A stretch of DNA of 64,000 bases from an uncultured Ulvibacter sp. Lineage in GTDB: Bacteria; Bacteroidota; Bacteroidia; Flavobacteriales; Flavobacteriaceae. The notes below the pieces were generated by a model. The model ran no database searches. It had not been told where the DNA came from and was given only the letters and a program-made list of their open reading frames with translations. A program made the position numbers and the translations under genes. Location: the NCBI GenBank assembly GCA_943789105.1, contig CALSSW010000005.1, forward strand, positions 124,001 to 188,000, in the 5' to 3' direction. How positions within the stretch are numbered: the first letter of the stretch is position 1; every line of letters starts with the position of its first letter. This document shows, one piece after another, positions 1 through 64,000 of this stretch.

Positions 1-99
1 AGGAAGAAGTAATCCTTGCTTTTTTTATACGTAAATGTGAGGTACATTTTATATATTGACATATCATTTATGTAGTTTTACAAACCGTTGCCATAACTT

Positions 100-2061
100 A
101 TGATAAGTCGTTCCACCATAGATACTGTATTTGAAACTGCTCGTGTAGAGGAGGTGATTGGTGATTTTGTGCAGCTCAAAAAATCTGGAAGTAATTTTAA
201 AGGCTTAAGCCCCTTCACAGATGAGAGAAGCCCAAGTTTTATGGTGTCCCCTGTCAAGCAAATCTGGAAAGATTTCTCTAGCGGCAAGGGTGGCAATGCC
301 GTTACTTTTTTAATGGAGCATGAGCACTTTACCTATCCAGAGGCTATTAAATACCTTGCAAAAAAGTATGGTATTGAAATAGAAGAAATTGCCCAAACAG
401 ATGAGCAAAAACAACAAGCAGATGCTCGTGAGAGCCTTTATTTGGTTAATGAGTATGCTACAGGCTATTTTCATAACAACCTACTAAAAACAGAACCAGG
501 TAAGGCCATTGGGCTTTCTTATTTCAAAGAACGTGGTTTTACACAACAAACAATAGAGAAATTTAAACTAGGATACTCTTTAGATGGCTGGTCTGCCTTT
601 ACAGATCAAGCAATCAAAAAGGGTTATAAGCTAGAATTTTTAGAACAAACAGGTTTGTCTATTGTAAAACAAGAAAAACAGTTTGACCGCTTTAAGGGAC
701 GTGTAATGTTTCCTATTTTAAGTATGAGTGGTCGTACCCTGGGTTTTGGGGGTAGAATTTTAACAAGTGATAAAAAAGCAGCTAAGTACTTAAACTCTCC
801 AGAGAGTGATGTGTATCACAAGAGTAAGGTGTTGTATGGTATTTATAATGCCAAGCAGAGTATTGCTAAAGAAGATAACTGTTATCTAGTTGAAGGTTAT
901 ACAGATGTGATACAGTTTGCCCAGCGTGGTATTTCTAATGTGGTTTCCTCCTCAGGTACCGCCTTAACACCAGAGCAAATACGATTGGTTAATAGGCTCA
1001 CCCAAAACATTACTGTCTTGTTTGATGGAGATGCAGCTGGTTTAAGAGCTTCTATAAGGGGGGTTGATCTTATTCTAGAACAAGGTATGAATGTTAAGAT
1101 TTGCACCTTTCCAGAGGGTGAAGATCCAGACAGTTTTGCAAAAAACAATACCCTAGATGTATTGCAGAGCTACCTTTTAGAAAATGCAAAAGATTTTATT
1201 TCTTTCAAGGCATCTTTACTAGTCAAAGAGGCGAATAATGATCCTATTAAAAAAGCAGATACTATTAGAGACATGGTGGTAAGTATCTCTAAAATTCCAG
1301 ATACTATAAAACGGGAAGTATACATCAAAGAGTGTGCACGTATCATGGATATTAGCGAGCAAGTACTGTTTAATACCCTGGCACAGATACTGCAAAAAGA
1401 AGCCAAAGATGTTTCCAAAAAAGCGGCACCCACTCAACAAGCTTTTAATGTCATTACACCCAAAAGCCAGCCCACAACAAAGATTGATGAGCTTTTTGAA
1501 TTAGAGCGTAAAATCATAGAAATACTCTTACTCTATGGCAACTCTAAGGAAGATTTTGAAGATCTTATATTAGAGGCAAATGAGAAGGGAGAAATTTCAT
1601 TTAAACCAGAAATTAGCTCAAGTAAGGTGTTTGAAAAAATTTATCTAGACCTTCAAGATGATGAAATTGAGTTTACAAATGCAACATTTAAGGCCTTGTA
1701 TACAGAAATTATCACACAATTTAATCAAGGAAAAGACTTTCAAGTAGATACCTTTATAAATGAACTAGAGACAGAAACAGCTAGTTTGGTGTCAGATATT
1801 TTAATGGATGATGAGAGGCATGCCTTGCATGACTGGGAGCGTATGGAGATTTACGTAAAAGGAAAAGATAGTGGTGTGTCTCAAATAGTAAGTGAAACCA
1901 TACTTAATCTGCGCAGGTTTTTAATTAGCTTAAAAATTAAGGATCTTATTGATTCGCCAGTTGAAAACGGATCTTACAGTGATAGAACTGTACTTGAGAC
2001 AGTAAAGGATTATAACACACTGCACAGTATCTTGTCAGAAAAATTAAGAAGGGTGGTGTAG
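100..2061 (+). CDS. dnaG: DNA primase DnaG, zinc-site ligands missing
   Basis: Makes RNA primers for replication, working with the replicative helicase. The 653-residue protein has the usual order: N-terminal CHC2-type domain (about 1-100), RNA polymerase core with TOPRIM fold (about 260-345; E265 in LVEGYTD and the FDGDAAG motif near 308-314), then a helicase-binding C-terminal part. Against E. coli DnaG the four zinc ligands C, H, C, C are replaced by S37, T40, D58 and S61 (SPFTDE and WKDFSSGKGG), while the fold-defining residues around them are kept. The CHC2 domain probably folds without zinc. The ATG at 100 gives the family's normal N-terminus. The first 99 bases of the window hold no recognisable gene. 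Confidence 0.97.
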   Translation: MISRSTIDTVFETARVEEVIGDFVQLKKSGSNFKGLSPFTDERSPSFMVSPVKQIWKDFSSGKGGNAVTFLMEHEHFTYPEAIKYLAKKYGIEIEEIAQTDEQKQQADARESLYLVNEYATGYFHNNLLKTEPGKAIGLSYFKERGFTQQTIEKFKLGYSLDGWSAFTDQAIKKGYKLEFLEQTGLSIVKQEKQFDRFKGRVMFPILSMSGRTLGFGGRILTSDKKAAKYLNSPESDVYHKSKVLYGIYNAKQSIAKEDNCYLVEGYTDVIQFAQRGISNVVSSSGTALTPEQIRLVNRLTQNITVLFDGDAAGLRASIRGVDLILEQGMNVKICTFPEGEDPDSFAKNNTLDVLQSYLLENAKDFISFKASLLVKEANNDPIKKADTIRDMVVSISKIPDTIKREVYIKECARIMDISEQVLFNTLAQILQKEAKDVSKKAAPTQQAFNVITPKSQPTTKIDELFELERKIIEILLLYGNSKEDFEDLILEANEKGEISFKPEISSSKVFEKIYLDLQDDEIEFTNATFKALYTEIITQFNQGKDFQVDTFINELETETASLVSDILMDDERHALHDWERMEIYVKGKDSGVSQIVSETILNLRRFLISLKIKDLIDSPVENGSYSDRTVLETVKDYNTLHSILSEKLRRVV

Positions 2062-2062
2062 C

Positions 2063-2695
2063 TTATCCGAACTGAAACATTCTAGACTGATGTATTAAAT
2101 CTGCTAGGTTGTCTACTTTCAATTTTTTCAGTAATCTAGTTTTGTAGGTGCTTACTGTTTTTTCGTTAATATCTAGCGCGTTGGCAATGTCTTTATTTCT
2201 TTTACCACTACTGAGCAGATTAAGTACTTCAATCTCTCTTGAAGATAGTTTTTTATAACGGCTAATGGCATTACTCTCTCCTACGTTTCTACTTGTAAAT
2301 GTAGATGTTAACTCTTCATTCAAGAAAATACCTCCTTTTGCAATGTGCTTCATTGCTTTTACAAAGGTTTTGGTGGTCGCTGTTTTTGGAACATATCCTG
2401 CTGCACCAGATTTTATGGCACGAAGTGCATAAATTTCTTCTGGGTGTGTGGAGAATATAAGCACACGCATTTTAGGGAATTCTGTTTTTATGTTACGAAG
2501 TGCATTAATACCGTTTATTTGAGGAATGTCAATCTCCATGACAAGAATATCTGGAGTGCTTTCTCTTAGGCTTGTGTATAAGTCTTCAGCATTTCCAGCT
2601 TTACCAATAATAGCAAACTTTTTATTGTTTTTAAGCATGCACATAATACCTTTTCTGGTAACAGGATGATTATCGGCGATAAATACAGTTTTCAT
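2063..2695 (-). CDS. NarL/FixJ-type response regulator with Glu at the phosphosite
   Basis: Two-domain DNA-binding response regulator of 210 residues: receiver domain (about 1-120) and LuxR-type helix-turn-helix (about 148-205, motif LSSREIEVLNLLSSGK and DINEKTVSTYK). The position normally held by the phosphoaccepting Asp is E54 (DILVMEIDIP), and the acidic pair near the N-terminus is reduced to D8-N9. The conserved Lys in GYVPKT is present. Such a protein may act without phosphorylation, with Glu mimicking the active state; this is inference. No histidine kinase lies nearby. It is convergent with dnaG, whose stop lies one base away, and has its own consensus-like promoter. Confidence 0.93.
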   Translation of the reverse strand: MKTVFIADNHPVTRKGIMCMLKNNKKFAIIGKAGNAEDLYTSLRESTPDILVMEIDIPQINGINALRNIKTEFPKMRVLIFSTHPEEIYALRAIKSGAAGYVPKTATTKTFVKAMKHIAKGGIFLNEELTSTFTSRNVGESNAISRYKKLSSREIEVLNLLSSGKRNKDIANALDINEKTVSTYKTRLLKKLKVDNLADLIHQSRMFQFG

Positions 2696-2731
2696 TTTTT
2701 TAGGTTGGTTTGCAATTTATGCAGTCTAAAA

Positions 2732-2761
2732 CAAATATAATAATGCTTTATCGAAAAGCAA
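2732..2761 (-). promoter_or_regulatory. Bacteroidota-type promoter of the response regulator
   Basis: Reading the minus strand, TTG (2759-2761) is followed by 19 bases and then TATATTTG (2732-2739), matching the -33 TTG / -7 TAnnTTTG promoter of this phylum. The predicted leader before the ATG at 2695 is about 30 bases. Confidence 0.65.
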
Positions 2762-2853
2762 GGAAGTTTTGTAATACTTTTACTACAATTTATAAACCAC
2801 TGCTAATAATTATAATGCCCTTTTTTTAAATAATGAGAAATATGAATTAAAAT

Positions 2854-3642
2854 TTAAATAAAATTCATGGGTATTTTGCAAATTGGTATTGGGTTCATTT
2901 TGTGCTTGTTAGCCTTGTTAAGGCGCGTATATATTTTAAAAACTTCTTTTTCTCTAGTATTAAATTCACTATCGGTTTTGCCCAATTCTTGCATTTTCAT
3001 GGCCCATTCTAATTCATCATAACTAGCCCCAATTTGCTCTTGATCTGTGCGGCTGTCTCCAAAGAGGCCGTCTGTTGGAGCTGCCTCTAGAATTTGGGTG
3101 GATACCTTGATGTGTTTTGCTATGGTATATACTTGACTTTTAAGTAAATCTGCTATAGGGCTAAGATCTACCCCGCCATCTCCATATTTGGTATAAAACC
3201 CAACACCAAAATCTTCAACTTTGTTTCCAGTGCCAGCCACTAAATATTTGTGTAACCCAGCAAAATAGTAAAGGGTCGTCATTCTAAGTCTCGCCCTTGT
3301 GTTGGCCAGAGATACTTGCAGGGTGTCTCTACCTTTAGTCTCTGGTACTTGTGCTTTAAAACCTTCAAACAACTCTGTGAGATCTACTTGTGTGTTTGTA
3401 ACATCGGGAAATTGGTTTTTTAATTGGACAATATGCTCCTTAGCTCTTGTTACTTGGCCTTTGGCTTGGTGGATTGGCATCTCTACACACATTGTTTTAA
3501 GCCCTGTCATGGCGCACAGTGTTGAGGTTACAGCGCTGTCTACTCCGCCGCTAACACCAACTACAAATCCATCCATTTTTGATTCTTGGGCATAATGCTT
3601 AAGCCATCCTACGATATGAGCTGTTACTTTTTCTGCCTGCAT
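2854..3642 (-). CDS. nadE: NAD+ synthase, ammonia-dependent
   Basis: Last step of NAD biosynthesis: adenylates deamido-NAD+ and amidates it with ammonia. The 262-residue protein has the ATP-pyrophosphatase P-loop SGGVDS at 31-36, and the downstream motifs GTGNKVEDFGVGFYTKYGDGG and EAAPTDGLF typical of NadE. There is no N-terminal nitrilase domain, so it uses free ammonia rather than glutamine. It is transcribed divergently from gldB across a 184-base gap. Confidence 0.95.
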   Translation of the reverse strand: MQAEKVTAHIVGWLKHYAQESKMDGFVVGVSGGVDSAVTSTLCAMTGLKTMCVEMPIHQAKGQVTRAKEHIVQLKNQFPDVTNTQVDLTELFEGFKAQVPETKGRDTLQVSLANTRARLRMTTLYYFAGLHKYLVAGTGNKVEDFGVGFYTKYGDGGVDLSPIADLLKSQVYTIAKHIKVSTQILEAAPTDGLFGDSRTDQEQIGASYDELEWAMKMQELGKTDSEFNTREKEVFKIYTRLNKANKHKMNPIPICKIPMNFI

Positions 3643-3730
3643 AGTGTTATTTTTAAAGCGATGAATTATTTTTGAACTATTAAAATATTTTAAAATTTCT
3701 GAGGTAGTTAAGGAACTACAATCATTGTTA

Positions 3731-3750
3731 AAATTGTATTTTTACAATTT
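3731..3750. repeat. Short perfect inverted repeat between nadE and gldB
   Basis: AAATTGTA and TACAATTT form a perfect 8-bp inverted repeat around a TTTT loop in the divergent nadE/gldB spacer. It could be an operator or a weak hairpin; with no T-run after it, it is not a convincing terminator. Function unknown. Confidence 0.35.
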
Positions 3751-3826
3751 AAAATACAAATAGTTTACCTTTTTTGTAAAATTAATAAAAAGGAATTTCG
3801 TTCTATAGCTTAGCACCTTTAATTTT

Positions 3827-4786
3827 ATGCTAAAATTTATTTTATTTTTATTGGCTTTATCTCTCTTTGGTTGTGACAATTCAAGGGAGCTAGAAAATGA
3901 CATCTCGAAAATACCTATTGAGGTATCTGTGATACGATTTGATAAAGAGTTTGCCAGTGCGTCCATTGGATCTCTAGGGTCTTTAAAAGAAAAATTTCCT
4001 ATGTTTTTCTCAAAAAGAATTCCAGATAGTATATGGATAGCTCGTATGCAAAGCCCATTGCATCAAGAAATGGCCGATGAAATTTTAAAAATATTTCCTG
4101 ACCAGACAACTCTGGTACATAAATTAGGGCCTTTGTTTCAGCACATAAAGTATTATTTCCCTCGCTTTAGGGCACCCACTACTGTTACTTTAATAAACGA
4201 TGTTGATTATCAAAACAGAGTTATTGTTGCCTCTGACACCCTGCTACTGTTGTCTTTAGATAATTATCTTGGCGCAGATCACCGCTACTACTCAGACATT
4301 AAAAGATACATAGTCAAAGACTTAAAAGCTTCCCAAATAGAATCTGATGTTGCTAAGTCATATGCTCAAAAATTTATCTCTCCACCAACAGTAAATACTT
4401 TTTTGGAACAAATGATTTATTTTGGTAAACAACTCTATTTACAAGAATTATGGTTGCCCAGTATTAGTGATGCCTCTAACATTGGATACACAGAAAAACA
4501 ATGGCAATGGGCTGAGGATAATCAGGTAGAAATGTGGCGTTATTTTATAGAAAAAGAACTTTTATTTAGTACAGATCCTGGTCTTACCCCTAGGTTTATT
4601 TCAAATGCTCCTTTTTCAAAGTTTTACTTGGAGCTTGATAATGAATCCTCTCCGATGGTAGGGCGCTATTTAGGTTGGAAAATAGTACGTTCTTTTATGA
4701 AAAATAATGATATTACTCCACAACAATTATTAGTCTTCGATGCAGAAGCTCTCTTTAAAAAATCCAAATACAAACCAAAGAAATAA
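3827..4786 (+). CDS. gldB: Gliding motility lipoprotein GldB
   Basis: Lipoprotein needed for flavobacterial gliding. The 319-residue sequence begins with a lipoprotein signal peptide, hydrophobic residues 4-15 followed by the lipobox LFGC with C16 as the lipidated residue. The rest is soluble and matches GldB in length and character, with IRFDKEF near the N-terminus. The stop overlaps the gldC start by one base (TAATG), so the two are translationally coupled. The exact molecular role of GldB is not known. Confidence 0.92.
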   Translation: MLKFILFLLALSLFGCDNSRELENDISKIPIEVSVIRFDKEFASASIGSLGSLKEKFPMFFSKRIPDSIWIARMQSPLHQEMADEILKIFPDQTTLVHKLGPLFQHIKYYFPRFRAPTTVTLINDVDYQNRVIVASDTLLLLSLDNYLGADHRYYSDIKRYIVKDLKASQIESDVAKSYAQKFISPPTVNTFLEQMIYFGKQLYLQELWLPSISDASNIGYTEKQWQWAEDNQVEMWRYFIEKELLFSTDPGLTPRFISNAPFSKFYLELDNESSPMVGRYLGWKIVRSFMKNNDITPQQLLVFDAEALFKKSKYKPKK

Positions 4787-5124
4787 TGGCAGTTTCAAAC
4801 AAATCACAAATTATCGTTGATGTTTCACTAGACGAGAACAAGGTCCCAGAAAAATTACACTGGAGCGCAAAAGATGGTGGTGTAGAAAATCAAGAGGCAA
4901 AAGCCATGCTACTCTCTGTATGGGATCCAAAGGCCAAAGAGTCTATGCGCATCGATTTATGGACCAAGGACATGCCTTTGGATGAGATGAAAATATTTTT
5001 TCATCAAACATTAAGCGCCATGGCAGACACATTTAATCGCGCTACAAATGATGAGAAAATGACTGCTACAATGAAAGACTTTTGCGATTATTTTGCTGAA
5101 AAATTAGATTTGAAAAAAAAATAG
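4786..5124 (+). CDS. gldC: Gliding motility protein GldC
   Basis: Small soluble accessory protein of gliding, 112 residues, with no signal peptide or membrane segment. The sequence (SQIIVDVSLDENKVPEKLHW, then LDEMKIFFHQTLSAMADTF) is characteristic of GldC. It overlaps gldB by one base and is followed after 21 bases by a small gene in the same direction, forming a three-gene operon. GldC mutants of F. johnsoniae are known to glide poorly rather than not at all. Confidence 0.92.
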   Translation: MAVSNKSQIIVDVSLDENKVPEKLHWSAKDGGVENQEAKAMLLSVWDPKAKESMRIDLWTKDMPLDEMKIFFHQTLSAMADTFNRATNDEKMTATMKDFCDYFAEKLDLKKK

Positions 5125-5145
5125 TTCCAGTATTGGAACCTCTCT

Positions 5146-5502
5146 ATGAAACTTATTTTTGTTTATAATGTAAGCGCTACAAAAGCGGGCTGGTTACTAG
5201 CTAGTGCACATAAGTTTTTTAGCCCAAATACCTACAAGTGTGATTTGTGTAACCTAACTTTTGGTGTTTTTTCTGAAAATAAAAAATGGAAAGCCTTCAG
5301 GAAATCTTCAAATCTGGAAATGGTTTTTCTTCACAAAGATCAATTTTTAAAACAGTACAAATCTAAGTGGTTGCCAAAGTATAATTTTCCTGTAATTCTC
5401 TCTCAAGACCAAGATATGCTTGAAATATTTCTAAGTAGTGTTGATATTGAAAAGATTAAAGATGCTGAAGTTTTGATTGATGCAGTCCAGTCAAGACTGT
5501 GA
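5146..5502 (+). CDS. Conserved hypothetical protein with a CxxC pair, downstream of gldBC
   Basis: A 118-residue protein that I do not assign to a function. It is predicted cytoplasmic, with no signal peptide, and carries a CDLC motif (residues 32-35) that could bind a metal or form a disulfide, followed by an aromatic and Lys-rich middle (KKWKAFRKS, KQYKSKW). A single CxxC is half of a zinc site, so a dimeric site or redox role is possible. It lies 21 bases after gldC on the same strand and is probably cotranscribed. Confidence 0.75.
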   Translation: MKLIFVYNVSATKAGWLLASAHKFFSPNTYKCDLCNLTFGVFSENKKWKAFRKSSNLEMVFLHKDQFLKQYKSKWLPKYNFPVILSQDQDMLEIFLSSVDIEKIKDAEVLIDAVQSRL

Positions 5503-5530
5503 TGGCCCTGAAAAGACTCAGGAAACAGTT

Positions 5531-6139
5531 TTAAAGAGCATCTTTTACCTCTTGATTGATCACCTCAATGTTCTTTATAACAGCCTCTTTACCATATTTT
5601 TTGCTAGATGAGGTGATAAAGTATACAGGCATTTCTTCCCAGCTTTCTAACATTTTTTTGATGTAGGCTTCCACGTTTCTTGTTAGTGCATTTGGTTTTA
5701 ATTTATCTGCTTTGGTGAAGATAATTTGAAACGGAATATTTGCCTCCCCAAGATAGTGCATAAAGTCTATATCAACTGGTTGTGGTTCGTGTCTGCAATC
5801 TATCAAGACAAAGGCAAGTACTAGTTGTTTGCGCTGCTCAAAATAATCTGTAATAAATTTCTGAAATGTCTTTTTTGCTTTTTTAGAAACCCGTGCATAC
5901 CCATATCCAGGTAAATCAACTAGATACCAACTTTTGTTAATGATGAAATGATTTATTAGTTGAGTTTTTCCGGGTCTGCCAGAGGTTTTGGCAAGGTTTT
6001 TTTTGTCAACTAGCATGTTGATTAAGGATGATTTTCCCACGTTAGAGCGTCCTATAAAAGCATACTCAGGCAGGCGTTCTTTTGGACATTTTGCCACATC
6101 GCTATTGCTCATTACAAACTCCGCAGATTTTATTTTCAT
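5531..6139 (-). CDS. ysxC: Ribosome biogenesis GTPase YsxC/EngB
   Basis: Essential GTPase for 50S ribosome assembly. In 202 residues it shows G1 GRSNVGKSS (30-38), G3 DLPGYGYA with the GYGYA signature of EngB, G4 TKADK and G5-like TSSSKKYG near the C-terminus. It is convergent with the gldBC operon. Also known as yihA or engB. Confidence 0.95.
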   Translation of the reverse strand: MKIKSAEFVMSNSDVAKCPKERLPEYAFIGRSNVGKSSLINMLVDKKNLAKTSGRPGKTQLINHFIINKSWYLVDLPGYGYARVSKKAKKTFQKFITDYFEQRKQLVLAFVLIDCRHEPQPVDIDFMHYLGEANIPFQIIFTKADKLKPNALTRNVEAYIKKMLESWEEMPVYFITSSSKKYGKEAVIKNIEVINQEVKDAL

Positions 6140-6184
6140 GGTGTATGTATTACCGGTGTATGAAAGATGTTTTTTTGAAGGGTA

Positions 6185-6949
6185 CTAAAGAGCGCGCTTT
6201 TCTAGCCAGGCTATCAAGATTTCATTAAATGTGTCTGGGTGTTCCATCATGGCAGCATGGCCACATTTTTTAATCCAAAACAGGTCACTATTTGGAAGCT
6301 TTTCATGAAACTCTGTACCAACCTCTGGTGGTGTTACAGCGTCGTTTTCACCCCAAATAATGCATGTAGGTGTGTTCATCTTGGGAAGATCCTTGCCCAT
6401 ATTGTGACGTATTGCACTTTTTGCAATTGCTAACGTGCGTATGAGTTTTACCCTGTCGTTTACAGTTTCAAAAACCTCATCAACTAATTCTGGGGTCGCA
6501 ATTGCTGGGTCGTAGAAAACATTTTCAGTTTTTGTTTTAATGTAGTTTCTGTCACCTCGTTTTGGGTAGCTTTCTCCCATTGCGCTTTCGTAAAGGCCAC
6601 TACTTCCTGTTAATACAAGTGCTTTTACATTTTTTGGATATTGCTTTGTGTAAAGCAGTCCAATGTGTCCTCCAAGAGAATTTCCAAGTAAAATAACCTT
6701 GTCAAGCTTTTTATGAGTAATAAATTCTTTGAGATATTTTGCAAAAGAATTTACATTGGTTTTAAGCAGTGGAAGCTCAAATAAAGGCAATTCTGGTATG
6801 ATAACTTTATATCCTTTCTCTGGAAAAAATTGTGCTACATTATCAAAATTACTTAGACCTCCCATAAGCCCATGGAGTATGATCATTGGGGTTCCTTCCC
6901 CAATTTCTAAATACTTAAATTTTCCTTCTTCTTTTAGTTGATGCGTCAT
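6185..6949 (-). CDS. Alpha/beta hydrolase
   Basis: A 254-residue soluble alpha/beta hydrolase. The oxyanion motif HGLMGG (26-31), nucleophile S91 in GNSLGG, the acid in GENDAVTPP and the catalytic His in KKCGHAAMMEHP complete the triad. Substrate unknown; the form resembles MhpC-type C-C hydrolases and small esterases. It lies 45 bases upstream of engB on the same strand and is likely cotranscribed with it. The start is the ATG at 6949. Confidence 0.88.
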   Translation of the reverse strand: MTHQLKEEGKFKYLEIGEGTPMIILHGLMGGLSNFDNVAQFFPEKGYKVIIPELPLFELPLLKTNVNSFAKYLKEFITHKKLDKVILLGNSLGGHIGLLYTKQYPKNVKALVLTGSSGLYESAMGESYPKRGDRNYIKTKTENVFYDPAIATPELVDEVFETVNDRVKLIRTLAIAKSAIRHNMGKDLPKMNTPTCIIWGENDAVTPPEVGTEFHEKLPNSDLFWIKKCGHAAMMEHPDTFNEILIAWLEKRAL

Positions 6950-7140
6950 TAAATTTATAGCTTACAAAAACAAAAATACACTTTTTTTATTCAATGATGC
7001 ATTGGTGTTGATTAAGTATAAATCTTCTTGTGTTTTTGCATTTTACTTGTTAAAACCCCACAATCAGTTTGTTTTAAATGTATTGATTTTCAGTCTTTTG
7101 TCTTCAAAACACTTCTCTTTTGTCTAAAACTTATTAACAA

Positions 7141-7170
7141 TGTGGTAAATTGTGGGAAAAAGTGGGAAAT
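7141..7170. promoter_or_regulatory. MraZ operator: three 10-bp direct repeats
   Basis: Three back-to-back 10-mers TGTGGTAAAT, TGTGGGAAAA and AGTGGGAAAT share a GTGG(G/T)AAA core at exact 10-bp spacing. MraZ in E. coli and mycoplasmas binds direct repeats with a TGGG or GTGG core at this period upstream of its own gene. These sit 56 bases before mraZ and directly upstream of the -7 box, so MraZ binding would block the start of the dcw operon. The binding itself is inferred. Confidence 0.75.
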
Positions 7171-7176
7171 ACTCTT

Positions 7177-7184
7177 TATATTTG
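7177..7184 (+). promoter_or_regulatory. -7 box of the dcw cluster promoter
   Basis: TATATTTG matches TAnnTTTG. A TTG at 7150-7152 lies inside the operator repeats but 24 bases upstream, slightly far for a -33 element. Initiation would give a leader of roughly 35 bases before mraZ. Confidence 0.55.
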
Positions 7185-7225
7185 ACTCTTATCTTAGAAA
7201 TTATATTTCAGATCAAATAAAGTAA

Positions 7226-7696
7226 ATGCTCAATTTAATAGGAACATACGAGTGCAAAGCAGATGTAAAAGGAAGGCTAATGATGCCTGCTTCTTTGAAG
7301 AAGCAATTGATTCCTGTGATGTCTAATGGCTTTGTGATTAAGCGTGCTGTTTTTCAGCCTTGTCTGGAGATTTACCCTATGGATCAATGGAATGATTTGA
7401 TGGAAAAAATTAGCAAACTCAATCGGTTTAATCGTAAAAATGTAGATTTTATACGCCGTTTTACTGCGGGTGTAAAGACCGTTGAGATGGACACTGCAGG
7501 AAGATTAAACGTTCCTAAGGATTTGGCTTTATTTGCAGGTATCACAAAAGATGTGGTGCTTTCTTCAGCCATAAATATTGTGGAGCTATGGGATAAAGGG
7601 GCGTACGAAAAGGCTATTAATGACGCTGCTAACGATTTTGCTGACCTGGCAGAAGACGTTATGGGTGATACTACAATAGCCGATGGAATATCATAA
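7226..7696 (+). CDS. mraZ: Division/cell wall cluster transcriptional repressor MraZ
   Basis: First gene of the dcw cluster; a DNA-binding protein of 156 residues with two SpoVT/AbrB-like repeats (GTYECKADVKGRLMMPASLK near the N-terminus and MDTAGRLNVPKDL around 91-103). In other bacteria it forms rings that bind direct repeats upstream of its own gene, and matching repeats are present at 7141-7170. It overlaps rsmH by 14 bases. MraZ and RsmH act antagonistically in E. coli. Confidence 0.95.
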   Translation: MLNLIGTYECKADVKGRLMMPASLKKQLIPVMSNGFVIKRAVFQPCLEIYPMDQWNDLMEKISKLNRFNRKNVDFIRRFTAGVKTVEMDTAGRLNVPKDLALFAGITKDVVLSSAINIVELWDKGAYEKAINDAANDFADLAEDVMGDTTIADGIS

Positions 7697-8579
7697 CCCT
7701 GTTTTATTGCATCCAACCGTAGACGGATTAGATATAAAACCAGATGGAGTCTATGTGGATGTTACTTTCGGGGGTGGTGGTCATGCAAAAGAGATATTAA
7801 ATAGACTTTCTGACAAAGGTACCCTTATTGCTTTTGATCAAGACACAGATGCTTTGGCAAACACGATAGAAGATCCAAGATTTATTTTGGTTAACGAAAA
7901 CTTTAGATTTTTAAAGCGGTTTTTACGCTTTCACGGAATAAAGCAGGTAGACGGTATTTTGGGAGATTTTGGTGTTTCTTCTCATCAATTTGATGTTGCC
8001 GAGCGTGGTTTTTCTACGCGTTTTGAAGCAGATTTAGACATGCGCATGAATCAACAATCTGCTTTTTCTGCCTTTGATGTGGTAAACAATTATGAACAGG
8101 CGCATTTGAGAAGTGTTTTGTTTCAATACGGTGAGCTGAGAGCTGCAGCAGGAATGGCAAGAATAATTTGTGAGGTAAGAAAAGAGAAAGAGATTAAGAC
8201 AAGTGATCAACTCAAGAATGCATTAAGTAGATTTTTGCCCAAGCATAGAGAAAATAAAATCCTTGCTCAGATATACCAAGCCATAAGGATTGAGGTAAAC
8301 CAGGAGTTGGAGGTTTTAAAAGAGTTTTTACAACAAACCATAGAGGTATTAAAACCTGGCGGAAGGCTTAGTTTAATAAGTTATCATAGTTTGGAGGATA
8401 GACTAGTGAAGCGCTTTATGCGTAACGGTATGTTTGAAGGGGAGCCAGAAAAAGATGTTTTTGGAAGGGTTGAAGTTCCTCTAAAGCCTGTCGGAAAATT
8501 CATAATACCTACAGACCTAGAAATAAGAACAAATAATAGAGCTAGAAGTGCAAAACTTAGAGTAGCTCAAAAACTATAA
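7683..8579 (+). CDS. rsmH: 16S rRNA (cytosine1402-N4)-methyltransferase RsmH
   Basis: Methylates N4 of C1402 in 16S rRNA. The 298-residue protein opens with EYHNPVLLHPTVDGL and the SAM-binding DVTFGGGGHA, and ends with ISYHSLEDRLVKRF and the C-terminal TNNRARSAKLR typical of RsmH (MraW). Its start lies inside the end of mraZ (14-base overlap), as is common for this pair. Confidence 0.96.
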   Translation: MEYHNPVLLHPTVDGLDIKPDGVYVDVTFGGGGHAKEILNRLSDKGTLIAFDQDTDALANTIEDPRFILVNENFRFLKRFLRFHGIKQVDGILGDFGVSSHQFDVAERGFSTRFEADLDMRMNQQSAFSAFDVVNNYEQAHLRSVLFQYGELRAAAGMARIICEVRKEKEIKTSDQLKNALSRFLPKHRENKILAQIYQAIRIEVNQELEVLKEFLQQTIEVLKPGGRLSLISYHSLEDRLVKRFMRNGMFEGEPEKDVFGRVEVPLKPVGKFIIPTDLEIRTNNRARSAKLRVAQKL

Positions 8580-8624
8580 AATTAACTAGTACACTACCCC
8601 ATTGGTATTGCTGGTGTTAGATAC

Positions 8625-8942
8625 ATGAAAGAAAATTTATACAATATTGTAAAAGGGAGGTTTCTAGTAAGTGATGATACATTCAAGAACTGGAGGTTTG
8701 TTGTTTTTTTAAGCATTCTAGCTTTGATAATGATTGGAAGTAGTCATACCGCAGACAAAAAGGTGCACCGTATCGCAAAACTAAGCAATGAGGCTAAAGA
8801 ATTAAAGAGTGAGTATCTAGATGTTAGAAAACAACTCACTCAAACTAAAATGGAAAGTAAGTTAACGGCTGTAATGTCAAAAACTGGTTTACAAACCAGT
8901 ACGATACCACCCCAAAAAATAATCATCACTAAAAAACAGTAG
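8625..8942 (+). CDS. FtsL-like cell division protein
   Basis: A 105-residue bitopic protein: cytoplasmic N-terminus, one membrane segment (about 25-43, FVVFLSILALIMIGS), then a heptad-rich stretch (about 48-80) expected to form a coiled coil. Size, topology and position between rsmH and the PBP gene match the divergent FtsL of Bacteroidota, which recruits FtsQ/FtsW/FtsI at the septum. The functional call rests mainly on context and topology. It stops four bases before the ftsI start. Confidence 0.85.
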   Translation: MKENLYNIVKGRFLVSDDTFKNWRFVVFLSILALIMIGSSHTADKKVHRIAKLSNEAKELKSEYLDVRKQLTQTKMESKLTAVMSKTGLQTSTIPPQKIIITKKQ

Positions 8943-8946
8943 CGCG

Positions 8947-10950
8947 GTGTCAAATAATCAGAAGAACATATTAAACCGCTTATCTTTTGTAGCTGGAGGT
9001 ATGTTTCTCTTTGCGCTACTTATTGTTTTTAAACTAATTAATATTCAGTTTGTAGAGGGAGATGTGTATCGTGATTTGGCAGCCCAAGATGCTACCAAAA
9101 ATGTTGTAATACCTGCCAATAGAGGGAATATATATGCAGATGATGGTAGTCTTTTGGCAAGCTCGGTAGCAAAGTATGATATTAGGTTTGATACACAAAC
9201 AGTTACTAAAAAAGATTTTGACGAAAATTTAGTGCCGCTCTCTCAGGGGCTAAGCGATATGTTTGGTAATCCCACTTCTTATTATCAAAACCTATTGCGC
9301 ACCGCAAGGTCGAATAAAAATAGGTTTTTATTAATTGCAAAAAAGCTAGGATACTCAGATTATATTAAAGTTAAAAACATGCCTTTGTTAAAAAAAGGGG
9401 CCAACAGAGGTGGGCTTATTGTAATACCAGATACCGTTCGAGAACATCCAATGGGTAAAATTGCAGAACGTCTAGTGGGTAATCAAGATAGAAAAACTCC
9501 GGGTTATTATGCTGTTGGACTAGAGGGCGCTTATCATAGGCAGCTTAGCGGTAAAGACGGCAGACGTTTAAAGCAAAAGATTTCAAAAGGGAGATGGAAG
9601 CCTGTCTATGATGAAAATGAAATAGAGCCACAAGATGGGTATGATGTAATATCAACCATTAACATAAACATACAAGATATTGCCCATCACGCTCTGTTAA
9701 AACAACTAGAAGAATATCAGGCAGATCACGGAAGTGTCATTGTTATGGAAGTTGCAACGGGCGAAATTAAGGCAGTTGCAAATTTAGGAAAGAGCAAAAA
9801 TGGAGGTTATTACGAGCGCCTTAATTATGCAGTTGGAGAGTCTAGTGAGCCAGGATCAACCTTTAAAACAATTGCAATGGCTGTTGCCTTAGAACACAAG
9901 GTCTTGGATACCGCAACCCTTGTTGATACACAAAAAGGTAAGGTGCGAATGTATGGCCGCACTATTTCAGACTCAAAAAGAGGTGGCTACGGTGAGATAT
10001 CTACGGCAAAAGCTTTTGAAGTTTCATCAAATATTGGTTTTGCAAGAATGATTGATGGAGCTTACAAAGACGATCCAAAAAAATTCACAGACCAAATAAA
10101 AAAATGGAAGCTAGATCAAAAAATAGGCATTCCAATTCTAGGAGAGGGTGTGCCTGTAATTCCTGAGGTGGGAGATGCCCTTTGGAGTAAAAATGCATTG
10201 CCGTCTATTTCTTATGGGTATAATTTAAAGATGACACCACTACAAATTTTAACCTTTTACAATGCCATTGCAAATAACGGCACTATGGTTAGGCCCAGAT
10301 TTGTAAAAGAAATTCGTTCCTGGAAAAAGCAAATAGAAGTTTTTAATACAGAGGTTATTATAGCTAAAATAGCTTCCCAGGCTACCATTGGTAAAATGCA
10401 AGAGATGTTAAAAAACATTGTGGTACGAGGTACTGGTAAAAGCCTGTATTCCAAAAACTTTTCAATGGCAGGAAAAACAGGTACTGCAAGGATAGACTAC
10501 GCAAACCTTGACACTTGGTTGAAAGATAAAAAATATGTGTCCTCGTTTGCTGGTTACTTTCCAGCAGAACAGCCTAAATATTCTTGCATTGTGGTGATAC
10601 ATAAACCATCTGCAGATAAAGGCTACTACGGAGCAGATGTTACAGGGCCAGTTTTTAAACGTATTGCCCAGAAAATATATACAGATAGCCCACTAAAGGC
10701 AGAAATTGCCGCCAAAGATTTATTAGATGTGGTTACTCAAAGAGATTTTGATGGCTACTATAAAAACACCCAACAAGATGCCGCTACCATGCCAAATGTA
10801 AAGGGGATGCCTGCTATGGATGCTATCGCACTACTAGAAAATTTAGGACTTGTGGTGCAATTAAAAGGCAGTGGAAGGGTACAGCGCCAGTCGCTAACAA
10901 TAGGGGCTAAAATTAAAGAAGGTCAAGAAATTATACTCAATTTATCGTGA
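8947..10950 (+). CDS. ftsI: Septal penicillin-binding protein FtsI (PBP3) with PASTA domain
   Basis: Septal peptidoglycan transpeptidase, 667 residues. One N-terminal membrane helix (about 12-32), a PBP dimerisation domain, then a transpeptidase domain with SxxK (S304-T-F-K307), SSN (360-362) and KTG (510-512). A single PASTA domain occupies about 613-667. The start is GTG at 8947, four bases after the ftsL-like stop. The stop overlaps the murE GTG start by four bases (GTGA). Partners are FtsW and the FtsQ/FtsL complex. Confidence 0.95.
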   Translation: MSNNQKNILNRLSFVAGGMFLFALLIVFKLINIQFVEGDVYRDLAAQDATKNVVIPANRGNIYADDGSLLASSVAKYDIRFDTQTVTKKDFDENLVPLSQGLSDMFGNPTSYYQNLLRTARSNKNRFLLIAKKLGYSDYIKVKNMPLLKKGANRGGLIVIPDTVREHPMGKIAERLVGNQDRKTPGYYAVGLEGAYHRQLSGKDGRRLKQKISKGRWKPVYDENEIEPQDGYDVISTININIQDIAHHALLKQLEEYQADHGSVIVMEVATGEIKAVANLGKSKNGGYYERLNYAVGESSEPGSTFKTIAMAVALEHKVLDTATLVDTQKGKVRMYGRTISDSKRGGYGEISTAKAFEVSSNIGFARMIDGAYKDDPKKFTDQIKKWKLDQKIGIPILGEGVPVIPEVGDALWSKNALPSISYGYNLKMTPLQILTFYNAIANNGTMVRPRFVKEIRSWKKQIEVFNTEVIIAKIASQATIGKMQEMLKNIVVRGTGKSLYSKNFSMAGKTGTARIDYANLDTWLKDKKYVSSFAGYFPAEQPKYSCIVVIHKPSADKGYYGADVTGPVFKRIAQKIYTDSPLKAEIAAKDLLDVVTQRDFDGYYKNTQQDAATMPNVKGMPAMDAIALLENLGLVVQLKGSGRVQRQSLTIGAKIKEGQEIILNLS

Positions 10951-12410
10951 TAACATTAAAAGACATATTGTATAGAGTTTCCCTTGAAAAAGTAGTGGGA
11001 AATACCGCCTTGGCTTTTCGTGAGTTACAGTTTGATAGCCGTAAAGTTGGACTAGACGATGTTTTTGTTGCCATAAAGGGTATCCAAAGCGATGGTCATC
11101 AATTTATTAAAAAAGCTATTGATCAAGGCGCTTTGGCTGTGGTGTGTCAGCAAATGCCAAAAGAGATTATAAATGGCATTACCTACTTGCAGGTACAAGA
11201 CACCCAACAAGCATTGGCTATCATGGCATCTCACTTTTATGGAAACCCCTCTGAGGAGCTACAATTGGTAGGAGTAACGGGAACCAATGGTAAAACCACC
11301 ATTGCAACACTTTTATATACTCTTTTTACATCTGCAGGGTATAAAGTGGGTCTTCTATCCACAATTAAGGTGATTATTGGCCCTATAGAACATCTAGCCA
11401 CCCATACAACCCCAGATAGCTTAGCAATAAATAAGTATTTACGCCAAATGGTAGACAAGGGAGTATCCTATTGTTTTATGGAGGTAAGCTCTCATGGTAT
11501 TGATCAAAAAAGAACAGAAGGCTTGCATTTTGTTGGAGGTATTTTCACAAATTTATCTCATGATCATTTAGACTATCATTCCAGTTTTAAGCAATACCGT
11601 GATGTTAAAAAATTATTCTTTGACTCCTTGCCTAAAACTGCCTTTGCTTTAACAAACGCAGACGATAAAAATGGCCCTGTAATGCTACAAAACACAAAGG
11701 CTAGAAAGTATACCTACGCTTTAAAAACGATTGCAGATTATAAAGCTCAAATCTTAGAAAATCAATTGCAAGGATTGCTTTTAAAGATTAACAATCAGGA
11801 ATTGTGGGTCAAGCTTATCGGAAATTTTAACGCCTATAACCTGTTAGCCATTTATGCTACTGCAGAACAATTGGGCCTTGAAGAATTTGATATTTTACAG
11901 ATATTAAGCACCCTAGAGAGTGTGGATGGAAGGTTTCAATACCTAATCTCTGAGGGTAAAATAACAGCAATTATTGATTACGCTCATACACCAGATGCGC
12001 TAAAAAACGTGCTAGATACCATAAATACTATAAGATCAGGTAACGAACAACTTATTACCGTAGTGGGTTGTGGCGGAGACAGAGATGTTGAAAAAAGACC
12101 AAAAATGGGTGCTATTGCTGCCCAGTTAAGTACCAAAGTGATTTTTACAAGTGATAACCCACGCTCAGAAAATCCAGATTCAATCATACAACAAATTGAA
12201 GCAGGTGTACCACCACAGCATTATAAAAAAACAATAGCCATTACAGACAGAAAACAGGCTATAAAGACAGCATGCCAAATGGCAAATGAGCATGATATTA
12301 TACTTGTGGCTGGAAAGGGCCATGAGACCTATCAAGAAATTCAAGGGGTGCGCAGTGAGTTTGATGATCGTAAAACGATAAGTGAATTATTAATCGCCCT
12401 AAATAAATAA
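10947..12410 (+). CDS. murE: UDP-N-acetylmuramoyl-tripeptide synthetase MurE, meso-DAP type
   Basis: Adds the third amino acid to the peptidoglycan stem peptide in the cytoplasm. The 487-residue Mur ligase has the ATP loop GTNGKTT (112-118), HTTPDS substrate loop, and SSHGIDQ. The specificity motif DNPR (403-406) marks a meso-diaminopimelate enzyme rather than a lysine one. It starts at GTG 10947 inside the ftsI stop, implying translational coupling. Confidence 0.96.
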
Positions 12411-12414
12411 AGCT

Positions 12415-13647
12415 ATGTTATATTATTTGTTTGATTTTTTAGATAAAACCTATGATTTGCCTGGAGCTGGATTGTTTCAGTTTATCACCTTTAGAGCGGC
12501 ACTGGCCGTTATTACCTCTTTGCTAATAGCAACGGTTTGGGGAAAGAAAATTATCAAGATTTTACAAGATAAACAAATGGGTGAAACCATTAGAGATCTT
12601 GGCTTGCAGGGGCAGTCAGAAAAGGCAGGAACTCCAACTATGGGTGGCTTGATTATTATTTTAGCCACGCTTGTTCCTGTGGTATTGTTTGCTAAGCTGG
12701 ATAACATTTATGTGATTTTGTTACTTGTAACTACTCTTTGGATGGGAGCCATAGGCTTTTTAGATGATTATCTAAAAAAGTTTAAAAATGACAAGGATGG
12801 TTTGCCAGGAAAATTTAAAGTAATCGGCCAAGTTGGGCTTGGTGTCATTGTAGGGGCAACGATGTTTTTTCATAGCGATATTACTGTTAAAACAGAAAAG
12901 TTAGATCCTATTACGGGTCAAGAAATGGTAAACACTACAGGTGTAAAAACATTTAACGATGCAGAGAAAACCCTATTAACTACCATGCCTTTTGTAAGTG
13001 GTAATGAGATTAACTATGAGAAATTAGTAACCTGGGCAGGAGATGGGTACGCATCATACGCATGGTTGATATTTATACCTATTGTAATTTTTATTATCAC
13101 CGCAGTTTCTAATGGAGCCAATCTCACCGACGGTATCGATGGTCTTGCTGCTGGAACCTCTGCTATTATAGCGGTTACCTTAGCCATTTTTGCTTGGGTG
13201 AGTGGTAATGTAATTTTCTCAGACTACCTCAATATTATGTATATCCCAAATACGGGAGAGCTCACTATTTTTATTATGGCTTTTGTTGGGGCTCTTATAG
13301 GTTTTTTATGGTACAATGCATATCCAGCACAAGTGTTTATGGGTGATACAGGGAGTTTAACCATTGGTGGTATAATCGCTGTTATTGCAATTGCAATAAG
13401 AAAAGAATGGTTGATTCCAATACTATGCGGTATTTTTTTGATGGAAAACCTTTCGGTTGTATTGCAGGTAGGATGGTTTAAATACACTAAAAAGAAATTT
13501 GGAGCAGGAAGGCGCATTTTTAAAATGTCTCCCCTGCACCATCATTACCAAAAAGGTGGTTTTCATGAAAGTAAGATTGTGACTCGTTTTTGGATTGTTG
13601 GAATTTTCTTAGCAGTATTAACCATAGTGACATTAAAAATTAGATAA
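12415..13647 (+). CDS. mraY: Phospho-MurNAc-pentapeptide transferase MraY
   Basis: Forms lipid I by moving phospho-MurNAc-pentapeptide to undecaprenyl phosphate. Polytopic membrane protein with LDDYLKK and [19 protein letters not shown] and [10 protein letters not shown] active-site motifs. At 410 residues it is about 50 longer than E. coli MraY because of an insertion around 150-215 (rich in T, K and E) between membrane helices, a form usual in Bacteroidota. It begins four bases after murE. Confidence 0.96.
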
Positions 13648-13690
13648 TAAATCAAAAGTAGCCTTAAGGGGTTTAAGCGAAGTATTAAAA

Positions 13691-15026
13691 ATGAGACAGA
13701 AACTAGTCATATTAGGTGGAGGAGAAAGTGGTGTTGGTACTGCTATTTTAGGTCAGCAAAAAGGCTATGATGTTTTTGTGAGTGACTATGGAGCCATTAA
13801 AGACAACTATGCCAAAGTGCTATCAAATAATCAAATTAGTTGGGAAGACAAAGGACACACGGTTTCTAAAATTATCCCTGCAGATATAGTGGTAAAAAGC
13901 CCTGGTATCCCAGATGTCGGCCCCAATAATACATAGTATTAAACAGGCTGGTGTAAAGGTGATTTCAGAAATAGAATTTGCGACACAGTTTACAAATGCA
14001 ACTATTGTTGCAATAACTGGCAGCAATGGTAAAACCTCTACGGCAAGTTTAACCTATGCGCTGCTTAAGGATGATCTAAATGTGGCCCTTGGAGGAAATA
14101 TTGGAGACAGCTTTGCGGCACAGGTTGCGTCACCAGGCTATGAAAATTTTGTATTGGAGCTAAGTAGTTTCCAGCTAGATGGTATTGAAAAATTTGCGCC
14201 ACATATTGCGGTTTTAACAAACCTGAGTCCAGATCATCTTGATAGGTATGAGAATTCATATCAAAAATATATAGCCTCAAAATTTAGAATAACGATGAAT
14301 CAAAAAGCGTCAGACTATTTTATCTACGATGCAGATGACGATCAAATAAATAAATGGCTAGCAAGCCATGAAATCAAAGCCATAAAATTACCCTTCTCGC
14401 TCACACAAAAACTAGAGCAAGGAGCTTATATAAAAGAAAAGAAAATAATAATAACCATACATAATACCCAATTCACTATGCCAATTGCAACGTTAGGACT
14501 TCAAGGTAAGCACAATATCAAAAATGCCATGGCTGCAAGTACTGTAGCAACGCTATTAAAAATCAGAAAGGCAACCATAAGGGAGTCTTTAGAGAGTTTT
14601 CAAGGGGTAGAACATCGCCTTGAAAATGTATTAAAAATTAATAATGTGATGTATATCAATGATAGTAAAGCTACCAATGTTAATGCAACATTCTACGCCT
14701 TAGATAGCGTAAAAACTCCAACGGTTTGGATTGTTGGCGGCGTAGATAAAGGCAATGATTACAGTGAGCTTTTGCCACTTGTAAATGAAAAAGTAAAGGC
14801 TATTATCTGTTTGGGTGTAGATAATGAGAAAATCAAATCTTTGTTTGGCAATGTGGTAGATTTACTAGTAGAGACTGCTGGTATGCAAGAGGCTGTAAAA
14901 GTAGCCTATAAACTAGCCGACAGAAATGACACTGTTTTACTAAGTCCAGCATGTGCTAGTTTCGATTTGTTTAAGAATTATGAAGACAGAGGCAGGCAAT
15001 TTAAAGAAGCTGTGAGACATCTTTAA
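13691..15026 (+). CDS. murD: UDP-N-acetylmuramoylalanine-D-glutamate ligase MurD, apparent frameshift
   Basis: Adds D-Glu to UDP-MurNAc-L-Ala. The gene is read in two frames: 13691 to about 13918 gives the N-terminus (VILGGGESGVGTA to SPGIPDV), then reading stops at 13934, while the next frame continues from about 13920 as APIIHSIKQAGVKVISEIEF with GSNGKTSTAS and the rest. Removing one base within GTCGGCCCC (13916-13924) joins them into a 444-residue MurD of normal length and sequence. Since MurD is essential and no second copy is in the window, a sequencing or assembly insertion is the likeliest cause; true mutation or frameshifting cannot be excluded. Confidence 0.9.
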
Positions 15027-15070
15027 TAGGCAGTTATTACTACTTGAATACATAAAATTTATATAAAAAA

Positions 15071-16264
15071 GTGAAGTCAATATTTAAAAACATACAAGGA
15101 GATAGTGTTATTTGGGCCATTATTGGTGTGTTGGCTATATTTTCTTTTTTACCTGTGTATAGCGCAAGTAGTAATCTAGCTTACCTGTATGGCGATGGAA
15201 ACACTTTTAAGTTTTTAGCAAAGCATTTTGCGCACTTGGTACTTGGTTTTGGGATCTTGTATGGGGTTCACAAAATACCATACCATTATTTTAGAGGTCT
15301 TTCTATGATTGCTCTGCCTATTGTTGTTGTACTGTTACTTATAACGATGGCCCAAGGCACTACTATTGGTGGTGCTAATGCCAGTAGATGGATACGGGTG
15401 CCATTGGTTGGTGTTACATTTCAAACCTCTACTCTAGCCGCAGTTGTTTTAATGACCTATGTGGCTAGATATCTCTCTACAATAGAAAGTAAGCTTGTTA
15501 GCTTTAAAGAAACATTATTGCCTTTGTGGTTGCCTGTTTTTTTAATACTGGGGTTAATCTTGCCAGCAAATTTTTCTACTGCAGCGATTATTTTTGCTAT
15601 GGTTGTTTTATTGGTTTTTATTGGTGGGTATCCTCTTCGATATTTGGCAATTATTTTAACTACAGGGTTGCTTTTGTTAAGTTTATTTGTGATGTCGGCA
15701 AAAGCATTTCCGGATGTGTTTCCAAATAGGGTAGATACCTGGATTAGCAGGGTTGTTAGTTTTGTGGATAAGACAGACAAAGATGCAGATTACCAAATAA
15801 TTAAAGCAAAAACAGCCATTGCCTCAGGCGGTATTACTGGTTTGGGCCCAGGAAAAAGTGTGCAAAAAAACTTTTTACCACAATCTTCCTCAGATTTTAT
15901 CTATGCCATTATTGTTGAAGAATTTGGCCTATTAGGCGCCCTAGTTGTCATGGTAGTATACTTGTTATTGCTATTTAGGCTGGTTGTTGTAGCGCATAAA
16001 TCTAGTGCTATGTTCTCAAAATTACTGGTCATTGGTGTTGGGCTTCCTGTTGTATTTCAAGCACTTGTTAATATGGCAGTTGCCGTAGAGTTGTTTCCCG
16101 TAACTGGGCAAACATTGCCACTTATAAGTAGTGGAGGAACTAGTATTTGGATGACATGTTTGGCCCTTGGAATGGTGTTGAGTGTGAGTGCAAAAAGAGA
16201 AGTAGAAAAAAATGAAGAGCAAGCTATGGAAAACCCCCTTGATATATTGAGTCAAACCTTATAA
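15071..16264 (+). CDS. ftsW: Lipid II polymerase FtsW (SEDS family)
   Basis: Septal glycosyltransferase acting with FtsI. 397 residues with about ten membrane helices; the SEDS signature LPLISSGGTSIW is near the C-terminus and VEEFGLLGAL in a loop before it. The start is GTG at 15071. The next gene, murG, begins 11 bases after its stop if the ATT start is right. Confidence 0.94.
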   Translation: MKSIFKNIQGDSVIWAIIGVLAIFSFLPVYSASSNLAYLYGDGNTFKFLAKHFAHLVLGFGILYGVHKIPYHYFRGLSMIALPIVVVLLLITMAQGTTIGGANASRWIRVPLVGVTFQTSTLAAVVLMTYVARYLSTIESKLVSFKETLLPLWLPVFLILGLILPANFSTAAIIFAMVVLLVFIGGYPLRYLAIILTTGLLLLSLFVMSAKAFPDVFPNRVDTWISRVVSFVDKTDKDADYQIIKAKTAIASGGITGLGPGKSVQKNFLPQSSSDFIYAIIVEEFGLLGALVVMVVYLLLLFRLVVVAHKSSAMFSKLLVIGVGLPVVFQALVNMAVAVELFPVTGQTLPLISSGGTSIWMTCLALGMVLSVSAKREVEKNEEQAMENPLDILSQTL

Positions 16265-16275
16265 ATAGAAATAGT

Positions 16276-17382
16276 ATTAACACACAAAAAACATATAAAT
16301 TTATTATCTCTGGTGGAGGCACGGGAGGCCATATCTATCCAGCTATTGCCATCGCTGATGAATTAAAACGTCGTTTTCCTAGGGCAATGTTTTTATTTGT
16401 TGGGGCCAAAGATAGGATGGAAATGCAAAAAATCCCTCAAGCTGGATATACGATCAAGGGTCTCTGGATTGCAGGGCTACAACGCTCATTAAGTCTCAAA
16501 AACGTACTATTCCCTTTTAAATTAATTTCTAGTTTATGGACTTCAAGAAAAATAATTAAATCCTTTAACCCAGATGTTGCCATTGGTACTGGAGGTTATG
16601 CAAGTGCGCCTTTATTGAAAATAGCTTCTAGGCAAGGAGTTCCTTGTTTAATCCAGGAGCAAAATAGCCATGCAGGAATTACCAACAAATGGTTGGCGAG
16701 CCATGTGCAGTCTATATGTACCGCCTACGATGGTATGGATCGATTTTTTCCGGCCAGTAAAATAATGTTAACTGGAAACCCTGTACGTAAAGACTTGTTA
16801 AGTGTTCAAAGCAATAGACTTCAGGGGCTGTCATTTTTTAATTTGCGTGCTACATTAAAAACAATATTGGTATTAGGTGGGTCTTTGGGCGCCAAAAAAA
16901 TCAACGAATTAATTGATGCCCATTTGCCTTATTTTAAAAAGCATGAGATCCAGGTTTTATGGCAATGTGGAAAAATATATGCACCAACCTATCAAGATAG
17001 AACACAGGATACTATTCAGGTTCATCCCTATATAAACCGCATGGATTTGGCATACGGCGTAGCAGATGTTATTATTAGTAGGGCAGGTGCTTTGTCTGTC
17101 TCAGAGCTGTGCTTGGTTGGGAAGCCTGTGATTTTTATACCAAGTCCAAATGTGGCTGAAGACCATCAAACAAAAAATGCCTTGTCTATCTCTAAAAAAC
17201 ATGCCGCTATTTTATTGCATGAAAAGGATGCCCTAGGGAAGTTCGAAACTATTATGAGTGACTTGCTTGGTGATTCCCAAAAACAGCAGCAATTAGGTAC
17301 TGCTATTTTAGCATTAGCTAAACCCAGAGCTACAAAAGATATTGTTGACCAAATTGAAAATTTAATTCACCAGAAACTATAG
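16276..17382 (+). CDS. murG: UDP-GlcNAc:undecaprenyl-PP-MurNAc-pentapeptide transferase MurG, ATT start
   Basis: Makes lipid II from lipid I on the inner membrane face. The glycine-rich loop SGGGTGGHIYPAIAIADEL at the family's N-terminus is encoded upstream of the first ATG in frame (16387). The frame is open back to a stop at 16240-16242 and holds no ATG, GTG or TTG before that loop. Starting at the ATT at 16276 gives MNTQKTYKFIISGGG, the length expected, for 368 residues. ATT is a rare but known start codon; an ATG to ATT sequence error is the alternative. Other motifs: IGTGGYASAPLL, QEQNSHAGITNKWL, GNPVRKDLL, and SRAGALSVSEL in the UDP-GlcNAc site. It abuts murC. Confidence 0.9.
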   Translation: MNTQKTYKFIISGGGTGGHIYPAIAIADELKRRFPRAMFLFVGAKDRMEMQKIPQAGYTIKGLWIAGLQRSLSLKNVLFPFKLISSLWTSRKIIKSFNPDVAIGTGGYASAPLLKIASRQGVPCLIQEQNSHAGITNKWLASHVQSICTAYDGMDRFFPASKIMLTGNPVRKDLLSVQSNRLQGLSFFNLRATLKTILVLGGSLGAKKINELIDAHLPYFKKHEIQVLWQCGKIYAPTYQDRTQDTIQVHPYINRMDLAYGVADVIISRAGALSVSELCLVGKPVIFIPSPNVAEDHQTKNALSISKKHAAILLHEKDALGKFETIMSDLLGDSQKQQQLGTAILALAKPRATKDIVDQIENLIHQKL

Positions 17383-18753
17383 ATGCATACTCTTGATAAC
17401 ATACAATCTATATACTTTGTTGGCATTGGCGGTATAGGGATGAGCGCTCTAGCTCGTTTTGCGCTGAAAAAAAACAGAGCTGTCTTTGGGTATGATAAAA
17501 CTAAAACAGACCTAACAGCCACGCTAGAAAAAGAAGGGGCAGTTATAACTTTTGAGGATAGTGTATCATCACTTCCACCAAAGGTTAAAAACAGTATAAG
17601 TACCCTAGTGGTGTATACTCCAGCAATTCCTGAAGATAACAAAATACTAAGTTGGTTCACCCAACAAGATTACAGGGTTATTAAACGCGCTGAGTTTTTA
17701 GGAGAATTAACCCAAGATACCCTTTGCTTGGCTGTTGCAGGAACCCACGGAAAAACAACTACCTCTGCAATTTTAGGACACTTATTGGCCTATTGTGATA
17801 TGCCAGTAACTGCTTTTTTGGGAGGTATAACAGAGAATTATAATTCAAATTTTATCAGTAAGGGTACTGCCATAACGGTTGTAGAGGCAGATGAGTTTGA
17901 CCGCTCGTTTTTGACCCTCAAGCCAGATATTGCCTGTATTACCTCTATGGATGCAGATCATCTAGACATTTATGGTGATGCAAGCGCCTTGGAGGCTTCT
18001 TTTTTAGACTTTGCAGATTTAGTGGCCGATAAAAATAAACTCTTACACAAAAAAGGATTGCCTTTGCAAGGACAAAGTATAGCCCTTGAAGAGCCAGCAG
18101 CCTACCAAGGAAAAAATATACGCATCGAAAATGGGGCTTACAAATTTGATTTTATAGCACCTGAGGTAACCTTGTGTGATGTATCTTTTTGTTTGCCTGG
18201 GCATCACAACCTTTACAATGCGGTTACGGCGCTGTCTATGGCAATTTTGGCTGGAGCCCCATCGCATTTGTTGAAAGAGGCTTTGTCAAAATTTAAAGGT
18301 GTAGCGCGTAGATTTTCTTATAGAATTAGAAGAGATGATTTGGTGCTTATTGATGATTATGCCCATCATCCAACAGAACTTGATGCGCTTTTTCAAGGGG
18401 TGAATGAAATGTATCCAGAAGATCAAAAGTTGATTGTTTTTCAGCCACATTTGTTTAGTAGAACTCGAGATTTTATTGATGGTTTTGCTGAAAGTTTAGC
18501 AAGGTTTAATCAAGTATTGCTGTTGGATATTTATCCTGCAAGAGAAGCGCCTATTGATGGTGTAAATTCTTCTTGCTTATTGGAAAAAATAAAGAAAATT
18601 GCCATAGATGTTGACAATATTTCTTTGGTCTCTAAAGAATCACTTGCGGGAGAATTAAAAAAGTCTAGTTGTAGAGTTAAATTATTGGTTGGCGCCGGAG
18701 ATATTGGAGCAGAGGTTTCACAGATTACTAAAATACTAAAGCATGAAAATTAA
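17383..18753 (+). CDS. murC: UDP-N-acetylmuramate-L-alanine ligase MurC
   Basis: Adds L-Ala to UDP-MurNAc. 456 residues with N-terminal GIGGIGMSALA, ATP loop AGTHGKTTTSA, VEADEFDRSFL, and DDYAHHPTELDA in the C-terminal domain. The ATG follows the murG stop directly, and the end overlaps ftsQ by 11 bases. Confidence 0.96.
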   Translation: MHTLDNIQSIYFVGIGGIGMSALARFALKKNRAVFGYDKTKTDLTATLEKEGAVITFEDSVSSLPPKVKNSISTLVVYTPAIPEDNKILSWFTQQDYRVIKRAEFLGELTQDTLCLAVAGTHGKTTTSAILGHLLAYCDMPVTAFLGGITENYNSNFISKGTAITVVEADEFDRSFLTLKPDIACITSMDADHLDIYGDASALEASFLDFADLVADKNKLLHKKGLPLQGQSIALEEPAAYQGKNIRIENGAYKFDFIAPEVTLCDVSFCLPGHHNLYNAVTALSMAILAGAPSHLLKEALSKFKGVARRFSYRIRRDDLVLIDDYAHHPTELDALFQGVNEMYPEDQKLIVFQPHLFSRTRDFIDGFAESLARFNQVLLLDIYPAREAPIDGVNSSCLLEKIKKIAIDVDNISLVSKESLAGELKKSSCRVKLLVGAGDIGAEVSQITKILKHEN

Positions 18754-19459
18754 TTTGAACTTTATAGGCTTTATAGTGATTTCAAGCTTTATTGTGTTTC
18801 TTTTTGGCTTTACAATGCAAAGAAATGAAGCTAGAAATTTGTCTAAAATAGTGGTAAGTTTTGAGGATGAAACGCCTCCTTTTATCACTTTAGATTCGGT
18901 TAATAAATTGTTAATACAAAATTTTGAGACTCTTGCTAGCGTCCCAAAAGAAGCTTTAGTTTTGAAAGAGGTGGAGGAGCGATTGCTGAAAAATCAGATG
19001 ATTCACAGCGCAGAAGTTTATATCACAGTTGATGGAATATTAGGCGCTAAAATAAAGCAAAGAACTCCTATTGCAAGGATTGTTGACAAGCAGGATTATT
19101 ACCTTGATACTGAGGGAGAAAAGATGCCTTTGTCATCGGTGTATACGGCAAGAGTTCCAATTGTTACTGGAGCGATCACAAAACATGCAAAACAACTCAC
19201 AGATTTATTGATGCAGATAAATCAAGACCAGATGATAAAAAGTAGTGTTGTAGCCTTGGATGTTTTACAAGGCGGAACACTCAAAATGCGAATTCGCAAA
19301 CAAGATTTTACAGTGCTCTTTGGTACAACAGAAAATGCGGCACTAAAATTTCAGAATTATAAAGCATTTTATCAAAAAATAAAACAAGATAGTATGTTGA
19401 CTCGCTACAAAACGGTTGATTTAAGATTTGGTAATCAAGTAGTGGCAACAAAAAAATAA
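18743..19459 (+). CDS. ftsQ: Cell division protein FtsQ
   Basis: Bitopic divisome protein of 238 residues: short cytoplasmic end, one membrane helix (about 6-24), a POTRA-like segment (about 35-110, EVEERLLKNQMIHSAEVY) and a beta domain. It links FtsL to FtsI/FtsW. The start overlaps the murC end by 11 bases, and the start of ftsA follows 5 bases after its stop. Sequence conservation in FtsQ is weak, so the call leans on position. Confidence 0.88.
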   Translation: MKINLNFIGFIVISSFIVFLFGFTMQRNEARNLSKIVVSFEDETPPFITLDSVNKLLIQNFETLASVPKEALVLKEVEERLLKNQMIHSAEVYITVDGILGAKIKQRTPIARIVDKQDYYLDTEGEKMPLSSVYTARVPIVTGAITKHAKQLTDLLMQINQDQMIKSSVVALDVLQGGTLKMRIRKQDFTVLFGTTENAALKFQNYKAFYQKIKQDSMLTRYKTVDLRFGNQVVATKK

Positions 19460-19464
19460 AGGCT

Positions 19465-20817
19465 ATGGAACAAGCAAGTATTGCTGTAGGACTCGATATA
19501 GGAACAACAAAGATTGTTGCTATGGTAGGCAGGGAGAATGAATATGGTAAAATGGAAATTCTAGGAATTGGTAAATCCAAGAGTTTGGGAGTGCACCGAG
19601 GGGTTGTAAATAATATCACCCAAACCATACAATCTATCCAACAGGCTATCACAGATGCAGAAACTTCTTCTGGAATTAAAATAGAAGATGTGGTGGTGGG
19701 TATTGCAGGGCAGCACATACGAAGTCTTCAGCACAGTGATTATATCACCAGGTCAAACAGTGATGAGGTGATTGATGTTAATGATATTGATAACCTATGC
19801 AATCAAGTCCATAAGTTAGTAATGCTTCCTGGTGAAGAAATTATACATGTCTTGCCACAAGATTTTAAAGTAGATGGGCAGGCAGAGATAAAGGAGCCAA
19901 TAGGAATGTACGGCGGGCGTTTGGAAGCCAACTTCCATGTAGTTGTTGGGCAAGTAGCTTCTATAAAAAACATTGGTCGTTGCGTTAAAAGTGCTGGATT
20001 GGAGCTCAGTGGTATTACACTAGAGCCACTAGCTTCTGCAAATGCAGTACTCAGTCAAGAAGAAAAAGAGGCAGGTGTTGCCCTTATTGACATAGGTGGT
20101 GGAACCACAGATTTAGCCATTTTTAAAGACGGTATTATACGCCACACTGCGGTAATCCCTTTTGGAGGAAATGTCATTACAGAAGACATCAAAGAAGGAT
20201 GCAGTATTATTGAAAAGCAAGCAGAATTGCTTAAAATAAAATTTGGATCTGCATGGCCTGGAGAAAATAGAGATAATGAAATTGTTTCTATTCCTGGATT
20301 AAGAGGTAGAGATCCTAAAGAAATAACATTAAAAAACCTGTCAAAAATTATCCATGCACGAGTGGTTGAAATTATCGAACAGGTATATTTAGAAATAAAA
20401 AATTACGGCCACGAAGAGCAAAAAAAGAAATTAATTGCTGGAATTGTTTTAACGGGTGGAGGTGCTCAATTACAGCATTTAAAACAATTGGTGGAGTACA
20501 TAACGGGTATGGATACCAGGATAGGATATCCTAATGAGCATTTGGCCGGAGATAGTGATAGTGAAACCACAAGCCCACTATATGCAACTGCCGTTGGCCT
20601 TGTGATGAATAGTTTGGAGAGTAAAGCCCGTGCCAATAGAATTGCAAAACCAGAAGATGAAGGCCCAACAGGTGACGGGCCAACCCCAGGTGATGATGAT
20701 TCAGTGAATCCTGAGGGAGAAACTGGTGATTCTCCACCAGAGCCAGATAAGCCGCGCACGAGTATTTTTGATACTTGGGCTGAGAAGTTTAAGCAATTTC
20801 TTGACAACGCAGAATAA
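19465..20817 (+). CDS. ftsA: Cell division protein FtsA
   Basis: Actin-like membrane tether for FtsZ. 450 residues with phosphate 1 VGLDIGTTKIVAM, phosphate 2 DIGGGTTDLAIF and the adenosine motif GIVLTGGGAQL. After the ATPase fold (to about 395) comes an acidic Pro/Gly-rich linker, then a C-terminal amphipathic helix (about 435-450, FDTWAEKFKQFL) suited to membrane binding. ftsZ follows after 48 bases. Confidence 0.95.
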   Translation: MEQASIAVGLDIGTTKIVAMVGRENEYGKMEILGIGKSKSLGVHRGVVNNITQTIQSIQQAITDAETSSGIKIEDVVVGIAGQHIRSLQHSDYITRSNSDEVIDVNDIDNLCNQVHKLVMLPGEEIIHVLPQDFKVDGQAEIKEPIGMYGGRLEANFHVVVGQVASIKNIGRCVKSAGLELSGITLEPLASANAVLSQEEKEAGVALIDIGGGTTDLAIFKDGIIRHTAVIPFGGNVITEDIKEGCSIIEKQAELLKIKFGSAWPGENRDNEIVSIPGLRGRDPKEITLKNLSKIIHARVVEIIEQVYLEIKNYGHEEQKKKLIAGIVLTGGGAQLQHLKQLVEYITGMDTRIGYPNEHLAGDSDSETTSPLYATAVGLVMNSLESKARANRIAKPEDEGPTGDGPTPGDDDSVNPEGETGDSPPEPDKPRTSIFDTWAEKFKQFLDNAE

Positions 20818-20865
20818 AAGATACTGTAATTAAAATATATATTAACCCTCGCAAAAAAAAAGTAT

Positions 20866-23019
20866 ATGCCAGAATTTGACAACATATCGTTCGATCTGCC
20901 CAAAAACCAATCAAATGTCATTAAAGTAATTGGCGTTGGTGGTGGTGGTAGTAATGCAATAAATCACATGTTTAATCAAGGGATTAAAGGTGTAGATTTT
21001 GTGATTTGTAACACAGATGCACAAGCATTAGAGAACAGTGCTGTTCCAAATAAAATCCAATTAGGTATAGATCTTACAGAGGGTCTTGGGGCTGGAGCCA
21101 ATCCTAAAATTGGAGAACAATCTGCTGTTGAGAGTATGGCAGACATTAAAAGCATGCTTACCACCAATACAAAGATGATTTTTATCACCGCTGGTATGGG
21201 AGGAGGAACGGGTACAGGAGCTGCGCCAATAATAGCGAGAATGGCAAAAGATCTTGATATTTTAACTGTTGGTATTGTTACCATTCCTTTTCACTTTGAG
21301 GGAACCATGCGTAACGATCAGGCACAAATTGGTGTAGAAAATTTACGTCAAAATGTAGACAGCTTGGTTGTTATTAATAATAATAAATTGCGTGATGTTT
21401 ACGGAAATCTTGGGTTTAAAGCTGGGTTTTCTAAAGCAGACGAGGTACTGGCCACTGCAGCGCGTGGAATTGCAGAGGTAATTACACATCACTACACACA
21501 AAATATTGATTTACGTGACGCCAAAACAGTGTTGTCTAACAGTGGTACTGCTATTATGGGTAGTGCAACTTCAAGTGGTGCCAATCGTGCGCAAATTGCT
21601 ATTAACAAAGCGCTAGACTCCCCACTTTTAAATGATAATAAGATTGCTGGAGCTAAAAATGTACTATTACTTATTGTATCTGGTACAGAAGAAATAACCA
21701 TAGATGAAATTGGAGAAATAAGTGATCATATACAGGCAGAAGCTGGTCATGGAGCCAATATTATTATGGGTGTTGGCGATGACGAAACACTAGATGGATC
21801 TGTTTCTATTACAGTTATTGCGACAGGATTTGATGCAGAGCAGCAAAATGAAATTACAAATACAGAGACTAAAAAAATTATTCATACCCTTGGCGACGAG
21901 GCTAAGGCGCAACTAGACCTAACTCCTAATGTAACAGCAACACAAGTAGTGCTTCCACAGCAACCTTTAACAGATGTTACTGCTAGCGAGGTTTCACAAG
22001 ATCCTATTATAGTGCATACACTTTTCGAAGTAGATGAGCAAGAGGATACAGTACCTCAACAAGGTACAACTCAAACCCAGGAGGATCCATTTGAGGGATA
22101 TATTGCCACCACAGACCTTATCAAGAATATTGATATAGAATCTAACCTAGTTGACATCCATTGTCTTGCAGAGTTTGAGCAATTGGTTATCAATGAAGTT
22201 AGTGTAAATAATTTTGAGGTAATAAGCCCTGAGATTGTTTCTCCTAAAGCTAAAGAAGGTCAAGAACTTACTGAAGTTTCTGCCCTTGAGCAAGAGGCAG
22301 CCCAAGAGTTTGAGATCAATGACATAGAAGAGGATGTTATCCCTGAAAAGGAAACTGCCCAAGAGCCTATGCTAATGTTTGATATGCCTTTGCATGATAG
22401 CCCCCATGAGCAGGATACAGTGGTACACTCATTAGAAGAAACAGTTATAGCACAAGAGCAAGAAGAGACAGCCCTAGAAATAGAATTGCAGCCTGATGTT
22501 GTAGCTGCTGATGTTGAAGATATTGAGCTAACAGATCACCTAGAGGTGGTTCCTGTTAGCGAGGTTTCTAAAGGTGGAGTGGTAACGCGATATAGTCTTG
22601 ATGATTATACAGCCAAAGAAGAAGAGTTGACGAGTGCTACTGCAGCCCAGGCGCCTCAAGTAACAGAAGTTTTAGAGGAAGAAGAGGAGCTTGTTTTTGA
22701 AACAAAGATTGTGGAGCCAGCACCCCAAGAGAAGGAGCTTGAAAACGCGCCACAAGACCCAATAAATACTCCTATTTCTAAATTACTGCGTGATCGTACA
22801 GAGGAGCGTAAGCGTAAGATGAAAGATTTTAACTATAAATTCAGAAACAGCGCCTCAAAGATTGACGATATTGAGAAGCAGCCAGCTTATAAAAGAGCAG
22901 GGATTGAGCTAGATGATGTTTCTAGCGAGGTACATCTTTCAAGAACTTCAGTAAGTGATGATGATGACGAGATAGAATTAAAAAGCAACAATAGTTTTTT
23001 ACACGATAATGTAGATTAA
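20866..23019 (+). CDS. ftsZ: Cell division protein FtsZ with long acidic C-terminal extension
   Basis: Tubulin-like GTPase forming the Z ring. The GTPase region (about 1-330) has GVGGGGSNAINHM, the tubulin signature GGGTGTGAAP near 111-120, and NNDALR-region equivalents. The 717-residue total is almost twice E. coli FtsZ: residues from about 335 to 640 form an acidic E/Q/V-rich low-complexity linker, then a conserved basic end (RDRTEERKRKMKDFNYKF, KQPAYKRAGIEL) and an acidic tail. The conserved end probably binds FtsA. A strong terminator follows. Confidence 0.96.
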   Translation: MPEFDNISFDLPKNQSNVIKVIGVGGGGSNAINHMFNQGIKGVDFVICNTDAQALENSAVPNKIQLGIDLTEGLGAGANPKIGEQSAVESMADIKSMLTTNTKMIFITAGMGGGTGTGAAPIIARMAKDLDILTVGIVTIPFHFEGTMRNDQAQIGVENLRQNVDSLVVINNNKLRDVYGNLGFKAGFSKADEVLATAARGIAEVITHHYTQNIDLRDAKTVLSNSGTAIMGSATSSGANRAQIAINKALDSPLLNDNKIAGAKNVLLLIVSGTEEITIDEIGEISDHIQAEAGHGANIIMGVGDDETLDGSVSITVIATGFDAEQQNEITNTETKKIIHTLGDEAKAQLDLTPNVTATQVVLPQQPLTDVTASEVSQDPIIVHTLFEVDEQEDTVPQQGTTQTQEDPFEGYIATTDLIKNIDIESNLVDIHCLAEFEQLVINEVSVNNFEVISPEIVSPKAKEGQELTEVSALEQEAAQEFEINDIEEDVIPEKETAQEPMLMFDMPLHDSPHEQDTVVHSLEETVIAQEQEETALEIELQPDVVAADVEDIELTDHLEVVPVSEVSKGGVVTRYSLDDYTAKEEELTSATAAQAPQVTEVLEEEEELVFETKIVEPAPQEKELENAPQDPINTPISKLLRDRTEERKRKMKDFNYKFRNSASKIDDIEKQPAYKRAGIELDDVSSEVHLSRTSVSDDDDEIELKSNNSFLHDNVD

Positions 23020-23064
23020 TTGCTAGTGTCTCTGGCACCGTGATACATTTTTGCATCTACTTTT

Positions 23065-23098
23065 AAAAAACCCATTATTACCTATTAATGGGTTTTTT
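23065..23098 (+). terminator. Intrinsic terminator after ftsZ
   Basis: A perfect 13-bp stem, AAAAAACCCATTA pairing with TAATGGGTTTTTT, around an 8-base loop and ending in a T run. It closes the dcw cluster 45 bases after ftsZ. Confidence 0.85.
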
Positions 23099-23158
23099 AT
23101 AGCCATGGCTATAAAAGTTAATTTCCTATCTTCGTGGTCTAAATTTACAAGCGTACCT

Positions 23159-23611
23159 ATGAGTTTATCAACAAAGATTATGGAGGCCATGAAAATGGCT
23201 ATGAAAAGTAAAGACACCCTTGCCCTGCAAGCACTGCGGTCAGTGAAGAGTGCGATACTATTGGCTCAAACACAAAGTGGAGCAAAACAAGATCTTAGCC
23301 CTGAGGATGAAATAAAACTACTTCAAAAATTGGTAAAACAGCGCAAAGATAGTGCTGCTATTTTCGCTACTCAAGGACGCTCAGATTTGGCAGATCCAGA
23401 ACTAGCAGAAGCTGCAGTAATTGAGCAGTTTTTACCACAGCAACTAAGTGAAGTTGAGGTGGCTGCAATGGTAGATAAGGCTATTGAGGCCACAGGCGCA
23501 AGCGCTATGGGAGATATGGGCAAGGTAATGGGCATGGTTACTAAAGAAGTAGCTGGAAGAGCAGACGGGAAAACCATCAGCACACTTGTAAAGGCGCGCC
23601 TATCAAATTAA
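23159..23611 (+). CDS. GatB/YqeY domain-containing protein
   Basis: YqeY-family protein of 150 residues, related to the tail domain of the amidotransferase GatB; suspected tRNA-dependent amidase partner, function not established. The frame is open further upstream, but MSLSTKIMEAMKMAMKSKD is the family N-terminus, and an upstream start would place the ftsZ terminator inside the gene, so the ATG at 23159 is chosen. Motifs LRSVKSAIL, IEQFLPQQLS, MGDMGKVMGMV and KTISTLVKARL are typical. It follows ftsZ, as is usual in Flavobacteriaceae. Confidence 0.92.
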   Translation: MSLSTKIMEAMKMAMKSKDTLALQALRSVKSAILLAQTQSGAKQDLSPEDEIKLLQKLVKQRKDSAAIFATQGRSDLADPELAEAAVIEQFLPQQLSEVEVAAMVDKAIEATGASAMGDMGKVMGMVTKEVAGRADGKTISTLVKARLSN

Positions 23612-23626
23612 AAAATATAACAATAC

Positions 23627-23650
23627 AACACCTATAGTATAGGTGTTTTT
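23627..23650 (+). terminator. Intrinsic terminator after yqeY
   Basis: AACACCT pairs with AGGTGTT around a 7-base loop (inner bases can pair further), followed by a T run that ends exactly where the tRNA gene begins. Confidence 0.7.
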
Positions 23651-23724
23651 GGCCTAGTAGTTCAACTGGATAGAATATCAGATTTCGGCTCTGACGGTTG
23701 GAGGTTCGAATCCTCTCTGGGTCA
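23651..23724 (+). tRNA. tRNA-Arg (anticodon TCG)
   Basis: A 74-base cloverleaf: acceptor GGCCTAG with CTGGGTC, D arm GTTC/GAAT, anticodon stem TCAGA/TCTGA with loop TTTCGGC giving anticodon TCG, T arm GGAGG/CCTCT with loop TTCGAAT, discriminator A. CCA is not encoded. It would read CGN arginine codons. It sits between yqeY and a surface-protein block. Confidence 0.95.
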
Positions 23725-23938
23725 CTTTTATTCCCAAGTATAATTTTTTATCCTTGGGGATAATTTTTATTTATTTCTTTTCTTCCTAAATTATTTATAT
23801 TTGAATAAACAAATTTCACAAACAGCCCATAAAAAAACAACAACCCCGAAGTGTATAGAACTTCTCAACAGGGACTTATTTTATTAGCGTTATTATAGAA
23901 GGTTCCAAATAGACTAATAAGTATAAAATTATCAAGCA

Positions 23939-24919
23939 ATGAAAAAAATAACTCTAATTATAATCATGATGTTTTCATCATTTAGTAATGCCCAGGTTGG
24001 TATTAATACTGATATACCAGATGCTTCTTCAGTATTAGACATTAATTCAACAACAGGAGGTATTTTAATTCCAAGAATGACAGAAGCTCAGCGAGATGCA
24101 ATTGTTTCACCAGCGGTAGGGTTGATGATTTATCAAATAGATGAAGTCTCAGGGTTTTATTTTTATGATGTAAACTCTTGGACAAAAATTGATGGTGGTA
24201 CCGATGGTGGTAATGCTCAACTTGGTGGTTTACAAAATTATAATGGGGACCTAGTTTCTGATAATCACTTAACATTTGAAGGTCAAGTAAGTGGGACATT
24301 GAACCCCACTATCGTTACAAGTGGAGCTCCAATGGAACCTATCGTTGTTCCCGCAGGAAAACTCTACAATATAAAATACTTGTACATAAACAAAACAGGT
24401 ACTAATCATAAATCTGCCTTTTACGTTGATGGTTTTCCTCTTTGGGGAACCGAGGATGGCCCTGATGAAGTTGATTTTTGGCTACATGAAGGACAACAAC
24501 TTACTATGTCTTACGGGGGTTGGTCTGGTCAAAATGGTTCATATGGAGATCAATGGTATGTACTAGTGCATGTATATGACCAACCTAGTACTTCAAATTT
24601 TTTAACATTTGAAGGTCAAGTAAGTGGGACATTGAACCCCACTATCGTTACTAGCGGAGCTCCAATGGATCCTATCGTTGTTCCCGCAGGAAAAATCTAC
24701 AATATAAAATACTTGTATATAGATAAATCAGGTACTAATCATAAATCTGCCTTTTACGTTGATAATTTTCCTCTTTGGGGAACCGAAGATGGCCCTGATG
24801 AAGTTAATTTTTGGCTACATGAAGGACAACAACTTACTATGTCTTACGGGGGTTGGTCTGGTCAAAATGGCTCATATGGAGATCAATGGTATGTACTAGT
24901 ACATGTATATGAACGATAA
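23939..24919 (+). CDS. Secreted surface protein with duplicated beta-rich domain
   Basis: A 326-residue exported protein of unknown function. A signal peptide (1-18, cut after SNA) is followed by a module (19-85, QVGINTDIPDASSVLDI ... GGILIPRMTEAQRDAI ... GFYFYD) that also starts the collagen-like protein at 25978. Then come two nearly identical domains of about 105 residues (about 111-214 and 222-325), each with GQVSGTLNPTIVTSGAP, FPLWGTEDGPDEV and SYGGWSGQNGSYGDQWYV. No type IX sorting domain is seen. Likely an adhesin or binding protein, by inference from N-terminal module and repeats. Confidence 0.85.
   Translation: MKKITLIIIMMFSSFSNAQVGINTDIPDASSVLDINSTTGGILIPRMTEAQRDAIVSPAVGLMIYQIDEVSGFYFYDVNSWTKIDGGTDGGNAQLGGLQNYNGDLVSDNHLTFEGQVSGTLNPTIVTSGAPMEPIVVPAGKLYNIKYLYINKTGTNHKSAFYVDGFPLWGTEDGPDEVDFWLHEGQQLTMSYGGWSGQNGSYGDQWYVLVHVYDQPSTSNFLTFEGQVSGTLNPTIVTSGAPMDPIVVPAGKIYNIKYLYIDKSGTNHKSAFYVDNFPLWGTEDGPDEVNFWLHEGQQLTMSYGGWSGQNGSYGDQWYVLVHVYER
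24269..24912 (+). repeat. 333-bp-period tandem duplication inside a surface-protein gene
   Basis: Copies 24269-24579 and 24602-24912 match at nearly every base at an exact 333-bp offset, joined by a short linker. In protein the copies differ at about seven positions, mostly conservative (Glu/Asp, Leu/Ile, Thr/Ser). This indicates a recent duplication or ongoing gene conversion. Confidence 0.92.
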
Positions 24920-25024
24920 TTTTCTCATTCTTTATCTTCAAAAACTAAATTAAAAAAAACTACACGAAAAGTTCGAACTTTTATAAGTTTGGGTCACGAA
25001 TAAATCAACAAAAAAGTTGAAACA

Positions 25025-25057
25025 AAGCAAGCTCAAAATAAAAGAGCTTGCTTTTTT
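25025..25057 (+). terminator. Intrinsic terminator in the surface-protein block
   Basis: AAGCAAGCTC pairs perfectly with GAGCTTGCTT around a 9-base A-rich loop, followed by a T run. It lies 105 bases after the stop of the duplicated-domain protein. Confidence 0.8.
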
Positions 25058-25110
25058 ATTTTGGGTGTTGCTGATGTTTCTTTTGTTGATTTTCAAAGCG
25101 GAGCTTTTGA

Positions 25111-25261
25111 GGATCAGCGCAGCTAATCCTCTCTCGTGTACTATAAAGAAGCCTCGCTTGCGTGTTTTTTTTATTTGCACTATTTTCAAATCGCCGAGCA
25201 ATAAGGATCAGCGCAGCTAATCCTATTTCGTGTAATATAAAAAAGCCTCGCTTGAGTGTTT
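25111..25261. repeat. Two 57-bp direct repeats with internal hairpin
   Basis: Copies at 25111-25167 and 25205-25261 differ at 5 of 57 bases and lie 94 bp apart. Each begins with GGATCAGCGCAGCTAATCC, an imperfect palindrome able to form an 8-bp stem with one mismatch and a GCA loop, and continues through AAGCCTCGCTTG. The arrangement is like REP-type intergenic elements. They occupy most of the 367-base gap 24920-25286, which otherwise holds only the terminator at 25025 and an A-rich leader to the next gene; I see no gene there. Confidence 0.85.
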
Positions 25262-25286
25262 ATAGTTTTATACATATCTTAGTAAA

Positions 25287-25976
25287 ATGTTTAAAGCTAT
25301 CGTTATTTTTTTGATATTTTCTTTGGTGAGTTATGGTCAAATAATTTCTTTGAGTCCAGAGAGTTCTCTTTTTATAGAGTCTAACAGCTCGGTTTCTTTT
25401 GATGGGTTGGAGCTTGCTCCAAACAGTGCTCATTTAATTGCAGGACCAAATACCATAGACCGCTCTTTGGTACCAGTGGTGGTGGGTGATAATTCAAGTA
25501 TTAATAGAGTGTATGCCATCTCTAGTGCGATAACAAATTACCAAGGAGTTGTAACTTTTCTTTACAAGGATAGTGAGCTTAATGATATAGAGGAGTCTAG
25601 TTTGGTGCTAGAGTTTTTGGGTGCAGATGGTATTTGGATAAATGTTGCGCCTATTATAGATTATATAAAAAACACCCTAACCTATAATCTTACAGATTTT
25701 ACTGCAGTAACTGCCAGTGACGGCTCTGCAACACTTACCGTTATACCTTTAGAGCATAGCCCTAGTATAGGTGTGTATCCAAACCCAACCTCTGGAGTAT
25801 TATATATTGTTTCTAGAGAGCCACAGCATGCTACACTATTTAGTATAACAGGCCAAAAAATACTAGAAACTAACGCTAGTGAGTTAAATTTTGAAATTTT
25901 ACCCTCGGGCGTTTATCTGCTTCATTTACAGAATTCTAAAAAACAAATTTCCACATTCAAAATACTAAGAGAATAA
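25287..25976 (+). CDS. Type IX secretion cargo protein (type A sorting domain)
   Basis: A 229-residue exported protein: signal peptide (1-17, ending SYG), an unidentified beta-rich region (about 18-155), and a C-terminal type A sorting domain (about 163-229, VYPNPTSGVLYI, LFSITGQKIL, LPSGVYLLHL, then Lys/Arg-rich KILRE). This domain directs export by the PorT-dependent type IX system and surface anchoring. The collagen-like gene starts one base after its stop, so they are cotranscribed. Confidence 0.88.
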   Translation: MFKAIVIFLIFSLVSYGQIISLSPESSLFIESNSSVSFDGLELAPNSAHLIAGPNTIDRSLVPVVVGDNSSINRVYAISSAITNYQGVVTFLYKDSELNDIEESSLVLEFLGADGIWINVAPIIDYIKNTLTYNLTDFTAVTASDGSATLTVIPLEHSPSIGVYPNPTSGVLYIVSREPQHATLFSITGQKILETNASELNFEILPSGVYLLHLQNSKKQISTFKILRE

Positions 25977-25977
25977 T

Positions 25978-28845
25978 ATGAAAAAAATTACGCTACTGCT
26001 ATTTATGCTATCCTTTACTTGGTTTAGCTTTGCACAAGTTGGTCTTAACACCATTACTCCAGACGCCTCATCTGCACTAGATATAGAATCTACAACAGGA
26101 GGTATTTTAATTCCTAGACTTTCAGAGTCTCAGCGTGATGCCATTGCATTGCCTGCCACAGGACTCATGATTTATCAAACAGATAAGAACCCTGGTTTTT
26201 ATTTTTATAGCGGTACTTCCTGGACAAAGATTAATGGCGCAACAGGCCCACAAGGTGTATTTGGTGGCGCTTCATTTGAGTATAAATATGGTGGTATAGG
26301 GCCACTTTTATCTGATGTTGATAATGGACTTGTAAGGTTTTTAGACAGTGATACTCAAAACTCAGCAATCCAGCTTCAGTTTTCTGAATTAGACATAAAT
26401 GGGAGCAGTGTTTTTAGCTTTATTGAGATGCTTAGCCAGACACAATCAACTACAAAAGGTGTGGTAAGGCTTGTTGATAAGTTAGATTCTTCCAAAAATT
26501 TACAATTTAAAATAACCAATATTGATTTTACAAATGCTACTGGTTCTTCAGCACCGGGGTATTTTATATTCGATGTTGAAAATGTAGCCTCATCTTCCTC
26601 CAATCCATTTAGTGATTTTGCATCATATACTCCTGTAGTTATGACCTACTCTATATCTGGATCTGACGGATTGCAGGGCCCTCAGGGCCCTCAGGGTTCA
26701 CAAGGAGACCAAGGTATCCAAGGCGAGCAAGGTCCAGAGGGACTGCAAGGAATACAAGGTAATCAAGGAGAGCAAGGAATTCAAGGCCCAATTGGTTTAA
26801 CAGGTCTTACAGGCCCATCAGGGCAAGATGGTGCCAATGGTATAAATGGAGTAGACGGCGCTCAAGGACAAACTGGAGCTACAGGCCCACAGGGTCCTCA
26901 AGGAGAGCAGGGTATACAGGGTATTCAAGGCCCAATTGGTTTAACCGGTGTAACTGGTCCATCAGGGCAAGATGGTGCCAATGGTATAGATGGAGGAGAT
27001 GGTCCTCAAGGACAAACCGGTGCTACAGGCCCGCAAGGTCCACAAGGAGAGCAGGGTATACAAGGTATTCAAGGCCCAATTGGTTTAACAGGTGTAACCG
27101 GCCCATCAGGGCAAGATGGAGCCAATGGTATAGATGGAGTAGATGGCGCTCAAGGACAAACTGGAGCCACAGGCCCGCAGGGTATACAGGGTGAGCAGGG
27201 TATACAGGGTGCTCAAGGCCCAATTGGTTTAACAGGTGTAACCGGCCCATCAGGGCAAGATGGAGCCGATGGTATAGATGGAGTAGATGGCGAAGATGGC
27301 GCTCAAGGCCCTACTGGAACCACAGGCCCACAAGGTGCTCAAGGAGAGCAAGGGATACAGGGCCCAATTGGTTTAACAGGTCCAGCAGGGCAGGATGGTG
27401 CCGATGGTATAGATGGTATAGATGGAGCTCAGGGTCCTACAGGCCCCACAGGCCTGCAGGGTCCTCAAGGAATTGTTGGACCAGATGGCCAGTCTGCATA
27501 TCAAATTTGGCTGTCGCGTGGTAATACAGGAACTGAGGCAGACTTTATTGCATCATTAACAGGTCCTACTGGAGCCACCGGCCCGCAGGGTGCTCAAGGA
27601 GAGCAGGGAGTTCAAGGCCCAATTGGTGTAACCGGTCCATCAGGGCAAGATGGAGCCAATGGTATAGATGGAGTAGATGGCGCTCAAGGACAAACTGGAG
27701 CTACAGGCCCACAGGGTTCTCAGGGTGAGCAAGGAGTTCAAGGCCCAATTGGATTAACAGGTTTAACCGGCCCACAGGGTGATCAAGGTGAAGATTCTAC
27801 TGTTCCAGGACCATCTGGTCCTCAAGGCGAAACTGGTCCAGCAGGTGCTACAGGAGTGGCAGGCCCAACGGGTCCTCCAGGATCACAAGGTGCTCCTGGT
27901 AATGATGGTATTGATGGGGAAAATGGAGAAGATGGTCTTTCTGCCTATGAAATTTGGATTAATGCCGGAAATACGGGCAGTGAAGCAGATTTTTTAGCAT
28001 CGCTTACTGGTCCTGCAGGTGCAGACGGAGTTGATGGAAGTTTTCCAGTTGCAAACAATCAGGGAGACATGTTGTATTGGGATGGTAATGAATGGGCATT
28101 AATTGAGAATGGACAAACAGGAAATATATTATATTTTTGTGATGGAGTTCCAAAGTGGGGCCCTTGTGATGGTGGAGAAGACCCTGCAGACCCTGCAGAC
28201 CCACAAATAGAAAGTGAAAGTGCGCTTGCATATGAACCAAATAACTTTGTGCGTTTTAATAACATTCCACAATACGATAACTTGAGTTCTATTACTGTCG
28301 AATTTTGGGTCTTTAAAAATAACCACCAGGATGAACATATTATTGGTACAGAGTATTATGATACAGGATGGAGTGTAAATGGCCAAACTAATAACAGTAT
28401 AGCAAAATTGGGAGGGCTTAGCGTACCCAACAGTTCTGAGGTTTTTATACCCCTTGGAGAGTGGGTTCACATTGTGCTTCAATATGACGGCTCATTGTCT
28501 GAAAATAATATAAAATTCTTTATTAATGGTGAAATCAAATATCAAGAATCTGGATTCCCAGATGAAATAGGAGATGGAGGAAGTATTGCGATTAATAGAC
28601 ATTCATGGAATGGTGGCGTTTCATCAAGACTCTCAGGTAAATTAGATGAAGTTAGGATTTCAAACATTGCTCGTTACTCTGAAAACTTTACACCATCAAC
28701 TAATCAACTCCAAAATGATAATAATACATTGTTACTTTTAAACTTTGAGACAACTTCAAGTTCTTCAAACCAAGTTATTGATTCATCTGATTTTCAAAAT
28801 CATGGTAATGTGACCGGTGAAATAAGTTACACACCTAGAAATTAA
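25978..28845 (+). CDS. Collagen-like repeat surface protein with LamG-like end
   Basis: A 955-residue exported protein. Signal peptide (1-20, ending SFA), N-terminal module shared with the protein at 23939 (21-85), an unassigned region (about 95-228), then a Gly-X-Y tract (about 230-686) with GPQGPQGEQG, GPIGLTG and DGANGIDG units. The tract is broken twice by SAY(Q/E)IW...GNTG(T/S)EADFLASLTG (about 506 and 655). After a linker (NQGDMLYWDGNEW) and Asp/Pro repeats, about 745-955 looks like a concanavalin/LamG-type lectin domain (SITVEFWVFKN, GEWVHIVLQYDG, GKLDEVRISNIARY). No sorting domain is evident. Likely a fibrous adhesin; ligand unknown. Confidence 0.88.
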   Translation: MKKITLLLFMLSFTWFSFAQVGLNTITPDASSALDIESTTGGILIPRLSESQRDAIALPATGLMIYQTDKNPGFYFYSGTSWTKINGATGPQGVFGGASFEYKYGGIGPLLSDVDNGLVRFLDSDTQNSAIQLQFSELDINGSSVFSFIEMLSQTQSTTKGVVRLVDKLDSSKNLQFKITNIDFTNATGSSAPGYFIFDVENVASSSSNPFSDFASYTPVVMTYSISGSDGLQGPQGPQGSQGDQGIQGEQGPEGLQGIQGNQGEQGIQGPIGLTGLTGPSGQDGANGINGVDGAQGQTGATGPQGPQGEQGIQGIQGPIGLTGVTGPSGQDGANGIDGGDGPQGQTGATGPQGPQGEQGIQGIQGPIGLTGVTGPSGQDGANGIDGVDGAQGQTGATGPQGIQGEQGIQGAQGPIGLTGVTGPSGQDGADGIDGVDGEDGAQGPTGTTGPQGAQGEQGIQGPIGLTGPAGQDGADGIDGIDGAQGPTGPTGLQGPQGIVGPDGQSAYQIWLSRGNTGTEADFIASLTGPTGATGPQGAQGEQGVQGPIGVTGPSGQDGANGIDGVDGAQGQTGATGPQGSQGEQGVQGPIGLTGLTGPQGDQGEDSTVPGPSGPQGETGPAGATGVAGPTGPPGSQGAPGNDGIDGENGEDGLSAYEIWINAGNTGSEADFLASLTGPAGADGVDGSFPVANNQGDMLYWDGNEWALIENGQTGNILYFCDGVPKWGPCDGGEDPADPADPQIESESALAYEPNNFVRFNNIPQYDNLSSITVEFWVFKNNHQDEHIIGTEYYDTGWSVNGQTNNSIAKLGGLSVPNSSEVFIPLGEWVHIVLQYDGSLSENNIKFFINGEIKYQESGFPDEIGDGGSIAINRHSWNGGVSSRLSGKLDEVRISNIARYSENFTPSTNQLQNDNNTLLLLNFETTSSSSNQVIDSSDFQNHGNVTGEISYTPRN
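26785..27504 (+). repeat. 144-bp tandem repeats in the collagen-like gene
   Basis: The block starting GGCCCAATTGG recurs at 26785, 26929, 27073, 27217 and 27361, exactly 144 bp (48 residues, 16 Gly-X-Y triplets) apart, with few changes; further partial copies start at 27616 and 27742. Such arrays vary in copy number by slippage and are prone to misassembly. Confidence 0.92.
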
Positions 28846-28946
28846 TACTCAGTAAAGTAATAGGATAAGAAAGATATTGTTTTTGTCCCCCGCACAATTC
28901 TTTGTTAAAAACAAGCAGCTCCAGCATTAGCATTACAAATCATCTG

Positions 28947-28954
28947 TATCTTTG
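28947..28954 (+). promoter_or_regulatory. -7 box upstream of the GPx gene
   Basis: TATCTTTG matches TAnnTTTG, 12 bases before the ATG at 28967. No clear -33 TTG at the right spacing. Confidence 0.45.
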
Positions 28955-28966
28955 CAATAAAAAACT

Positions 28967-29500
28967 ATGTTTTCTAAAATATTTTTGGGTTTGCTGCTCA
29001 CATGCACTATAGCCACTGCCCAAAACACTACAGCATCTTTATATGATATACCCCTTACAGATATCTCTGGAGCGCCTCTAGATTTAAGCCAGTTTAAAGG
29101 TAAAAAAATACTGTTTGTTAACGTAGCCTCTAAGTGTGGGTTTACCTTTCAGTATGATGGTTTGCAGGAGCTGTACAAAACCTATAAAGATAAACTTGTG
29201 GTAATAGGGCTGCCTTGCAATCAGTTTGGTGGCCAAGAGCCGGGTACCGCCAAAGAGATAGTTACCTTTTGCAAGGCCAATTATGGGATAGATTTCCCGC
29301 TCACGTCCAAAATTGAGGTCAAAGGGTCCAGCCAACACCCACTTTATAAGTGGCTTACCTCCAAGGCACAAAATGGGGTTATGGATTCTAAAGTGAGGTG
29401 GAATTTCCAGAAATACCTGGTAGATGAGAGCGGCCAGCTTCTAGATTTCTTTTATTCTACCACATCTCCAATGAGTAGTAAGATTATAAAATTATTGTAA
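28967..29500 (+). CDS. Exported glutathione peroxidase-family thiol peroxidase
   Basis: Reduces peroxides, by family rules probably with thioredoxin rather than glutathione. 177 residues with a signal peptide (1-19), peroxidatic C57 in NVASKCGFT, Q90 in NQFGGQEPG, and W145-N146 in RWNFQKYLVD completing the catalytic tetrad. C102 (TFCKANYG) sits where the resolving Cys of thioredoxin-dependent GPx enzymes lies. The signal peptide suggests a periplasmic site. A terminator shared with the convergent XRE gene follows. Confidence 0.92.
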   Translation: MFSKIFLGLLLTCTIATAQNTTASLYDIPLTDISGAPLDLSQFKGKKILFVNVASKCGFTFQYDGLQELYKTYKDKLVVIGLPCNQFGGQEPGTAKEIVTFCKANYGIDFPLTSKIEVKGSSQHPLYKWLTSKAQNGVMDSKVRWNFQKYLVDESGQLLDFFYSTTSPMSSKIIKLL

Positions 29501-29516
29501 TACCATAATCAATATA

Positions 29517-29549
29517 AAAAAAGCCTCATGTACTGCGTGAGGCTTTTTT
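29517..29549. terminator. Bidirectional terminator between GPx and XRE genes
   Basis: AAAAAAGCCTCA pairs with TGAGGCTTTTTT around a 9-base loop, with A and T runs on either side, so it can stop transcription from both convergent genes. Confidence 0.85.
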
Positions 29550-29568
29550 TGTATAAAATAGGTGTTTT

Positions 29569-29781
29569 TTAAGGTAGCTGGAATAAATCTTCCACCCTGC
29601 ACTTAATGGTTTTTGCAATTTTTAAGGCCAATACCGTAGAGGGGATATAAATACCATTTTCTATAGCATTGATACTTTTTCTTGATACCTCTGCCGCCTC
29701 AGAGAGTTCTTGCTGGGTGAGATTGGCAGCTTTTCTAAGCTGCTGCAGGTTGTTTAAAAGTTTTTCATGGTCTTTGCCCAT
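29569..29781 (-). CDS. XRE-family helix-turn-helix regulator
   Basis: A 70-residue protein that is nearly all HTH_3 domain: QQLRKAANLTQQELSEAAEV, then SRKSINAIENGIYIPS and an end VEDLFQLP typical of YgzD-like small regulators. It starts two bases after the stop of the membrane-protein gene upstream, forming a two-gene operon. Regulators of this kind usually repress their own operon; a repeat-rich operator is visible at 30193-30238. Confidence 0.9.
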   Translation of the reverse strand: MGKDHEKLLNNLQQLRKAANLTQQELSEAAEVSRKSINAIENGIYIPSTVLALKIAKTIKCRVEDLFQLP

Positions 29782-29783
29782 GC

Positions 29784-30179
29784 CTACTGTTTTTCAAACT
29801 CCTCAACAGCGCTAGTGAGCTCTTTACCCGTGTTTGGATACAAGTAACCAGCAATAAGGGTTCCTATACCAATAAGCCCCACCAAACAGCCAACACCTTT
29901 AAGTATTGATCCTAAAAAAAATACACCAAGGCAAAAAAGGCCCATGCCCACAAAGGTTGTGATTACTCCGCTTCTTCTATAATCTATGGGTTCCTTTTTT
30001 CTTTCTTCAAAAATAGCCATTAGCTTTTCTATTTTATCTGGGTCATTCAAACTCTTTGAGATCTCTACAGCTGTTTCTCTTTTTTCTTTACCCTCTAAAT
30101 ACTGCCAATAAAATGCAGCTAGTGGAATGATAATTCCTGTTAGCATTCCTAAAACGGGTATAATAATTTCTGCATTCAT
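29784..30179 (-). CDS. Small membrane protein paired with an XRE regulator
   Basis: A 131-residue protein with one N-terminal membrane segment (about 4-25), a charged cytoplasmic middle (about 28-68, EGKEKRETAVEIS, KIEKLMAIFEERK), and two more hydrophobic segments (about 70-90 and 93-113). The form resembles DUF6249-type membrane proteins, but I do not assign a function. It is the first gene of the operon with the XRE regulator and may be the factor whose level the regulator controls. Confidence 0.75.
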   Translation of the reverse strand: MNAEIIIPVLGMLTGIIIPLAAFYWQYLEGKEKRETAVEISKSLNDPDKIEKLMAIFEERKKEPIDYRRSGVITTFVGMGLFCLGVFFLGSILKGVGCLVGLIGIGTLIAGYLYPNTGKELTSAVEEFEKQ

Positions 30180-30192
30180 AGTTATGTATTTA

Positions 30193-30238
30193 AAATGTAA
30201 CGCAAAGGTAACATTTAAAAATGTAACATAAAGGTTAC
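30193..30238 (-). promoter_or_regulatory. Repeat-rich operator/promoter of the XRE operon
   Basis: Two related 17-mers, TGTAACGCAAAGGTAAC (30196-30212) and TGTAACATAAAGGTTAC (30222-30238), 26 bp apart and differing at three bases, give four GTAAC/GTTAC half-sites; the second is a perfect inverted repeat. On the minus strand TACCTTTG (30203-30210) fits the -7 box TAnnTTTG, so it lies within the first site. This suits autorepression by the XRE protein; binding is inferred. Confidence 0.6.
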
Positions 30239-30325
30239 TTCGTAAAAAAATGTATATAGTTTTTAGGGCAGTACTCTTAGCTTTTCAAACCAGAGGTTAG
30301 ATAGGTTTTATTTGAGTTTCTTTAC

Positions 30326-30988
30326 TTAAGAGGCCAAAAGCGCTTTAAGGTCTGTAATGGTTTTGGTAGGATCTTCAGATTTAAAAACATAACTACCCGC
30401 CACTAGTACATCTGCTCCAGCATCTGCAAGTTGTTTGGCGTTTTTACTGGTTACCCCGCCATCAATTTCTATGATGGTACTGGCTCCTTTTCTATTAATT
30501 AATTCTTTTAAAGCAATTACTTTGTCATAGGTGTTTTCTATAAAGCTCTGGCCGCCAAAACCAGGGTTTACGCTCATAAGGCACACAAGGTCTATGTCTT
30601 GTATGGTATCTTCTAGAAGTGATATATTGGTGTGTGGGTTTAAAGCAACACCAGCTTTCATACCTTCAGCTTTTATAGCCTGCAGGGTTCTGTGCAAATG
30701 TGTACAAGCCTCATAGTGTACCGTTAGGATATCTGCACCTAGATTTTTAAAGGTTGAAATATACCTATCTGGATCCACAATCATAAGATGTACATCTATA
30801 GTTTTTGTTGCATGTTTTGCAATATCACGCAATACAGGCATACCAAAAGAAATATTAGGCACAAAAACACCGTCCATGATATCTATATGAAACCAATCTG
30901 CATCACTAGAGTTGATCATCTCAATATCACGTTGTAAGTTGGCAAAATCTGCAGCTAAAACTGATGGGGCTATAAGAGTGTGGCTCAT
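30326..30988 (-). CDS. rpe: Ribulose-phosphate 3-epimerase
   Basis: Interconverts ribulose-5-phosphate and xylulose-5-phosphate in the pentose phosphate pathway. 220-residue TIM barrel with SVLAADFANL, the metal ligands in FHIDIMDGVFVPN (His, Asp), VHLMIVDP, MSVNPGFGGQ and EIDGGV, all as in Rpe. Its ATG overlaps the stop of the upstream BLUF gene by four bases (ATGA). Confidence 0.96.
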   Translation of the reverse strand: MSHTLIAPSVLAADFANLQRDIEMINSSDADWFHIDIMDGVFVPNISFGMPVLRDIAKHATKTIDVHLMIVDPDRYISTFKNLGADILTVHYEACTHLHRTLQAIKAEGMKAGVALNPHTNISLLEDTIQDIDLVCLMSVNPGFGGQSFIENTYDKVIALKELINRKGASTIIEIDGGVTSKNAKQLADAGADVLVAGSYVFKSEDPTKTITDLKALLAS

Positions 30989-31386
30989 GGTAGAAGTAAA
31001 AATGGTTGTATTAAACGTTGAATTTTTTCTGAGGTACTAACTTTATTTTCTTTTAAATAGGCGTCTATGGTAGCCAATTGCTCTGCAGTACGAACAATAT
31101 TAAAGTCTGTACTATAGTTAGAAAATAAAGCTTTTTGTTTGGGTCTATTGATAATCTCAAAAATAGAATGATGCCTTGGGTCGTTTTTTATTTTATTCTC
31201 ATACAGTGGCATGATGATATCTTTATCTCCCTCTAAAACCTGGAAAAAATTACCAAGCTCATATAGTAATATACCTGTTACATTTCTAAGGCTATTATTG
31301 GTATAGGTTTTATTGTATATTCCCTCCAGAGCTTCTTTTTCAAGACCCTCAGCGGCTTTACTGGAATAACAAATGGTATGAATCAT
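30985..31386 (-). CDS. BLUF-domain blue-light sensor
   Basis: Flavin-based blue-light photoreceptor domain of 133 residues, with almost nothing beyond the domain. The key residues align with AppA: Y7 (ICYSSKA), N31 (TNNSLRNVTGIL) and Q49 (FFQVLEGD), at the same 24 and 42 spacing as AppA Y21/N45/Q63. The semi-conserved Trp is replaced (FSNYSTDF). No fused output domain, so it must signal by protein contact. It is translationally coupled to rpe. Confidence 0.9.
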   Translation of the reverse strand: MIHTICYSSKAAEGLEKEALEGIYNKTYTNNSLRNVTGILLYELGNFFQVLEGDKDIIMPLYENKIKNDPRHHSIFEIINRPKQKALFSNYSTDFNIVRTAEQLATIDAYLKENKVSTSEKIQRLIQPFLLLP

Positions 31387-31530
31387 CTTGTGGGCTTTTA
31401 ATATACTTACAAGTTCATAAAGGTAAGAAAAAAACCTGCTTTGTTGGCCAGGTATTTATCTATCTGTCAATAAATCAATAATTCACTGATTTAATCTTAG
31501 GTTATTACCTGTTAATGAGTATGTTGGACA

Positions 31531-31567
31531 AAAAAAAGCGCCTTTGGTATACCAAAGGCGCTTTGCT
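31531..31567 (-). terminator. Intrinsic terminator after pnp
   Basis: A 30-base perfect palindrome (31535-31564) with arms AAAGCGCCTTTGG and CCAAAGGCGCTTT; on the minus strand it ends in seven T. It lies 24 bases after the pnp stop. Confidence 0.85.
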
Positions 31568-31590
31568 ATTTAATAAAAGAAAAACTTGTA

Positions 31591-33804
31591 TTAGTCTCTT
31601 TTTCTTCTGTCATCTCTTCTTGGAGGACGACGATCATTGTTACGTTCTCTAGGAGCTGGTGCTACGTAACCTTCTGGCTTTTCCATAAGGGCCTTACGAG
31701 ACACTTTCTCTTTTCTAGTACGTTTGTCAAGACCAAAGTACTTCACATCAAATACATCACCCATGTTTACCACATCGCTAACGTTTTCTGTACGTTCCCA
31801 AGCTAGCTCAGATACGTGTAATAATACTTCGTTTCCTGGTGCTTCCATATATTCAACAACAGCACCAAAATCTAACATTTTGATTACTTTCACCTCATAC
31901 ACAGAACCTACTGTAGGCTTAAAGGTAATAGAGTCAATCTTGGCCAGTACTGCGTCAATTCCTTCTTGCCCTGTTCCTAGGATTTCAACAATTCCCTCTT
32001 CTGTAACTGGATCTTCATTAATAACAATGGTAGTACCCGTTTCTTTTTGAAGTTCTTGAATTACTTTTCCTCCTGGTCCTATCAGTGCGCCAATAAATTC
32101 ATTAGCGATACGAACACCTACCATTTTTGGAGCGTATTCTTTCACGTCTTCTCTTGGAGTTGCAATTGCATCCGTTAATTTTCCTAGGATATGAATACGT
32201 CCATCTCTTGCTTGCTTTAATGCTGCAACTAGAATTTCATAGCTCAATCCTTTTACTTTAATATCCATCTGGCAAGCTGTAATTCCATCTGCCGTTCCAG
32301 TTACTTTAAAGTCCATATCTCCTAGGTGATCCTCATCACCAAGAATATCAGAAAGTACTGCATATTTTCCAGTATCTGCATCAGAGATAAGTCCCATTGC
32401 AATACCAGAAACTGGTTTTTTCATTTGGATACCTGCATCCATCATTGCCATTGTTCCAGCACATACTGTTGCCATAGATGAAGAACCGTTAGATTCTAAT
32501 ACCTCAGACACTACACGTACTGTGTAAGGACAATCATCAGGAATCATTCCTTTTAAACCACGCTGTGCAAGGTTACCATGTCCAACTTCTCTACGAGAGG
32601 TTCCACGAATAGGTCTTGCTTCACCTGTACAAAAAGGAGGGAAGTTATAATGTAGGTAGAAGCTTTCTTCTCCCTCGTAAGATGGCATATCAATTTTGTT
32701 GGCATCTCTAGAAGTTCCTAAAGTTACTGTAGCAAGTGCCTGTGTTTCTCCACGGGTAAAAACTGCAGATCCGTGTACAGAAGGCAAGTAATCAATCTCA
32801 CACCATATATCACGTATTTCATCAGTCTTACGACCATCTAAACGCAATCCTTCGTTTACAGTTAGATCACGAACAGCTGCTTTTTCAGCCTTGCGGTAGT
32901 AGTCAGAAACCAAATCGCCAAACTCTTCCATTTCTTCTTCAGTGAAAGAAGCTTTTACTTCTTCCTTAATTTCTGCAAATGCAGCGCTACGTTCTTTTTT
33001 AGTAGATCCAGCTTTAGCCACTGCATATACTTTGTCATACGCCATATCATGAACTCTTTTTACAAGATCTTCGTTGTCTGGCTCTTCTTCGTAATCACGT
33101 ACTTCTTTTCTTCCGAAAGCGTCAGCTAAACGGTGTTGTGCAGCAATTTGAACTTTAATAGCCTCATGTGCAAACTTAATAGCCTCGATCATTTCTTCTT
33201 CAGAAATCTCATCCATTTCACCTTCTACCATCATCACAGAATCTGCAGAAGCTCCAATCATCATATCGATGTCAGACTCTTCTAATTGTGCTCTTGTAGG
33301 GTTTATAACAAACTCACCATTGATACGTCCCACTCTAGCCTCAGAGATAGCACATTCAAAAGGGAAATCTGATAGTTGGATTGCTGCAGATGCAGCAAGT
33401 CCTGCCATTGCATCTGGCATAACATCATCGTCATGAGACATTAACTGTATCATCACCTGTGTTTCTGCGCTGTAGTTCTTTGGAAATAATGGGCGTAATA
33501 CACGATCCACTAAACGCATCGTTAGTACTTCACCATCACTTGGGCGTGCTTCTCTTTTGAAAAATCCACCAGGATAACGTCCTGCAGCTGCAAACTTCTC
33601 TCTGTAATCAACCGTTAGGGGTAAAAAAGGTAGATCTTTTTGCTCGTAGTTTGAAACTACGGTACAAAGCATCATACATTTTCCAGACTGTACCACGACA
33701 GATCCGTGTGCTTGTTTTGCTAATTTTCCGGTTTCGATAGTAATCTCTCTACCATCACCAAGGTCAATGACCTCTTTAAATACTTTAGGTATCATATTTT
33801 TCAT
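31591..33804 (-). CDS. pnp: Polyribonucleotide nucleotidyltransferase (PNPase)
   Basis: Phosphorolytic 3'-5' exoribonuclease. 737 residues: two RNase PH-like domains (about 10-230 and 330-545, with [12 protein letters not shown] and the second-core [18 protein letters not shown]), a KH domain (about 575-635, [16 protein letters not shown]), an S1 domain (about 645-712) and an Arg/Asp-rich tail. The start at 33804 or the ATG at 33795 (MIPKVFKEV) are both possible; the latter is closer to the usual family start. It follows rpsO, as in many bacteria, but with a terminator between. Confidence 0.96.
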
Positions 33805-33840
33805 TTATGATGCGCACCTACGCATCGTTAATTTGGTCAA

Positions 33841-33857
33841 GGTTTGATTTTCAAACC
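33841..33857. repeat. Hairpin in the pnp leader
   Basis: GGTTTGA and TCAAACC form a 7-bp stem with a TTT loop, 37 bases before the pnp start. E. coli pnp is autoregulated by a leader hairpin; a similar role here is only a guess. Confidence 0.35.
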
Positions 33858-33930
33858 AAGTGTTGTTGTGTTGTGTGTGGTTTGACCAATGAAAAACTAA
33901 AGGGTAGCCTTTTCAGTACTTAAATTTAAT

Positions 33931-33960
33931 AAAAAAGTAAGGGGCTCACTGAGCCCCTAG
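33931..33960 (-). terminator. Intrinsic terminator after rpsO
   Basis: AGGGGCTC (33940-33947) and GAGCCCCT (33951-33958) make an 8-bp GC-rich stem with loop ACT; on the minus strand it runs into a T tract. It lies just after the rpsO stop. Confidence 0.8.
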
Positions 33961-33966
33961 TATGGA

Positions 33967-34236
33967 TTATTTACGTAATCCTAATTCTTTTACAATTGCT
34001 CTGTAACGTAAAATGTCTTTTTTCATTAGATAGTCTAATAAAGAACGACGCTTACCTACTAGTTTCACTAGAGAACGTTCTGTGTTGTAATCTTTGTGAT
34101 TTGCTTTCAAGTGCCCCGTAAGGTGCTCAATTCTGTAGGTAAATAATGCAATTTGACCTTCTGTGTTACCAGTGTCTGTCGCAGATTTTCCGTGTTTTGC
34201 GAAAATCTCTTGTTTTTCTTTTGGATCTAAATACAT
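33967..34236 (-). CDS. rpsO: 30S ribosomal protein S15
   Basis: Primary 16S rRNA binding protein of the small subunit platform. The ATG at 34236 gives 89 residues starting MYLDPKEKQEIF, the family's normal length; the longer open frame to 34296 adds residues without family support. Motifs TGNTEGQIALFTYRI, HLTGHLKANHKDYNTER and LVGKRRSLLDYL are those of S15. Confidence 0.96.
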   Translation of the reverse strand: MYLDPKEKQEIFAKHGKSATDTGNTEGQIALFTYRIEHLTGHLKANHKDYNTERSLVKLVGKRRSLLDYLMKKDILRYRAIVKELGLRK

Positions 34237-34293
34237 GCTAATATTTTTGTAAATGATTTTTATGTATGAATTATGTCTATCATAATTCGGGTG

Positions 34294-34301
34294 CAAAAAT
34301 A
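34294..34301 (-). promoter_or_regulatory. -7 box of the rpsO promoter
   Basis: The minus strand reads TATTTTTG (TAnnTTTG) followed by CACCCG, 57 bases before the rpsO ATG. No clear -33 TTG. Confidence 0.45.
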
Positions 34302-34442
34302 GTAAAATTCAATGATATGGCATTGTTTGATGGCATATTATTTAAAAAACTTGAGACCTTACTTTTTTCAATACTCTTTCAATAACTCAACAGAGTTTTG
34401 AATATAGTATTGCTACCTCTTAAAGACTGACCTAGAATTTTC

Positions 34443-35309
34443 TTATGCTGTTTTTTCGCGCAGTGGTTTGTTTTGCACTAAGTCAAGGTATAAATTTATT
34501 TTACGCTTCATGTCTTTACGGTGTGAAATAAAATCTAAAAACCCATGTTCTAAAACAAATTCTGCACTTTGGAAACCATCTGGAAGGTCTTTACCTGTTG
34601 TGTCTTTTACCACACGTGGTCCTGCAAAACCAATCAATGCTCCTGGCTCACTGATGTTAATATCACCAAGCATTGCAAAAGATGCTGTTGTTCCTCCCGT
34701 TGTAGGGTCTGTACATAAAGACACATAAGGAATACCTGCATCTGCTAATTGCGCAAGCTTTGCACTTGTTTTTGCCAGTTGCATCAGTGAAAGCGCTGCC
34801 TCCATCATTCTAGCACCTCCAGATTTACTAATGAGTAAAAAAGGTGTTTTGGTTTTTAAAGCATGATCTGCAGCACGTGCTATTTTCTCACCAACAACAC
34901 TACCCATAGAGCCTCCAATAAAACTAAAATCCATACAAGCAATCACTAAATTTTGCCCCATAGATTTTCCTACAGCCGTACGTACAGCATCATTTAATCC
35001 AGTTTTCTTTTGAGCATCTTTGAGTCTGTCTACATACTTCTTTTTGTCTTCAAACTTTAAAGGATCTTTAGAGGTAAGACTACTGTCTAGTTCTTTAAAC
35101 TTGTTGTTGTCAAATAAAATTTCAAAATATTCTTTACTACCAATACGCACATGGTACCCATCTTCTGGACTTACGTAGAAGTTTTTTTCTAATTCTTCTG
35201 CGTCTACTATTTTACCTGTAGGAGATTTGTACCACAATCCTTTTGGTACATCTTTTTTGTCTTCGGTGGGGGTGTTTATCCCTTTCTGTGTTCTTTTAAA
35301 CCAAGCCAT
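34443..35309 (-). CDS. accD: Acetyl-CoA carboxylase carboxyltransferase beta subunit, zinc ribbon lost
   Basis: With AccA forms the carboxyltransferase making malonyl-CoA. 288 residues with the crotonase-like core intact ([63 protein letters not shown]). The N-terminal zinc ribbon segment (about 20-55) aligns with E. coli but has none of the four Cys: KCDSC becomes KSPTG and VCPKC becomes VSPED, and residues 1-60 contain no Cys at all. The domain is kept in length, so it likely folds without zinc. Confidence 0.95.
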
Positions 35310-35346
35310 ATCTTATGTGTTTAAAACGTATGTTATACTGTTTAGA

Positions 35347-36414
35347 TTACAATGTATTTACATTATTCAAGTCTTCAAAGGCTTTTGTAAGACGTTTTTT
35401 GAATGTTAGTTCTGCACCACGCATCCATTTTCTTGGATCGTAATATTTTTTATTTGGGATATCTCCACCATCTGGATTACCAATTTGAGTTCTAAGGTAC
35501 TCAATATTTTTGGTCATGTAATCTCTTGGTCCTTCTGTAAAAGCAAACTGAAGATCTGTGTCTATGTTCATCTTTACAACTCCATATCCAATAGCTTCAC
35601 GAATTTCTTCAACAGTAGATCCGCTTCCTCCATGAAATACAAAATCTACTGGATTATTCCCTGTGCCAAATTTTTCTTGAACAAATTCCTGAGAATTTTT
35701 TAAGATTTTTGGTGTCAGCTTAACATTTCCCGGCTTGTATACACCGTGTACATTACCAAAAGCAGCTGCAATCGTGAACTGGTTACTAACCTTTGATAAC
35801 TCTTCGTAGGCATACGCCACCTCTTCTGGCTGTGTGTATAGCTTTGATACATCTACATCACTATTATCTACACCATCTTCTTCTCCTCCTGTAATACCGA
35901 GCTCAATCTCTAAAGTCATGCCTATTTTGCACATACGGGCCAGGTATTCTTTACAAATTGCGATATTCTCTTCAATAGGTTCTTCACTAAGATCAATCAT
36001 GTGAGAGCTATAAAGAGGTTTTCCAGTTTCTTTGAAATGTTGTTCTCCAGCATCTAAAAGCCCGTCAATCCAAGGTAATAATTTTTTTGCACAGTGGTCT
36101 GTATGTAAAATTACTGTTGCTCCGTATAACTCTGCTAGTTGGTGTACATGTTTTGCACCCGCAATTCCTCCAGCAATGGCCGCTTGGTGATTGTCATTAG
36201 AGAGTCCTTTACCTGCATTAAACAAACATCCTCCATTTGAGAATTGAATGTTTACAGGGGCATTTAATTCGGCCGCAGTTTCCATTACTGCATTTACACT
36301 GCTATTTCCTACAACATTTACTGCTGGCATTGCAAATCCTTTTTCTTTAGCATATGCGTGGATGGCTTGAATTTCTTTTCCAGAAGCAACTCCTGGTTTA
36401 ATTGTATGTGACAT
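35347..36414 (-). CDS. fbaA: Class II fructose-bisphosphate aldolase
   Basis: Zinc-dependent aldolase of glycolysis and gluconeogenesis. 355 residues with metal-binding HTDHCAKK, GNVHGVYKPGNVKL and the phosphate-binding FHGGSGST, plus NMDT-like KMNIDTDLQ. Length and sequence fit the E. coli FbaA (class IIA) type. It is 37 bases upstream of accD on the same strand and has its own -7 box. Confidence 0.95.
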   Translation of the reverse strand: MSHTIKPGVASGKEIQAIHAYAKEKGFAMPAVNVVGNSSVNAVMETAAELNAPVNIQFSNGGCLFNAGKGLSNDNHQAAIAGGIAGAKHVHQLAELYGATVILHTDHCAKKLLPWIDGLLDAGEQHFKETGKPLYSSHMIDLSEEPIEENIAICKEYLARMCKIGMTLEIELGITGGEEDGVDNSDVDVSKLYTQPEEVAYAYEELSKVSNQFTIAAAFGNVHGVYKPGNVKLTPKILKNSQEFVQEKFGTGNNPVDFVFHGGSGSTVEEIREAIGYGVVKMNIDTDLQFAFTEGPRDYMTKNIEYLRTQIGNPDGGDIPNKKYYDPRKWMRGAELTFKKRLTKAFEDLNNVNTL

Positions 36415-36434
36415 AAGATGGTTTAATTTAAACG

Positions 36435-36442
36435 CAAAAATA
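36435..36442 (-). promoter_or_regulatory. -7 box of the fbaA promoter
   Basis: The minus strand reads TATTTTTG (TAnnTTTG), 20 bases before the fbaA ATG. Confidence 0.5.
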
Positions 36443-36594
36443 ATAAATTTAAGTTATAATTAACAGTCAATTCTAGTGCATTTATTTCTCTTTTTGTGGG
36501 ATAGCTTTGCTAGCGGGGGCAACACTTTTATGATCTAGTTTTTAGAAGAATAAATTTCAATTTTTTCTCAAGTTCTACCCCAATTTCTAATTCT

Positions 36595-39195
36595 CTAGAA
36601 GGGGTAATTAATACCAATATTAAAAACAGCATTGGCAAAGTTACTTTCTTTGAACCACCTGTTTGATTTAGAAAGTGCTGGGTTGTGTATCTTAAAGCCA
36701 GTGTCTAATCTAGCTACAAAAAAACCAAAATCATATCTCAGGCCCAAACCAGAGGCAATGGCGAGTTCTTTTAAATCTTCCAAGCCGCTGAATCTAAGAG
36801 ATTTGTCTTTTACATTATCCAGTGCATTCCAGATATTTCCGCCATCTATAAACAAGGCTCCTTTAAAGGCCCCCAAGATAGGGAAGCGGTATTCTAGATT
36901 AAAGGCAAGTTTAAAGTTAGCCTCATTAAACTCAAATAGACTGGCGCTAGATCCTGGACCAAGATCATAGGGTCTCCAACCTCTATTGTCATTGGCTCCA
37001 CCTGCAAAATAACTCCTAGTAAATGGGATACTTTCACTATTTCCGTAAGGAATGGCTATGCCTCCAAAAGCCCGAATGGCCAGTACATTATCATTTGAGA
37101 CCTGCCAGTGTTTAATAAATTCTGCCTCTACTTTTGCGTATTGAGAAAATACGACACCTAGGGTTTCATAATTTTCAGTATTATTTTTTTCAAGTCCAAT
37201 AAGATTAGATATCCCTGACAAAATTTCTCCTGCAGTCTCAAGTTTCCATCGAAATCTCGAAAAATTCTTGTCAAAAATTGTTTCTCTCGTATCATGGGTC
37301 CAAGTGAAATTTGTAGAAAGAATAAGATTGTTTTCTTTTAGTCTGTTTTCTCTTTGTATTACGCTTATAAGAGTGTTTGTTTGTTCCTGATCTAGGGGGT
37401 AGACTCCTTGGGTACTATTATCTAAAAACGTATTTATACCAAAGGGAATCTCCAATTGAATTTCATTGTCTTGCGAGGTAGAATACAAAGAGGGGTCTAT
37501 GCTTCCTGGATTGGCGTTCTCAATATCTTGGGCAATTTTATTAGCTTGATTGTATGAGTTGGTATAAATATTAAAGTAATTACTTGTATTGAGGTTTCTG
37601 ACAAATTGTACATTAAATAAATCAAAACTATTTGTTCTGGTTTTTGATGGACGCCAATTGTAATTAAAGACCCCACTAAGGTTTTGTCTGTCTAGCCCTA
37701 TATTGTTTTGTGCATTAAATCCAAGACTAATATTGGTAGTTGGTGCCATGTATTTTGGGATCCATCTATCTACATTAACAGGCAGCATGACCCTAGGTAT
37801 AGACAATTTTGAAGTAACACCAAATTCTGAGATATTAAAAAAACTGTCGTTGTCTGCAACATCTTTTGAGGCTCCCAGTGAGCCATTACCAGATATTTGT
37901 AAAATCTCAGCTCCTCTAAAAACATTTCTTAAAAACAATGAGCCTTTAAATCCAATACCCAGTTGCTGAATGCTTGAGGAAAAGGCATCAAAACTAGCAT
38001 CTAGTGTTGCCTTTTTTCTTGGAGTTAAAAAAATAGTACTCACCAAGCTTTGATGAGATAGATCTCTTGGGTCTTCCTGGTAGGTTATATTTGGGTATTT
38101 AAAAACGTTTAAATCACTAAGTTGGTTGTAGGTTAGGTTTCTATCTACATCTCTATAAATTTTGTTGGGTAAAATAGCAATAGCGTCTGTAATGGCCTTT
38201 GGGTTGTATTTTAATTTGTCGTAACTAAATAATGTATACCCATTATAGCGAACAGAATCTTGGAACTTCCTTCCTTGGTTGGCAAAGGAGTAATCTGTTA
38301 TAATTTTTACATCATTTACTTTATAGACTTTAAAAGGCACTGTTTTGGTAGTGTCATTAACTTCAATGGAGCGCTGGGGTATGATATAGGTAATGTTAAC
38401 TTTATTACCGGTATTAACGGTGTCTGCCTCAAAATTTATGTAGTCTCTGTCAAAGTTATACAAGCCAGAGTTGCGTAGTTGTAGGTTAATACGTTCTCGC
38501 TCGTTTTCAAAATCTGTAGCAGCATACTGAGTTGCTTTTTTTATAAAGGTGTTATTTTTAGTGGCCTGAATGATAGAGTCTATAATTGGAGAGGCAATTT
38601 TCTGAGAAATGTTATTTACATAATAAGGTTCTTTTAGAGTTACATTATAAGTAATCTCTGCTCTGTTGGCTTTGCGCTTATTTTTTGTAATCTCATAACC
38701 TACCTTTACATTAAACCATCCCTTTTTTTCATACCACTGTTTGATACGTTCCAGGGATTTTTTGGTTTTAGTTTCATCAATGATCTCTGGAGCATCTCCA
38801 GATTTTTTTAACCATTGGTTAAAGCTTGTGTAGTAGTTTCCTAGTTCGTCTACTTGTTTTTTGGAAAGCAGGCGTATTAATTTTTGTTCTCTTTTGGGTT
38901 TTTTATGCAGCCAAGTGTTAAAAGTACTATCTGGCTGTTGGTCTGCAAGATTGTACAAATACAGCCCTGCAGGAATACCAATTAAGGGTATTTTAGTATT
39001 AGGGCGCTGGGTTAATTGGCTAAAGACCCCAAAGTCATCTACTTTTTGTTCATCTACCTCAATGGTGTTTTTTGTGAGTAAAAGTTGATCTTGAGTTACA
39101 TTTTTAACTGCATTACAAGACCCTAGGAGGGTCGTAATTCCTAAAATTAATGATATTTTTGTGATGCCTAATTCCAAATGTGTTGAAAGGGTCAA
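36595..39195 (-). CDS. tamL: Translocation and assembly module lipoprotein TamL (Omp85 family)
   Basis: Outer-membrane Omp85-family protein, the Bacteroidota counterpart of TamA, which works with TamB in outer-membrane biogenesis. 866 residues: lipoprotein signal with lipobox LGSC (C27), POTRA-type region (about 140-330), and a C-terminal beta barrel ending in NIGINYPF with final Phe. RSYFAGGANDNRGWRPYDLGPG is the Omp85 loop-6 region. No ATG is found near the start: TTG at 39195, or TTG at 39177 (MELGITKISLILG), both give a plausible signal peptide. Confidence 0.9.
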   Translation of the reverse strand: MTLSTHLELGITKISLILGITTLLGSCNAVKNVTQDQLLLTKNTIEVDEQKVDDFGVFSQLTQRPNTKIPLIGIPAGLYLYNLADQQPDSTFNTWLHKKPKREQKLIRLLSKKQVDELGNYYTSFNQWLKKSGDAPEIIDETKTKKSLERIKQWYEKKGWFNVKVGYEITKNKRKANRAEITYNVTLKEPYYVNNISQKIASPIIDSIIQATKNNTFIKKATQYAATDFENERERINLQLRNSGLYNFDRDYINFEADTVNTGNKVNITYIIPQRSIEVNDTTKTVPFKVYKVNDVKIITDYSFANQGRKFQDSVRYNGYTLFSYDKLKYNPKAITDAIAILPNKIYRDVDRNLTYNQLSDLNVFKYPNITYQEDPRDLSHQSLVSTIFLTPRKKATLDASFDAFSSSIQQLGIGFKGSLFLRNVFRGAEILQISGNGSLGASKDVADNDSFFNISEFGVTSKLSIPRVMLPVNVDRWIPKYMAPTTNISLGFNAQNNIGLDRQNLSGVFNYNWRPSKTRTNSFDLFNVQFVRNLNTSNYFNIYTNSYNQANKIAQDIENANPGSIDPSLYSTSQDNEIQLEIPFGINTFLDNSTQGVYPLDQEQTNTLISVIQRENRLKENNLILSTNFTWTHDTRETIFDKNFSRFRWKLETAGEILSGISNLIGLEKNNTENYETLGVVFSQYAKVEAEFIKHWQVSNDNVLAIRAFGGIAIPYGNSESIPFTRSYFAGGANDNRGWRPYDLGPGSSASLFEFNEANFKLAFNLEYRFPILGAFKGALFIDGGNIWNALDNVKDKSLRFSGLEDLKELAIASGLGLRYDFGFFVARLDTGFKIHNPALSKSNRWFKESNFANAVFNIGINYPF

Positions 39196-39230
39196 GAGGG
39201 TTGTTTGTTTAAAATCAAAAATACTATAAT

Positions 39231-39956
39231 TTGATAAGTAAAGTTCAAATAAAACTAATAACGAGTTTACAGCAAAAAAAGTACCGTAACAAAGAAGGTC
39301 TTTTTATTGCAGAGGGTCCTAAGGTGATAGCGGAGCTTTTAACCCAAGGACTTGAGCTTCACAGCCACTATCATATAAATCTGCAGGCTGATGATTCTGG
39401 TATTCAAGAAATTTCAGAAGTGCTCCTTCAAAAAATTAGTTGTTTAAAAACGCCAAACACCTCTTTGGCAACCTTTAAAATACCTACTCCAAAACCACTT
39501 ATAAACACCGGGCTCACCCTTGTGGTAGACGCCGTAAGAGATCCAGGAAATTTAGGCACAATAATTAGACTCTGTGATTGGTTTGGAGTTAGCCAATTAG
39601 TGTGTTCTATGGATACCGTAGATTGCTATAACCCTAAGGTTGTTCAAGCAACGATGGGTTCTATAGCTAGAGTTGCTATTCATTACTTAGACATTCATCA
39701 ATATATACACCAGGCTAAAGTGCCTGTCTACACAGCCATTATGGATGGAGAAAATGTATATAATGCCACCTTGGCTAGTGATGCAATATTAATTATGGGA
39801 AATGAAGCAAATGGGGTTTCTCAGAAAATAAAAGCCCTTTCTACCCATCAAATTGCCATTCCACAATTTGGGGACTTGCACGCTACAGAGAGTTTGAATG
39901 TGGCCTCTGCCACGGCAATACTCCTGAGTGAGTTTGTGCGTACTACTGAAATGTAA
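39231..39956 (+). CDS. TrmH-family (SpoU) RNA 2'-O-methyltransferase
   Basis: SPOUT-fold methyltransferase for rRNA or tRNA ribose. 241 residues: N-terminal substrate domain (QQKKYRNKEGLFIAEGPKV) and SPOUT motifs VVDAVRDPGNLGTIIRL (motif 1), ILIMGNEANGVS (motif 2) and IPQFGDLHATESLNVASATAILL (motif 3, knot). It starts at TTG 39231, 35 bases from the divergent tamL. Its end overlaps the convergent porT by 14 bases. Exact RNA target unknown. Confidence 0.92.
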   Translation: MISKVQIKLITSLQQKKYRNKEGLFIAEGPKVIAELLTQGLELHSHYHINLQADDSGIQEISEVLLQKISCLKTPNTSLATFKIPTPKPLINTGLTLVVDAVRDPGNLGTIIRLCDWFGVSQLVCSMDTVDCYNPKVVQATMGSIARVAIHYLDIHQYIHQAKVPVYTAIMDGENVYNATLASDAILIMGNEANGVSQKIKALSTHQIAIPQFGDLHATESLNVASATAILLSEFVRTTEM

Positions 39957-40650
39957 AATTAATAAACACCCCCCGAGAATTAATAGCGCTGAGATTTGAA
40001 GTCCATTGACTTAATGGGTTATTATCTGGCACCAGTTCATTGCTAGTTGCAAATACGCCCCTAATTGTTGGCGTGAATTTAAAGAAATATAAATAAATAT
40101 CTACTCCAAAACCAAGCTCAAAATAGTTGGTGATGCGCGTGGTCCTGAATTGTCCTAGGCTATTATCTTCAGGGTTTTTCTCGTTACTTGACAAGTTTAA
40201 AGAGGTAGAAACCCCACCCACTACAAAAGGCTTCCAGTTGTTGAGCCTTTTGGTGCTAAACTTTAGCAACAATGGCAGGTGAATATAGGTAGATTTAACC
40301 TCACGCAGTGCGGCTATTTCATCTCCAATTCTTGGAAAAATTAGGTTTCTTTGGGTAAAATAAAGTCCTGGCTCTAGCCTAAGGTTTATGTATTTGCTGA
40401 TGCGCATATCTCCAATAAGCCCCACGTTAAAACCTGTAGTTGGCTCAACAATGACATCTGTATTAGTGTTTCCCAGCTCATCGTTGTATTCAATTTTAAA
40501 ATCATAGCTATTAAACCCTAAAAAGTAACCCCAAGTTAAAAATTTGGCATCAAAGGTTTCTAGGTTAGACAAGCGCTCACTGCTAAATAGTTGCGCTTGA
40601 ACACTTTGAGTGAGCAGTCCTAGGGCCAGAAGTATTATTAGTTTTTTCAT
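39943..40650 (-). CDS. porT: Type IX secretion system protein PorT
   Basis: Outer-membrane beta-barrel protein needed for type IX secretion. 235 residues with signal peptide (1-19, ending VQA) and an eight-strand-like barrel (GYFLGFNSYDFKI, NLRLEPGLYFTQRNLIF, FVVGGVSTSLNL, GVFINFTFQ). Assignment rests on the sequence form and on its position directly after ubiE, a linkage usual in Flavobacteriaceae. The two genes are separated by one base. It would serve the sorting-domain protein at 25287 and gliding adhesins. Confidence 0.85.
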   Translation of the reverse strand: MKKLIILLALGLLTQSVQAQLFSSERLSNLETFDAKFLTWGYFLGFNSYDFKIEYNDELGNTNTDVIVEPTTGFNVGLIGDMRISKYINLRLEPGLYFTQRNLIFPRIGDEIAALREVKSTYIHLPLLLKFSTKRLNNWKPFVVGGVSTSLNLSSNEKNPEDNSLGQFRTTRITNYFELGFGVDIYLYFFKFTPTIRGVFATSNELVPDNNPLSQWTSNLSAINSRGVFINFTFQ

Positions 40651-40651
40651 A

Positions 40652-41389
40652 CTATTTTGTAGCGCTATAAATGGTAGCTACACCAAAAGTTTGTGGTTTG
40701 TGTTGTACCTCTATAAACCCGGTTTTTCTTAAAATATTGTTTAATGCTTCTGCGTAAGGAAAAACAGAGGCGCTTTCACTTAAATAGTTATAAGCAACTT
40801 TGTCTTTACTAAATAAAGTACCCACCAAGGGTAAAATGTTCTTGCTATAAATATGGTATCCTTGTTTGAAAGGAAACTTCTCTGGAACAGAGGTCTCTAA
40901 GATAATAAACAGCCCGCCCTTTTTTAATACACGTAGTATTTCAGAAAGTCCTTTTTCTAGATTTTCAAAATTCCGTACTCCAAAAGATACCGTAACCACA
41001 TCAAAACTGTTGTCTTCAAAAGGCATAGCCTCACCATCTCCTTTAATAAAATCTACCTTTGCCTGTAAGGCCGTGTTGTTTACTTTTTTACGTGCCATTG
41101 ACAACATTCCCTCAGAGAGATCAAAACCTATGATTTTTTTTGCTGAAATGTATTTAGCAAATTCTATGGCTAAATCACCGGTGCCAGTAGCAACATCTAG
41201 TATGCTATCTGGGGTATGATTTTTTGCCATCTGCAGCACCTTACGGCGCCATTTTAAGTCTGTACCTAAAGATATTACTCTGTTAAGGCTGTCATACTTA
41301 TTTGATATGGTGTCAAACATTTGTTCTACTTGCTCTTTTTTGTTGAGGGTAGAATCTTTGTAAGGGGTTACTTTTTTTTGTGTTGTCAT
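40652..41389 (-). CDS. ubiE: Demethylmenaquinone methyltransferase UbiE/MenG
   Basis: C-methylation step giving menaquinone, the respiratory quinone of this group. 245 residues with the family signature YDSLNRVISLGTDLKWRRKV, SAM motif I DVATGTGDLAIEFA, FDLSEGMLSMARKK and VSFGVRNFENLEKGL. It has a -7 box 9 bases before its ATG and is followed by porT. Confidence 0.95.
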   Translation of the reverse strand: MTTQKKVTPYKDSTLNKKEQVEQMFDTISNKYDSLNRVISLGTDLKWRRKVLQMAKNHTPDSILDVATGTGDLAIEFAKYISAKKIIGFDLSEGMLSMARKKVNNTALQAKVDFIKGDGEAMPFEDNSFDVVTVSFGVRNFENLEKGLSEILRVLKKGGLFIILETSVPEKFPFKQGYHIYSKNILPLVGTLFSKDKVAYNYLSESASVFPYAEALNNILRKTGFIEVQHKPQTFGVATIYSATK

Positions 41390-41397
41390 TTCGGGTG

Positions 41398-41405
41398 CAA
41401 AAATA
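41398..41405 (-). promoter_or_regulatory. -7 box of the ubiE-porT promoter
   Basis: The minus strand reads TATTTTTG then CACCCG. The same 14 bases occur before rpsO. It is only 9 bases before the ATG, so the leader is very short. Confidence 0.5.
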
Positions 41406-41527
41406 GCATTTTTTATTGTTACATTTTTTCAATTTTTGAAAACGACATTAAAATAAATAATCTTGTAAATACCCTTGTTTGGTTGCAGAATCATTCTCAA
41501 AATAGAAGATGCCATCTGTTGTGTCCT

Positions 41528-41554
41528 TTGTGATTTAAAAATTCAATACATTTG
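41528..41554 (+). promoter_or_regulatory. Promoter of trkA-trkH
   Basis: TTG (41528-41530), 16 bases, then TACATTTG (41547-41554, TAnnTTTG). Spacing is slightly shorter than usual. It supports the start at 41577 over the longer open frame beginning at 41475. Confidence 0.5.
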
Positions 41555-41576
41555 CACCTTATTTCTAATTACTGTT

Positions 41577-42926
41577 ATGAAAATTATTATCGCCGGTGCA
41601 GGTGAAGTAGGGTTCCATTTGGCAAAACTATTATCTTTTGAATCTCAAGATATTACACTTATTGATACCCACAGAGATTCTTTGTCATATGCAGATACCC
41701 ATCTAGATATACGTGTTGTTCGCGGAGATGCAACCTCTATCAAGGTCCTGGAAGACAGTAATGTTATTGACACAGATTTGGTCATAGCTGTAACCTCCTC
41801 AGAGACTACCAATATCACTGTTTGCGTTTTAGCCAAACAATTAGGAGCAAAGAGGACCATAGCTAGAATTTCAAACACTGAATTTATAGATCGTAAAGAT
41901 GAGGTTGGTTTTACCAAATTTGGTATTGATGAGCTAATTTCTCCAGAATCTTTGGCTGCCAATGAAATAGAGTTGCTTTTAAACCAGAGTGCTTTTAACG
42001 ACACCTATGAGTTTGAAGGGGGCGCCTTAACTATGATTGGCCTGCATTTAAACCGCACCAATAGTTTTATAGATAAAACAGTTAAAGAGGTGGCAAGCGT
42101 GTTTCCTAATTTAAAGTATGTGCCTATAGCCATGCAACGTTACGGCACTCAATATACCATTATACCCAGAGGAGATACTCAATTTAAAGAAGGGGATCAG
42201 GTGTATTTTATAACCACCAAAGAAGGGGTTGATGAAATCTACGAGCTTACCGGAAAACAGCGGCACGAGATTAGAAATGTTATGATTTTGGGAGGGAGTA
42301 ATATTGGGTATAAAACAGCCAGTGATTTATGTAAAAATAGATTTAACGTAAAGCTTATCGAAAACGATAAGGAAAAGGCTTTTGAGATAGCCGATGACAT
42401 ACCAAGCTGTCTGGTTATTAATGGTGATGGAAGAAATGTAGAACTTCTCCTAGAGGAGGATGTTCAAGGCATGGATGCTTTTATTTCTGTAACAGGAAAT
42501 AGTGAAACCAATATCATGTCTTGTTTGGTAGCGAAATCTAAAGGGGTTAAAAAAACAATTGCCCTTGTAGAGAATATGGACTACTTTCAGTTGTCTCACT
42601 CTATTGGTATTGATACTTTAATTAATAAAAAATTACTGGCAGCCAATAATATCTTTAGATACATACGAAAAGGGGAGGTTGTTGCTATGACCAAGCTAAA
42701 CAACATGAATGCAGAGTTGTTGGAGTTTGTGGTAACGCCATCTTCTAATGTTACAAACAAGACCATACGAGATATTGATATTCCTCGCTCTGCCATAATT
42801 GGTGGTGTGGTAAGAGATGGTGAGGGGCAAATTGCTCTGGGTGATTTTAAAATACAAAGCGGTGATCGTGTTGTTGTGTGTTGCCAACCACATTCTATAG
42901 GTAAAGTAGAAAAACTCTTTGTGTAA
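41577..42926 (+). CDS. trkA: Trk potassium uptake regulatory subunit TrkA
   Basis: Peripheral NAD(H)-binding subunit that gates TrkH. The ATG at 41577 gives MKIIIAGAGEVGFHLAKLL, the normal start, for 449 residues. It has two RCK_N Rossmann domains (GxGxxG-type GAGEVG at 7-12, and GGSNIGYKTASDL about 235) each followed by an RCK_C domain. Its stop overlaps the trkH start (TAATG). Confidence 0.95.
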   Translation: MKIIIAGAGEVGFHLAKLLSFESQDITLIDTHRDSLSYADTHLDIRVVRGDATSIKVLEDSNVIDTDLVIAVTSSETTNITVCVLAKQLGAKRTIARISNTEFIDRKDEVGFTKFGIDELISPESLAANEIELLLNQSAFNDTYEFEGGALTMIGLHLNRTNSFIDKTVKEVASVFPNLKYVPIAMQRYGTQYTIIPRGDTQFKEGDQVYFITTKEGVDEIYELTGKQRHEIRNVMILGGSNIGYKTASDLCKNRFNVKLIENDKEKAFEIADDIPSCLVINGDGRNVELLLEEDVQGMDAFISVTGNSETNIMSCLVAKSKGVKKTIALVENMDYFQLSHSIGIDTLINKKLLAANNIFRYIRKGEVVAMTKLNNMNAELLEFVVTPSSNVTNKTIRDIDIPRSAIIGGVVRDGEGQIALGDFKIQSGDRVVVCCQPHSIGKVEKLFV

Positions 42927-44431
42927 TGAGTTTTTTTAAACAAGTAAATCATAAAATTATTGCACATATCATGGGCCTACTCCTAGCGGTAAACGGCTCT
43001 TTTATGTTGATATCCTCTATTATGAGCGCCGTCTACAACGATGGTGTGCTTCACCAAATGTTACTCTCTGGAATAGTTACTATGGCAACAGGAGGCCTGG
43101 TTATGTTTTTAACCCGCAAGCACAAAAAAGAACTACACAAAAAAGACGGATATATTGTTGTGGCAATGGGCTGGATTATTATGTCTTTGGCCGGCACACT
43201 GCCGTATTTATTTACAGGTGCAATACCCTCATTTACCAATGCTTTTTTTGAAACCATGAGTGGCTATTCTACAACTGGAGCTAGTATTTTAAATGATGTA
43301 GAGAGCCTCCCAAAGGGTGTTTTATTTTGGAGAAGTATTACCCACTGGATAGGCGGCATGGGTATTATTGTTTTAGCTGTTGCCATATTGCCACTATTAG
43401 GTATTGGAGGGATGCAGTTATTTGCTGCAGAAGCTCCGGGTCCAGGAGGAGATAAGTTACACCCAAGAATTACAGATACTGCAAAACGTTTGTGGCTCAT
43501 ATATGTGGGTTATACCGCTGCAGAAACGCTATTGTTAAGCCTTGCTGGGATGAGCTTTTTTGATGCAATCAATCATTCATTGAGTACCCTTAGTACGGGT
43601 GGTTTTTCTACTAAAAATGCAAGTATAGCTCACTGGAATGACACGCCACTTATACAGTACATAATTATGTTTTTTATGTTTCTGGCAGGTACTAATTTTG
43701 TGTTAAGCTATTTTGCATTTAAGCTCAAATTTTCAAAAATAATTCGTGATCAGGAGTTTAAAGCCTACTCATTTTTACTTATTACCCTTACGGCTATTTT
43801 TGCAGCCGTTATTTACTTTAAAGTTGATCTTAGCGCCAGTAGTATTGTGCACCCTATGGTATGGGGAGGGTTGGAAGCAAGCGTTCGTCACGGTTTATTT
43901 CAGATATTAGCCATTGTTACCACCACAGGTTTTGTGACTGCAGATTACGCTATCTGGACTCCAATTTTAACGATCTCTTTATTTGGTTTAATGTTTTTGG
44001 GTGGATCTTCTGGATCAACCTCTGGAGGGATTAAAATTGTACGCCATTTAATTATGATTAAAAACGGAGTGTTAGAATTTAAACGTACCCTGCATCCCAA
44101 TGCAATTTTACCCGTACGTTATAACACCAGAGCCGTACAACAGCCTATTGTTTTTAATATACTTGGGTTTTTTATATTGTACATGCTGTCCTTTATTGTA
44201 GGCGTGATTGTTTTTTCTGTGCTCGGGCTTGATTTTAAAACGGCGCTGGGCGCTGCAGCATCAACCCTTGGTAATGTTGGTCCAGCTTTAGGAGATCTTG
44301 GCCCTGTACATACCTATTCAGATTTGCCATCATTGGCAAAATTATGGGCTACTTTTTTAATGTTAATTGGAAGACTGGAACTCTTTACAGTGCTTATTTT
44401 ATTCACGCCTTTTTTCTGGCGAACACGATAG
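42926..44431 (+). CDS. trkH: Trk potassium uptake channel subunit TrkH
   Basis: Membrane channel subunit for K+ uptake. 501 residues, about ten membrane helices, and the four pore-loop filters: YSTTGAS (about 111-117), STGGFS (about 225), TTTGFV (about 333) and GNVGPAL (about 450). Translationally coupled to trkA. It is convergent with the OmpA-like gene two bases away. Confidence 0.95.
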   Translation: MSFFKQVNHKIIAHIMGLLLAVNGSFMLISSIMSAVYNDGVLHQMLLSGIVTMATGGLVMFLTRKHKKELHKKDGYIVVAMGWIIMSLAGTLPYLFTGAIPSFTNAFFETMSGYSTTGASILNDVESLPKGVLFWRSITHWIGGMGIIVLAVAILPLLGIGGMQLFAAEAPGPGGDKLHPRITDTAKRLWLIYVGYTAAETLLLSLAGMSFFDAINHSLSTLSTGGFSTKNASIAHWNDTPLIQYIIMFFMFLAGTNFVLSYFAFKLKFSKIIRDQEFKAYSFLLITLTAIFAAVIYFKVDLSASSIVHPMVWGGLEASVRHGLFQILAIVTTTGFVTADYAIWTPILTISLFGLMFLGGSSGSTSGGIKIVRHLIMIKNGVLEFKRTLHPNAILPVRYNTRAVQQPIVFNILGFFILYMLSFIVGVIVFSVLGLDFKTALGAAASTLGNVGPALGDLGPVHTYSDLPSLAKLWATFLMLIGRLELFTVLILFTPFFWRTR

Positions 44432-44433
44432 GG

Positions 44434-45243
44434 CTAATCATTAAAGGAGATAATTTCTATCTCCACGCGCCTGTCATTGGTGCTTCTTTTGCCAAGTGGT
44501 TGCCTAAAGGCCATGCCTTTATAACTCATTCTGTTTTTGTTAATCCCTTTTTTAATAAGGTAATTGTAAACGTATTGAGCCCTTGCCTCACTTAAGTTTT
44601 TCTTTCCTGTTCTTAGATTTATAAAATCTATTCCTGGGTTATCAGGGTCTCCGCAACAAATATGCCCCAGCAGTTTAAAAGTCATGTTTGGGTATTGTTG
44701 TAAAAAAGTAAGAAGTTTTTTCAGAGATTTTTTACTCTCATTTAACATGATATCTCTGTCTTGATAAAATCTAATTCCTTCAATTGTAATTTTATCTCCC
44801 GCTCTAAATACTTTTGCGTATTCTGGCGCAATGTCTCTTTGAGTTGGTTTTAATACAATCTCTCCGGCTACTTTTACATGGTATTTTTTTTGGTGAATAA
44901 AAATATCTACACGTCTGTTCGTTTTTGAATCACTATCCAACTCACCATACCCCTGAGATGAAATAATGGTAAACTCACGCAAGTTTTTGGTCACATTTGC
45001 AGCTCTGCTTTTAGAGAGGGTTAAGTTGTAGTCCTCTGCTCCAACTGTGTTGGTGTAGCCTTTGATATGGACGTCCAAATCGTCTTTGTTATGTATTTTT
45101 TTTATGCTATCGAGAATAAAAATATGCGCTTGTGTAAGCTGTGATTTGTCATTTTCAAAATACAATGAAAATTCCATCTGATCCTCTTGGCCCCACAAAA
45201 AAGAAGCGAAAAATACACATATATATGAAAGTAAAAGTTTCAT
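44434..45243 (-). CDS. Exported protein with two OmpA-like domains
   Basis: A 269-residue protein with a signal peptide (1-18) and two OmpA C-terminal-like, peptidoglycan-binding folds in tandem: the first (about 22-120) with HIKGYTNTVGAEDYNLTLSK and GYGELDSDSKTNRRVDI, the second (about 150-265) with LLGHICCGDPDN, LSEARAQYVYNYL and TNDRRVEIEI. Both keep the Asp and Arg expected to bind diaminopimelate. There is no outer-membrane barrel. The second domain has a CC pair (ICCGDP), unusual in this family. Probably a periplasmic wall-binding protein. Confidence 0.85.
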   Translation of the reverse strand: MKLLLSYICVFFASFLWGQEDQMEFSLYFENDKSQLTQAHIFILDSIKKIHNKDDLDVHIKGYTNTVGAEDYNLTLSKSRAANVTKNLREFTIISSQGYGELDSDSKTNRRVDIFIHQKKYHVKVAGEIVLKPTQRDIAPEYAKVFRAGDKITIEGIRFYQDRDIMLNESKKSLKKLLTFLQQYPNMTFKLLGHICCGDPDNPGIDFINLRTGKKNLSEARAQYVYNYLIKKGINKNRMSYKGMAFRQPLGKRSTNDRRVEIEIISFND

Positions 45244-45367
45244 AAGCAGTAATTAACAAGATCTAAATGTACTAAAATCTCTAGACTTGCTGTCCTTGAA
45301 ATATAATTCTATGAGTCTTAGTGCCCTTTAAAAGGTAATTTTTTTACACAAGTTAAGGAGTCTGTTT

Positions 45368-45838
45368 TTAAGACAAATGACTCAAATCTATTTCATTAAT
45401 TTCTTTACCAGTTGAGAGTGTTATTAGGCTTTGAACGTTTCCTAAATAGGGCAGTAGGGTGAGTTTTGTGATTATAAAAGTTTCGTAGGCCTCTATATCC
45501 TCTACGATTAATTTAAGCAGGTAGTCAAAGGTGCCACTAACCCTATGGCACTCTACAACTTCTGGAAAATCATTTACTTTTTTAACAAATTTCTCTAAAT
45601 AGCTGCGCGTGTGCCCTTGTAGTGTTATAGCAACAAAAACAGTTTGCTTAAGCCCTAGTTTTTTTTGATTTAACCTGGCAGAATATCCTTTTATGTACCC
45701 TTCACGCTCAAGTTTTTTAATGCGTTCAAAAACAGGAGTTGTAGATCTATTTAAGTCCTCAGCGAGACTTTTTACGGTTCTATTAGAGTCTTTTTGTAGT
45801 GCCTTTAAGATGGCAACATCTGTTGTGTCAAGTTTCAT
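45368..45838 (-). CDS. Lrp/AsnC-family transcriptional regulator
   Basis: 156 residues: N-terminal winged helix (DVAILKALQKDSNRTVKSLA, about 6-50) and C-terminal RAM effector domain (about 65-150, HRVSGTFDYLLKLIVED). It is divergent from the E2 gene of a branched-chain 2-oxoacid dehydrogenase across 163 bases, as bkdR is from bkd in Pseudomonas. It may therefore sense branched-chain amino acids and activate that operon; this is inference. Confidence 0.92.
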   Translation of the reverse strand: MKLDTTDVAILKALQKDSNRTVKSLAEDLNRSTTPVFERIKKLEREGYIKGYSARLNQKKLGLKQTVFVAITLQGHTRSYLEKFVKKVNDFPEVVECHRVSGTFDYLLKLIVEDIEAYETFIITKLTLLPYLGNVQSLITLSTGKEINEIDLSHLS

Positions 45839-45864
45839 TTGCTGTTTATTCGGTTAAATCACTT

Positions 45865-45872
45865 CAAAAATA
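45865..45872 (-). promoter_or_regulatory. -7 box of the Lrp gene
   Basis: The minus strand reads TATTTTTG (TAnnTTTG), 26 bases before the ATG. The rest of the spacer to 46001 is very AT-rich with several GTAAT-type motifs, possible Lrp sites but none clear. Confidence 0.45.
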
Positions 45873-46001
45873 GAATAAATAATATGTTTTTTGTAATATT
45901 TAAGAATAAAAGGCTAAATATATACTTTAAGGCAGGTAATACATATTTTTTATGTTGTAATTTTTATATTTTTATTGACTATATAAAAGATAGAGGTTGT
46001 T

Positions 46002-47279
46002 ATGACTGAAACTACATTCAATATGCCCAAAATGGGCGAAAGTATTACCCAGGGTACCATACTTAATTGGTTGGTGAAGGAGGGTGCCTCTTTCCAAGAA
46101 GGTGATATTCTTGTTGAAATTGCCACAGATAAGGTAGATAACGAAGTGCCTGCTCCAGGCTCTGGAGTGATGATTTCTCACCAGGCTGTTGTGAATGATA
46201 TTGTTCAAGTAGGACAAACCATTGCTTTGTTGTCATTATCTAATGAAGTAGTTACTGCTAAAACCCTTCCAGAAAACCCTCCCCAGAAAGATGTAATTAA
46301 AAGTGGTAAAACCACTACAAAACCTTTAGCTATTAAAGGCATTTTAAAGGTAAACGACAACGTTTTTATTTCTCCCCTTGTAGATAGTATGGCTAGAAAG
46401 CATCATATTAGCTACCAAGAGCTAGCCTGTATTGCAGGTAGCGGCCAAGATGGGCGTTTGCGTAAAACAGATATTACAAGTTATATAGAAGCGGGGAGGC
46501 CTTTTCAGTTTGGGCAATTAGAAAGCAAGAATCAGGGGTACAGCATCCCGGATTTAAAGTTTGATAAAGGTAGTGGTAAGATCGTACCCATGGACCGCAT
46601 GCGAGAAATGATTGCAGACCATATGGTGTATAGTAAGCATACCTCTCCACACGTAACGGCTTATGTTGAGGCAGATCTAACTAATATGGTTGCTTGGCGA
46701 AATGCAAATAAGGCATTATTTCTAAAAACCTATAAAGAGAAGCTAACCTTTACACCGCTATTTATTGAGGCAGTCGCAAATGCTATTAAGGATTTTCCGA
46801 TGATAAATGCATCCCTTGACGGAAAAAATATTATTGTAAAGCAGGATATAAATATTGGAATAGCAACAGCGCTCTCCTCTGGAAATTTAATTGTTCCAGT
46901 TGTTAAAAATGCAGATAAAAAAGACTTTAAAACCCTTGCTAGCGCTGTAAACGAGCTGGCACAAAAGTCTCGTTCTGGAAATTTAAAGGCAGATGATATC
47001 AAAGGTGGTAGCTTTACCATTAGTAATGTAGGAACCTTTGGCAGTTTGATGGGAACCCCAATTATTAACCAGCCAGAAGCAGCTATTTTAGCGACAGGAA
47101 TTATAAAAAAACGCGCCGAGGTAATAGAGAAACCTCAGGGTGACACTATTGAAATACGTAGCATGATGTATCTGTCTCTGTCTTTTGATCACAGAATTGT
47201 AGATGGGCATCTTGCAGGTTCTTTTTTAAAGCGTATTGCCGACAACATGGAAAAATTTGATATAAACCGCTCTTTTTAG
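46002..47279 (+). CDS. Branched-chain 2-oxoacid dehydrogenase E2 (dihydrolipoamide acyltransferase)
   Basis: Core acyltransferase of a 2-oxoacid dehydrogenase complex. 425 residues: lipoyl domain (1-78) with the lipoylated K44 in ATDKVDNEV, a subunit-binding domain (about 124-160, ISPLVDSMARKHHIS ... GRLRKTDI), and a catalytic domain (about 190-425) with the HxxxDG motif in SFDHRIVDGH. The single lipoyl domain and adjacent fused E1 point to the branched-chain complex rather than pyruvate or oxoglutarate; substrate is inferred. Confidence 0.92.
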   Translation: MTETTFNMPKMGESITQGTILNWLVKEGASFQEGDILVEIATDKVDNEVPAPGSGVMISHQAVVNDIVQVGQTIALLSLSNEVVTAKTLPENPPQKDVIKSGKTTTKPLAIKGILKVNDNVFISPLVDSMARKHHISYQELACIAGSGQDGRLRKTDITSYIEAGRPFQFGQLESKNQGYSIPDLKFDKGSGKIVPMDRMREMIADHMVYSKHTSPHVTAYVEADLTNMVAWRNANKALFLKTYKEKLTFTPLFIEAVANAIKDFPMINASLDGKNIIVKQDINIGIATALSSGNLIVPVVKNADKKDFKTLASAVNELAQKSRSGNLKADDIKGGSFTISNVGTFGSLMGTPIINQPEAAILATGIIKKRAEVIEKPQGDTIEIRSMMYLSLSFDHRIVDGHLAGSFLKRIADNMEKFDINRSF

Positions 47280-47349
47280 ATCATTCGGTCAAGCCTGGGT
47301 TGCGCCCTTATAAAAATACACAGTGTAACATATTTTTGAATAGTATAGC

Positions 47350-49407
47350 ATGAAAATCACCAAAGAATTAATCTTAGAAGCCTTTAAAAACCTGGTCACT
47401 GCTAAGGCAATGACCCAGGAGTTTGAAGATAATTTTAAAGTTGTTTCTAAGTATGTACATGCTACCTCTCGTGGTCATGAAGTGATACAAACAGCTCTTG
47501 GTATGCAGTTATTGCCCCAAGATTATTTGTTTCCATACTACCGTGATGATGCGATGCTACTCTCTATAGGTATTACTCCTTATGAGTTAATGTTACAAGT
47601 ATTGGCAAAAAAAGACGATCCATTCTCTGGGGGTAGAACCTACTACTCTCATCCTAGTTTAAGAGATGAAGACAAGCCTAAAATACCACATCAAAGTAGT
47701 GCCACTGGCATGCAAGCGATACCAGCTACTGGAGTAGCGATGGGTTTTTGGTATAAAGAGGCAGAGAAGCTTTCTAGCTATAAACCACAAGACGCCCCAG
47801 TGGTAGTTTGCTCTTTAGGAGATGCAAGTGTAACAGAGGGTGAAATTGCGGAAGCCTTCCAGATGGCTGCTTTAAAACAATTGCCTATTTTGTATTTAGT
47901 GCAAGATAATGGCTGGGATATTTCTGCCAATGCTGCAGAAACTAGAGCTCAAAATGCTGCTCAGTACGCTGCAGGATTTCATGGTCTAGAGGCCATCTCC
48001 ATAGACGGAACAGATTTTGAGCAAAGTTACAACACAATCAAAGAGGTGCTTGAGAAAATTAGAACCCAGCGACGCCCTTTTTTAGTACATGCCAAGGTTC
48101 CTCTATTAAATCACCACACCTCTGGTGTGCGCATGGAGTTTTACAGAGATGATTTAGAGCAGGCAAGATCTGAGGATCCGTATCCTAAAATGCTTGCGCT
48201 ACTGCTGCAGCAGGGTGCCACTAAGACCGAAATACAAACTATAGAATCTGATATTGAGAGCCGCGTAAAACAGGCTCTAAGCAGCGCGCTAGCCGCTGAA
48301 GATCCTTCTGCTGAAGATTTATTTACCCATGATTTTGCGCCAACACCAATAACACAAGAAGTAGGGGAGCGCACCCCAAAAGGAGCAGATAAAGTGGTGA
48401 TGGTAGATTGCGCATTGTTTGCCATTGAAGAACTAATGGCAAAGCATCCAGAGTGTTTGCTGTATGGGCAAGATGTTGGAGGAAGACTTGGTGGTGTGTT
48501 TAGAGAAGCCGCAACCTTAGCCCAAAAATTTGGTGATAACAGGGTATTTAATACAGCCATCCAAGAAGCCTTTATTGTGGGGTCTACCGTGGGGATGAGC
48601 GCTGTTGGCCTAAAGCCAATTGTTGAGGTGCAATTTGCAGATTATTTGTGGCCAGGGCTTAATCAATTATTTACAGAAGTGTCACGAAGTTGTTATCTCT
48701 CTAATGGAAAATGGCCTGTGTCAATGATACTCAGAGTGCCTATTGGCGCCTATGGTAGTGGCGGCCCGTATCACTCCTCTTCTATGGAGAGTGTGGTAAG
48801 TAATATAAGAGGATTAAAAATAGCCTACCCTAGCAATGGGGCAGATTTAAAAGGGCTTATAAAAGCAGCATATTACGATCCAAATCCTGTGGTTATTTTT
48901 GAGCACAAAGGCTTGTATTGGTCTAAAGTGCCAGGAACAAAAGGGGCAACAAGTGTAGAGCCTAGCGAAGATTACATGCTTCCCTTTGGGAAGGCTTGGG
49001 TACTGCAAGAAATATGGAAAAAAGAGCAAGATGAAACCTTGTCAATTATTACCTATGGTATGGGAGTGCACTGGGCAATAAATGCTACTGCAGCCCTTGG
49101 CCTTGAGGATGTAGTAGAGATTGTAGATCTGCGCACGCTACATCCTCTAGATTACGATACTGTTTTTGCCTCTGTAAATAAATGCGGTAAGTGTTTGGTG
49201 GTTACAGAAGAGCCAAGTGAAAATAGTTTTAGTAGAGCTTTGCAAGGGCGTATTCAGGAAGAATGTTTTCAGTCTTTGGATGGGCCAGTAATGATCATTG
49301 GCTCTGAGAATATGCCAGCCATACCACTCAATAGCGTATTAGAGCAAACCATGATACCCTCTACAGAAAAAGTAAAAGAAAAAATTATTGAAATTTTAAA
49401 CTATTAA
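47350..49407 (+). CDS. Branched-chain 2-oxoacid dehydrogenase E1, alpha and beta subunits fused
   Basis: Thiamine-diphosphate decarboxylase step of the complex. One 685-residue chain holds the alpha part (about 1-330; TPP motif GDASVTEGEIAEAFQMA ... QDNGWDI) and the beta part (about 345-685; YGQDVGGRLGGVFREA, FNTAIQEAFIVG, FADYLWPGLNQL, VDLRTLHPLD). This fusion is common in Bacteroidota. It follows E2 by 70 bases. The E3 partner is not in the window. Together with E2 it degrades the 2-oxoacids of Val, Leu and Ile and feeds branched fatty acid synthesis. Confidence 0.92.
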   Translation: MKITKELILEAFKNLVTAKAMTQEFEDNFKVVSKYVHATSRGHEVIQTALGMQLLPQDYLFPYYRDDAMLLSIGITPYELMLQVLAKKDDPFSGGRTYYSHPSLRDEDKPKIPHQSSATGMQAIPATGVAMGFWYKEAEKLSSYKPQDAPVVVCSLGDASVTEGEIAEAFQMAALKQLPILYLVQDNGWDISANAAETRAQNAAQYAAGFHGLEAISIDGTDFEQSYNTIKEVLEKIRTQRRPFLVHAKVPLLNHHTSGVRMEFYRDDLEQARSEDPYPKMLALLLQQGATKTEIQTIESDIESRVKQALSSALAAEDPSAEDLFTHDFAPTPITQEVGERTPKGADKVVMVDCALFAIEELMAKHPECLLYGQDVGGRLGGVFREAATLAQKFGDNRVFNTAIQEAFIVGSTVGMSAVGLKPIVEVQFADYLWPGLNQLFTEVSRSCYLSNGKWPVSMILRVPIGAYGSGGPYHSSSMESVVSNIRGLKIAYPSNGADLKGLIKAAYYDPNPVVIFEHKGLYWSKVPGTKGATSVEPSEDYMLPFGKAWVLQEIWKKEQDETLSIITYGMGVHWAINATAALGLEDVVEIVDLRTLHPLDYDTVFASVNKCGKCLVVTEEPSENSFSRALQGRIQEECFQSLDGPVMIIGSENMPAIPLNSVLEQTMIPSTEKVKEKIIEILNY

Positions 49408-49434
49408 AAAAATTGCCCTAAAGGTATATTCAGG

Positions 49435-50241
49435 TTATTTCTTTCTGTAAGGATCCTCCTCACTACTTGTGATTCCTAGGGCCTTATACACAAAATCGAA
49501 AGTAGACAACAGCTCTGGCTGTCCGTCAACAATGGCAATATTGTGCTCAAAATGAGCACTTGGTTTCCCGTCTTGGGTTACAATGGTCCAGCCATCTTTA
49601 AGCTGTTTGATACGGCGTGTACCAAGATTGATCATAGGTTCTATGGCAACGGTCATACCTTCTATAAATTTTTTGCCACGACCCCTGCGGCCATAATTAG
49701 GCATTTCTGGATCTTCGTGCATGGTTTTACCAAGCCCGTGTCCTACCAATTCTCTCACAACGCCATACCCATGACCCTCGCAGTAGTTCTGGATGGCAAA
49801 ACCAACATCGCCAACGCGGTTTCCAGCTTTTAACTCTTTAATACCTATATAGAGGGATTCTTTAGTAACTTGGAGTAATTTTTTTGTTTCTTGAGCTACC
49901 TCACCTACCTCAAAAGTATAGGCATGGTCTCCATAAAAGCCGTGTTTTATTGCGCCACAATCAATACTTACAATATCACCTTCTTTTAGTGGGATGTCTG
50001 TAGGGAGTCCATGAACAATAGCCTCGTTTACACTAGTTAAAAGTGTAGAGGGGCAGTCATACAAGCCTAAAAATCCAGGAACCGCATCTTGCTCGCGTAT
50101 GTAGTCCTCTGCCATGGTGTTGAGTTCATTTGTGGTTACACCAACCTTTACCTCTTTGGCCAGCATTCCTAATGTTCTTGAAACAACTAATGCAGCTTCT
50201 CTCATTAGTGCTATTTCTTCTCTAGATTTTGTAATAATCAT
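49435..50241 (-). CDS. map: Type I methionine aminopeptidase
   Basis: Removes the initiator methionine. 268 residues with all metal ligands: Asp in VSIDCGA, Asp in GDHAYTF, His in GHGLGKTMHEDP, Glu in VAIEPMI and Glu in HFEHNIAI; substrate His in NEAIVHGLP. It is the short type I form without zinc-finger extension. It is convergent with the E1 gene. Confidence 0.95.
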   Translation of the reverse strand: MIITKSREEIALMREAALVVSRTLGMLAKEVKVGVTTNELNTMAEDYIREQDAVPGFLGLYDCPSTLLTSVNEAIVHGLPTDIPLKEGDIVSIDCGAIKHGFYGDHAYTFEVGEVAQETKKLLQVTKESLYIGIKELKAGNRVGDVGFAIQNYCEGHGYGVVRELVGHGLGKTMHEDPEMPNYGRRGRGKKFIEGMTVAIEPMINLGTRRIKQLKDGWTIVTQDGKPSAHFEHNIAIVDGQPELLSTFDFVYKALGITSSEEDPYRKK

Positions 50242-50353
50242 AGTACCTGTTAAAAGTTAAACCAACCTTTTTTCTTGCTTGGCTTTTGTGGGCTTGGTTT
50301 CCCAATAATTTCCTATTAAATTTCTCACTAGCTTTTCATACCTCCAGAGTTTA

Positions 50354-50956
50354 TTATTCTGCGTATGCTGGCATGTATGCTTTATTTGAAACAATGGTAA
50401 GGATATCTTCTTCAAGGGTTGCTGTTTGAACATATTCAACAAAACGACCTATTTCTTGTTCTTGCTTGTAAAAAATAAAAGTAGGCACATAGGCAATATT
50501 AAGCTCTTTTTCATAGCCCTTCGGGGTATCTTTATCATGAGAAACAGCGACCATCTCTATGCGCTCCTCATTGATGCCAATACTCTTTAGTATTTTGTAA
50601 AAATGCGGAACTTCACGCTGGCTATCCTCACACCAAGTGCCCATAAAGGCTTTGATGTACACGCCTGTAAGCTCTTTTTTAAGCTCAATTAATGTAATGG
50701 AGTCTGGGGTATAGGCTTTGAAATTTTCAGACATCCAAGGAAATAAACTATCATTTTTAAAATCTGTGTAGCGCACCTTTCCAAGTAGCATTTTTTCACC
50801 CTCATTTTCTGGGTCTGCTACAAGTTTATCGCTAATGTAGTTTTCTTGGCTATTTTCTGCAACAGTTTGCTGCCCCTGTTTTACTGGGTCTTTACATGAG
50901 AATAGGCTCAAACAAGCAAAGGCTATCAGTATTGTTTTTGTGTTTAAATAGTTCAT
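50354..50956 (-). CDS. Thioredoxin-like lipoprotein with CxxS site
   Basis: A 200-residue lipoprotein (lipobox LFSC, C21) with a thioredoxin fold. The active-site segment MGTWCEDSQREVPHF has C109 but Ser at the second position (CxxS), and the cis-Pro region AYVPTFIFYKQ is kept. This suits a monothiol reductase, isomerase or a structural role rather than a classical dithiol reductase. It lies 13 bases after gpmI, on the same strand. Confidence 0.85.
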   Translation of the reverse strand: MNYLNTKTILIAFACLSLFSCKDPVKQGQQTVAENSQENYISDKLVADPENEGEKMLLGKVRYTDFKNDSLFPWMSENFKAYTPDSITLIELKKELTGVYIKAFMGTWCEDSQREVPHFYKILKSIGINEERIEMVAVSHDKDTPKGYEKELNIAYVPTFIFYKQEQEIGRFVEYVQTATLEEDILTIVSNKAYMPAYAE

Positions 50957-50969
50957 CTTTAAGAATTTT

Positions 50970-52484
50970 TTATACTAATGATTTTTGTGTCATCTGCTTT
51001 GGCTGGGCAACGCCCATGATGTGCAGTATTGTAGGTGCTATATCTCCTAGAACACCGTCATCTACATTTTTTATCTCTGGATCTACCACAATAAGAGGTA
51101 CAGGGTTTATGGTGTGGGCCGTATTTGGTGAGCCATCTGGATTGCACATGGTCTCGCTATTACCGTGATCTGCGATGATAATGGTCGTATATCCATGAGC
51201 AAGAGCCGCTTCTGTAATTTTTTTGGCGCAAGCATCTACCACCTCACAGGCTTTTGTGGCAGCCTTTAAATCTCCTGTGTGGCCAACCATATCAGGATTA
51301 GCAAAATTCAAACAAATAAAATCTGCAGATGCTGCCTTGATTTCTGGAACTATGCTGTCTGTAATTTCATAGGCGCTCATTTGGGGTTTTAAATCATAGG
51401 TAGCAACCTTTGGTGAGGGACATAAGATTCTTTTTTCACCGGTAAAAGGAGCTTCCCTTCCTCCATTAAAGAAGAAAGTTACATGAGGGTATTTTTCTGT
51501 CTCGGCAATGCGTATTTGGGTTTTGTTTTTTTTTTCTAATACTTCTCCAAGGGTTTGGGTGATATTTTCTTTGTTGTAAATTACCTCTATATCTTTAAAA
51601 GAAGCATCATAATTTGTGAGGGTTACAAAATGTAAAGGCAGTTTTTTCATGCCGTACTCCTCAAAATCTTGCTGGCTTAATACTTGGGTAAGTTGCCTGG
51701 TGCGGTCTGTCCTAAAATTAAAGAAAATAACAACATCGTCTTTTTTGATAGTTGCAACAGGTGCATTGTCTTTGGTTACTACAAGAGGCTCCATAAACTC
51801 ATCTGTAACTCCTGCTTGGTAGCTTTTTTCCATGCTCTTTGAAATGTTACTGGTTGGCGTGCCCTTGCCGCTGCACAACAAATCATAGGCTTTTTTTACA
51901 CGCTCCCAACGGGTGTCTCTATCCATGGCAAAGTAGCGCCCAATTACACTTGCAATACGCCCGGTTGTTTGTTGCATGTAGTCTTGTAGATGCGCTATGT
52001 GTTGTATGCCAGATTTTGGATCTACATCGCGCCCATCTGTAAAGGCATGCACAAAAACGTTTTCTAATTTTTGATCACTTGCAGCCTTTAAAATTCCTTT
52101 TACATGGTCAAGGTGAGAATGTACCCCGCCATCTGAGACAAGCCCAAGTAAATGAATATTTTTATTATTGGTCTTGGCATAGGCAAAGGCTTTTTGCAAC
52201 ACTTTTTCATCCTTGAGAGTGTCTTGTGTGACTGCCAAATTAATTTTTGCCAAATCTTGATATACAATTCTACCAGCGCCGAGGTTCATGTGTCCTACCT
52301 CGCTGTTGCCCATTTGCCCATCAGGAAGGCCAACATGCGCTCCGTGTGTTAATAGATTTGCGTGGGCATATTTTTTTACTGCAGCATCCATAAAGGGAGT
52401 TTCTGCCTTTGCCGGGGCAGAGATGCTAGGATCTTGTGTGTTACCCCATCCATCTAGGATAAGTAATATAACTTTTTTATTCAT
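50970..52484 (-). CDS. gpmI: 2,3-bisphosphoglycerate-independent phosphoglycerate mutase
   Basis: Interconverts 3- and 2-phosphoglycerate in glycolysis, cofactor-independent form. 504 residues with D11 in LILDGWG, phosphoserine S61 in QMGNSEVGHMNLGAGR, HAFTDGRDV, and the metal-binding NFANPDMVGHTG and IIIADHGNSE near the end. Alkaline phosphatase superfamily. Confidence 0.96.
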   Translation of the reverse strand: MNKKVILLILDGWGNTQDPSISAPAKAETPFMDAAVKKYAHANLLTHGAHVGLPDGQMGNSEVGHMNLGAGRIVYQDLAKINLAVTQDTLKDEKVLQKAFAYAKTNNKNIHLLGLVSDGGVHSHLDHVKGILKAASDQKLENVFVHAFTDGRDVDPKSGIQHIAHLQDYMQQTTGRIASVIGRYFAMDRDTRWERVKKAYDLLCSGKGTPTSNISKSMEKSYQAGVTDEFMEPLVVTKDNAPVATIKKDDVVIFFNFRTDRTRQLTQVLSQQDFEEYGMKKLPLHFVTLTNYDASFKDIEVIYNKENITQTLGEVLEKKNKTQIRIAETEKYPHVTFFFNGGREAPFTGEKRILCPSPKVATYDLKPQMSAYEITDSIVPEIKAASADFICLNFANPDMVGHTGDLKAATKACEVVDACAKKITEAALAHGYTTIIIADHGNSETMCNPDGSPNTAHTINPVPLIVVDPEIKNVDDGVLGDIAPTILHIMGVAQPKQMTQKSLV

Positions 52485-52585
52485 GGTGTAAAGATAGGGA
52501 GTAATTAACGATTACAAAACCGCAAGGAGCCTAAACAGGTTTTAAGTTACGTGGTTTGTTGAGGTGCGTTTTCTTGACAATATTT

Positions 52586-52705
52586 TCACCAAACTTTTTT
52601 ATGATTTCTTGCTGCTAAAGTATCAGGAGTTAAATCACCATTCAAAGAAGGATGCCATTGCTTAGCAACTTCTGGATGAGTTTCGGTAAGTGATTTTTTA
52701 GGCAT
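52586..52705 (-). pseudogene. Fragment of a zinc-ribbon (treble-clef) domain gene
   Basis: A 39-codon frame starting at ATG 52705 reads MPKKSLTETHPEVAKQWH, then PSLNGDLTPDTLAARNHKKVW and a TGA. The HPEVAKQWHPSLNGDLTP ... KKVW pattern is that of the repeat in PF14311-type zinc-ribbon proteins, where KVWW and a Cys pair normally follow; here the second Trp codon is TGA and a lone Cys comes soon after. It looks like a remnant of a longer gene. The rest of the 355-base gap 52485-52839 holds only a terminator. Confidence 0.5.
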
Positions 52706-52737
52706 TAAATGGGCTTAAGTTTCTCAAATAGAATGAA

Positions 52738-52770
52738 TAAAAAAGCCCCCATGATTTCATGCGGGCTTGG
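52738..52770 (-). terminator. Intrinsic terminator of the 52840-53391 gene
   Basis: AAGCCCCCATGA pairs with TCATGCGGGCTT with one mismatch and a TT loop; on the minus strand a T run follows. It lies about 75 bases after the stop. Confidence 0.75.
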
Positions 52771-52839
52771 TATTATTGGGAGTTTTTAAATTATCTAAAG
52801 AGTACAAATTTATATTTAATAATTTTTACAAGAAAAAAA

Positions 52840-53391
52840 CTAGTTTGCTGACAATCTATTTATTTCTTCTATAATTATTTTTACTATTTTCTTCTTACTT
52901 TTTCCATATCCAATACTACCTCCTGGTCTCCTGAACTTAACCAAAATAGCTCCATCAGACAAATCAACTATTTGCCCATTGAAACTCATTAATCCGCGAG
53001 TCTCTATATTATAGGTATATGAAAAGCTTAAAGCATAAACCGAAGCTAATTTAGTAACACTTTTTGTTTGAACCTCTACTTTTTGGTTCATATCTGTTTT
53101 GCTTCCGTTTTCAGATATATTTACATCATTAGTTGCCGAAACAGTTTCTCTAGCTAGTTGCGGAGAAATAACTTTCAATTGACTTGAGGAGAACATTAAC
53201 TCTCCTTCGATAAGGTCTCTTAAACCCAATGGGTCTTTACCTGAAGAAAAAACTGTTATCGACGAGTTTGGATTAAAGTCATCTAAAACCATTACTTGAA
53301 TTCCATATTTTAATTTTTTTGATTTTTGAGCATAAGTAGTTGAAGAAAATAAAACTGCAAATAAAACCATAAGAACACTTAAGTTTTTCAT
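52840..53391 (-). CDS. Exported protein of unknown function
   Basis: 183 residues with a clear signal peptide (1-21, ending TYA). The mature part is soluble, Lys-rich at both ends, with SITVFSSGKDPLGLRDLIEGEL, ALSFSYTYNIETRGLMSF and QIVDLSDGAILVKFRRPG. The pattern, a protein that sums a set of terms and reports a change, resembles CsgG-like or lipoprotein-partner proteins only weakly; I do not assign a function. It is monocistronic, with its own -7 box and terminator. Confidence 0.75.
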   Translation of the reverse strand: MKNLSVLMVLFAVLFSSTTYAQKSKKLKYGIQVMVLDDFNPNSSITVFSSGKDPLGLRDLIEGELMFSSSQLKVISPQLARETVSATNDVNISENGSKTDMNQKVEVQTKSVTKLASVYALSFSYTYNIETRGLMSFNGQIVDLSDGAILVKFRRPGGSIGYGKSKKKIVKIIIEEINRLSAN

Positions 53392-53423
53392 AATATTTTT
53401 TTGTTTGTTGTTAGTTATTCACT

Positions 53424-53431
53424 CAAATATA
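53424..53431 (-). promoter_or_regulatory. -7 box of the 52840-53391 gene
   Basis: The minus strand reads TATATTTG (TAnnTTTG), 32 bases before the ATG at 53391. Confidence 0.45.
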
Positions 53432-53481
53432 ATAAACATATATTAATTATGAAAAAAACTACTGTGTACCATAGTTTTAAT

Positions 53482-53515
53482 AAAAAAACCCACATGAATC
53501 AATGATGTGGGTCTG
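53482..53515 (-). terminator. Intrinsic terminator of the VanY-type peptidase gene
   Basis: ACCCACAT pairs with ATGTGGGT around a 9-base loop; on the minus strand seven T follow. It lies about 20 bases after the stop at 53533. Confidence 0.75.
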
Positions 53516-53532
53516 CTTTTGTTGAGTGTTAT

Positions 53533-54276
53533 TTAAAGCAGCTCAGGATTAATGTCCAAAATATGTTCTTGTACATACTTGGCAATAAAGCCGTCACTAA
53601 AGTGCTCGCTACCCATTATTTTTTCCTGCTGTAGGATGCTTTTAATATCAAGCTTTTTATAGGCTTCTAGCATTGGTTTTGATACAGGTTTGTAACTAAA
53701 GTGCCACGGCTCATGAGAAAACCCTTTTCTGTTTGCATCTTTTGTATACACCTCATAAAATCCAAAACTGTTTGCATTTTGGGTAAGCCAAACTTTCATA
53801 TCACAAAACGGGCCATTGCCATAAAAGTGTTTTTCTTGCAACACACTTGAGGGTCTTGCACCTGTATTTGCCTGTATAATATCAATATCTGTACCCCAGT
53901 GATGTCTTGATGTTCCTGGAATGGTAGAGTATTCTATGATTTTTGAAAGTGCCTGTTTTGGAGACAAGCCTTGCCCGGTGAAGTGTTTGTATTTGCCTTC
54001 AAATATTTCTTTTTGACGCTCAAAGCTTCTGTAGGCAGAGACAACTTCAATGCTTATGTTATCCTTTGCCGCTGCGGCTTTCATCTCTAATAATGCAGCT
54101 TTGGTTTGTTTGTGCATCTTTTGTCTGTAAGAATTTCCAGTAATCTCAGCATTTCCTTTCCCGATGAGCTGCGCTAGGGTGAACCTATCTTGCGCGGCGC
54201 CAAGGGCAAGGTGAGGTATCGTAAAAAGCCCTAGGCTGCAAATTCCTGTGAGATGTAAAAAGTCTTTCCGTTTCAT
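53533..54276 (-). CDS. M15-family D-alanyl-D-alanine carboxypeptidase (VanY type)
   Basis: Periplasmic zinc peptidase that trims peptidoglycan stem peptides. 247 residues with an N-terminal export signal (about 1-27), VSAYRSFERQKEIF, the zinc motif SRHHWGTDIDI (His, Asp) and HEPWHFSY (Glu, His) that complete the M15 site. Substrate bond (D,D or L,D) cannot be told from the sequence. It is 60 bases from pepE on the same strand. Confidence 0.92.
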   Translation of the reverse strand: MKRKDFLHLTGICSLGLFTIPHLALGAAQDRFTLAQLIGKGNAEITGNSYRQKMHKQTKAALLEMKAAAAKDNISIEVVSAYRSFERQKEIFEGKYKHFTGQGLSPKQALSKIIEYSTIPGTSRHHWGTDIDIIQANTGARPSSVLQEKHFYGNGPFCDMKVWLTQNANSFGFYEVYTKDANRKGFSHEPWHFSYKPVSKPMLEAYKKLDIKSILQQEKIMGSEHFSDGFIAKYVQEHILDINPELL

Positions 54277-54336
54277 GTATCTGCTGTCTTTAACTCGCGT
54301 TTGTTTAAATATACTATTTCTTGTTACAATACTATA

Positions 54337-55040
54337 CTAGAGGCTCAAAATAGCTCCTGTTTCAAGCAAGTAAGGCTCTTTTCCTTTCTCAAAAATGCGC
54401 GCACTATGGTTTCCTTTTAAAGTTATGCGATCTCCAATGACCTGAAGCCAACTACCCTCTGGTAATCCCACTACAGGGGTGTTGTTTTGGGTGTGGTACT
54501 CTTTAATTCTGGTTGCTCTAGACTCTCCCATATGCGTAGTTTTTGGGTCTGGGTCTATGTAATGGGCATTGATATTAAAGGCAATGACGCCCAGTGTGTC
54601 AAAAGAGGAGGGATACACAATAGGCATGTCATTGGTGTTTTGCATAGTGATACCACAAATATTACTACCGGCACTTGTACCAAGATATGGGGTGGCTTTA
54701 TTAATAGCTTTTCTGATGGGATCAACAAGCTTATTGTCATGTAACTGCTTTACTAATAAAAAGGTGTTTCCACCGCCAGTGAAGATTCCTTGTGTTTGTT
54801 CTACAGCTTGAATAGGATTTTTAAAGGTGTGTATCCCGCGTAAATTTTTACCAAATGTTTTGAAAACTTTTGCTGCCATTTTGGTGTAATTTTCATGGCT
54901 AATGCCTCCAGGTCTTGCATAGGGTATAAATAAAACCTCTTGTGGCATCTCTAAAGAGTATTTCAAGCTCCTGCTGCAAATACCCTAGATAGCTGCCCTT
55001 TATATACGGTTGAGGTGCTGGCAATAATTAGTTTTTTCAT
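54337..55040 (-). pseudogene. pepE: Dipeptidase PepE, two apparent frameshifts
   Basis: Alpha-aspartyl dipeptidase of the S51 family. The long part (from ATG 54966, 209 residues) contains EVLFIPYARPGGISH, GGGNTFLLVKQL, nucleophile motif GTSAGSN and GLPEGSWLQV. The real N-terminus is upstream in other frames: ATG 55040 reads MKKLIIASTSTVYKG, then one frame over SYLGYLQQELEILFRDAT, then EVLFIPYARPGG. Removing one base in the GGG run (54996-54998 on the plus strand) and one A near 54940-54941 gives an intact 233-residue PepE of normal length. Either decayed or affected by sequencing insertions. Confidence 0.85.
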
Positions 55041-55123
55041 TCTATAGGGGGTAAAACCATAAAGGTACACAATGTGTTGTTATATTTTACTAGCTCTTGT
55101 CTAACTCTACTATTAATAAATTA

Positions 55124-55131
55124 TATATTTG
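55124..55131 (+). promoter_or_regulatory. -7 box before the 55160-55939 gene
   Basis: TATATTTG (TAnnTTTG), 28 bases before the ATG at 55160. A TTG at 55097-55099 is 24 bases upstream. Confidence 0.45.
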
Positions 55132-55159
55132 AATTCTGAAAAACTCTACAAAAATAAAA

Positions 55160-55939
55160 ATGATTCGTAAAGCAAGCTTTTGTAGCCTACTTTTTTTGTG
55201 TTTTTTCACTTCTGCTACAGCACAAATTATTTTGTTGGAGGGAAGAGTTACCAACCCAGATGAGGTGGAGAATATTCATGTACTTAATACAACATCAAGA
55301 TTTAACGCCATAACAGATCAAGAAGGGAAGTTTGTCATAGAAGCAAAGCGTTATGACACTTTGGTTTTTTCTGGAATTAAGTACTTTTCAAAAAAGGTAG
55401 TGGTTACAGATAAAATGTACGCTCAAAAATACCTTACCGTTTCTCTAATCGTGTTATTAAATGAGCTAGATGAGGTCTTTATAGGAAATACGCTTTCTGG
55501 AGATTTATTAAAAGATGTTGGGGCCATAAAAACCAATAAAGACTTTAATTTTGATGATGTAGGGATACCTGGTTTTAAAGGAAAACCTCAGGAAAAAATT
55601 CCTAAATTGGTGGGGCAAGTTATAACCCCATTATATGTAGATGTGGAAGCTTTGTATAAGCACATCGCAGGGTATTATAAAACACTAAAAAAGATGCGCA
55701 AATGGAGATCTGAGGATTACATAGCTACAGAAATATTAACCTATTACACGGCCTCTTTTTTTCTTGATGCCTATGGGATTCCAGAAAACAGAACCTATCA
55801 TTTTATAATGCTTTGCCTAGAAACCTCAGATATAGAGAAAGATTTTAAAATTAAAAATTACAACGGTGTGCTTACCACATTTAAGGAGAAATTTCCAGAC
55901 TATGTGTACCAATTAAGCCTTATGAAAAAAGAAAACTAA
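55160..55939 (+). CDS. Carboxypeptidase-regulatory-like domain protein
   Basis: A 259-residue exported protein with signal peptide (1-21, ending ATA). Residues about 26-105 form a CarboxypepD_reg-like beta sandwich (LEGRVTNPDEVENIHVLNTT ... AITDQEGKFVIEAKRYDTL ... VVVTDKMY), as found at the start of TonB-dependent receptors, but no receptor follows. The C-terminal half is alpha-rich and unassigned. Likely periplasmic or outer-membrane-associated. Confidence 0.82.
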   Translation: MIRKASFCSLLFLCFFTSATAQIILLEGRVTNPDEVENIHVLNTTSRFNAITDQEGKFVIEAKRYDTLVFSGIKYFSKKVVVTDKMYAQKYLTVSLIVLLNELDEVFIGNTLSGDLLKDVGAIKTNKDFNFDDVGIPGFKGKPQEKIPKLVGQVITPLYVDVEALYKHIAGYYKTLKKMRKWRSEDYIATEILTYYTASFFLDAYGIPENRTYHFIMLCLETSDIEKDFKIKNYNGVLTTFKEKFPDYVYQLSLMKKEN

Positions 55940-56029
55940 CATTTTTCTCAAGTTTTATTAATCATAAAACAAAAAAGAATACTATTGCTTTAGATACATC
56001 ACTTTGCAATTTATACAATTATAGCATTT

Positions 56030-56533
56030 ATGAGATTTTTTAAGATTTTTATTTTAGCGATTATTTTCCCAGTACTCATGGGAGCTACAGTTCATAAATT
56101 TTATGCAAGCACCACCAGAGTTGAGTATGTGCCCCAGGAGCAGTCTCTTCAAATTATAACAGAAATTTTCACCGACGATATTCAGCAAGCATTAACAGAG
56201 CGAAACCTAAAGCAGGTACACCTAGATTCCAAAAAGCAGACCCCTGCAGATGTTTTATTACTGCAAGATTATGTTTTTAAAAAACTGGTGGTTTTTGTAA
56301 ACGGCACAAAGCGAGAGTACAACTATATTGGACTGCAATATGATGTAGACAGAGTAAAATTGTACCTAGAAATAACAAATGTATCGGCTCTGGAGCAGAT
56401 AGAAATTGAAAATAAAATATTGTTTGACACCTTCGAGGATCAGCAAAACATTATACATGTTAAAACCCCTAAAACAAGACGCAGTCTTGTTTTGGACAAA
56501 GAAAATCCTAAAGGATTGTTAAATTTTAAATAA
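56030..56533 (+). CDS. DUF6702-like exported protein
   Basis: 167 residues with a signal peptide (1-18). KFYASTTRVEYVPQEQSLQII and TEIFTDDIQQAL near the start fit the DUF6702 family, which has no known function and often sits next to M1 peptidase genes in this family; the M1 gene follows after 60 bases here. No membrane anchor after the signal. Confidence 0.78.
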   Translation: MRFFKIFILAIIFPVLMGATVHKFYASTTRVEYVPQEQSLQIITEIFTDDIQQALTERNLKQVHLDSKKQTPADVLLLQDYVFKKLVVFVNGTKREYNYIGLQYDVDRVKLYLEITNVSALEQIEIENKILFDTFEDQQNIIHVKTPKTRRSLVLDKENPKGLLNFK

Positions 56534-56559
56534 CACGCAGTATACGTCTTAGATTAGGC

Positions 56560-56567
56560 TATTTTTG
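56560..56567 (+). promoter_or_regulatory. -7 box of the M1 peptidase gene
   Basis: TATTTTTG (TAnnTTTG), 26 bases before the ATG at 56594. Confidence 0.4.
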
Positions 56568-56593
56568 AACAACATATTTAACCAAAAAACACC

Positions 56594-58900
56594 ATGAAAT
56601 TACTTAAATTTTTATCATTTATTTTAATAATGTCTTCAGCTGGTTTTGCAACCGCCCAAGATACAGAGTCAACCCAGCAGGAGCGCAAAGCTGGACACCT
56701 CAATAACAACCGTTTCAAGCAGTTGTATCAAGAGTTCTCTTCGCCAAACCAGTACAGATCTGCCTCTGGAGCCCCAGGGCCAGCCTATTATCAGCAACAA
56801 GCAGATTATAAAATGGATATTGTGTTGGATGATGACAATGCAGTTCTTTACGGTACAGAAACCATTACATATACAAATAACTCTCCAGATGTTTTAGAGT
56901 ACTTGTGGGTACAGCTAGACCAAAATGTTCGCGCTTCAGATTCAAAAACTTCCTTAATTGAGGCAAATGGAGCTGCTCCTGCACAGCAGGCAAGTTCTTT
57001 TGTGAACAGTTATATGGGAGAAGCCTTTGATGGAGGTTTTAAAATAGACTATGTAAAAGACCGCAAAGGAAACAACCTATCATACACTATTAACCGAACC
57101 ATGATGCGTATCGATATGCCAAAGGCGATGTCTCCAGGAGATACCTATTCTTTTGATATAAAGTGGTGGTATAATATTGTAAACCATACCATAGATAGAG
57201 CCCGTAGTGGGTATGAGGTATTTGATGATGGCAATAAAGGATATGTTATAGCCCAGTTTTTTCCTCGCATGGCAGTATATAGCGATGTAGAAGGATGGCA
57301 AAATAGCCAGTTTTGGGGTCGTGATGAGTTTGCATTACCTTTTGGAGATTATGATGTAAGTATTACCGTTCCTGCAGATCACACCATGGATGCCACGGGT
57401 GTTCTTACTAACAGAAAAGATGTGTTTTCTAAAACAATGATGAATCGTTACAACAAGGCAAAACAATCCTACGACACTCCTGTTATAATTGTAACACAAG
57501 AAGAGGCAGAGGCTGCTTCAAAAACAAATGTAAAAGCAACCAAAACTTGGAAGTACAAGGCAGAGAATGTTCGTGATTATGGTTTTGCAACCTCTAGACG
57601 TTACATCTGGGATATGATGGCTGTTAAAATTGGAGAAAAAGATGTAATGGCTGTGTCTTTATATCCACCAGAAGGAAATCCATTATGGGAAGATTTTTCA
57701 ACCATAGTTGTGGCTAGTACGTTAAAGTCTTACTCAAGAATGAGTTTTGACTATCCGTACCACAAGGCAATTTCAGTACACGCAAAAGGACAAGGGATGG
57801 AATACCCAATGATTTGCTGGAACTACGGTCGTCCTGACTCTGAGGGTAACTACAGTGAACGCGTTAAGTATGGTATGATGAGTGTTATTATTCATGAAGT
57901 TGGTCATAACTATTTCCCGATGATTGTGAATAGTGATGAGCGCCAATGGACTTGGATGGATGAAGGTCTAAATACCTTTGTACAATATGTTGCCGAACAA
58001 GATTTTGGAGAATGGTATCCAGATGCCATAGCTCCTAACAAAGCATATCCATCACGTCGTGGACCTGCCAAAAAAATAGTAAACTACATGGGAGGCGATC
58101 AAGATTTTATTGCACCCATTATGACAAAAGGTTTAAACACCTATAACTTTGGAGCTAATGCATATTCTAAGCCTGCAACTGGGCTTAATATACTTCGAGA
58201 GACCATTATGGGTCGTGATTTGTTTGATCATGCATTTAGAACCTATTCTCAACGTTGGATGTTTAAACACCCAACCCCAGAAGACTTCTTTCGTACCATG
58301 GAAGATGCCTCTGCCGTAGATTTGGATTGGTTTTGGAGAGCGTGGTTTTACAGCACAGACTACACAGATATTGGTGTAAAAGACGTAAAGAAATACTACG
58401 TAAGCTCAAAAATGAACAAGCAAGTACGAGAAATGATTGAAGCTCGTGGTATGAAAGAAAGTGATCTTCCACCACTGGTATATCTTGTAGAAGAGGACTC
58501 AGAAGACTTTGAAGAATCTATGAAAACCCAAACCCTTAGCGATGTTACAACTTTGCAAAGCTATATCATGGATAACGTTTCTCCAGAAGATAGAGCAAAA
58601 TTAAAGAGTCCTAGCTTTTTCTATGATGTAACCTTTGAGAAGCCAGGAGGAATACCAATGCCAATAATTGTTGAGTACACTTACAGTGATGGTAGTACAA
58701 AACGTGAAACTTTTCCAGCTCAAATCTGGAGAAAAAACGATAAAGAAGTTCGTAAGGTAGTTGCTTCTCAGATGGAGATTGTCAAGATAATGGTAGATCC
58801 AGATGAAGAGACTGCAGATATAGACACCACAAACAACGCTTGGCCTAAGCGTAAAAAATTAGGAGAATTTAAAAGCTTTAAAGATAAAGTTAAAAATTAG
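56594..58900 (+). CDS. M1-family metallopeptidase
   Basis: Exported zinc aminopeptidase of 768 residues. Signal peptide (1-21, ending ATA), an N-terminal beta domain (about 65-330), then the gluzincin active site HEVGHN (H434, E435, H438) and E457 in WMDEGLNTF. No GAMEN in the canonical form (GMEYPMICW takes its place), as in other Bacteroidota M1 enzymes. The C-terminal part (about 600-768) is an added domain. No type IX sorting domain, so likely periplasmic. Confidence 0.93.
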   Translation: MKLLKFLSFILIMSSAGFATAQDTESTQQERKAGHLNNNRFKQLYQEFSSPNQYRSASGAPGPAYYQQQADYKMDIVLDDDNAVLYGTETITYTNNSPDVLEYLWVQLDQNVRASDSKTSLIEANGAAPAQQASSFVNSYMGEAFDGGFKIDYVKDRKGNNLSYTINRTMMRIDMPKAMSPGDTYSFDIKWWYNIVNHTIDRARSGYEVFDDGNKGYVIAQFFPRMAVYSDVEGWQNSQFWGRDEFALPFGDYDVSITVPADHTMDATGVLTNRKDVFSKTMMNRYNKAKQSYDTPVIIVTQEEAEAASKTNVKATKTWKYKAENVRDYGFATSRRYIWDMMAVKIGEKDVMAVSLYPPEGNPLWEDFSTIVVASTLKSYSRMSFDYPYHKAISVHAKGQGMEYPMICWNYGRPDSEGNYSERVKYGMMSVIIHEVGHNYFPMIVNSDERQWTWMDEGLNTFVQYVAEQDFGEWYPDAIAPNKAYPSRRGPAKKIVNYMGGDQDFIAPIMTKGLNTYNFGANAYSKPATGLNILRETIMGRDLFDHAFRTYSQRWMFKHPTPEDFFRTMEDASAVDLDWFWRAWFYSTDYTDIGVKDVKKYYVSSKMNKQVREMIEARGMKESDLPPLVYLVEEDSEDFEESMKTQTLSDVTTLQSYIMDNVSPEDRAKLKSPSFFYDVTFEKPGGIPMPIIVEYTYSDGSTKRETFPAQIWRKNDKEVRKVVASQMEIVKIMVDPDEETADIDTTNNAWPKRKKLGEFKSFKDKVKN

Positions 58901-58929
58901 GCCATTCTAAATTTTTAAAATGCCAATAT

Positions 58930-58960
58930 AAACCCGCTATAAATTATGTAGCGGGTTTTG
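58930..58960 (+). terminator. Intrinsic terminator after the M1 peptidase
   Basis: AAACCCGCTA pairs perfectly with TAGCGGGTTT around a 9-base loop, then T-rich sequence; 30 bases after the stop. Confidence 0.85.
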
Positions 58961-59019
58961 TATTTTAGTAGTCTTTTGATTTAATTTGAAATTCTCAATT
59001 TAAAATTCTCAAATCTCCC

Positions 59020-59027
59020 TATCTTTG
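59020..59027 (+). promoter_or_regulatory. -7 box of tatA
   Basis: TATCTTTG (TAnnTTTG) lies only four bases before the tatA ATG at 59032, so the transcript would be leaderless or nearly so. Confidence 0.45.
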
Positions 59028-59031
59028 TGGT

Positions 59032-59328
59032 ATGATACAGCTTCATTTATTATTCATTAGCGGTGTAGAAATAGGATTTATTCTGGTTGTTATTCTCCTT
59101 GTTTTTGGAGCAGATAAAATTCCTGAAATTGCTCGCGGCCTAGGTAAAGGGCTTCGCCAAGTAAAAGATGCTACCAATGATATTAAATCTGAAATTAGCA
59201 AGAGTGCAAATAAACAAGCAGTAAATCTAGATGTTACCAAGGATATCAGTAAAAATGTATCCAAAAATTTAAAGCAAATAAAAGATGATGTTGAAGACTT
59301 TGGGGGTTCCATCAAACGAAACCTTTAA
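59032..59328 (+). CDS. tatA: Twin-arginine translocase subunit TatA
   Basis: Pore-forming subunit of the Tat export system. 98 residues: one membrane helix (about 10-25, GVEIGFILVVILLVFGADKIPE) with the FGADKIPEIARGLG amphipathic hinge diagnostic of TatA/TatE, then a charged cytoplasmic tail. It overlaps the next gene by one base (TAATG). tatC is not in the window. Confidence 0.93.
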   Translation: MIQLHLLFISGVEIGFILVVILLVFGADKIPEIARGLGKGLRQVKDATNDIKSEISKSANKQAVNLDVTKDISKNVSKNLKQIKDDVEDFGGSIKRNL

Positions 59329-59882
59329 TGTTTTGCTCCCTAAGATATTGGGATCAAGATCTTCTTGTTTGGCTCAATAATCTTGGCAGTGAGCCCTATG
59401 ATGCTTTTTGGATATTTGTCACTCATATAGAAAGCTGGACACCACTATTTCTCTATTTTATTGGTATAGTGTTTTATTACCATAAAGGTAAAAAGGGAGC
59501 TGTTTTGCTGCTGGGTGGTATTGTCACTTTTATAGTTACACTTGCCATCACAGATTTTACAAAAACCCATGTAGGGCGTATAAGACCAAATAATCTAGCC
59601 ACGCTCTCTGATTTGCTTCGTGTGTTAAAAACCCCAACAAGCTATAGTTTCTTTTCAGGGCATGCCTCCTCGAGTTTTTGTATCGTTATTTTTCTTGTGC
59701 TTTGCCTCAGAAAGTTTAATCTGTGGGTGTATTTAGCCTTTATATGGCCAATACTCTTTGCAGGTAGCAGAATCTATGTTGGAGTTCACTATCCAAGCGA
59801 CATATTAATAGGGGCGTTCGTTGGAAGTCTTTTGGCTGTTTTAGGCTATAGGTGTTCAGCATATCTTGCCAAAAAAGTATAG
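59328..59882 (+). CDS. PAP2-family membrane phosphatase
   Basis: 184 residues, about five membrane helices, with the three PAP2 motifs: KTHVGRIRP, FSGHASSS and SRIYVGVHYPSD. Enzymes of this class dephosphorylate undecaprenyl pyrophosphate or phosphatidic acid in the periplasmic face of the membrane; the substrate here is open. Translationally coupled to tatA. Confidence 0.92.
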   Translation: MFCSLRYWDQDLLVWLNNLGSEPYDAFWIFVTHIESWTPLFLYFIGIVFYYHKGKKGAVLLLGGIVTFIVTLAITDFTKTHVGRIRPNNLATLSDLLRVLKTPTSYSFFSGHASSSFCIVIFLVLCLRKFNLWVYLAFIWPILFAGSRIYVGVHYPSDILIGAFVGSLLAVLGYRCSAYLAKKV

Positions 59883-59912
59883 CACGCAACAATTCTTGTA
59901 TTTTAAATAGGG

Positions 59913-60554
59913 TTATTTTACTCTAGAGATGGTAAGGCCGTCTCTAACGGGTAGTAGCACTGTTTCTAGTTTTGGGTGCTCTTTTAGTATTTTATTATAC
60001 TGCAGCAGCGCTTTTGTATCAATATCTTTAGGGTTTACTTTTTCTACAACTTTACCACTCCAAAGTACATTATCACTTAAAATAACCGCCCCAGATGTAA
60101 GCTTTGGCAGTAAAAGTTTTAGGTAGTTTGCATAATTACTCTTGTCTGCATCAATAAATACCAAATCAAAAGATATTGCAAGTTCTGGTATAATATCCAA
60201 GGCATTTCCAGTGTATTGCTTGATTTGTTTACCATAGCCTGATGCATCAAAATAGTTGCGTTGTATGTCACACAACTCTTCATTAATATCTATGGTATGC
60301 AGTGAGCCATTTGCTTGCATACCTTCTGCAAGACACAGCGCAGCGTAACCTGTAAAAGTGCCAATTTCTAGAATATTTTTTGGTTGTATTAACTTAGAAA
60401 TCATACTTAATATGCGTCCCTGGTAATGGCCGCTACTCATACGCGGGGCTAATACTTTTTGCCAAGTCTCTCGGGTGAGTTGTTGCAGTAATTCTGGCTC
60501 ATTTTCAGAATGGTCTACAGCGTACTGATCTATGTGTTGTGGTAGGAAATGCAC
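59913..60554 (-). CDS. SAM-dependent O-methyltransferase
   Basis: Class I methyltransferase of 213 residues, of the caffeoyl-CoA/catechol O-methyltransferase type: EIGTFTGYAALCLAEGM (motif I), HTIDINEELC, FIDADKSNYANY and VLSDNVLWSGKV with the metal ligands (D, D, N). Substrate unknown, probably a catechol-type compound. It is 13 bases downstream of the ACMSD gene on the same strand, so it may belong to that operon. Confidence 0.9.
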   Translation of the reverse strand: MHFLPQHIDQYAVDHSENEPELLQQLTRETWQKVLAPRMSSGHYQGRILSMISKLIQPKNILEIGTFTGYAALCLAEGMQANGSLHTIDINEELCDIQRNYFDASGYGKQIKQYTGNALDIIPELAISFDLVFIDADKSNYANYLKLLLPKLTSGAVILSDNVLWSGKVVEKVNPKDIDTKALLQYNKILKEHPKLETVLLPVRDGLTISRVK

Positions 60555-60567
60555 TTAATGTTTTTTG

Positions 60568-61659
60568 TTAGGAGTTGTCCAATATTCTATTCACTAATTT
60601 TTGTTTCACCTCAGGGTTGTCTCCACATAACCATTGTATTACATTGTCTTCCCAGATGGCATCACACTGTGTAGGAGAAAGAATCTTTCTTTCCATAGCT
60701 AGGTCTAAAATCTTTCCAGGGTATGAGGATTGTTGCTCACTCTCCATCTCACCCAAAGGGTAGGGGTCATCAAGGCCCATGACTACTTGGTTTGCTCCTT
60801 GATTTCTAACTAGTAACTCAAGACCACCTGTGTCATGTACCAAGGTGTCAAAGAAAATATTTTTATGTCCTACAGATTTTCTTGGGTGTTCTTTCCCTTC
60901 AAATAAGTCTGGTCTTCCATCAAAGCCTTGTATGCGTCTTCCTAAATTCATTTGTGCTAATTGCCCACCATGAGCAAAGCAGGTACGCATGTTTGGAAAT
61001 TTATCTGCATATCCATTGAGTGTTAAAAAGTGATAGGCATCTGCACATTGTGCAAGCATCCATATTAAATGAAAACGCCAAGAGGTATTCTCAAGTTTAA
61101 TGAACTTTTCTCCATCGTAAGGGTGTATTTCAATAGCTAGGTTGTATTTATTGGCCAGCTCAAATATGGGCTCGTTCTCTTCATCAAAAATACATCGCCA
61201 AGTACCAATGGTGTCCATATAATGGGTGGGCAGGCATAATAGTTGCATCCCTAGTTCTTCTACACAGCGTTCAATCTCCCAACAAGCACCTCTGACAAAA
61301 CCTGGATGTACCACAAATCCAGTGGTAAATTTTGATGGATGGTCTTTTTGTACCTTGGCATTAAAATCATTCTGAAAACGCAATGCTTGTTTCATTTCCT
61401 CTACACGTAGGCCATTTCCGTATAGCTGAGAAAGATTAAGCACCACTGCGTGGTCAATCTTATTGTGCTCCATCCACGCTAATTTTTCGTCTAAGAAAAA
61501 ACTAGAATCTGTCACTGGGCGGCTCCAGTCTTTCTGCAACATAAATTTTCGGTCTTTATCTACCCAAAATATACCTTTGTCTTTCATAAACTGAGGAATG
61601 TCCTCTGGATAGGGAAGTAGGTGAGAATGACCGTTAATGCGTAGTTTTCTTTTGCTCAT
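60568..61659 (-). CDS. 2-amino-3-carboxymuconate-6-semialdehyde decarboxylase-like amidohydrolase
   Basis: Amidohydrolase-fold decarboxylase of the kynurenine pathway (ACMSD, EC 4.1.1.45). 363 residues with the metal ligands HxH (H11, H13 in NGHSHLLP), H179 (IEIHPYDG), H230 (CFAHGGQL) and D297 or D298 (MGLDDPYP). The assignment is supported by the aldehyde dehydrogenase in the same run of genes. Its product, aminomuconate semialdehyde, would be oxidised by that dehydrogenase. Confidence 0.85.
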   Translation of the reverse strand: MSKRKLRINGHSHLLPYPEDIPQFMKDKGIFWVDKDRKFMLQKDWSRPVTDSSFFLDEKLAWMEHNKIDHAVVLNLSQLYGNGLRVEEMKQALRFQNDFNAKVQKDHPSKFTTGFVVHPGFVRGACWEIERCVEELGMQLLCLPTHYMDTIGTWRCIFDEENEPIFELANKYNLAIEIHPYDGEKFIKLENTSWRFHLIWMLAQCADAYHFLTLNGYADKFPNMRTCFAHGGQLAQMNLGRRIQGFDGRPDLFEGKEHPRKSVGHKNIFFDTLVHDTGGLELLVRNQGANQVVMGLDDPYPLGEMESEQQSSYPGKILDLAMERKILSPTQCDAIWEDNVIQWLCGDNPEVKQKLVNRILDNS

Positions 61660-61696
61660 GATCGCGTGTGTGAGAAATTATTTTGATAGGTTCAAG

Positions 61697-62482
61697 TTAC
61701 AAACTTTTTGTTCTCCCACCATCAACAGGTAAATTAATACCATTAATATAACCAGCAGCAGGGCTTGCTAAAAATGCAATTGCATCTGCAACTTCTTCTG
61801 GTTCTGCAAAACGCTTGGCAGGAACAATACTTTTCATAAAAGCAGTAGCTTTCTCCTGTGAGCCGTCAAAACGTTTGGCGGCATTATTAATAATACTAGC
61901 CAATCTATCTGTGGCAGTAAAACCTGGCAACACATTGTTAACTGTAATACCGTATTGCCCAAGTTCATTAGCCATTGTTTTACTCCAACTAGCTACAGCT
62001 CCTCGAACCGTGTTACTAACTCCCAAACCATCAATAGGTTGTTTGACAGAGGTAGAGATTACATTTATAATACGTCCATACCCGTCTTGCTTCATTGCTG
62101 GAACCACGCCTTGCACTAGGATTTGATTGCATTCTAGGTGCATAGAAAAAGCGTTTATAAACTCTGAGGTATCTGCACTAAAAATAGGTCCGCCTTTTGG
62201 GCCTCCCGTATTGTTTAATAAAATATGATAGTTTGTTTTTAAGGCAGACGCAGTTACCTGCTCTTTCAATTGAGTGGGATTTGTAAAATCTGCCACCAAG
62301 TAACTATGTGTTTGATTGTTCTGTGATGGTAATTGCGCTAGTGTTGCTTTAAGCTTCTGCTTATTTCTAGCTACTAGCGTAATGCTTGCTCCCATAGCGG
62401 CCAATTGCATGGCTGTGGCTTTTCCTATACCCGCTGTGGCTCCACAGATCATGGCATTTTTATTTTTTAAATCTAAATTCAT
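61697..62482 (-). CDS. SDR-family protein lacking the catalytic Tyr and Lys
   Basis: Short-chain dehydrogenase fold, 261 residues. The NAD(P)-binding loop GATAGIGKAT (14-23), NNTGGPKGG (90-98) and the catalytic Ser region NVISTSV are kept. The classical YxxxK motif is replaced by SNTVR: S156 where Tyr and R160 where Lys should be (LGVSNTVRGAVASW). Related proteins with SNxxR are known in other bacteria; function unclear. It sits between ACMSD and the aldehyde dehydrogenase. Confidence 0.88.
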   Translation of the reverse strand: MNLDLKNKNAMICGATAGIGKATAMQLAAMGASITLVARNKQKLKATLAQLPSQNNQTHSYLVADFTNPTQLKEQVTASALKTNYHILLNNTGGPKGGPIFSADTSEFINAFSMHLECNQILVQGVVPAMKQDGYGRIINVISTSVKQPIDGLGVSNTVRGAVASWSKTMANELGQYGITVNNVLPGFTATDRLASIINNAAKRFDGSQEKATAFMKSIVPAKRFAEPEEVADAIAFLASPAAGYINGINLPVDGGRTKSL

Positions 62483-62516
62483 AGTCTTTATGATATCTCT
62501 GGTGTTATGTGTTCAA

Positions 62517-63971
62517 TTATACATTTCCTTGATAAGAAATACAAACGTTTTTTGCTTCTGTAAAGAAGTTTAGGGCCTCAAAGCCACCTTCTCTTCCAAC
62601 TCCACTTTGTTTAACCCCACCAAAGGGTGTTCGCAAATCTCGGTTAAGCCATGTGTTTACCCAAACAATTCCTGCTTGAACATCATTTGAGAGGCGCATG
62701 GTTCTGTCAATATTGCTAGTCCAAAGGGTTGCCGATAGGCCGTATTTTACATCATTGGCAAGTTTTAGGGCTTCTGTCTCTGTTTTAAATGACATAAGGG
62801 TAACCACTGGGCCAAAAATTTCTTCTTGGTTTACACGGCATTGGTTGTCTTGTATTTCTATTACCGTAGGTTGCAAATAATACCCCTTTTCGCTACCTAC
62901 AATATTTACAGGTTTACCTCCATATAAAACAATGCCATTTTCCTGCTTGGCTATTTCAATGTAAGATTGTACTTTCTCCATATGAGATTTTGATACAAGC
63001 GCACCAATGTTGGTATCTGTGTCAAAGGGATTGCCCACTTTTAATGCAGCAACTTTGGCTACAAAGTCTTTTTTAAATTTTTCAAAAATTGTTTCTTCTA
63101 CATATATTCTGCTGCCACACAAACAAATTTGTCCTTGGTTGGCAAAAGAAGATTTTACGGTCACCGAAAGCATTTTTTCATAATCGCAATCTGCAAAGAT
63201 GAGGTTGGGGTTTTTACCGCCAAGCTCTAAGGAAAGTTTTTTAAACATAGGAGCTGCAGTCCTTGCTATATGCGCTCCAGTTTGTGTGCCACCTGTAAAA
63301 GATATTGCTTTAATATTTGGGTGGGCTACAATAGCTTGCCCTGTTGTAGGTCCTGTTCCATGTACAATGTTTAATACCCCAGGTGGAAGACCCGCCTTGG
63401 TGCATATATCACCAAGCATATAGGCTGTCATGGGAGTTACCTCACTTGGTTTTGCAACCACGCAATTTCCTGCGGCTAGGGCAGGAGCAATTTTCCAGGT
63501 AAATAGATATAAAGGTAGATTCCAAGGAGAAATACAACCTACAACACCTATGGGTTGTCTTAGGGTGTAGTTCATTGTGTTTAACCCAACACTTTGATGC
63601 GCCTGGCTTGCATACTGGGTTATCCCATTTCCAAAAAATCTAAAATTAGCACTTGCTCTAGGAATATCTACCGCGGTAGCAAGGGATAAGGGTTTACCGT
63701 TGTCTTTTGCTTCTGCCTGGGCCAATACGGCTAGATTTTCCTGGATAAGGTCTGCTATTTTTAACAATATTTTACTTCTGGTTTCTATGGTGGTATTAGA
63801 CCACTCAGGGAAAGCAGCCTGTGCAGCGGTGTAGGCATTTGTTACATCTTGTTTGCTTGAGTCTGGAATTTGAGCATACACACTACCATCACTTGGATTG
63901 TAATTATCTATCCACCTGCCAGAGGTGGCATCGCAGTAGTTTCCGTTTATGTAATTTTTTAAATAGTCCAT
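62517..63971 (-). CDS. 2-aminomuconate 6-semialdehyde dehydrogenase-like aldehyde dehydrogenase
   Basis: NAD-dependent ALDH of 484 residues with SFTGGTQTGAHIA, LELGGKNPNLI (catalytic Glu), FANQGQICLCGSR (nucleophile Cys) and QEEIFGPVVTLMSF. Sequence style (NWDFNWR-free, PSEVTPMTAYMLGD) and its neighbours suggest the aminomuconate semialdehyde enzyme (EC 1.2.1.32); general hydroxymuconate semialdehyde dehydrogenase is the alternative. It is complete: the ATG is at 63971 and the remaining 29 bases of the window hold no gene. Confidence 0.85.
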   Translation of the reverse strand: MDYLKNYINGNYCDATSGRWIDNYNPSDGSVYAQIPDSSKQDVTNAYTAAQAAFPEWSNTTIETRSKILLKIADLIQENLAVLAQAEAKDNGKPLSLATAVDIPRASANFRFFGNGITQYASQAHQSVGLNTMNYTLRQPIGVVGCISPWNLPLYLFTWKIAPALAAGNCVVAKPSEVTPMTAYMLGDICTKAGLPPGVLNIVHGTGPTTGQAIVAHPNIKAISFTGGTQTGAHIARTAAPMFKKLSLELGGKNPNLIFADCDYEKMLSVTVKSSFANQGQICLCGSRIYVEETIFEKFKKDFVAKVAALKVGNPFDTDTNIGALVSKSHMEKVQSYIEIAKQENGIVLYGGKPVNIVGSEKGYYLQPTVIEIQDNQCRVNQEEIFGPVVTLMSFKTETEALKLANDVKYGLSATLWTSNIDRTMRLSNDVQAGIVWVNTWLNRDLRTPFGGVKQSGVGREGGFEALNFFTEAKNVCISYQGNV

Positions 63972-64000
63972 AAGTCCAGGATGTTATTTTTAAAATCCAG

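Follow-up and report, generated by a model that had tools for sequence, protein, structure and literature searches.

The described systems closest to the locus reported here are photoreceptors of the BLUF family, whose outputs are, to our knowledge, second messengers, transcription or motility. PixD (Slr1694, Tll0078) is a short stand-alone BLUF protein with a response regulator-like partner, PixE, and BlsA of Acinetobacter, also short and stand-alone (6w6z, 6w72), is known for transcription regulators as partners, not for a metabolic enzyme. Control of an enzyme by a BLUF domain is found in the photoactivated adenylyl cyclases (OaPAC and bacterial PAC), in which the cyclase is covalently joined to the sensor. 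Ribulose-phosphate 3-epimerase (Rpe) is a mononuclear iron enzyme that is damaged by H2O2 in E. coli, and the accessible part of the study that says so names no light sensor for it (PMC8115020). We describe here a BLUF-rpe arrangement that is a real, conserved gene pair, undescribed in the open-licence PMC papers searched. An earlier note on this DNA had known of no described BLUF-Rpe system, and our literature search, which covered open-licence PMC papers only, likewise showed none among the matches listed; a paper on a deep-sea BLUF pathway holds nothing on such an arrangement in the parts examined (PMC8805636).

The pair lies on the minus strand of the window, by which we mean the whole 64,000-nucleotide stretch of DNA that was analysed, together with the following features:

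29784-30179, minus strand: gene for a small DUF6249 protein, downstream of rpe
30326-30988, minus strand: rpe, ribulose-phosphate 3-epimerase, 220 aa, with H34, D36, H67 and D176 present
30985-30988, minus strand: ATGA overlap of the rpe start codon and the BLUF stop codon, read from the sequence
30985-31386, minus strand: BLUF gene, encoding a stand-alone photoreceptor of 133 aa that belongs to the rpe-linked subfamily of Flavobacteriaceae, with Y7, N31 and Q49, and with Y91 and T93 replacing Trp and Met
31158-31165, minus strand: TATTTTTG within the coding region of BLUF, 177 nt ahead of the start of rpe
31418-31425, minus strand: TACCTTTA, matching TAnnTTTG, the sigma-A -7 box, in degenerate form, 39 nt ahead of the start of BLUF
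31535-31564, minus strand: intrinsic terminator between pnp and BLUF, from terminator prediction
31591-33804, minus strand: pnp, polynucleotide phosphorylase, upstream of BLUF; other genera have rpoD between pnp and BLUF

The earlier note had read a complete BLUF domain with Y7, N31 and Q49 at this place, and this is borne out. The protein is a full match to the Pfam family (PF04940, 76.3 bits against a cut-off of 25), the three residues correspond to the flavin-proximal Tyr, Asn and Gln of BLUF photoreceptors, the AlphaFold model has a BLUF fold (pLDDT 87.9, pTM 0.82), and all 50 Foldseek matches listed for this model are BLUF proteins. In five comparisons with close relatives the gene has dN/dS values of 0.023-0.077, which indicate that it is under purifying selection; the full Pfam match and the low dN/dS rule out chance similarity or a pseudogene. 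Like PixD, the window protein is short, has two C-terminal helices in its model and keeps the Tyr, Asn and Gln, and its best Foldseek matches are Tll0078/TePixD (1x0p, 8i98), which are short cyanobacterial BLUF proteins. Unlike PixD, it lacks the fifth-strand Trp and Met, and it is linked to rpe instead of a pixE-like response regulator. With BlsA it shares the short stand-alone form. Its best PDB sequence matches are the photoactivated adenylyl cyclases (5mbj and relatives); in contrast to their covalent arrangement, however, the window has two separate overlapping genes and an epimerase, and control of the enzyme by the sensor is our hypothesis here.

Rpe of the window is likewise a full family match (Ribul_P_3_epim, PF00834, 258.1 bits), and its gene has dN/dS values of 0.017-0.067 in the same five comparisons. 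H34, D36, H67 and D176, which we take to be the metal and catalytic residues, are kept in 90 of 90 Rpe rows. The enzyme thus resembles the mononuclear-iron epimerases already described. The four-base overlap of the two reading frames is as the earlier note had given it. Such an overlap is ordinary when taken alone, two cell-wall genes of the same window overlapping likewise (end at 10950, start at 10947); what stands out is its recurrence across genera. Elsewhere the window encodes, at 25978-28845, a protein of 955 aa that combines collagen triple-helix repeats with a laminin-G-like domain.

Within the window's genus, a profile search found PF04940 in 11 of 11 genomes, each with one BLUF gene directly upstream of rpe on the same strand; 11 of the 13 genus BLUF loci are beside rpe, the remaining two being second BLUFs, and the DUF6249 gene follows rpe in three of the 13 (L001, L008, L009). 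A BLUF match was present in 115 of the 299 genomes of a family sample. The family search for rpe covered only genomes with some BLUF match and located the gene in the 112 of these that were not already known. Of the 112, 50 have a BLUF gene on the strand of rpe and no more than 3 kb upstream of it (50/107 among genomes with a listed BLUF place, five having none), a count that includes one broken BLUF (G153, in-frame stop) and three cases with inserts of about 0.2-1.1 kb (G147, G250, G109). Reversed order or strand was found in none of the 50, and two of the five genomes without a listed place (G018, G061) carry BLUF remnants upstream of rpe. These 50 genomes represent 41 genera, or 42 with that of the window. 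The earlier note had allowed that the adjacency might be unique to its strain, which the survey of BLUF-rpe neighbourhoods refutes for the sampled Flavobacteriaceae; recurrence across the genus and the family sample also rules out a strain-specific accident. In L049, L065 and L117/L132 a broken or partial BLUF copy separates rpoD from an rpe whose reading frame is still present.

The linked proteins form a subfamily that can be told apart by its residues. Sorting by gene position only gave 64 full-length linked and 35 unlinked BLUFs, four short pieces of the 103 being left out. Linked proteins have Y7 in 64/64, N31 in 64/64 and Q49 in 63/64 cases (a single Q49E). Position 91 is Tyr or Phe in all 64, whereas Trp occupies it in 33 of the 35 unlinked proteins, and Met at position 93 occurs in 0/64 linked against 33/35 unlinked ones; the strand-5 Met of PixD-type proteins, and the semi-conserved Trp, are thus absent from the linked BLUFs. 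The two unlinked exceptions (L122 and L123, 3.3 and 9.6 kb from rpe) belong to the linked subfamily, and a BLUF tree of 111 columns joins them with the 64 on one branch (SH-aLRT 97). An enlarged set of 142 distinct subfamily BLUFs, which contains the 64, was picked by model score, so that the comparison is partly circular: Trp91 and Met93 are missing in 142/142 of these and present in 33/33 others. Ser or Thr is found at position 93 in 34 of 36 tightly linked subfamily BLUFs, and Y7 is missing in only three of the 142 (two Phe, one truncated), all of them dispersed away from rpe. According to the accessible part of one study, the red shift of PixD survives the M93A exchange, but the light-induced response of the protein is lost and the mutant behaves as though locked in its signalling state; Trp91 matters less than Met93 (PMC5899715). 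By analogy with this mutant, the subfamily BLUFs should be photochemically active, and they must either relay their signal by a route other than Met or be locked in a single state.

Outside the family, we checked an order sample and a phylum sample of 395 genomes each, many of which are shared mutually and with the family sample; 2 and 20 genomes, respectively, matched BLUF at the cut-offs used. No rpe was found near these BLUFs in 26 stretches from the 22 genomes (mostly about 1.5 kb on each side), and W-x-M is present in all 26 BLUF places read, with at least one place in each of the 22 genomes. In two of these loci (L265, L267) the linked model beats the unlinked one by 7 bits, yet W-x-M is present. 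The Flavobacterium matches L133-L136, of the same family as the window, also have W-x-M, and it is the unlinked model that gives them the higher score. Judging from the family, order and phylum samples, the rpe-linked BLUF clade has to date been found in Flavobacteriaceae alone.

According to the accessible parts of the reports, sigma-A promoters of this phylum have TAnnTTTG as their -7 box, for which F. johnsoniae gave the narrower form TAHHTTTG (PMC9723704, PMC6847099). We scored TAnnTTTG at no more than 70 nt from the rpe start and also counted the strict form. Without an adjacent BLUF, rpe has the box in 26 of 27 loci (25/27 strict), all of which come from genomes having some BLUF match and two of whose genomes enter twice (24/25 distinct). 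Spaced loci, with a spacer of 26-56 nt, have it in 21 of 23 cases (19/23 strict), whereas it is present in only one of 34 tight loci, in which BLUF and rpe touch (0/34 strict); of six more loci, which have longer inserts or remnants and were kept out of the main counts, three have it. Distances from box to rpe in spaced loci are 25-38 nt, which fit the short leaders reported, with a median of 24 bp in the accessible part of the source (PMC9723704). Given that rpe normally has its own box and that this box is missing in the tight group, the pattern suggests that rpe in tight loci, including the window, is the second cistron of a BLUF operon, in which it was probably captured. The translational coupling claimed in the earlier note fits the overlap and goes with the absent rpe box in tight loci.

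What drives such an operon may be sought upstream of BLUF. In tight loci the consensus box is little enriched there over single-base shuffles (8/34 against 3.8 expected), whereas the degenerate TAnnTTTR is enriched (24/34 against 10.7). In the window, TACCTTTA is a candidate promoter of BLUF-rpe, and the predicted terminator separating the pair from pnp suggests that BLUF-rpe begins a transcript of its own. A sigma-70 promoter scan of the window, a promoter type that is wrong for this phylum, gave matches below shuffled expectation. Boxes inside the BLUF genes also exceed the codon-shuffle expectation, in tight loci (17/34 against 7.5) and in spaced ones (11/23 against 4.4), and in tight loci they are concentrated at 144-148 and 177 nt ahead of rpe, where the codons specify conserved residues; the window has one. 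These internal boxes may be codon effects or internal rpe promoters, and TATTTTTG, for which both are possible, is counter-evidence to the BLUF-operon reading.

The commonest gene order is pnp-rpoD-BLUF-rpe, often followed by an AraC-type regulator or by an oxidoreductase that we take to be of the YpdA type. As rpoD and rpe adjoin also without BLUF (e.g. L052, L062, L063, L077, L088, L100), BLUF most likely entered an already existing rpoD-rpe block. Among 75 gaps between directly linked BLUF and rpe genes, 36 are at most 6 nt and 22 of these are -4, shares that are not population estimates since the set includes loci picked by similarity to the window. The gap between rpoD and BLUF is at least 98 nt in all 74 cases measured and below 350 nt in 66 of them. 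Tight and spaced forms are separated by three changes on the BLUF tree and nine on the Rpe tree, which indicates that the independent origins of the tight form are few; among the 34 tight loci, six belong to the window's genus and hardly differ from one another. In the window clade no rpoD lies beside BLUF, the order being pnp, BLUF, rpe, and the search elsewhere turned up nothing but a paralogue with 77% identity to the query RpoD, as also in G002 and G003 (99-100% complete); G001, G006 and G010 of the genus retain rpoD next to BLUF. Where rpoD and rpe have separated, it is rpe that BLUF accompanies in about four cases (the window clade, L113, L230, L233) and rpoD in one or two others (L122, L264), and in L109 and L250 it is split from its neighbours on both sides.

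Some further variation was seen in this region. Several genomes carry two primary-sigma-like rpoD copies, the window clade being without the block copy (cf. G000:C1:656001-656864; G001, G006, G010). Two or three tandem subfamily BLUFs lie between rpoD and rpe in Aquimarina (L235, L236, L241, L244, L246, L248, L251, L258). A protein of about 180-223 aa recurs beside rpoD or BLUF (L192:2556-3224, with relatives in L104, L105, L194, L214 and L218), and its L192 member, the one tested, had no Pfam match.

The genes of BLUF and rpe are conserved, co-directional and touching, as would be expected of a light-regulated enzyme pair. Other results speak against a specific BLUF-Rpe contact. Subfamily BLUFs that sit elsewhere than rpe number 35 of 142 and are nested among the linked ones (8 changes on the tree), and a comparison of their neighbours found no recurrent co-directional partner beyond close relatives. 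Convergent neighbours, e.g. coproporphyrinogen oxidase, were not taken as partners; some are presumably FtsZ- and YchF-like. In the dispersed Aquimarina loci L229, L232, L237 and L249, BLUF is convergent with a neighbour gene and overlaps it by 20-32 nt; that of L232 is coproporphyrinogen III oxidase, and the neighbours in the other three cluster with it. A divergent Rpe type, about 60% identical to that of the window, accounts for seven linked Rpe (L004, L005, L012, L103, L108, L118, L119; branch support 100) whose BLUFs are scattered, and ATGA is found also where this type stands in (L004, L005, L012, L103). In the congeneric genomes G083 and G293 the BLUFs are sisters (support 89) but the Rpe types differ, and ATGA is present in both. 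Divergent Rpe beside scattered or sister BLUFs indicates that in several lineages a new rpe most likely took over the site of the old one while the neighbouring BLUF stayed, which argues against a specific BLUF-Rpe interface. An AlphaFold model of the read-through BLUF-Rpe chain of Gillisia L233 (pTM 0.60, linker pLDDT below 50) is good for Rpe and the BLUF core, poor for the BLUF C-terminal part and the linker, and has no confident interface; since only four alignment rows spanned both proteins, this weighs little either way. The other part of the earlier claim, contact between the proteins or an effect of light on flux, is conjecture: the model gives no confident interface, many related BLUFs are remote from rpe, and the usual other neighbour is rpoD, which is absent from the window.

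Our tentative reading, possible but somewhat short of probable, is that a short BLUF protein of Flavobacteriaceae is made with Rpe and that its light or dark state acts on the enzyme. In the window and its allies, rpe would have given up its own promoter and become the second, overlapping cistron of the BLUF operon, and the coupling of the genes would cause sensor and enzyme to be made together. Bacteroidota are without Shine-Dalgarno sequences according to the accessible part of one report (PMC6847099), which makes termination-reinitiation at ATGA a plausible way for rpe translation to start. The sensor, keeping its flavin triad of Tyr, Asn and Gln, would photoswitch and signal without the Met relay of PixD-type proteins, and its light or dark state might act on Rpe in either direction, by contact or by setting the amount of Rpe, thereby tuning pentose phosphate flux. 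Blue light and its oxidants alter NADPH demand, and with an H2O2-sensitive Rpe such light control would make sense. A more specific form, in which the subfamily binds Rpe or assembles with it during coupled translation and a Met-independent switch via the Ser/Thr93 hydroxyl gates the pathway by light, seems unlikely to us.

The main rival of the hypothesis that light controls Rpe is synteny without function, in which BLUF was inserted into the conserved rpoD-rpe block and inherited there, its overlap with rpe being ordinary compaction and its target unrelated. It would be in keeping with the rpoD-rpe neighbours that have no BLUF between them, the dispersed subfamily BLUFs without rpe nearby, the promoter box retained at spaced loci and the few independent origins of the tight form. 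However, it sits poorly with the loss of a near-universal rpe box in the tight group alone (1/34 against 26/27) and with a BLUF-rpe pair that outlived the loss of the adjacent rpoD, and we judge it somewhat unlikely. That same loss of the box would also follow if rpe had been captured to follow the BLUF promoter, for example under light or stress, with another protein as the real partner of BLUF and no contact with Rpe. The boxes counted upstream of BLUF, above all the degenerate form, and the interchangeable Rpe type would suit this arrangement, but it presumes a regulated promoter for BLUF-rpe, and the adjacency persists in spaced loci although rpe has its own box there; we consider it improbable.

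The usual upstream neighbour of BLUF offers another candidate partner, the primary sigma factor RpoD, for which BLUF would be a light-dependent modulator encoded beside its gene. L122, where BLUF lies 221 nt after rpoD and rpe is 3.3 kb away, is what this would lead one to expect. Yet rpoD and BLUF never come closer than the 98 nt given above, the BLUF-rpe pair is intact in L113, L230 and L233 although rpoD lies 1.4-2.6 kb off, and the window clade keeps BLUF without an adjacent rpoD, an argument softened by the paralogous RpoD that remains; a sigma modulator thus strikes us as very improbable.

Whichever partner applies, a whole subfamily that is naturally without the signalling Met is a test bed for the relay mechanism of BLUF proteins. 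Light control of Rpe, the reading that we tentatively prefer, would carry further. Rhodopsin is present in 72 of the 299 family genomes, but these include only two of the 53 in which BLUF adjoins rpe, G127 and the window's own, against 70 of the 246 others (Fisher p 3e-5, uncorrected for relatedness). As the pair is found mostly in genomes without rhodopsin, its light response, if true, would be distinct from rhodopsin phototrophy, and a dedicated photoreceptor produced together with an enzyme of central metabolism would tie the supply of NADPH and pentoses directly to light in a widespread bacterial family.
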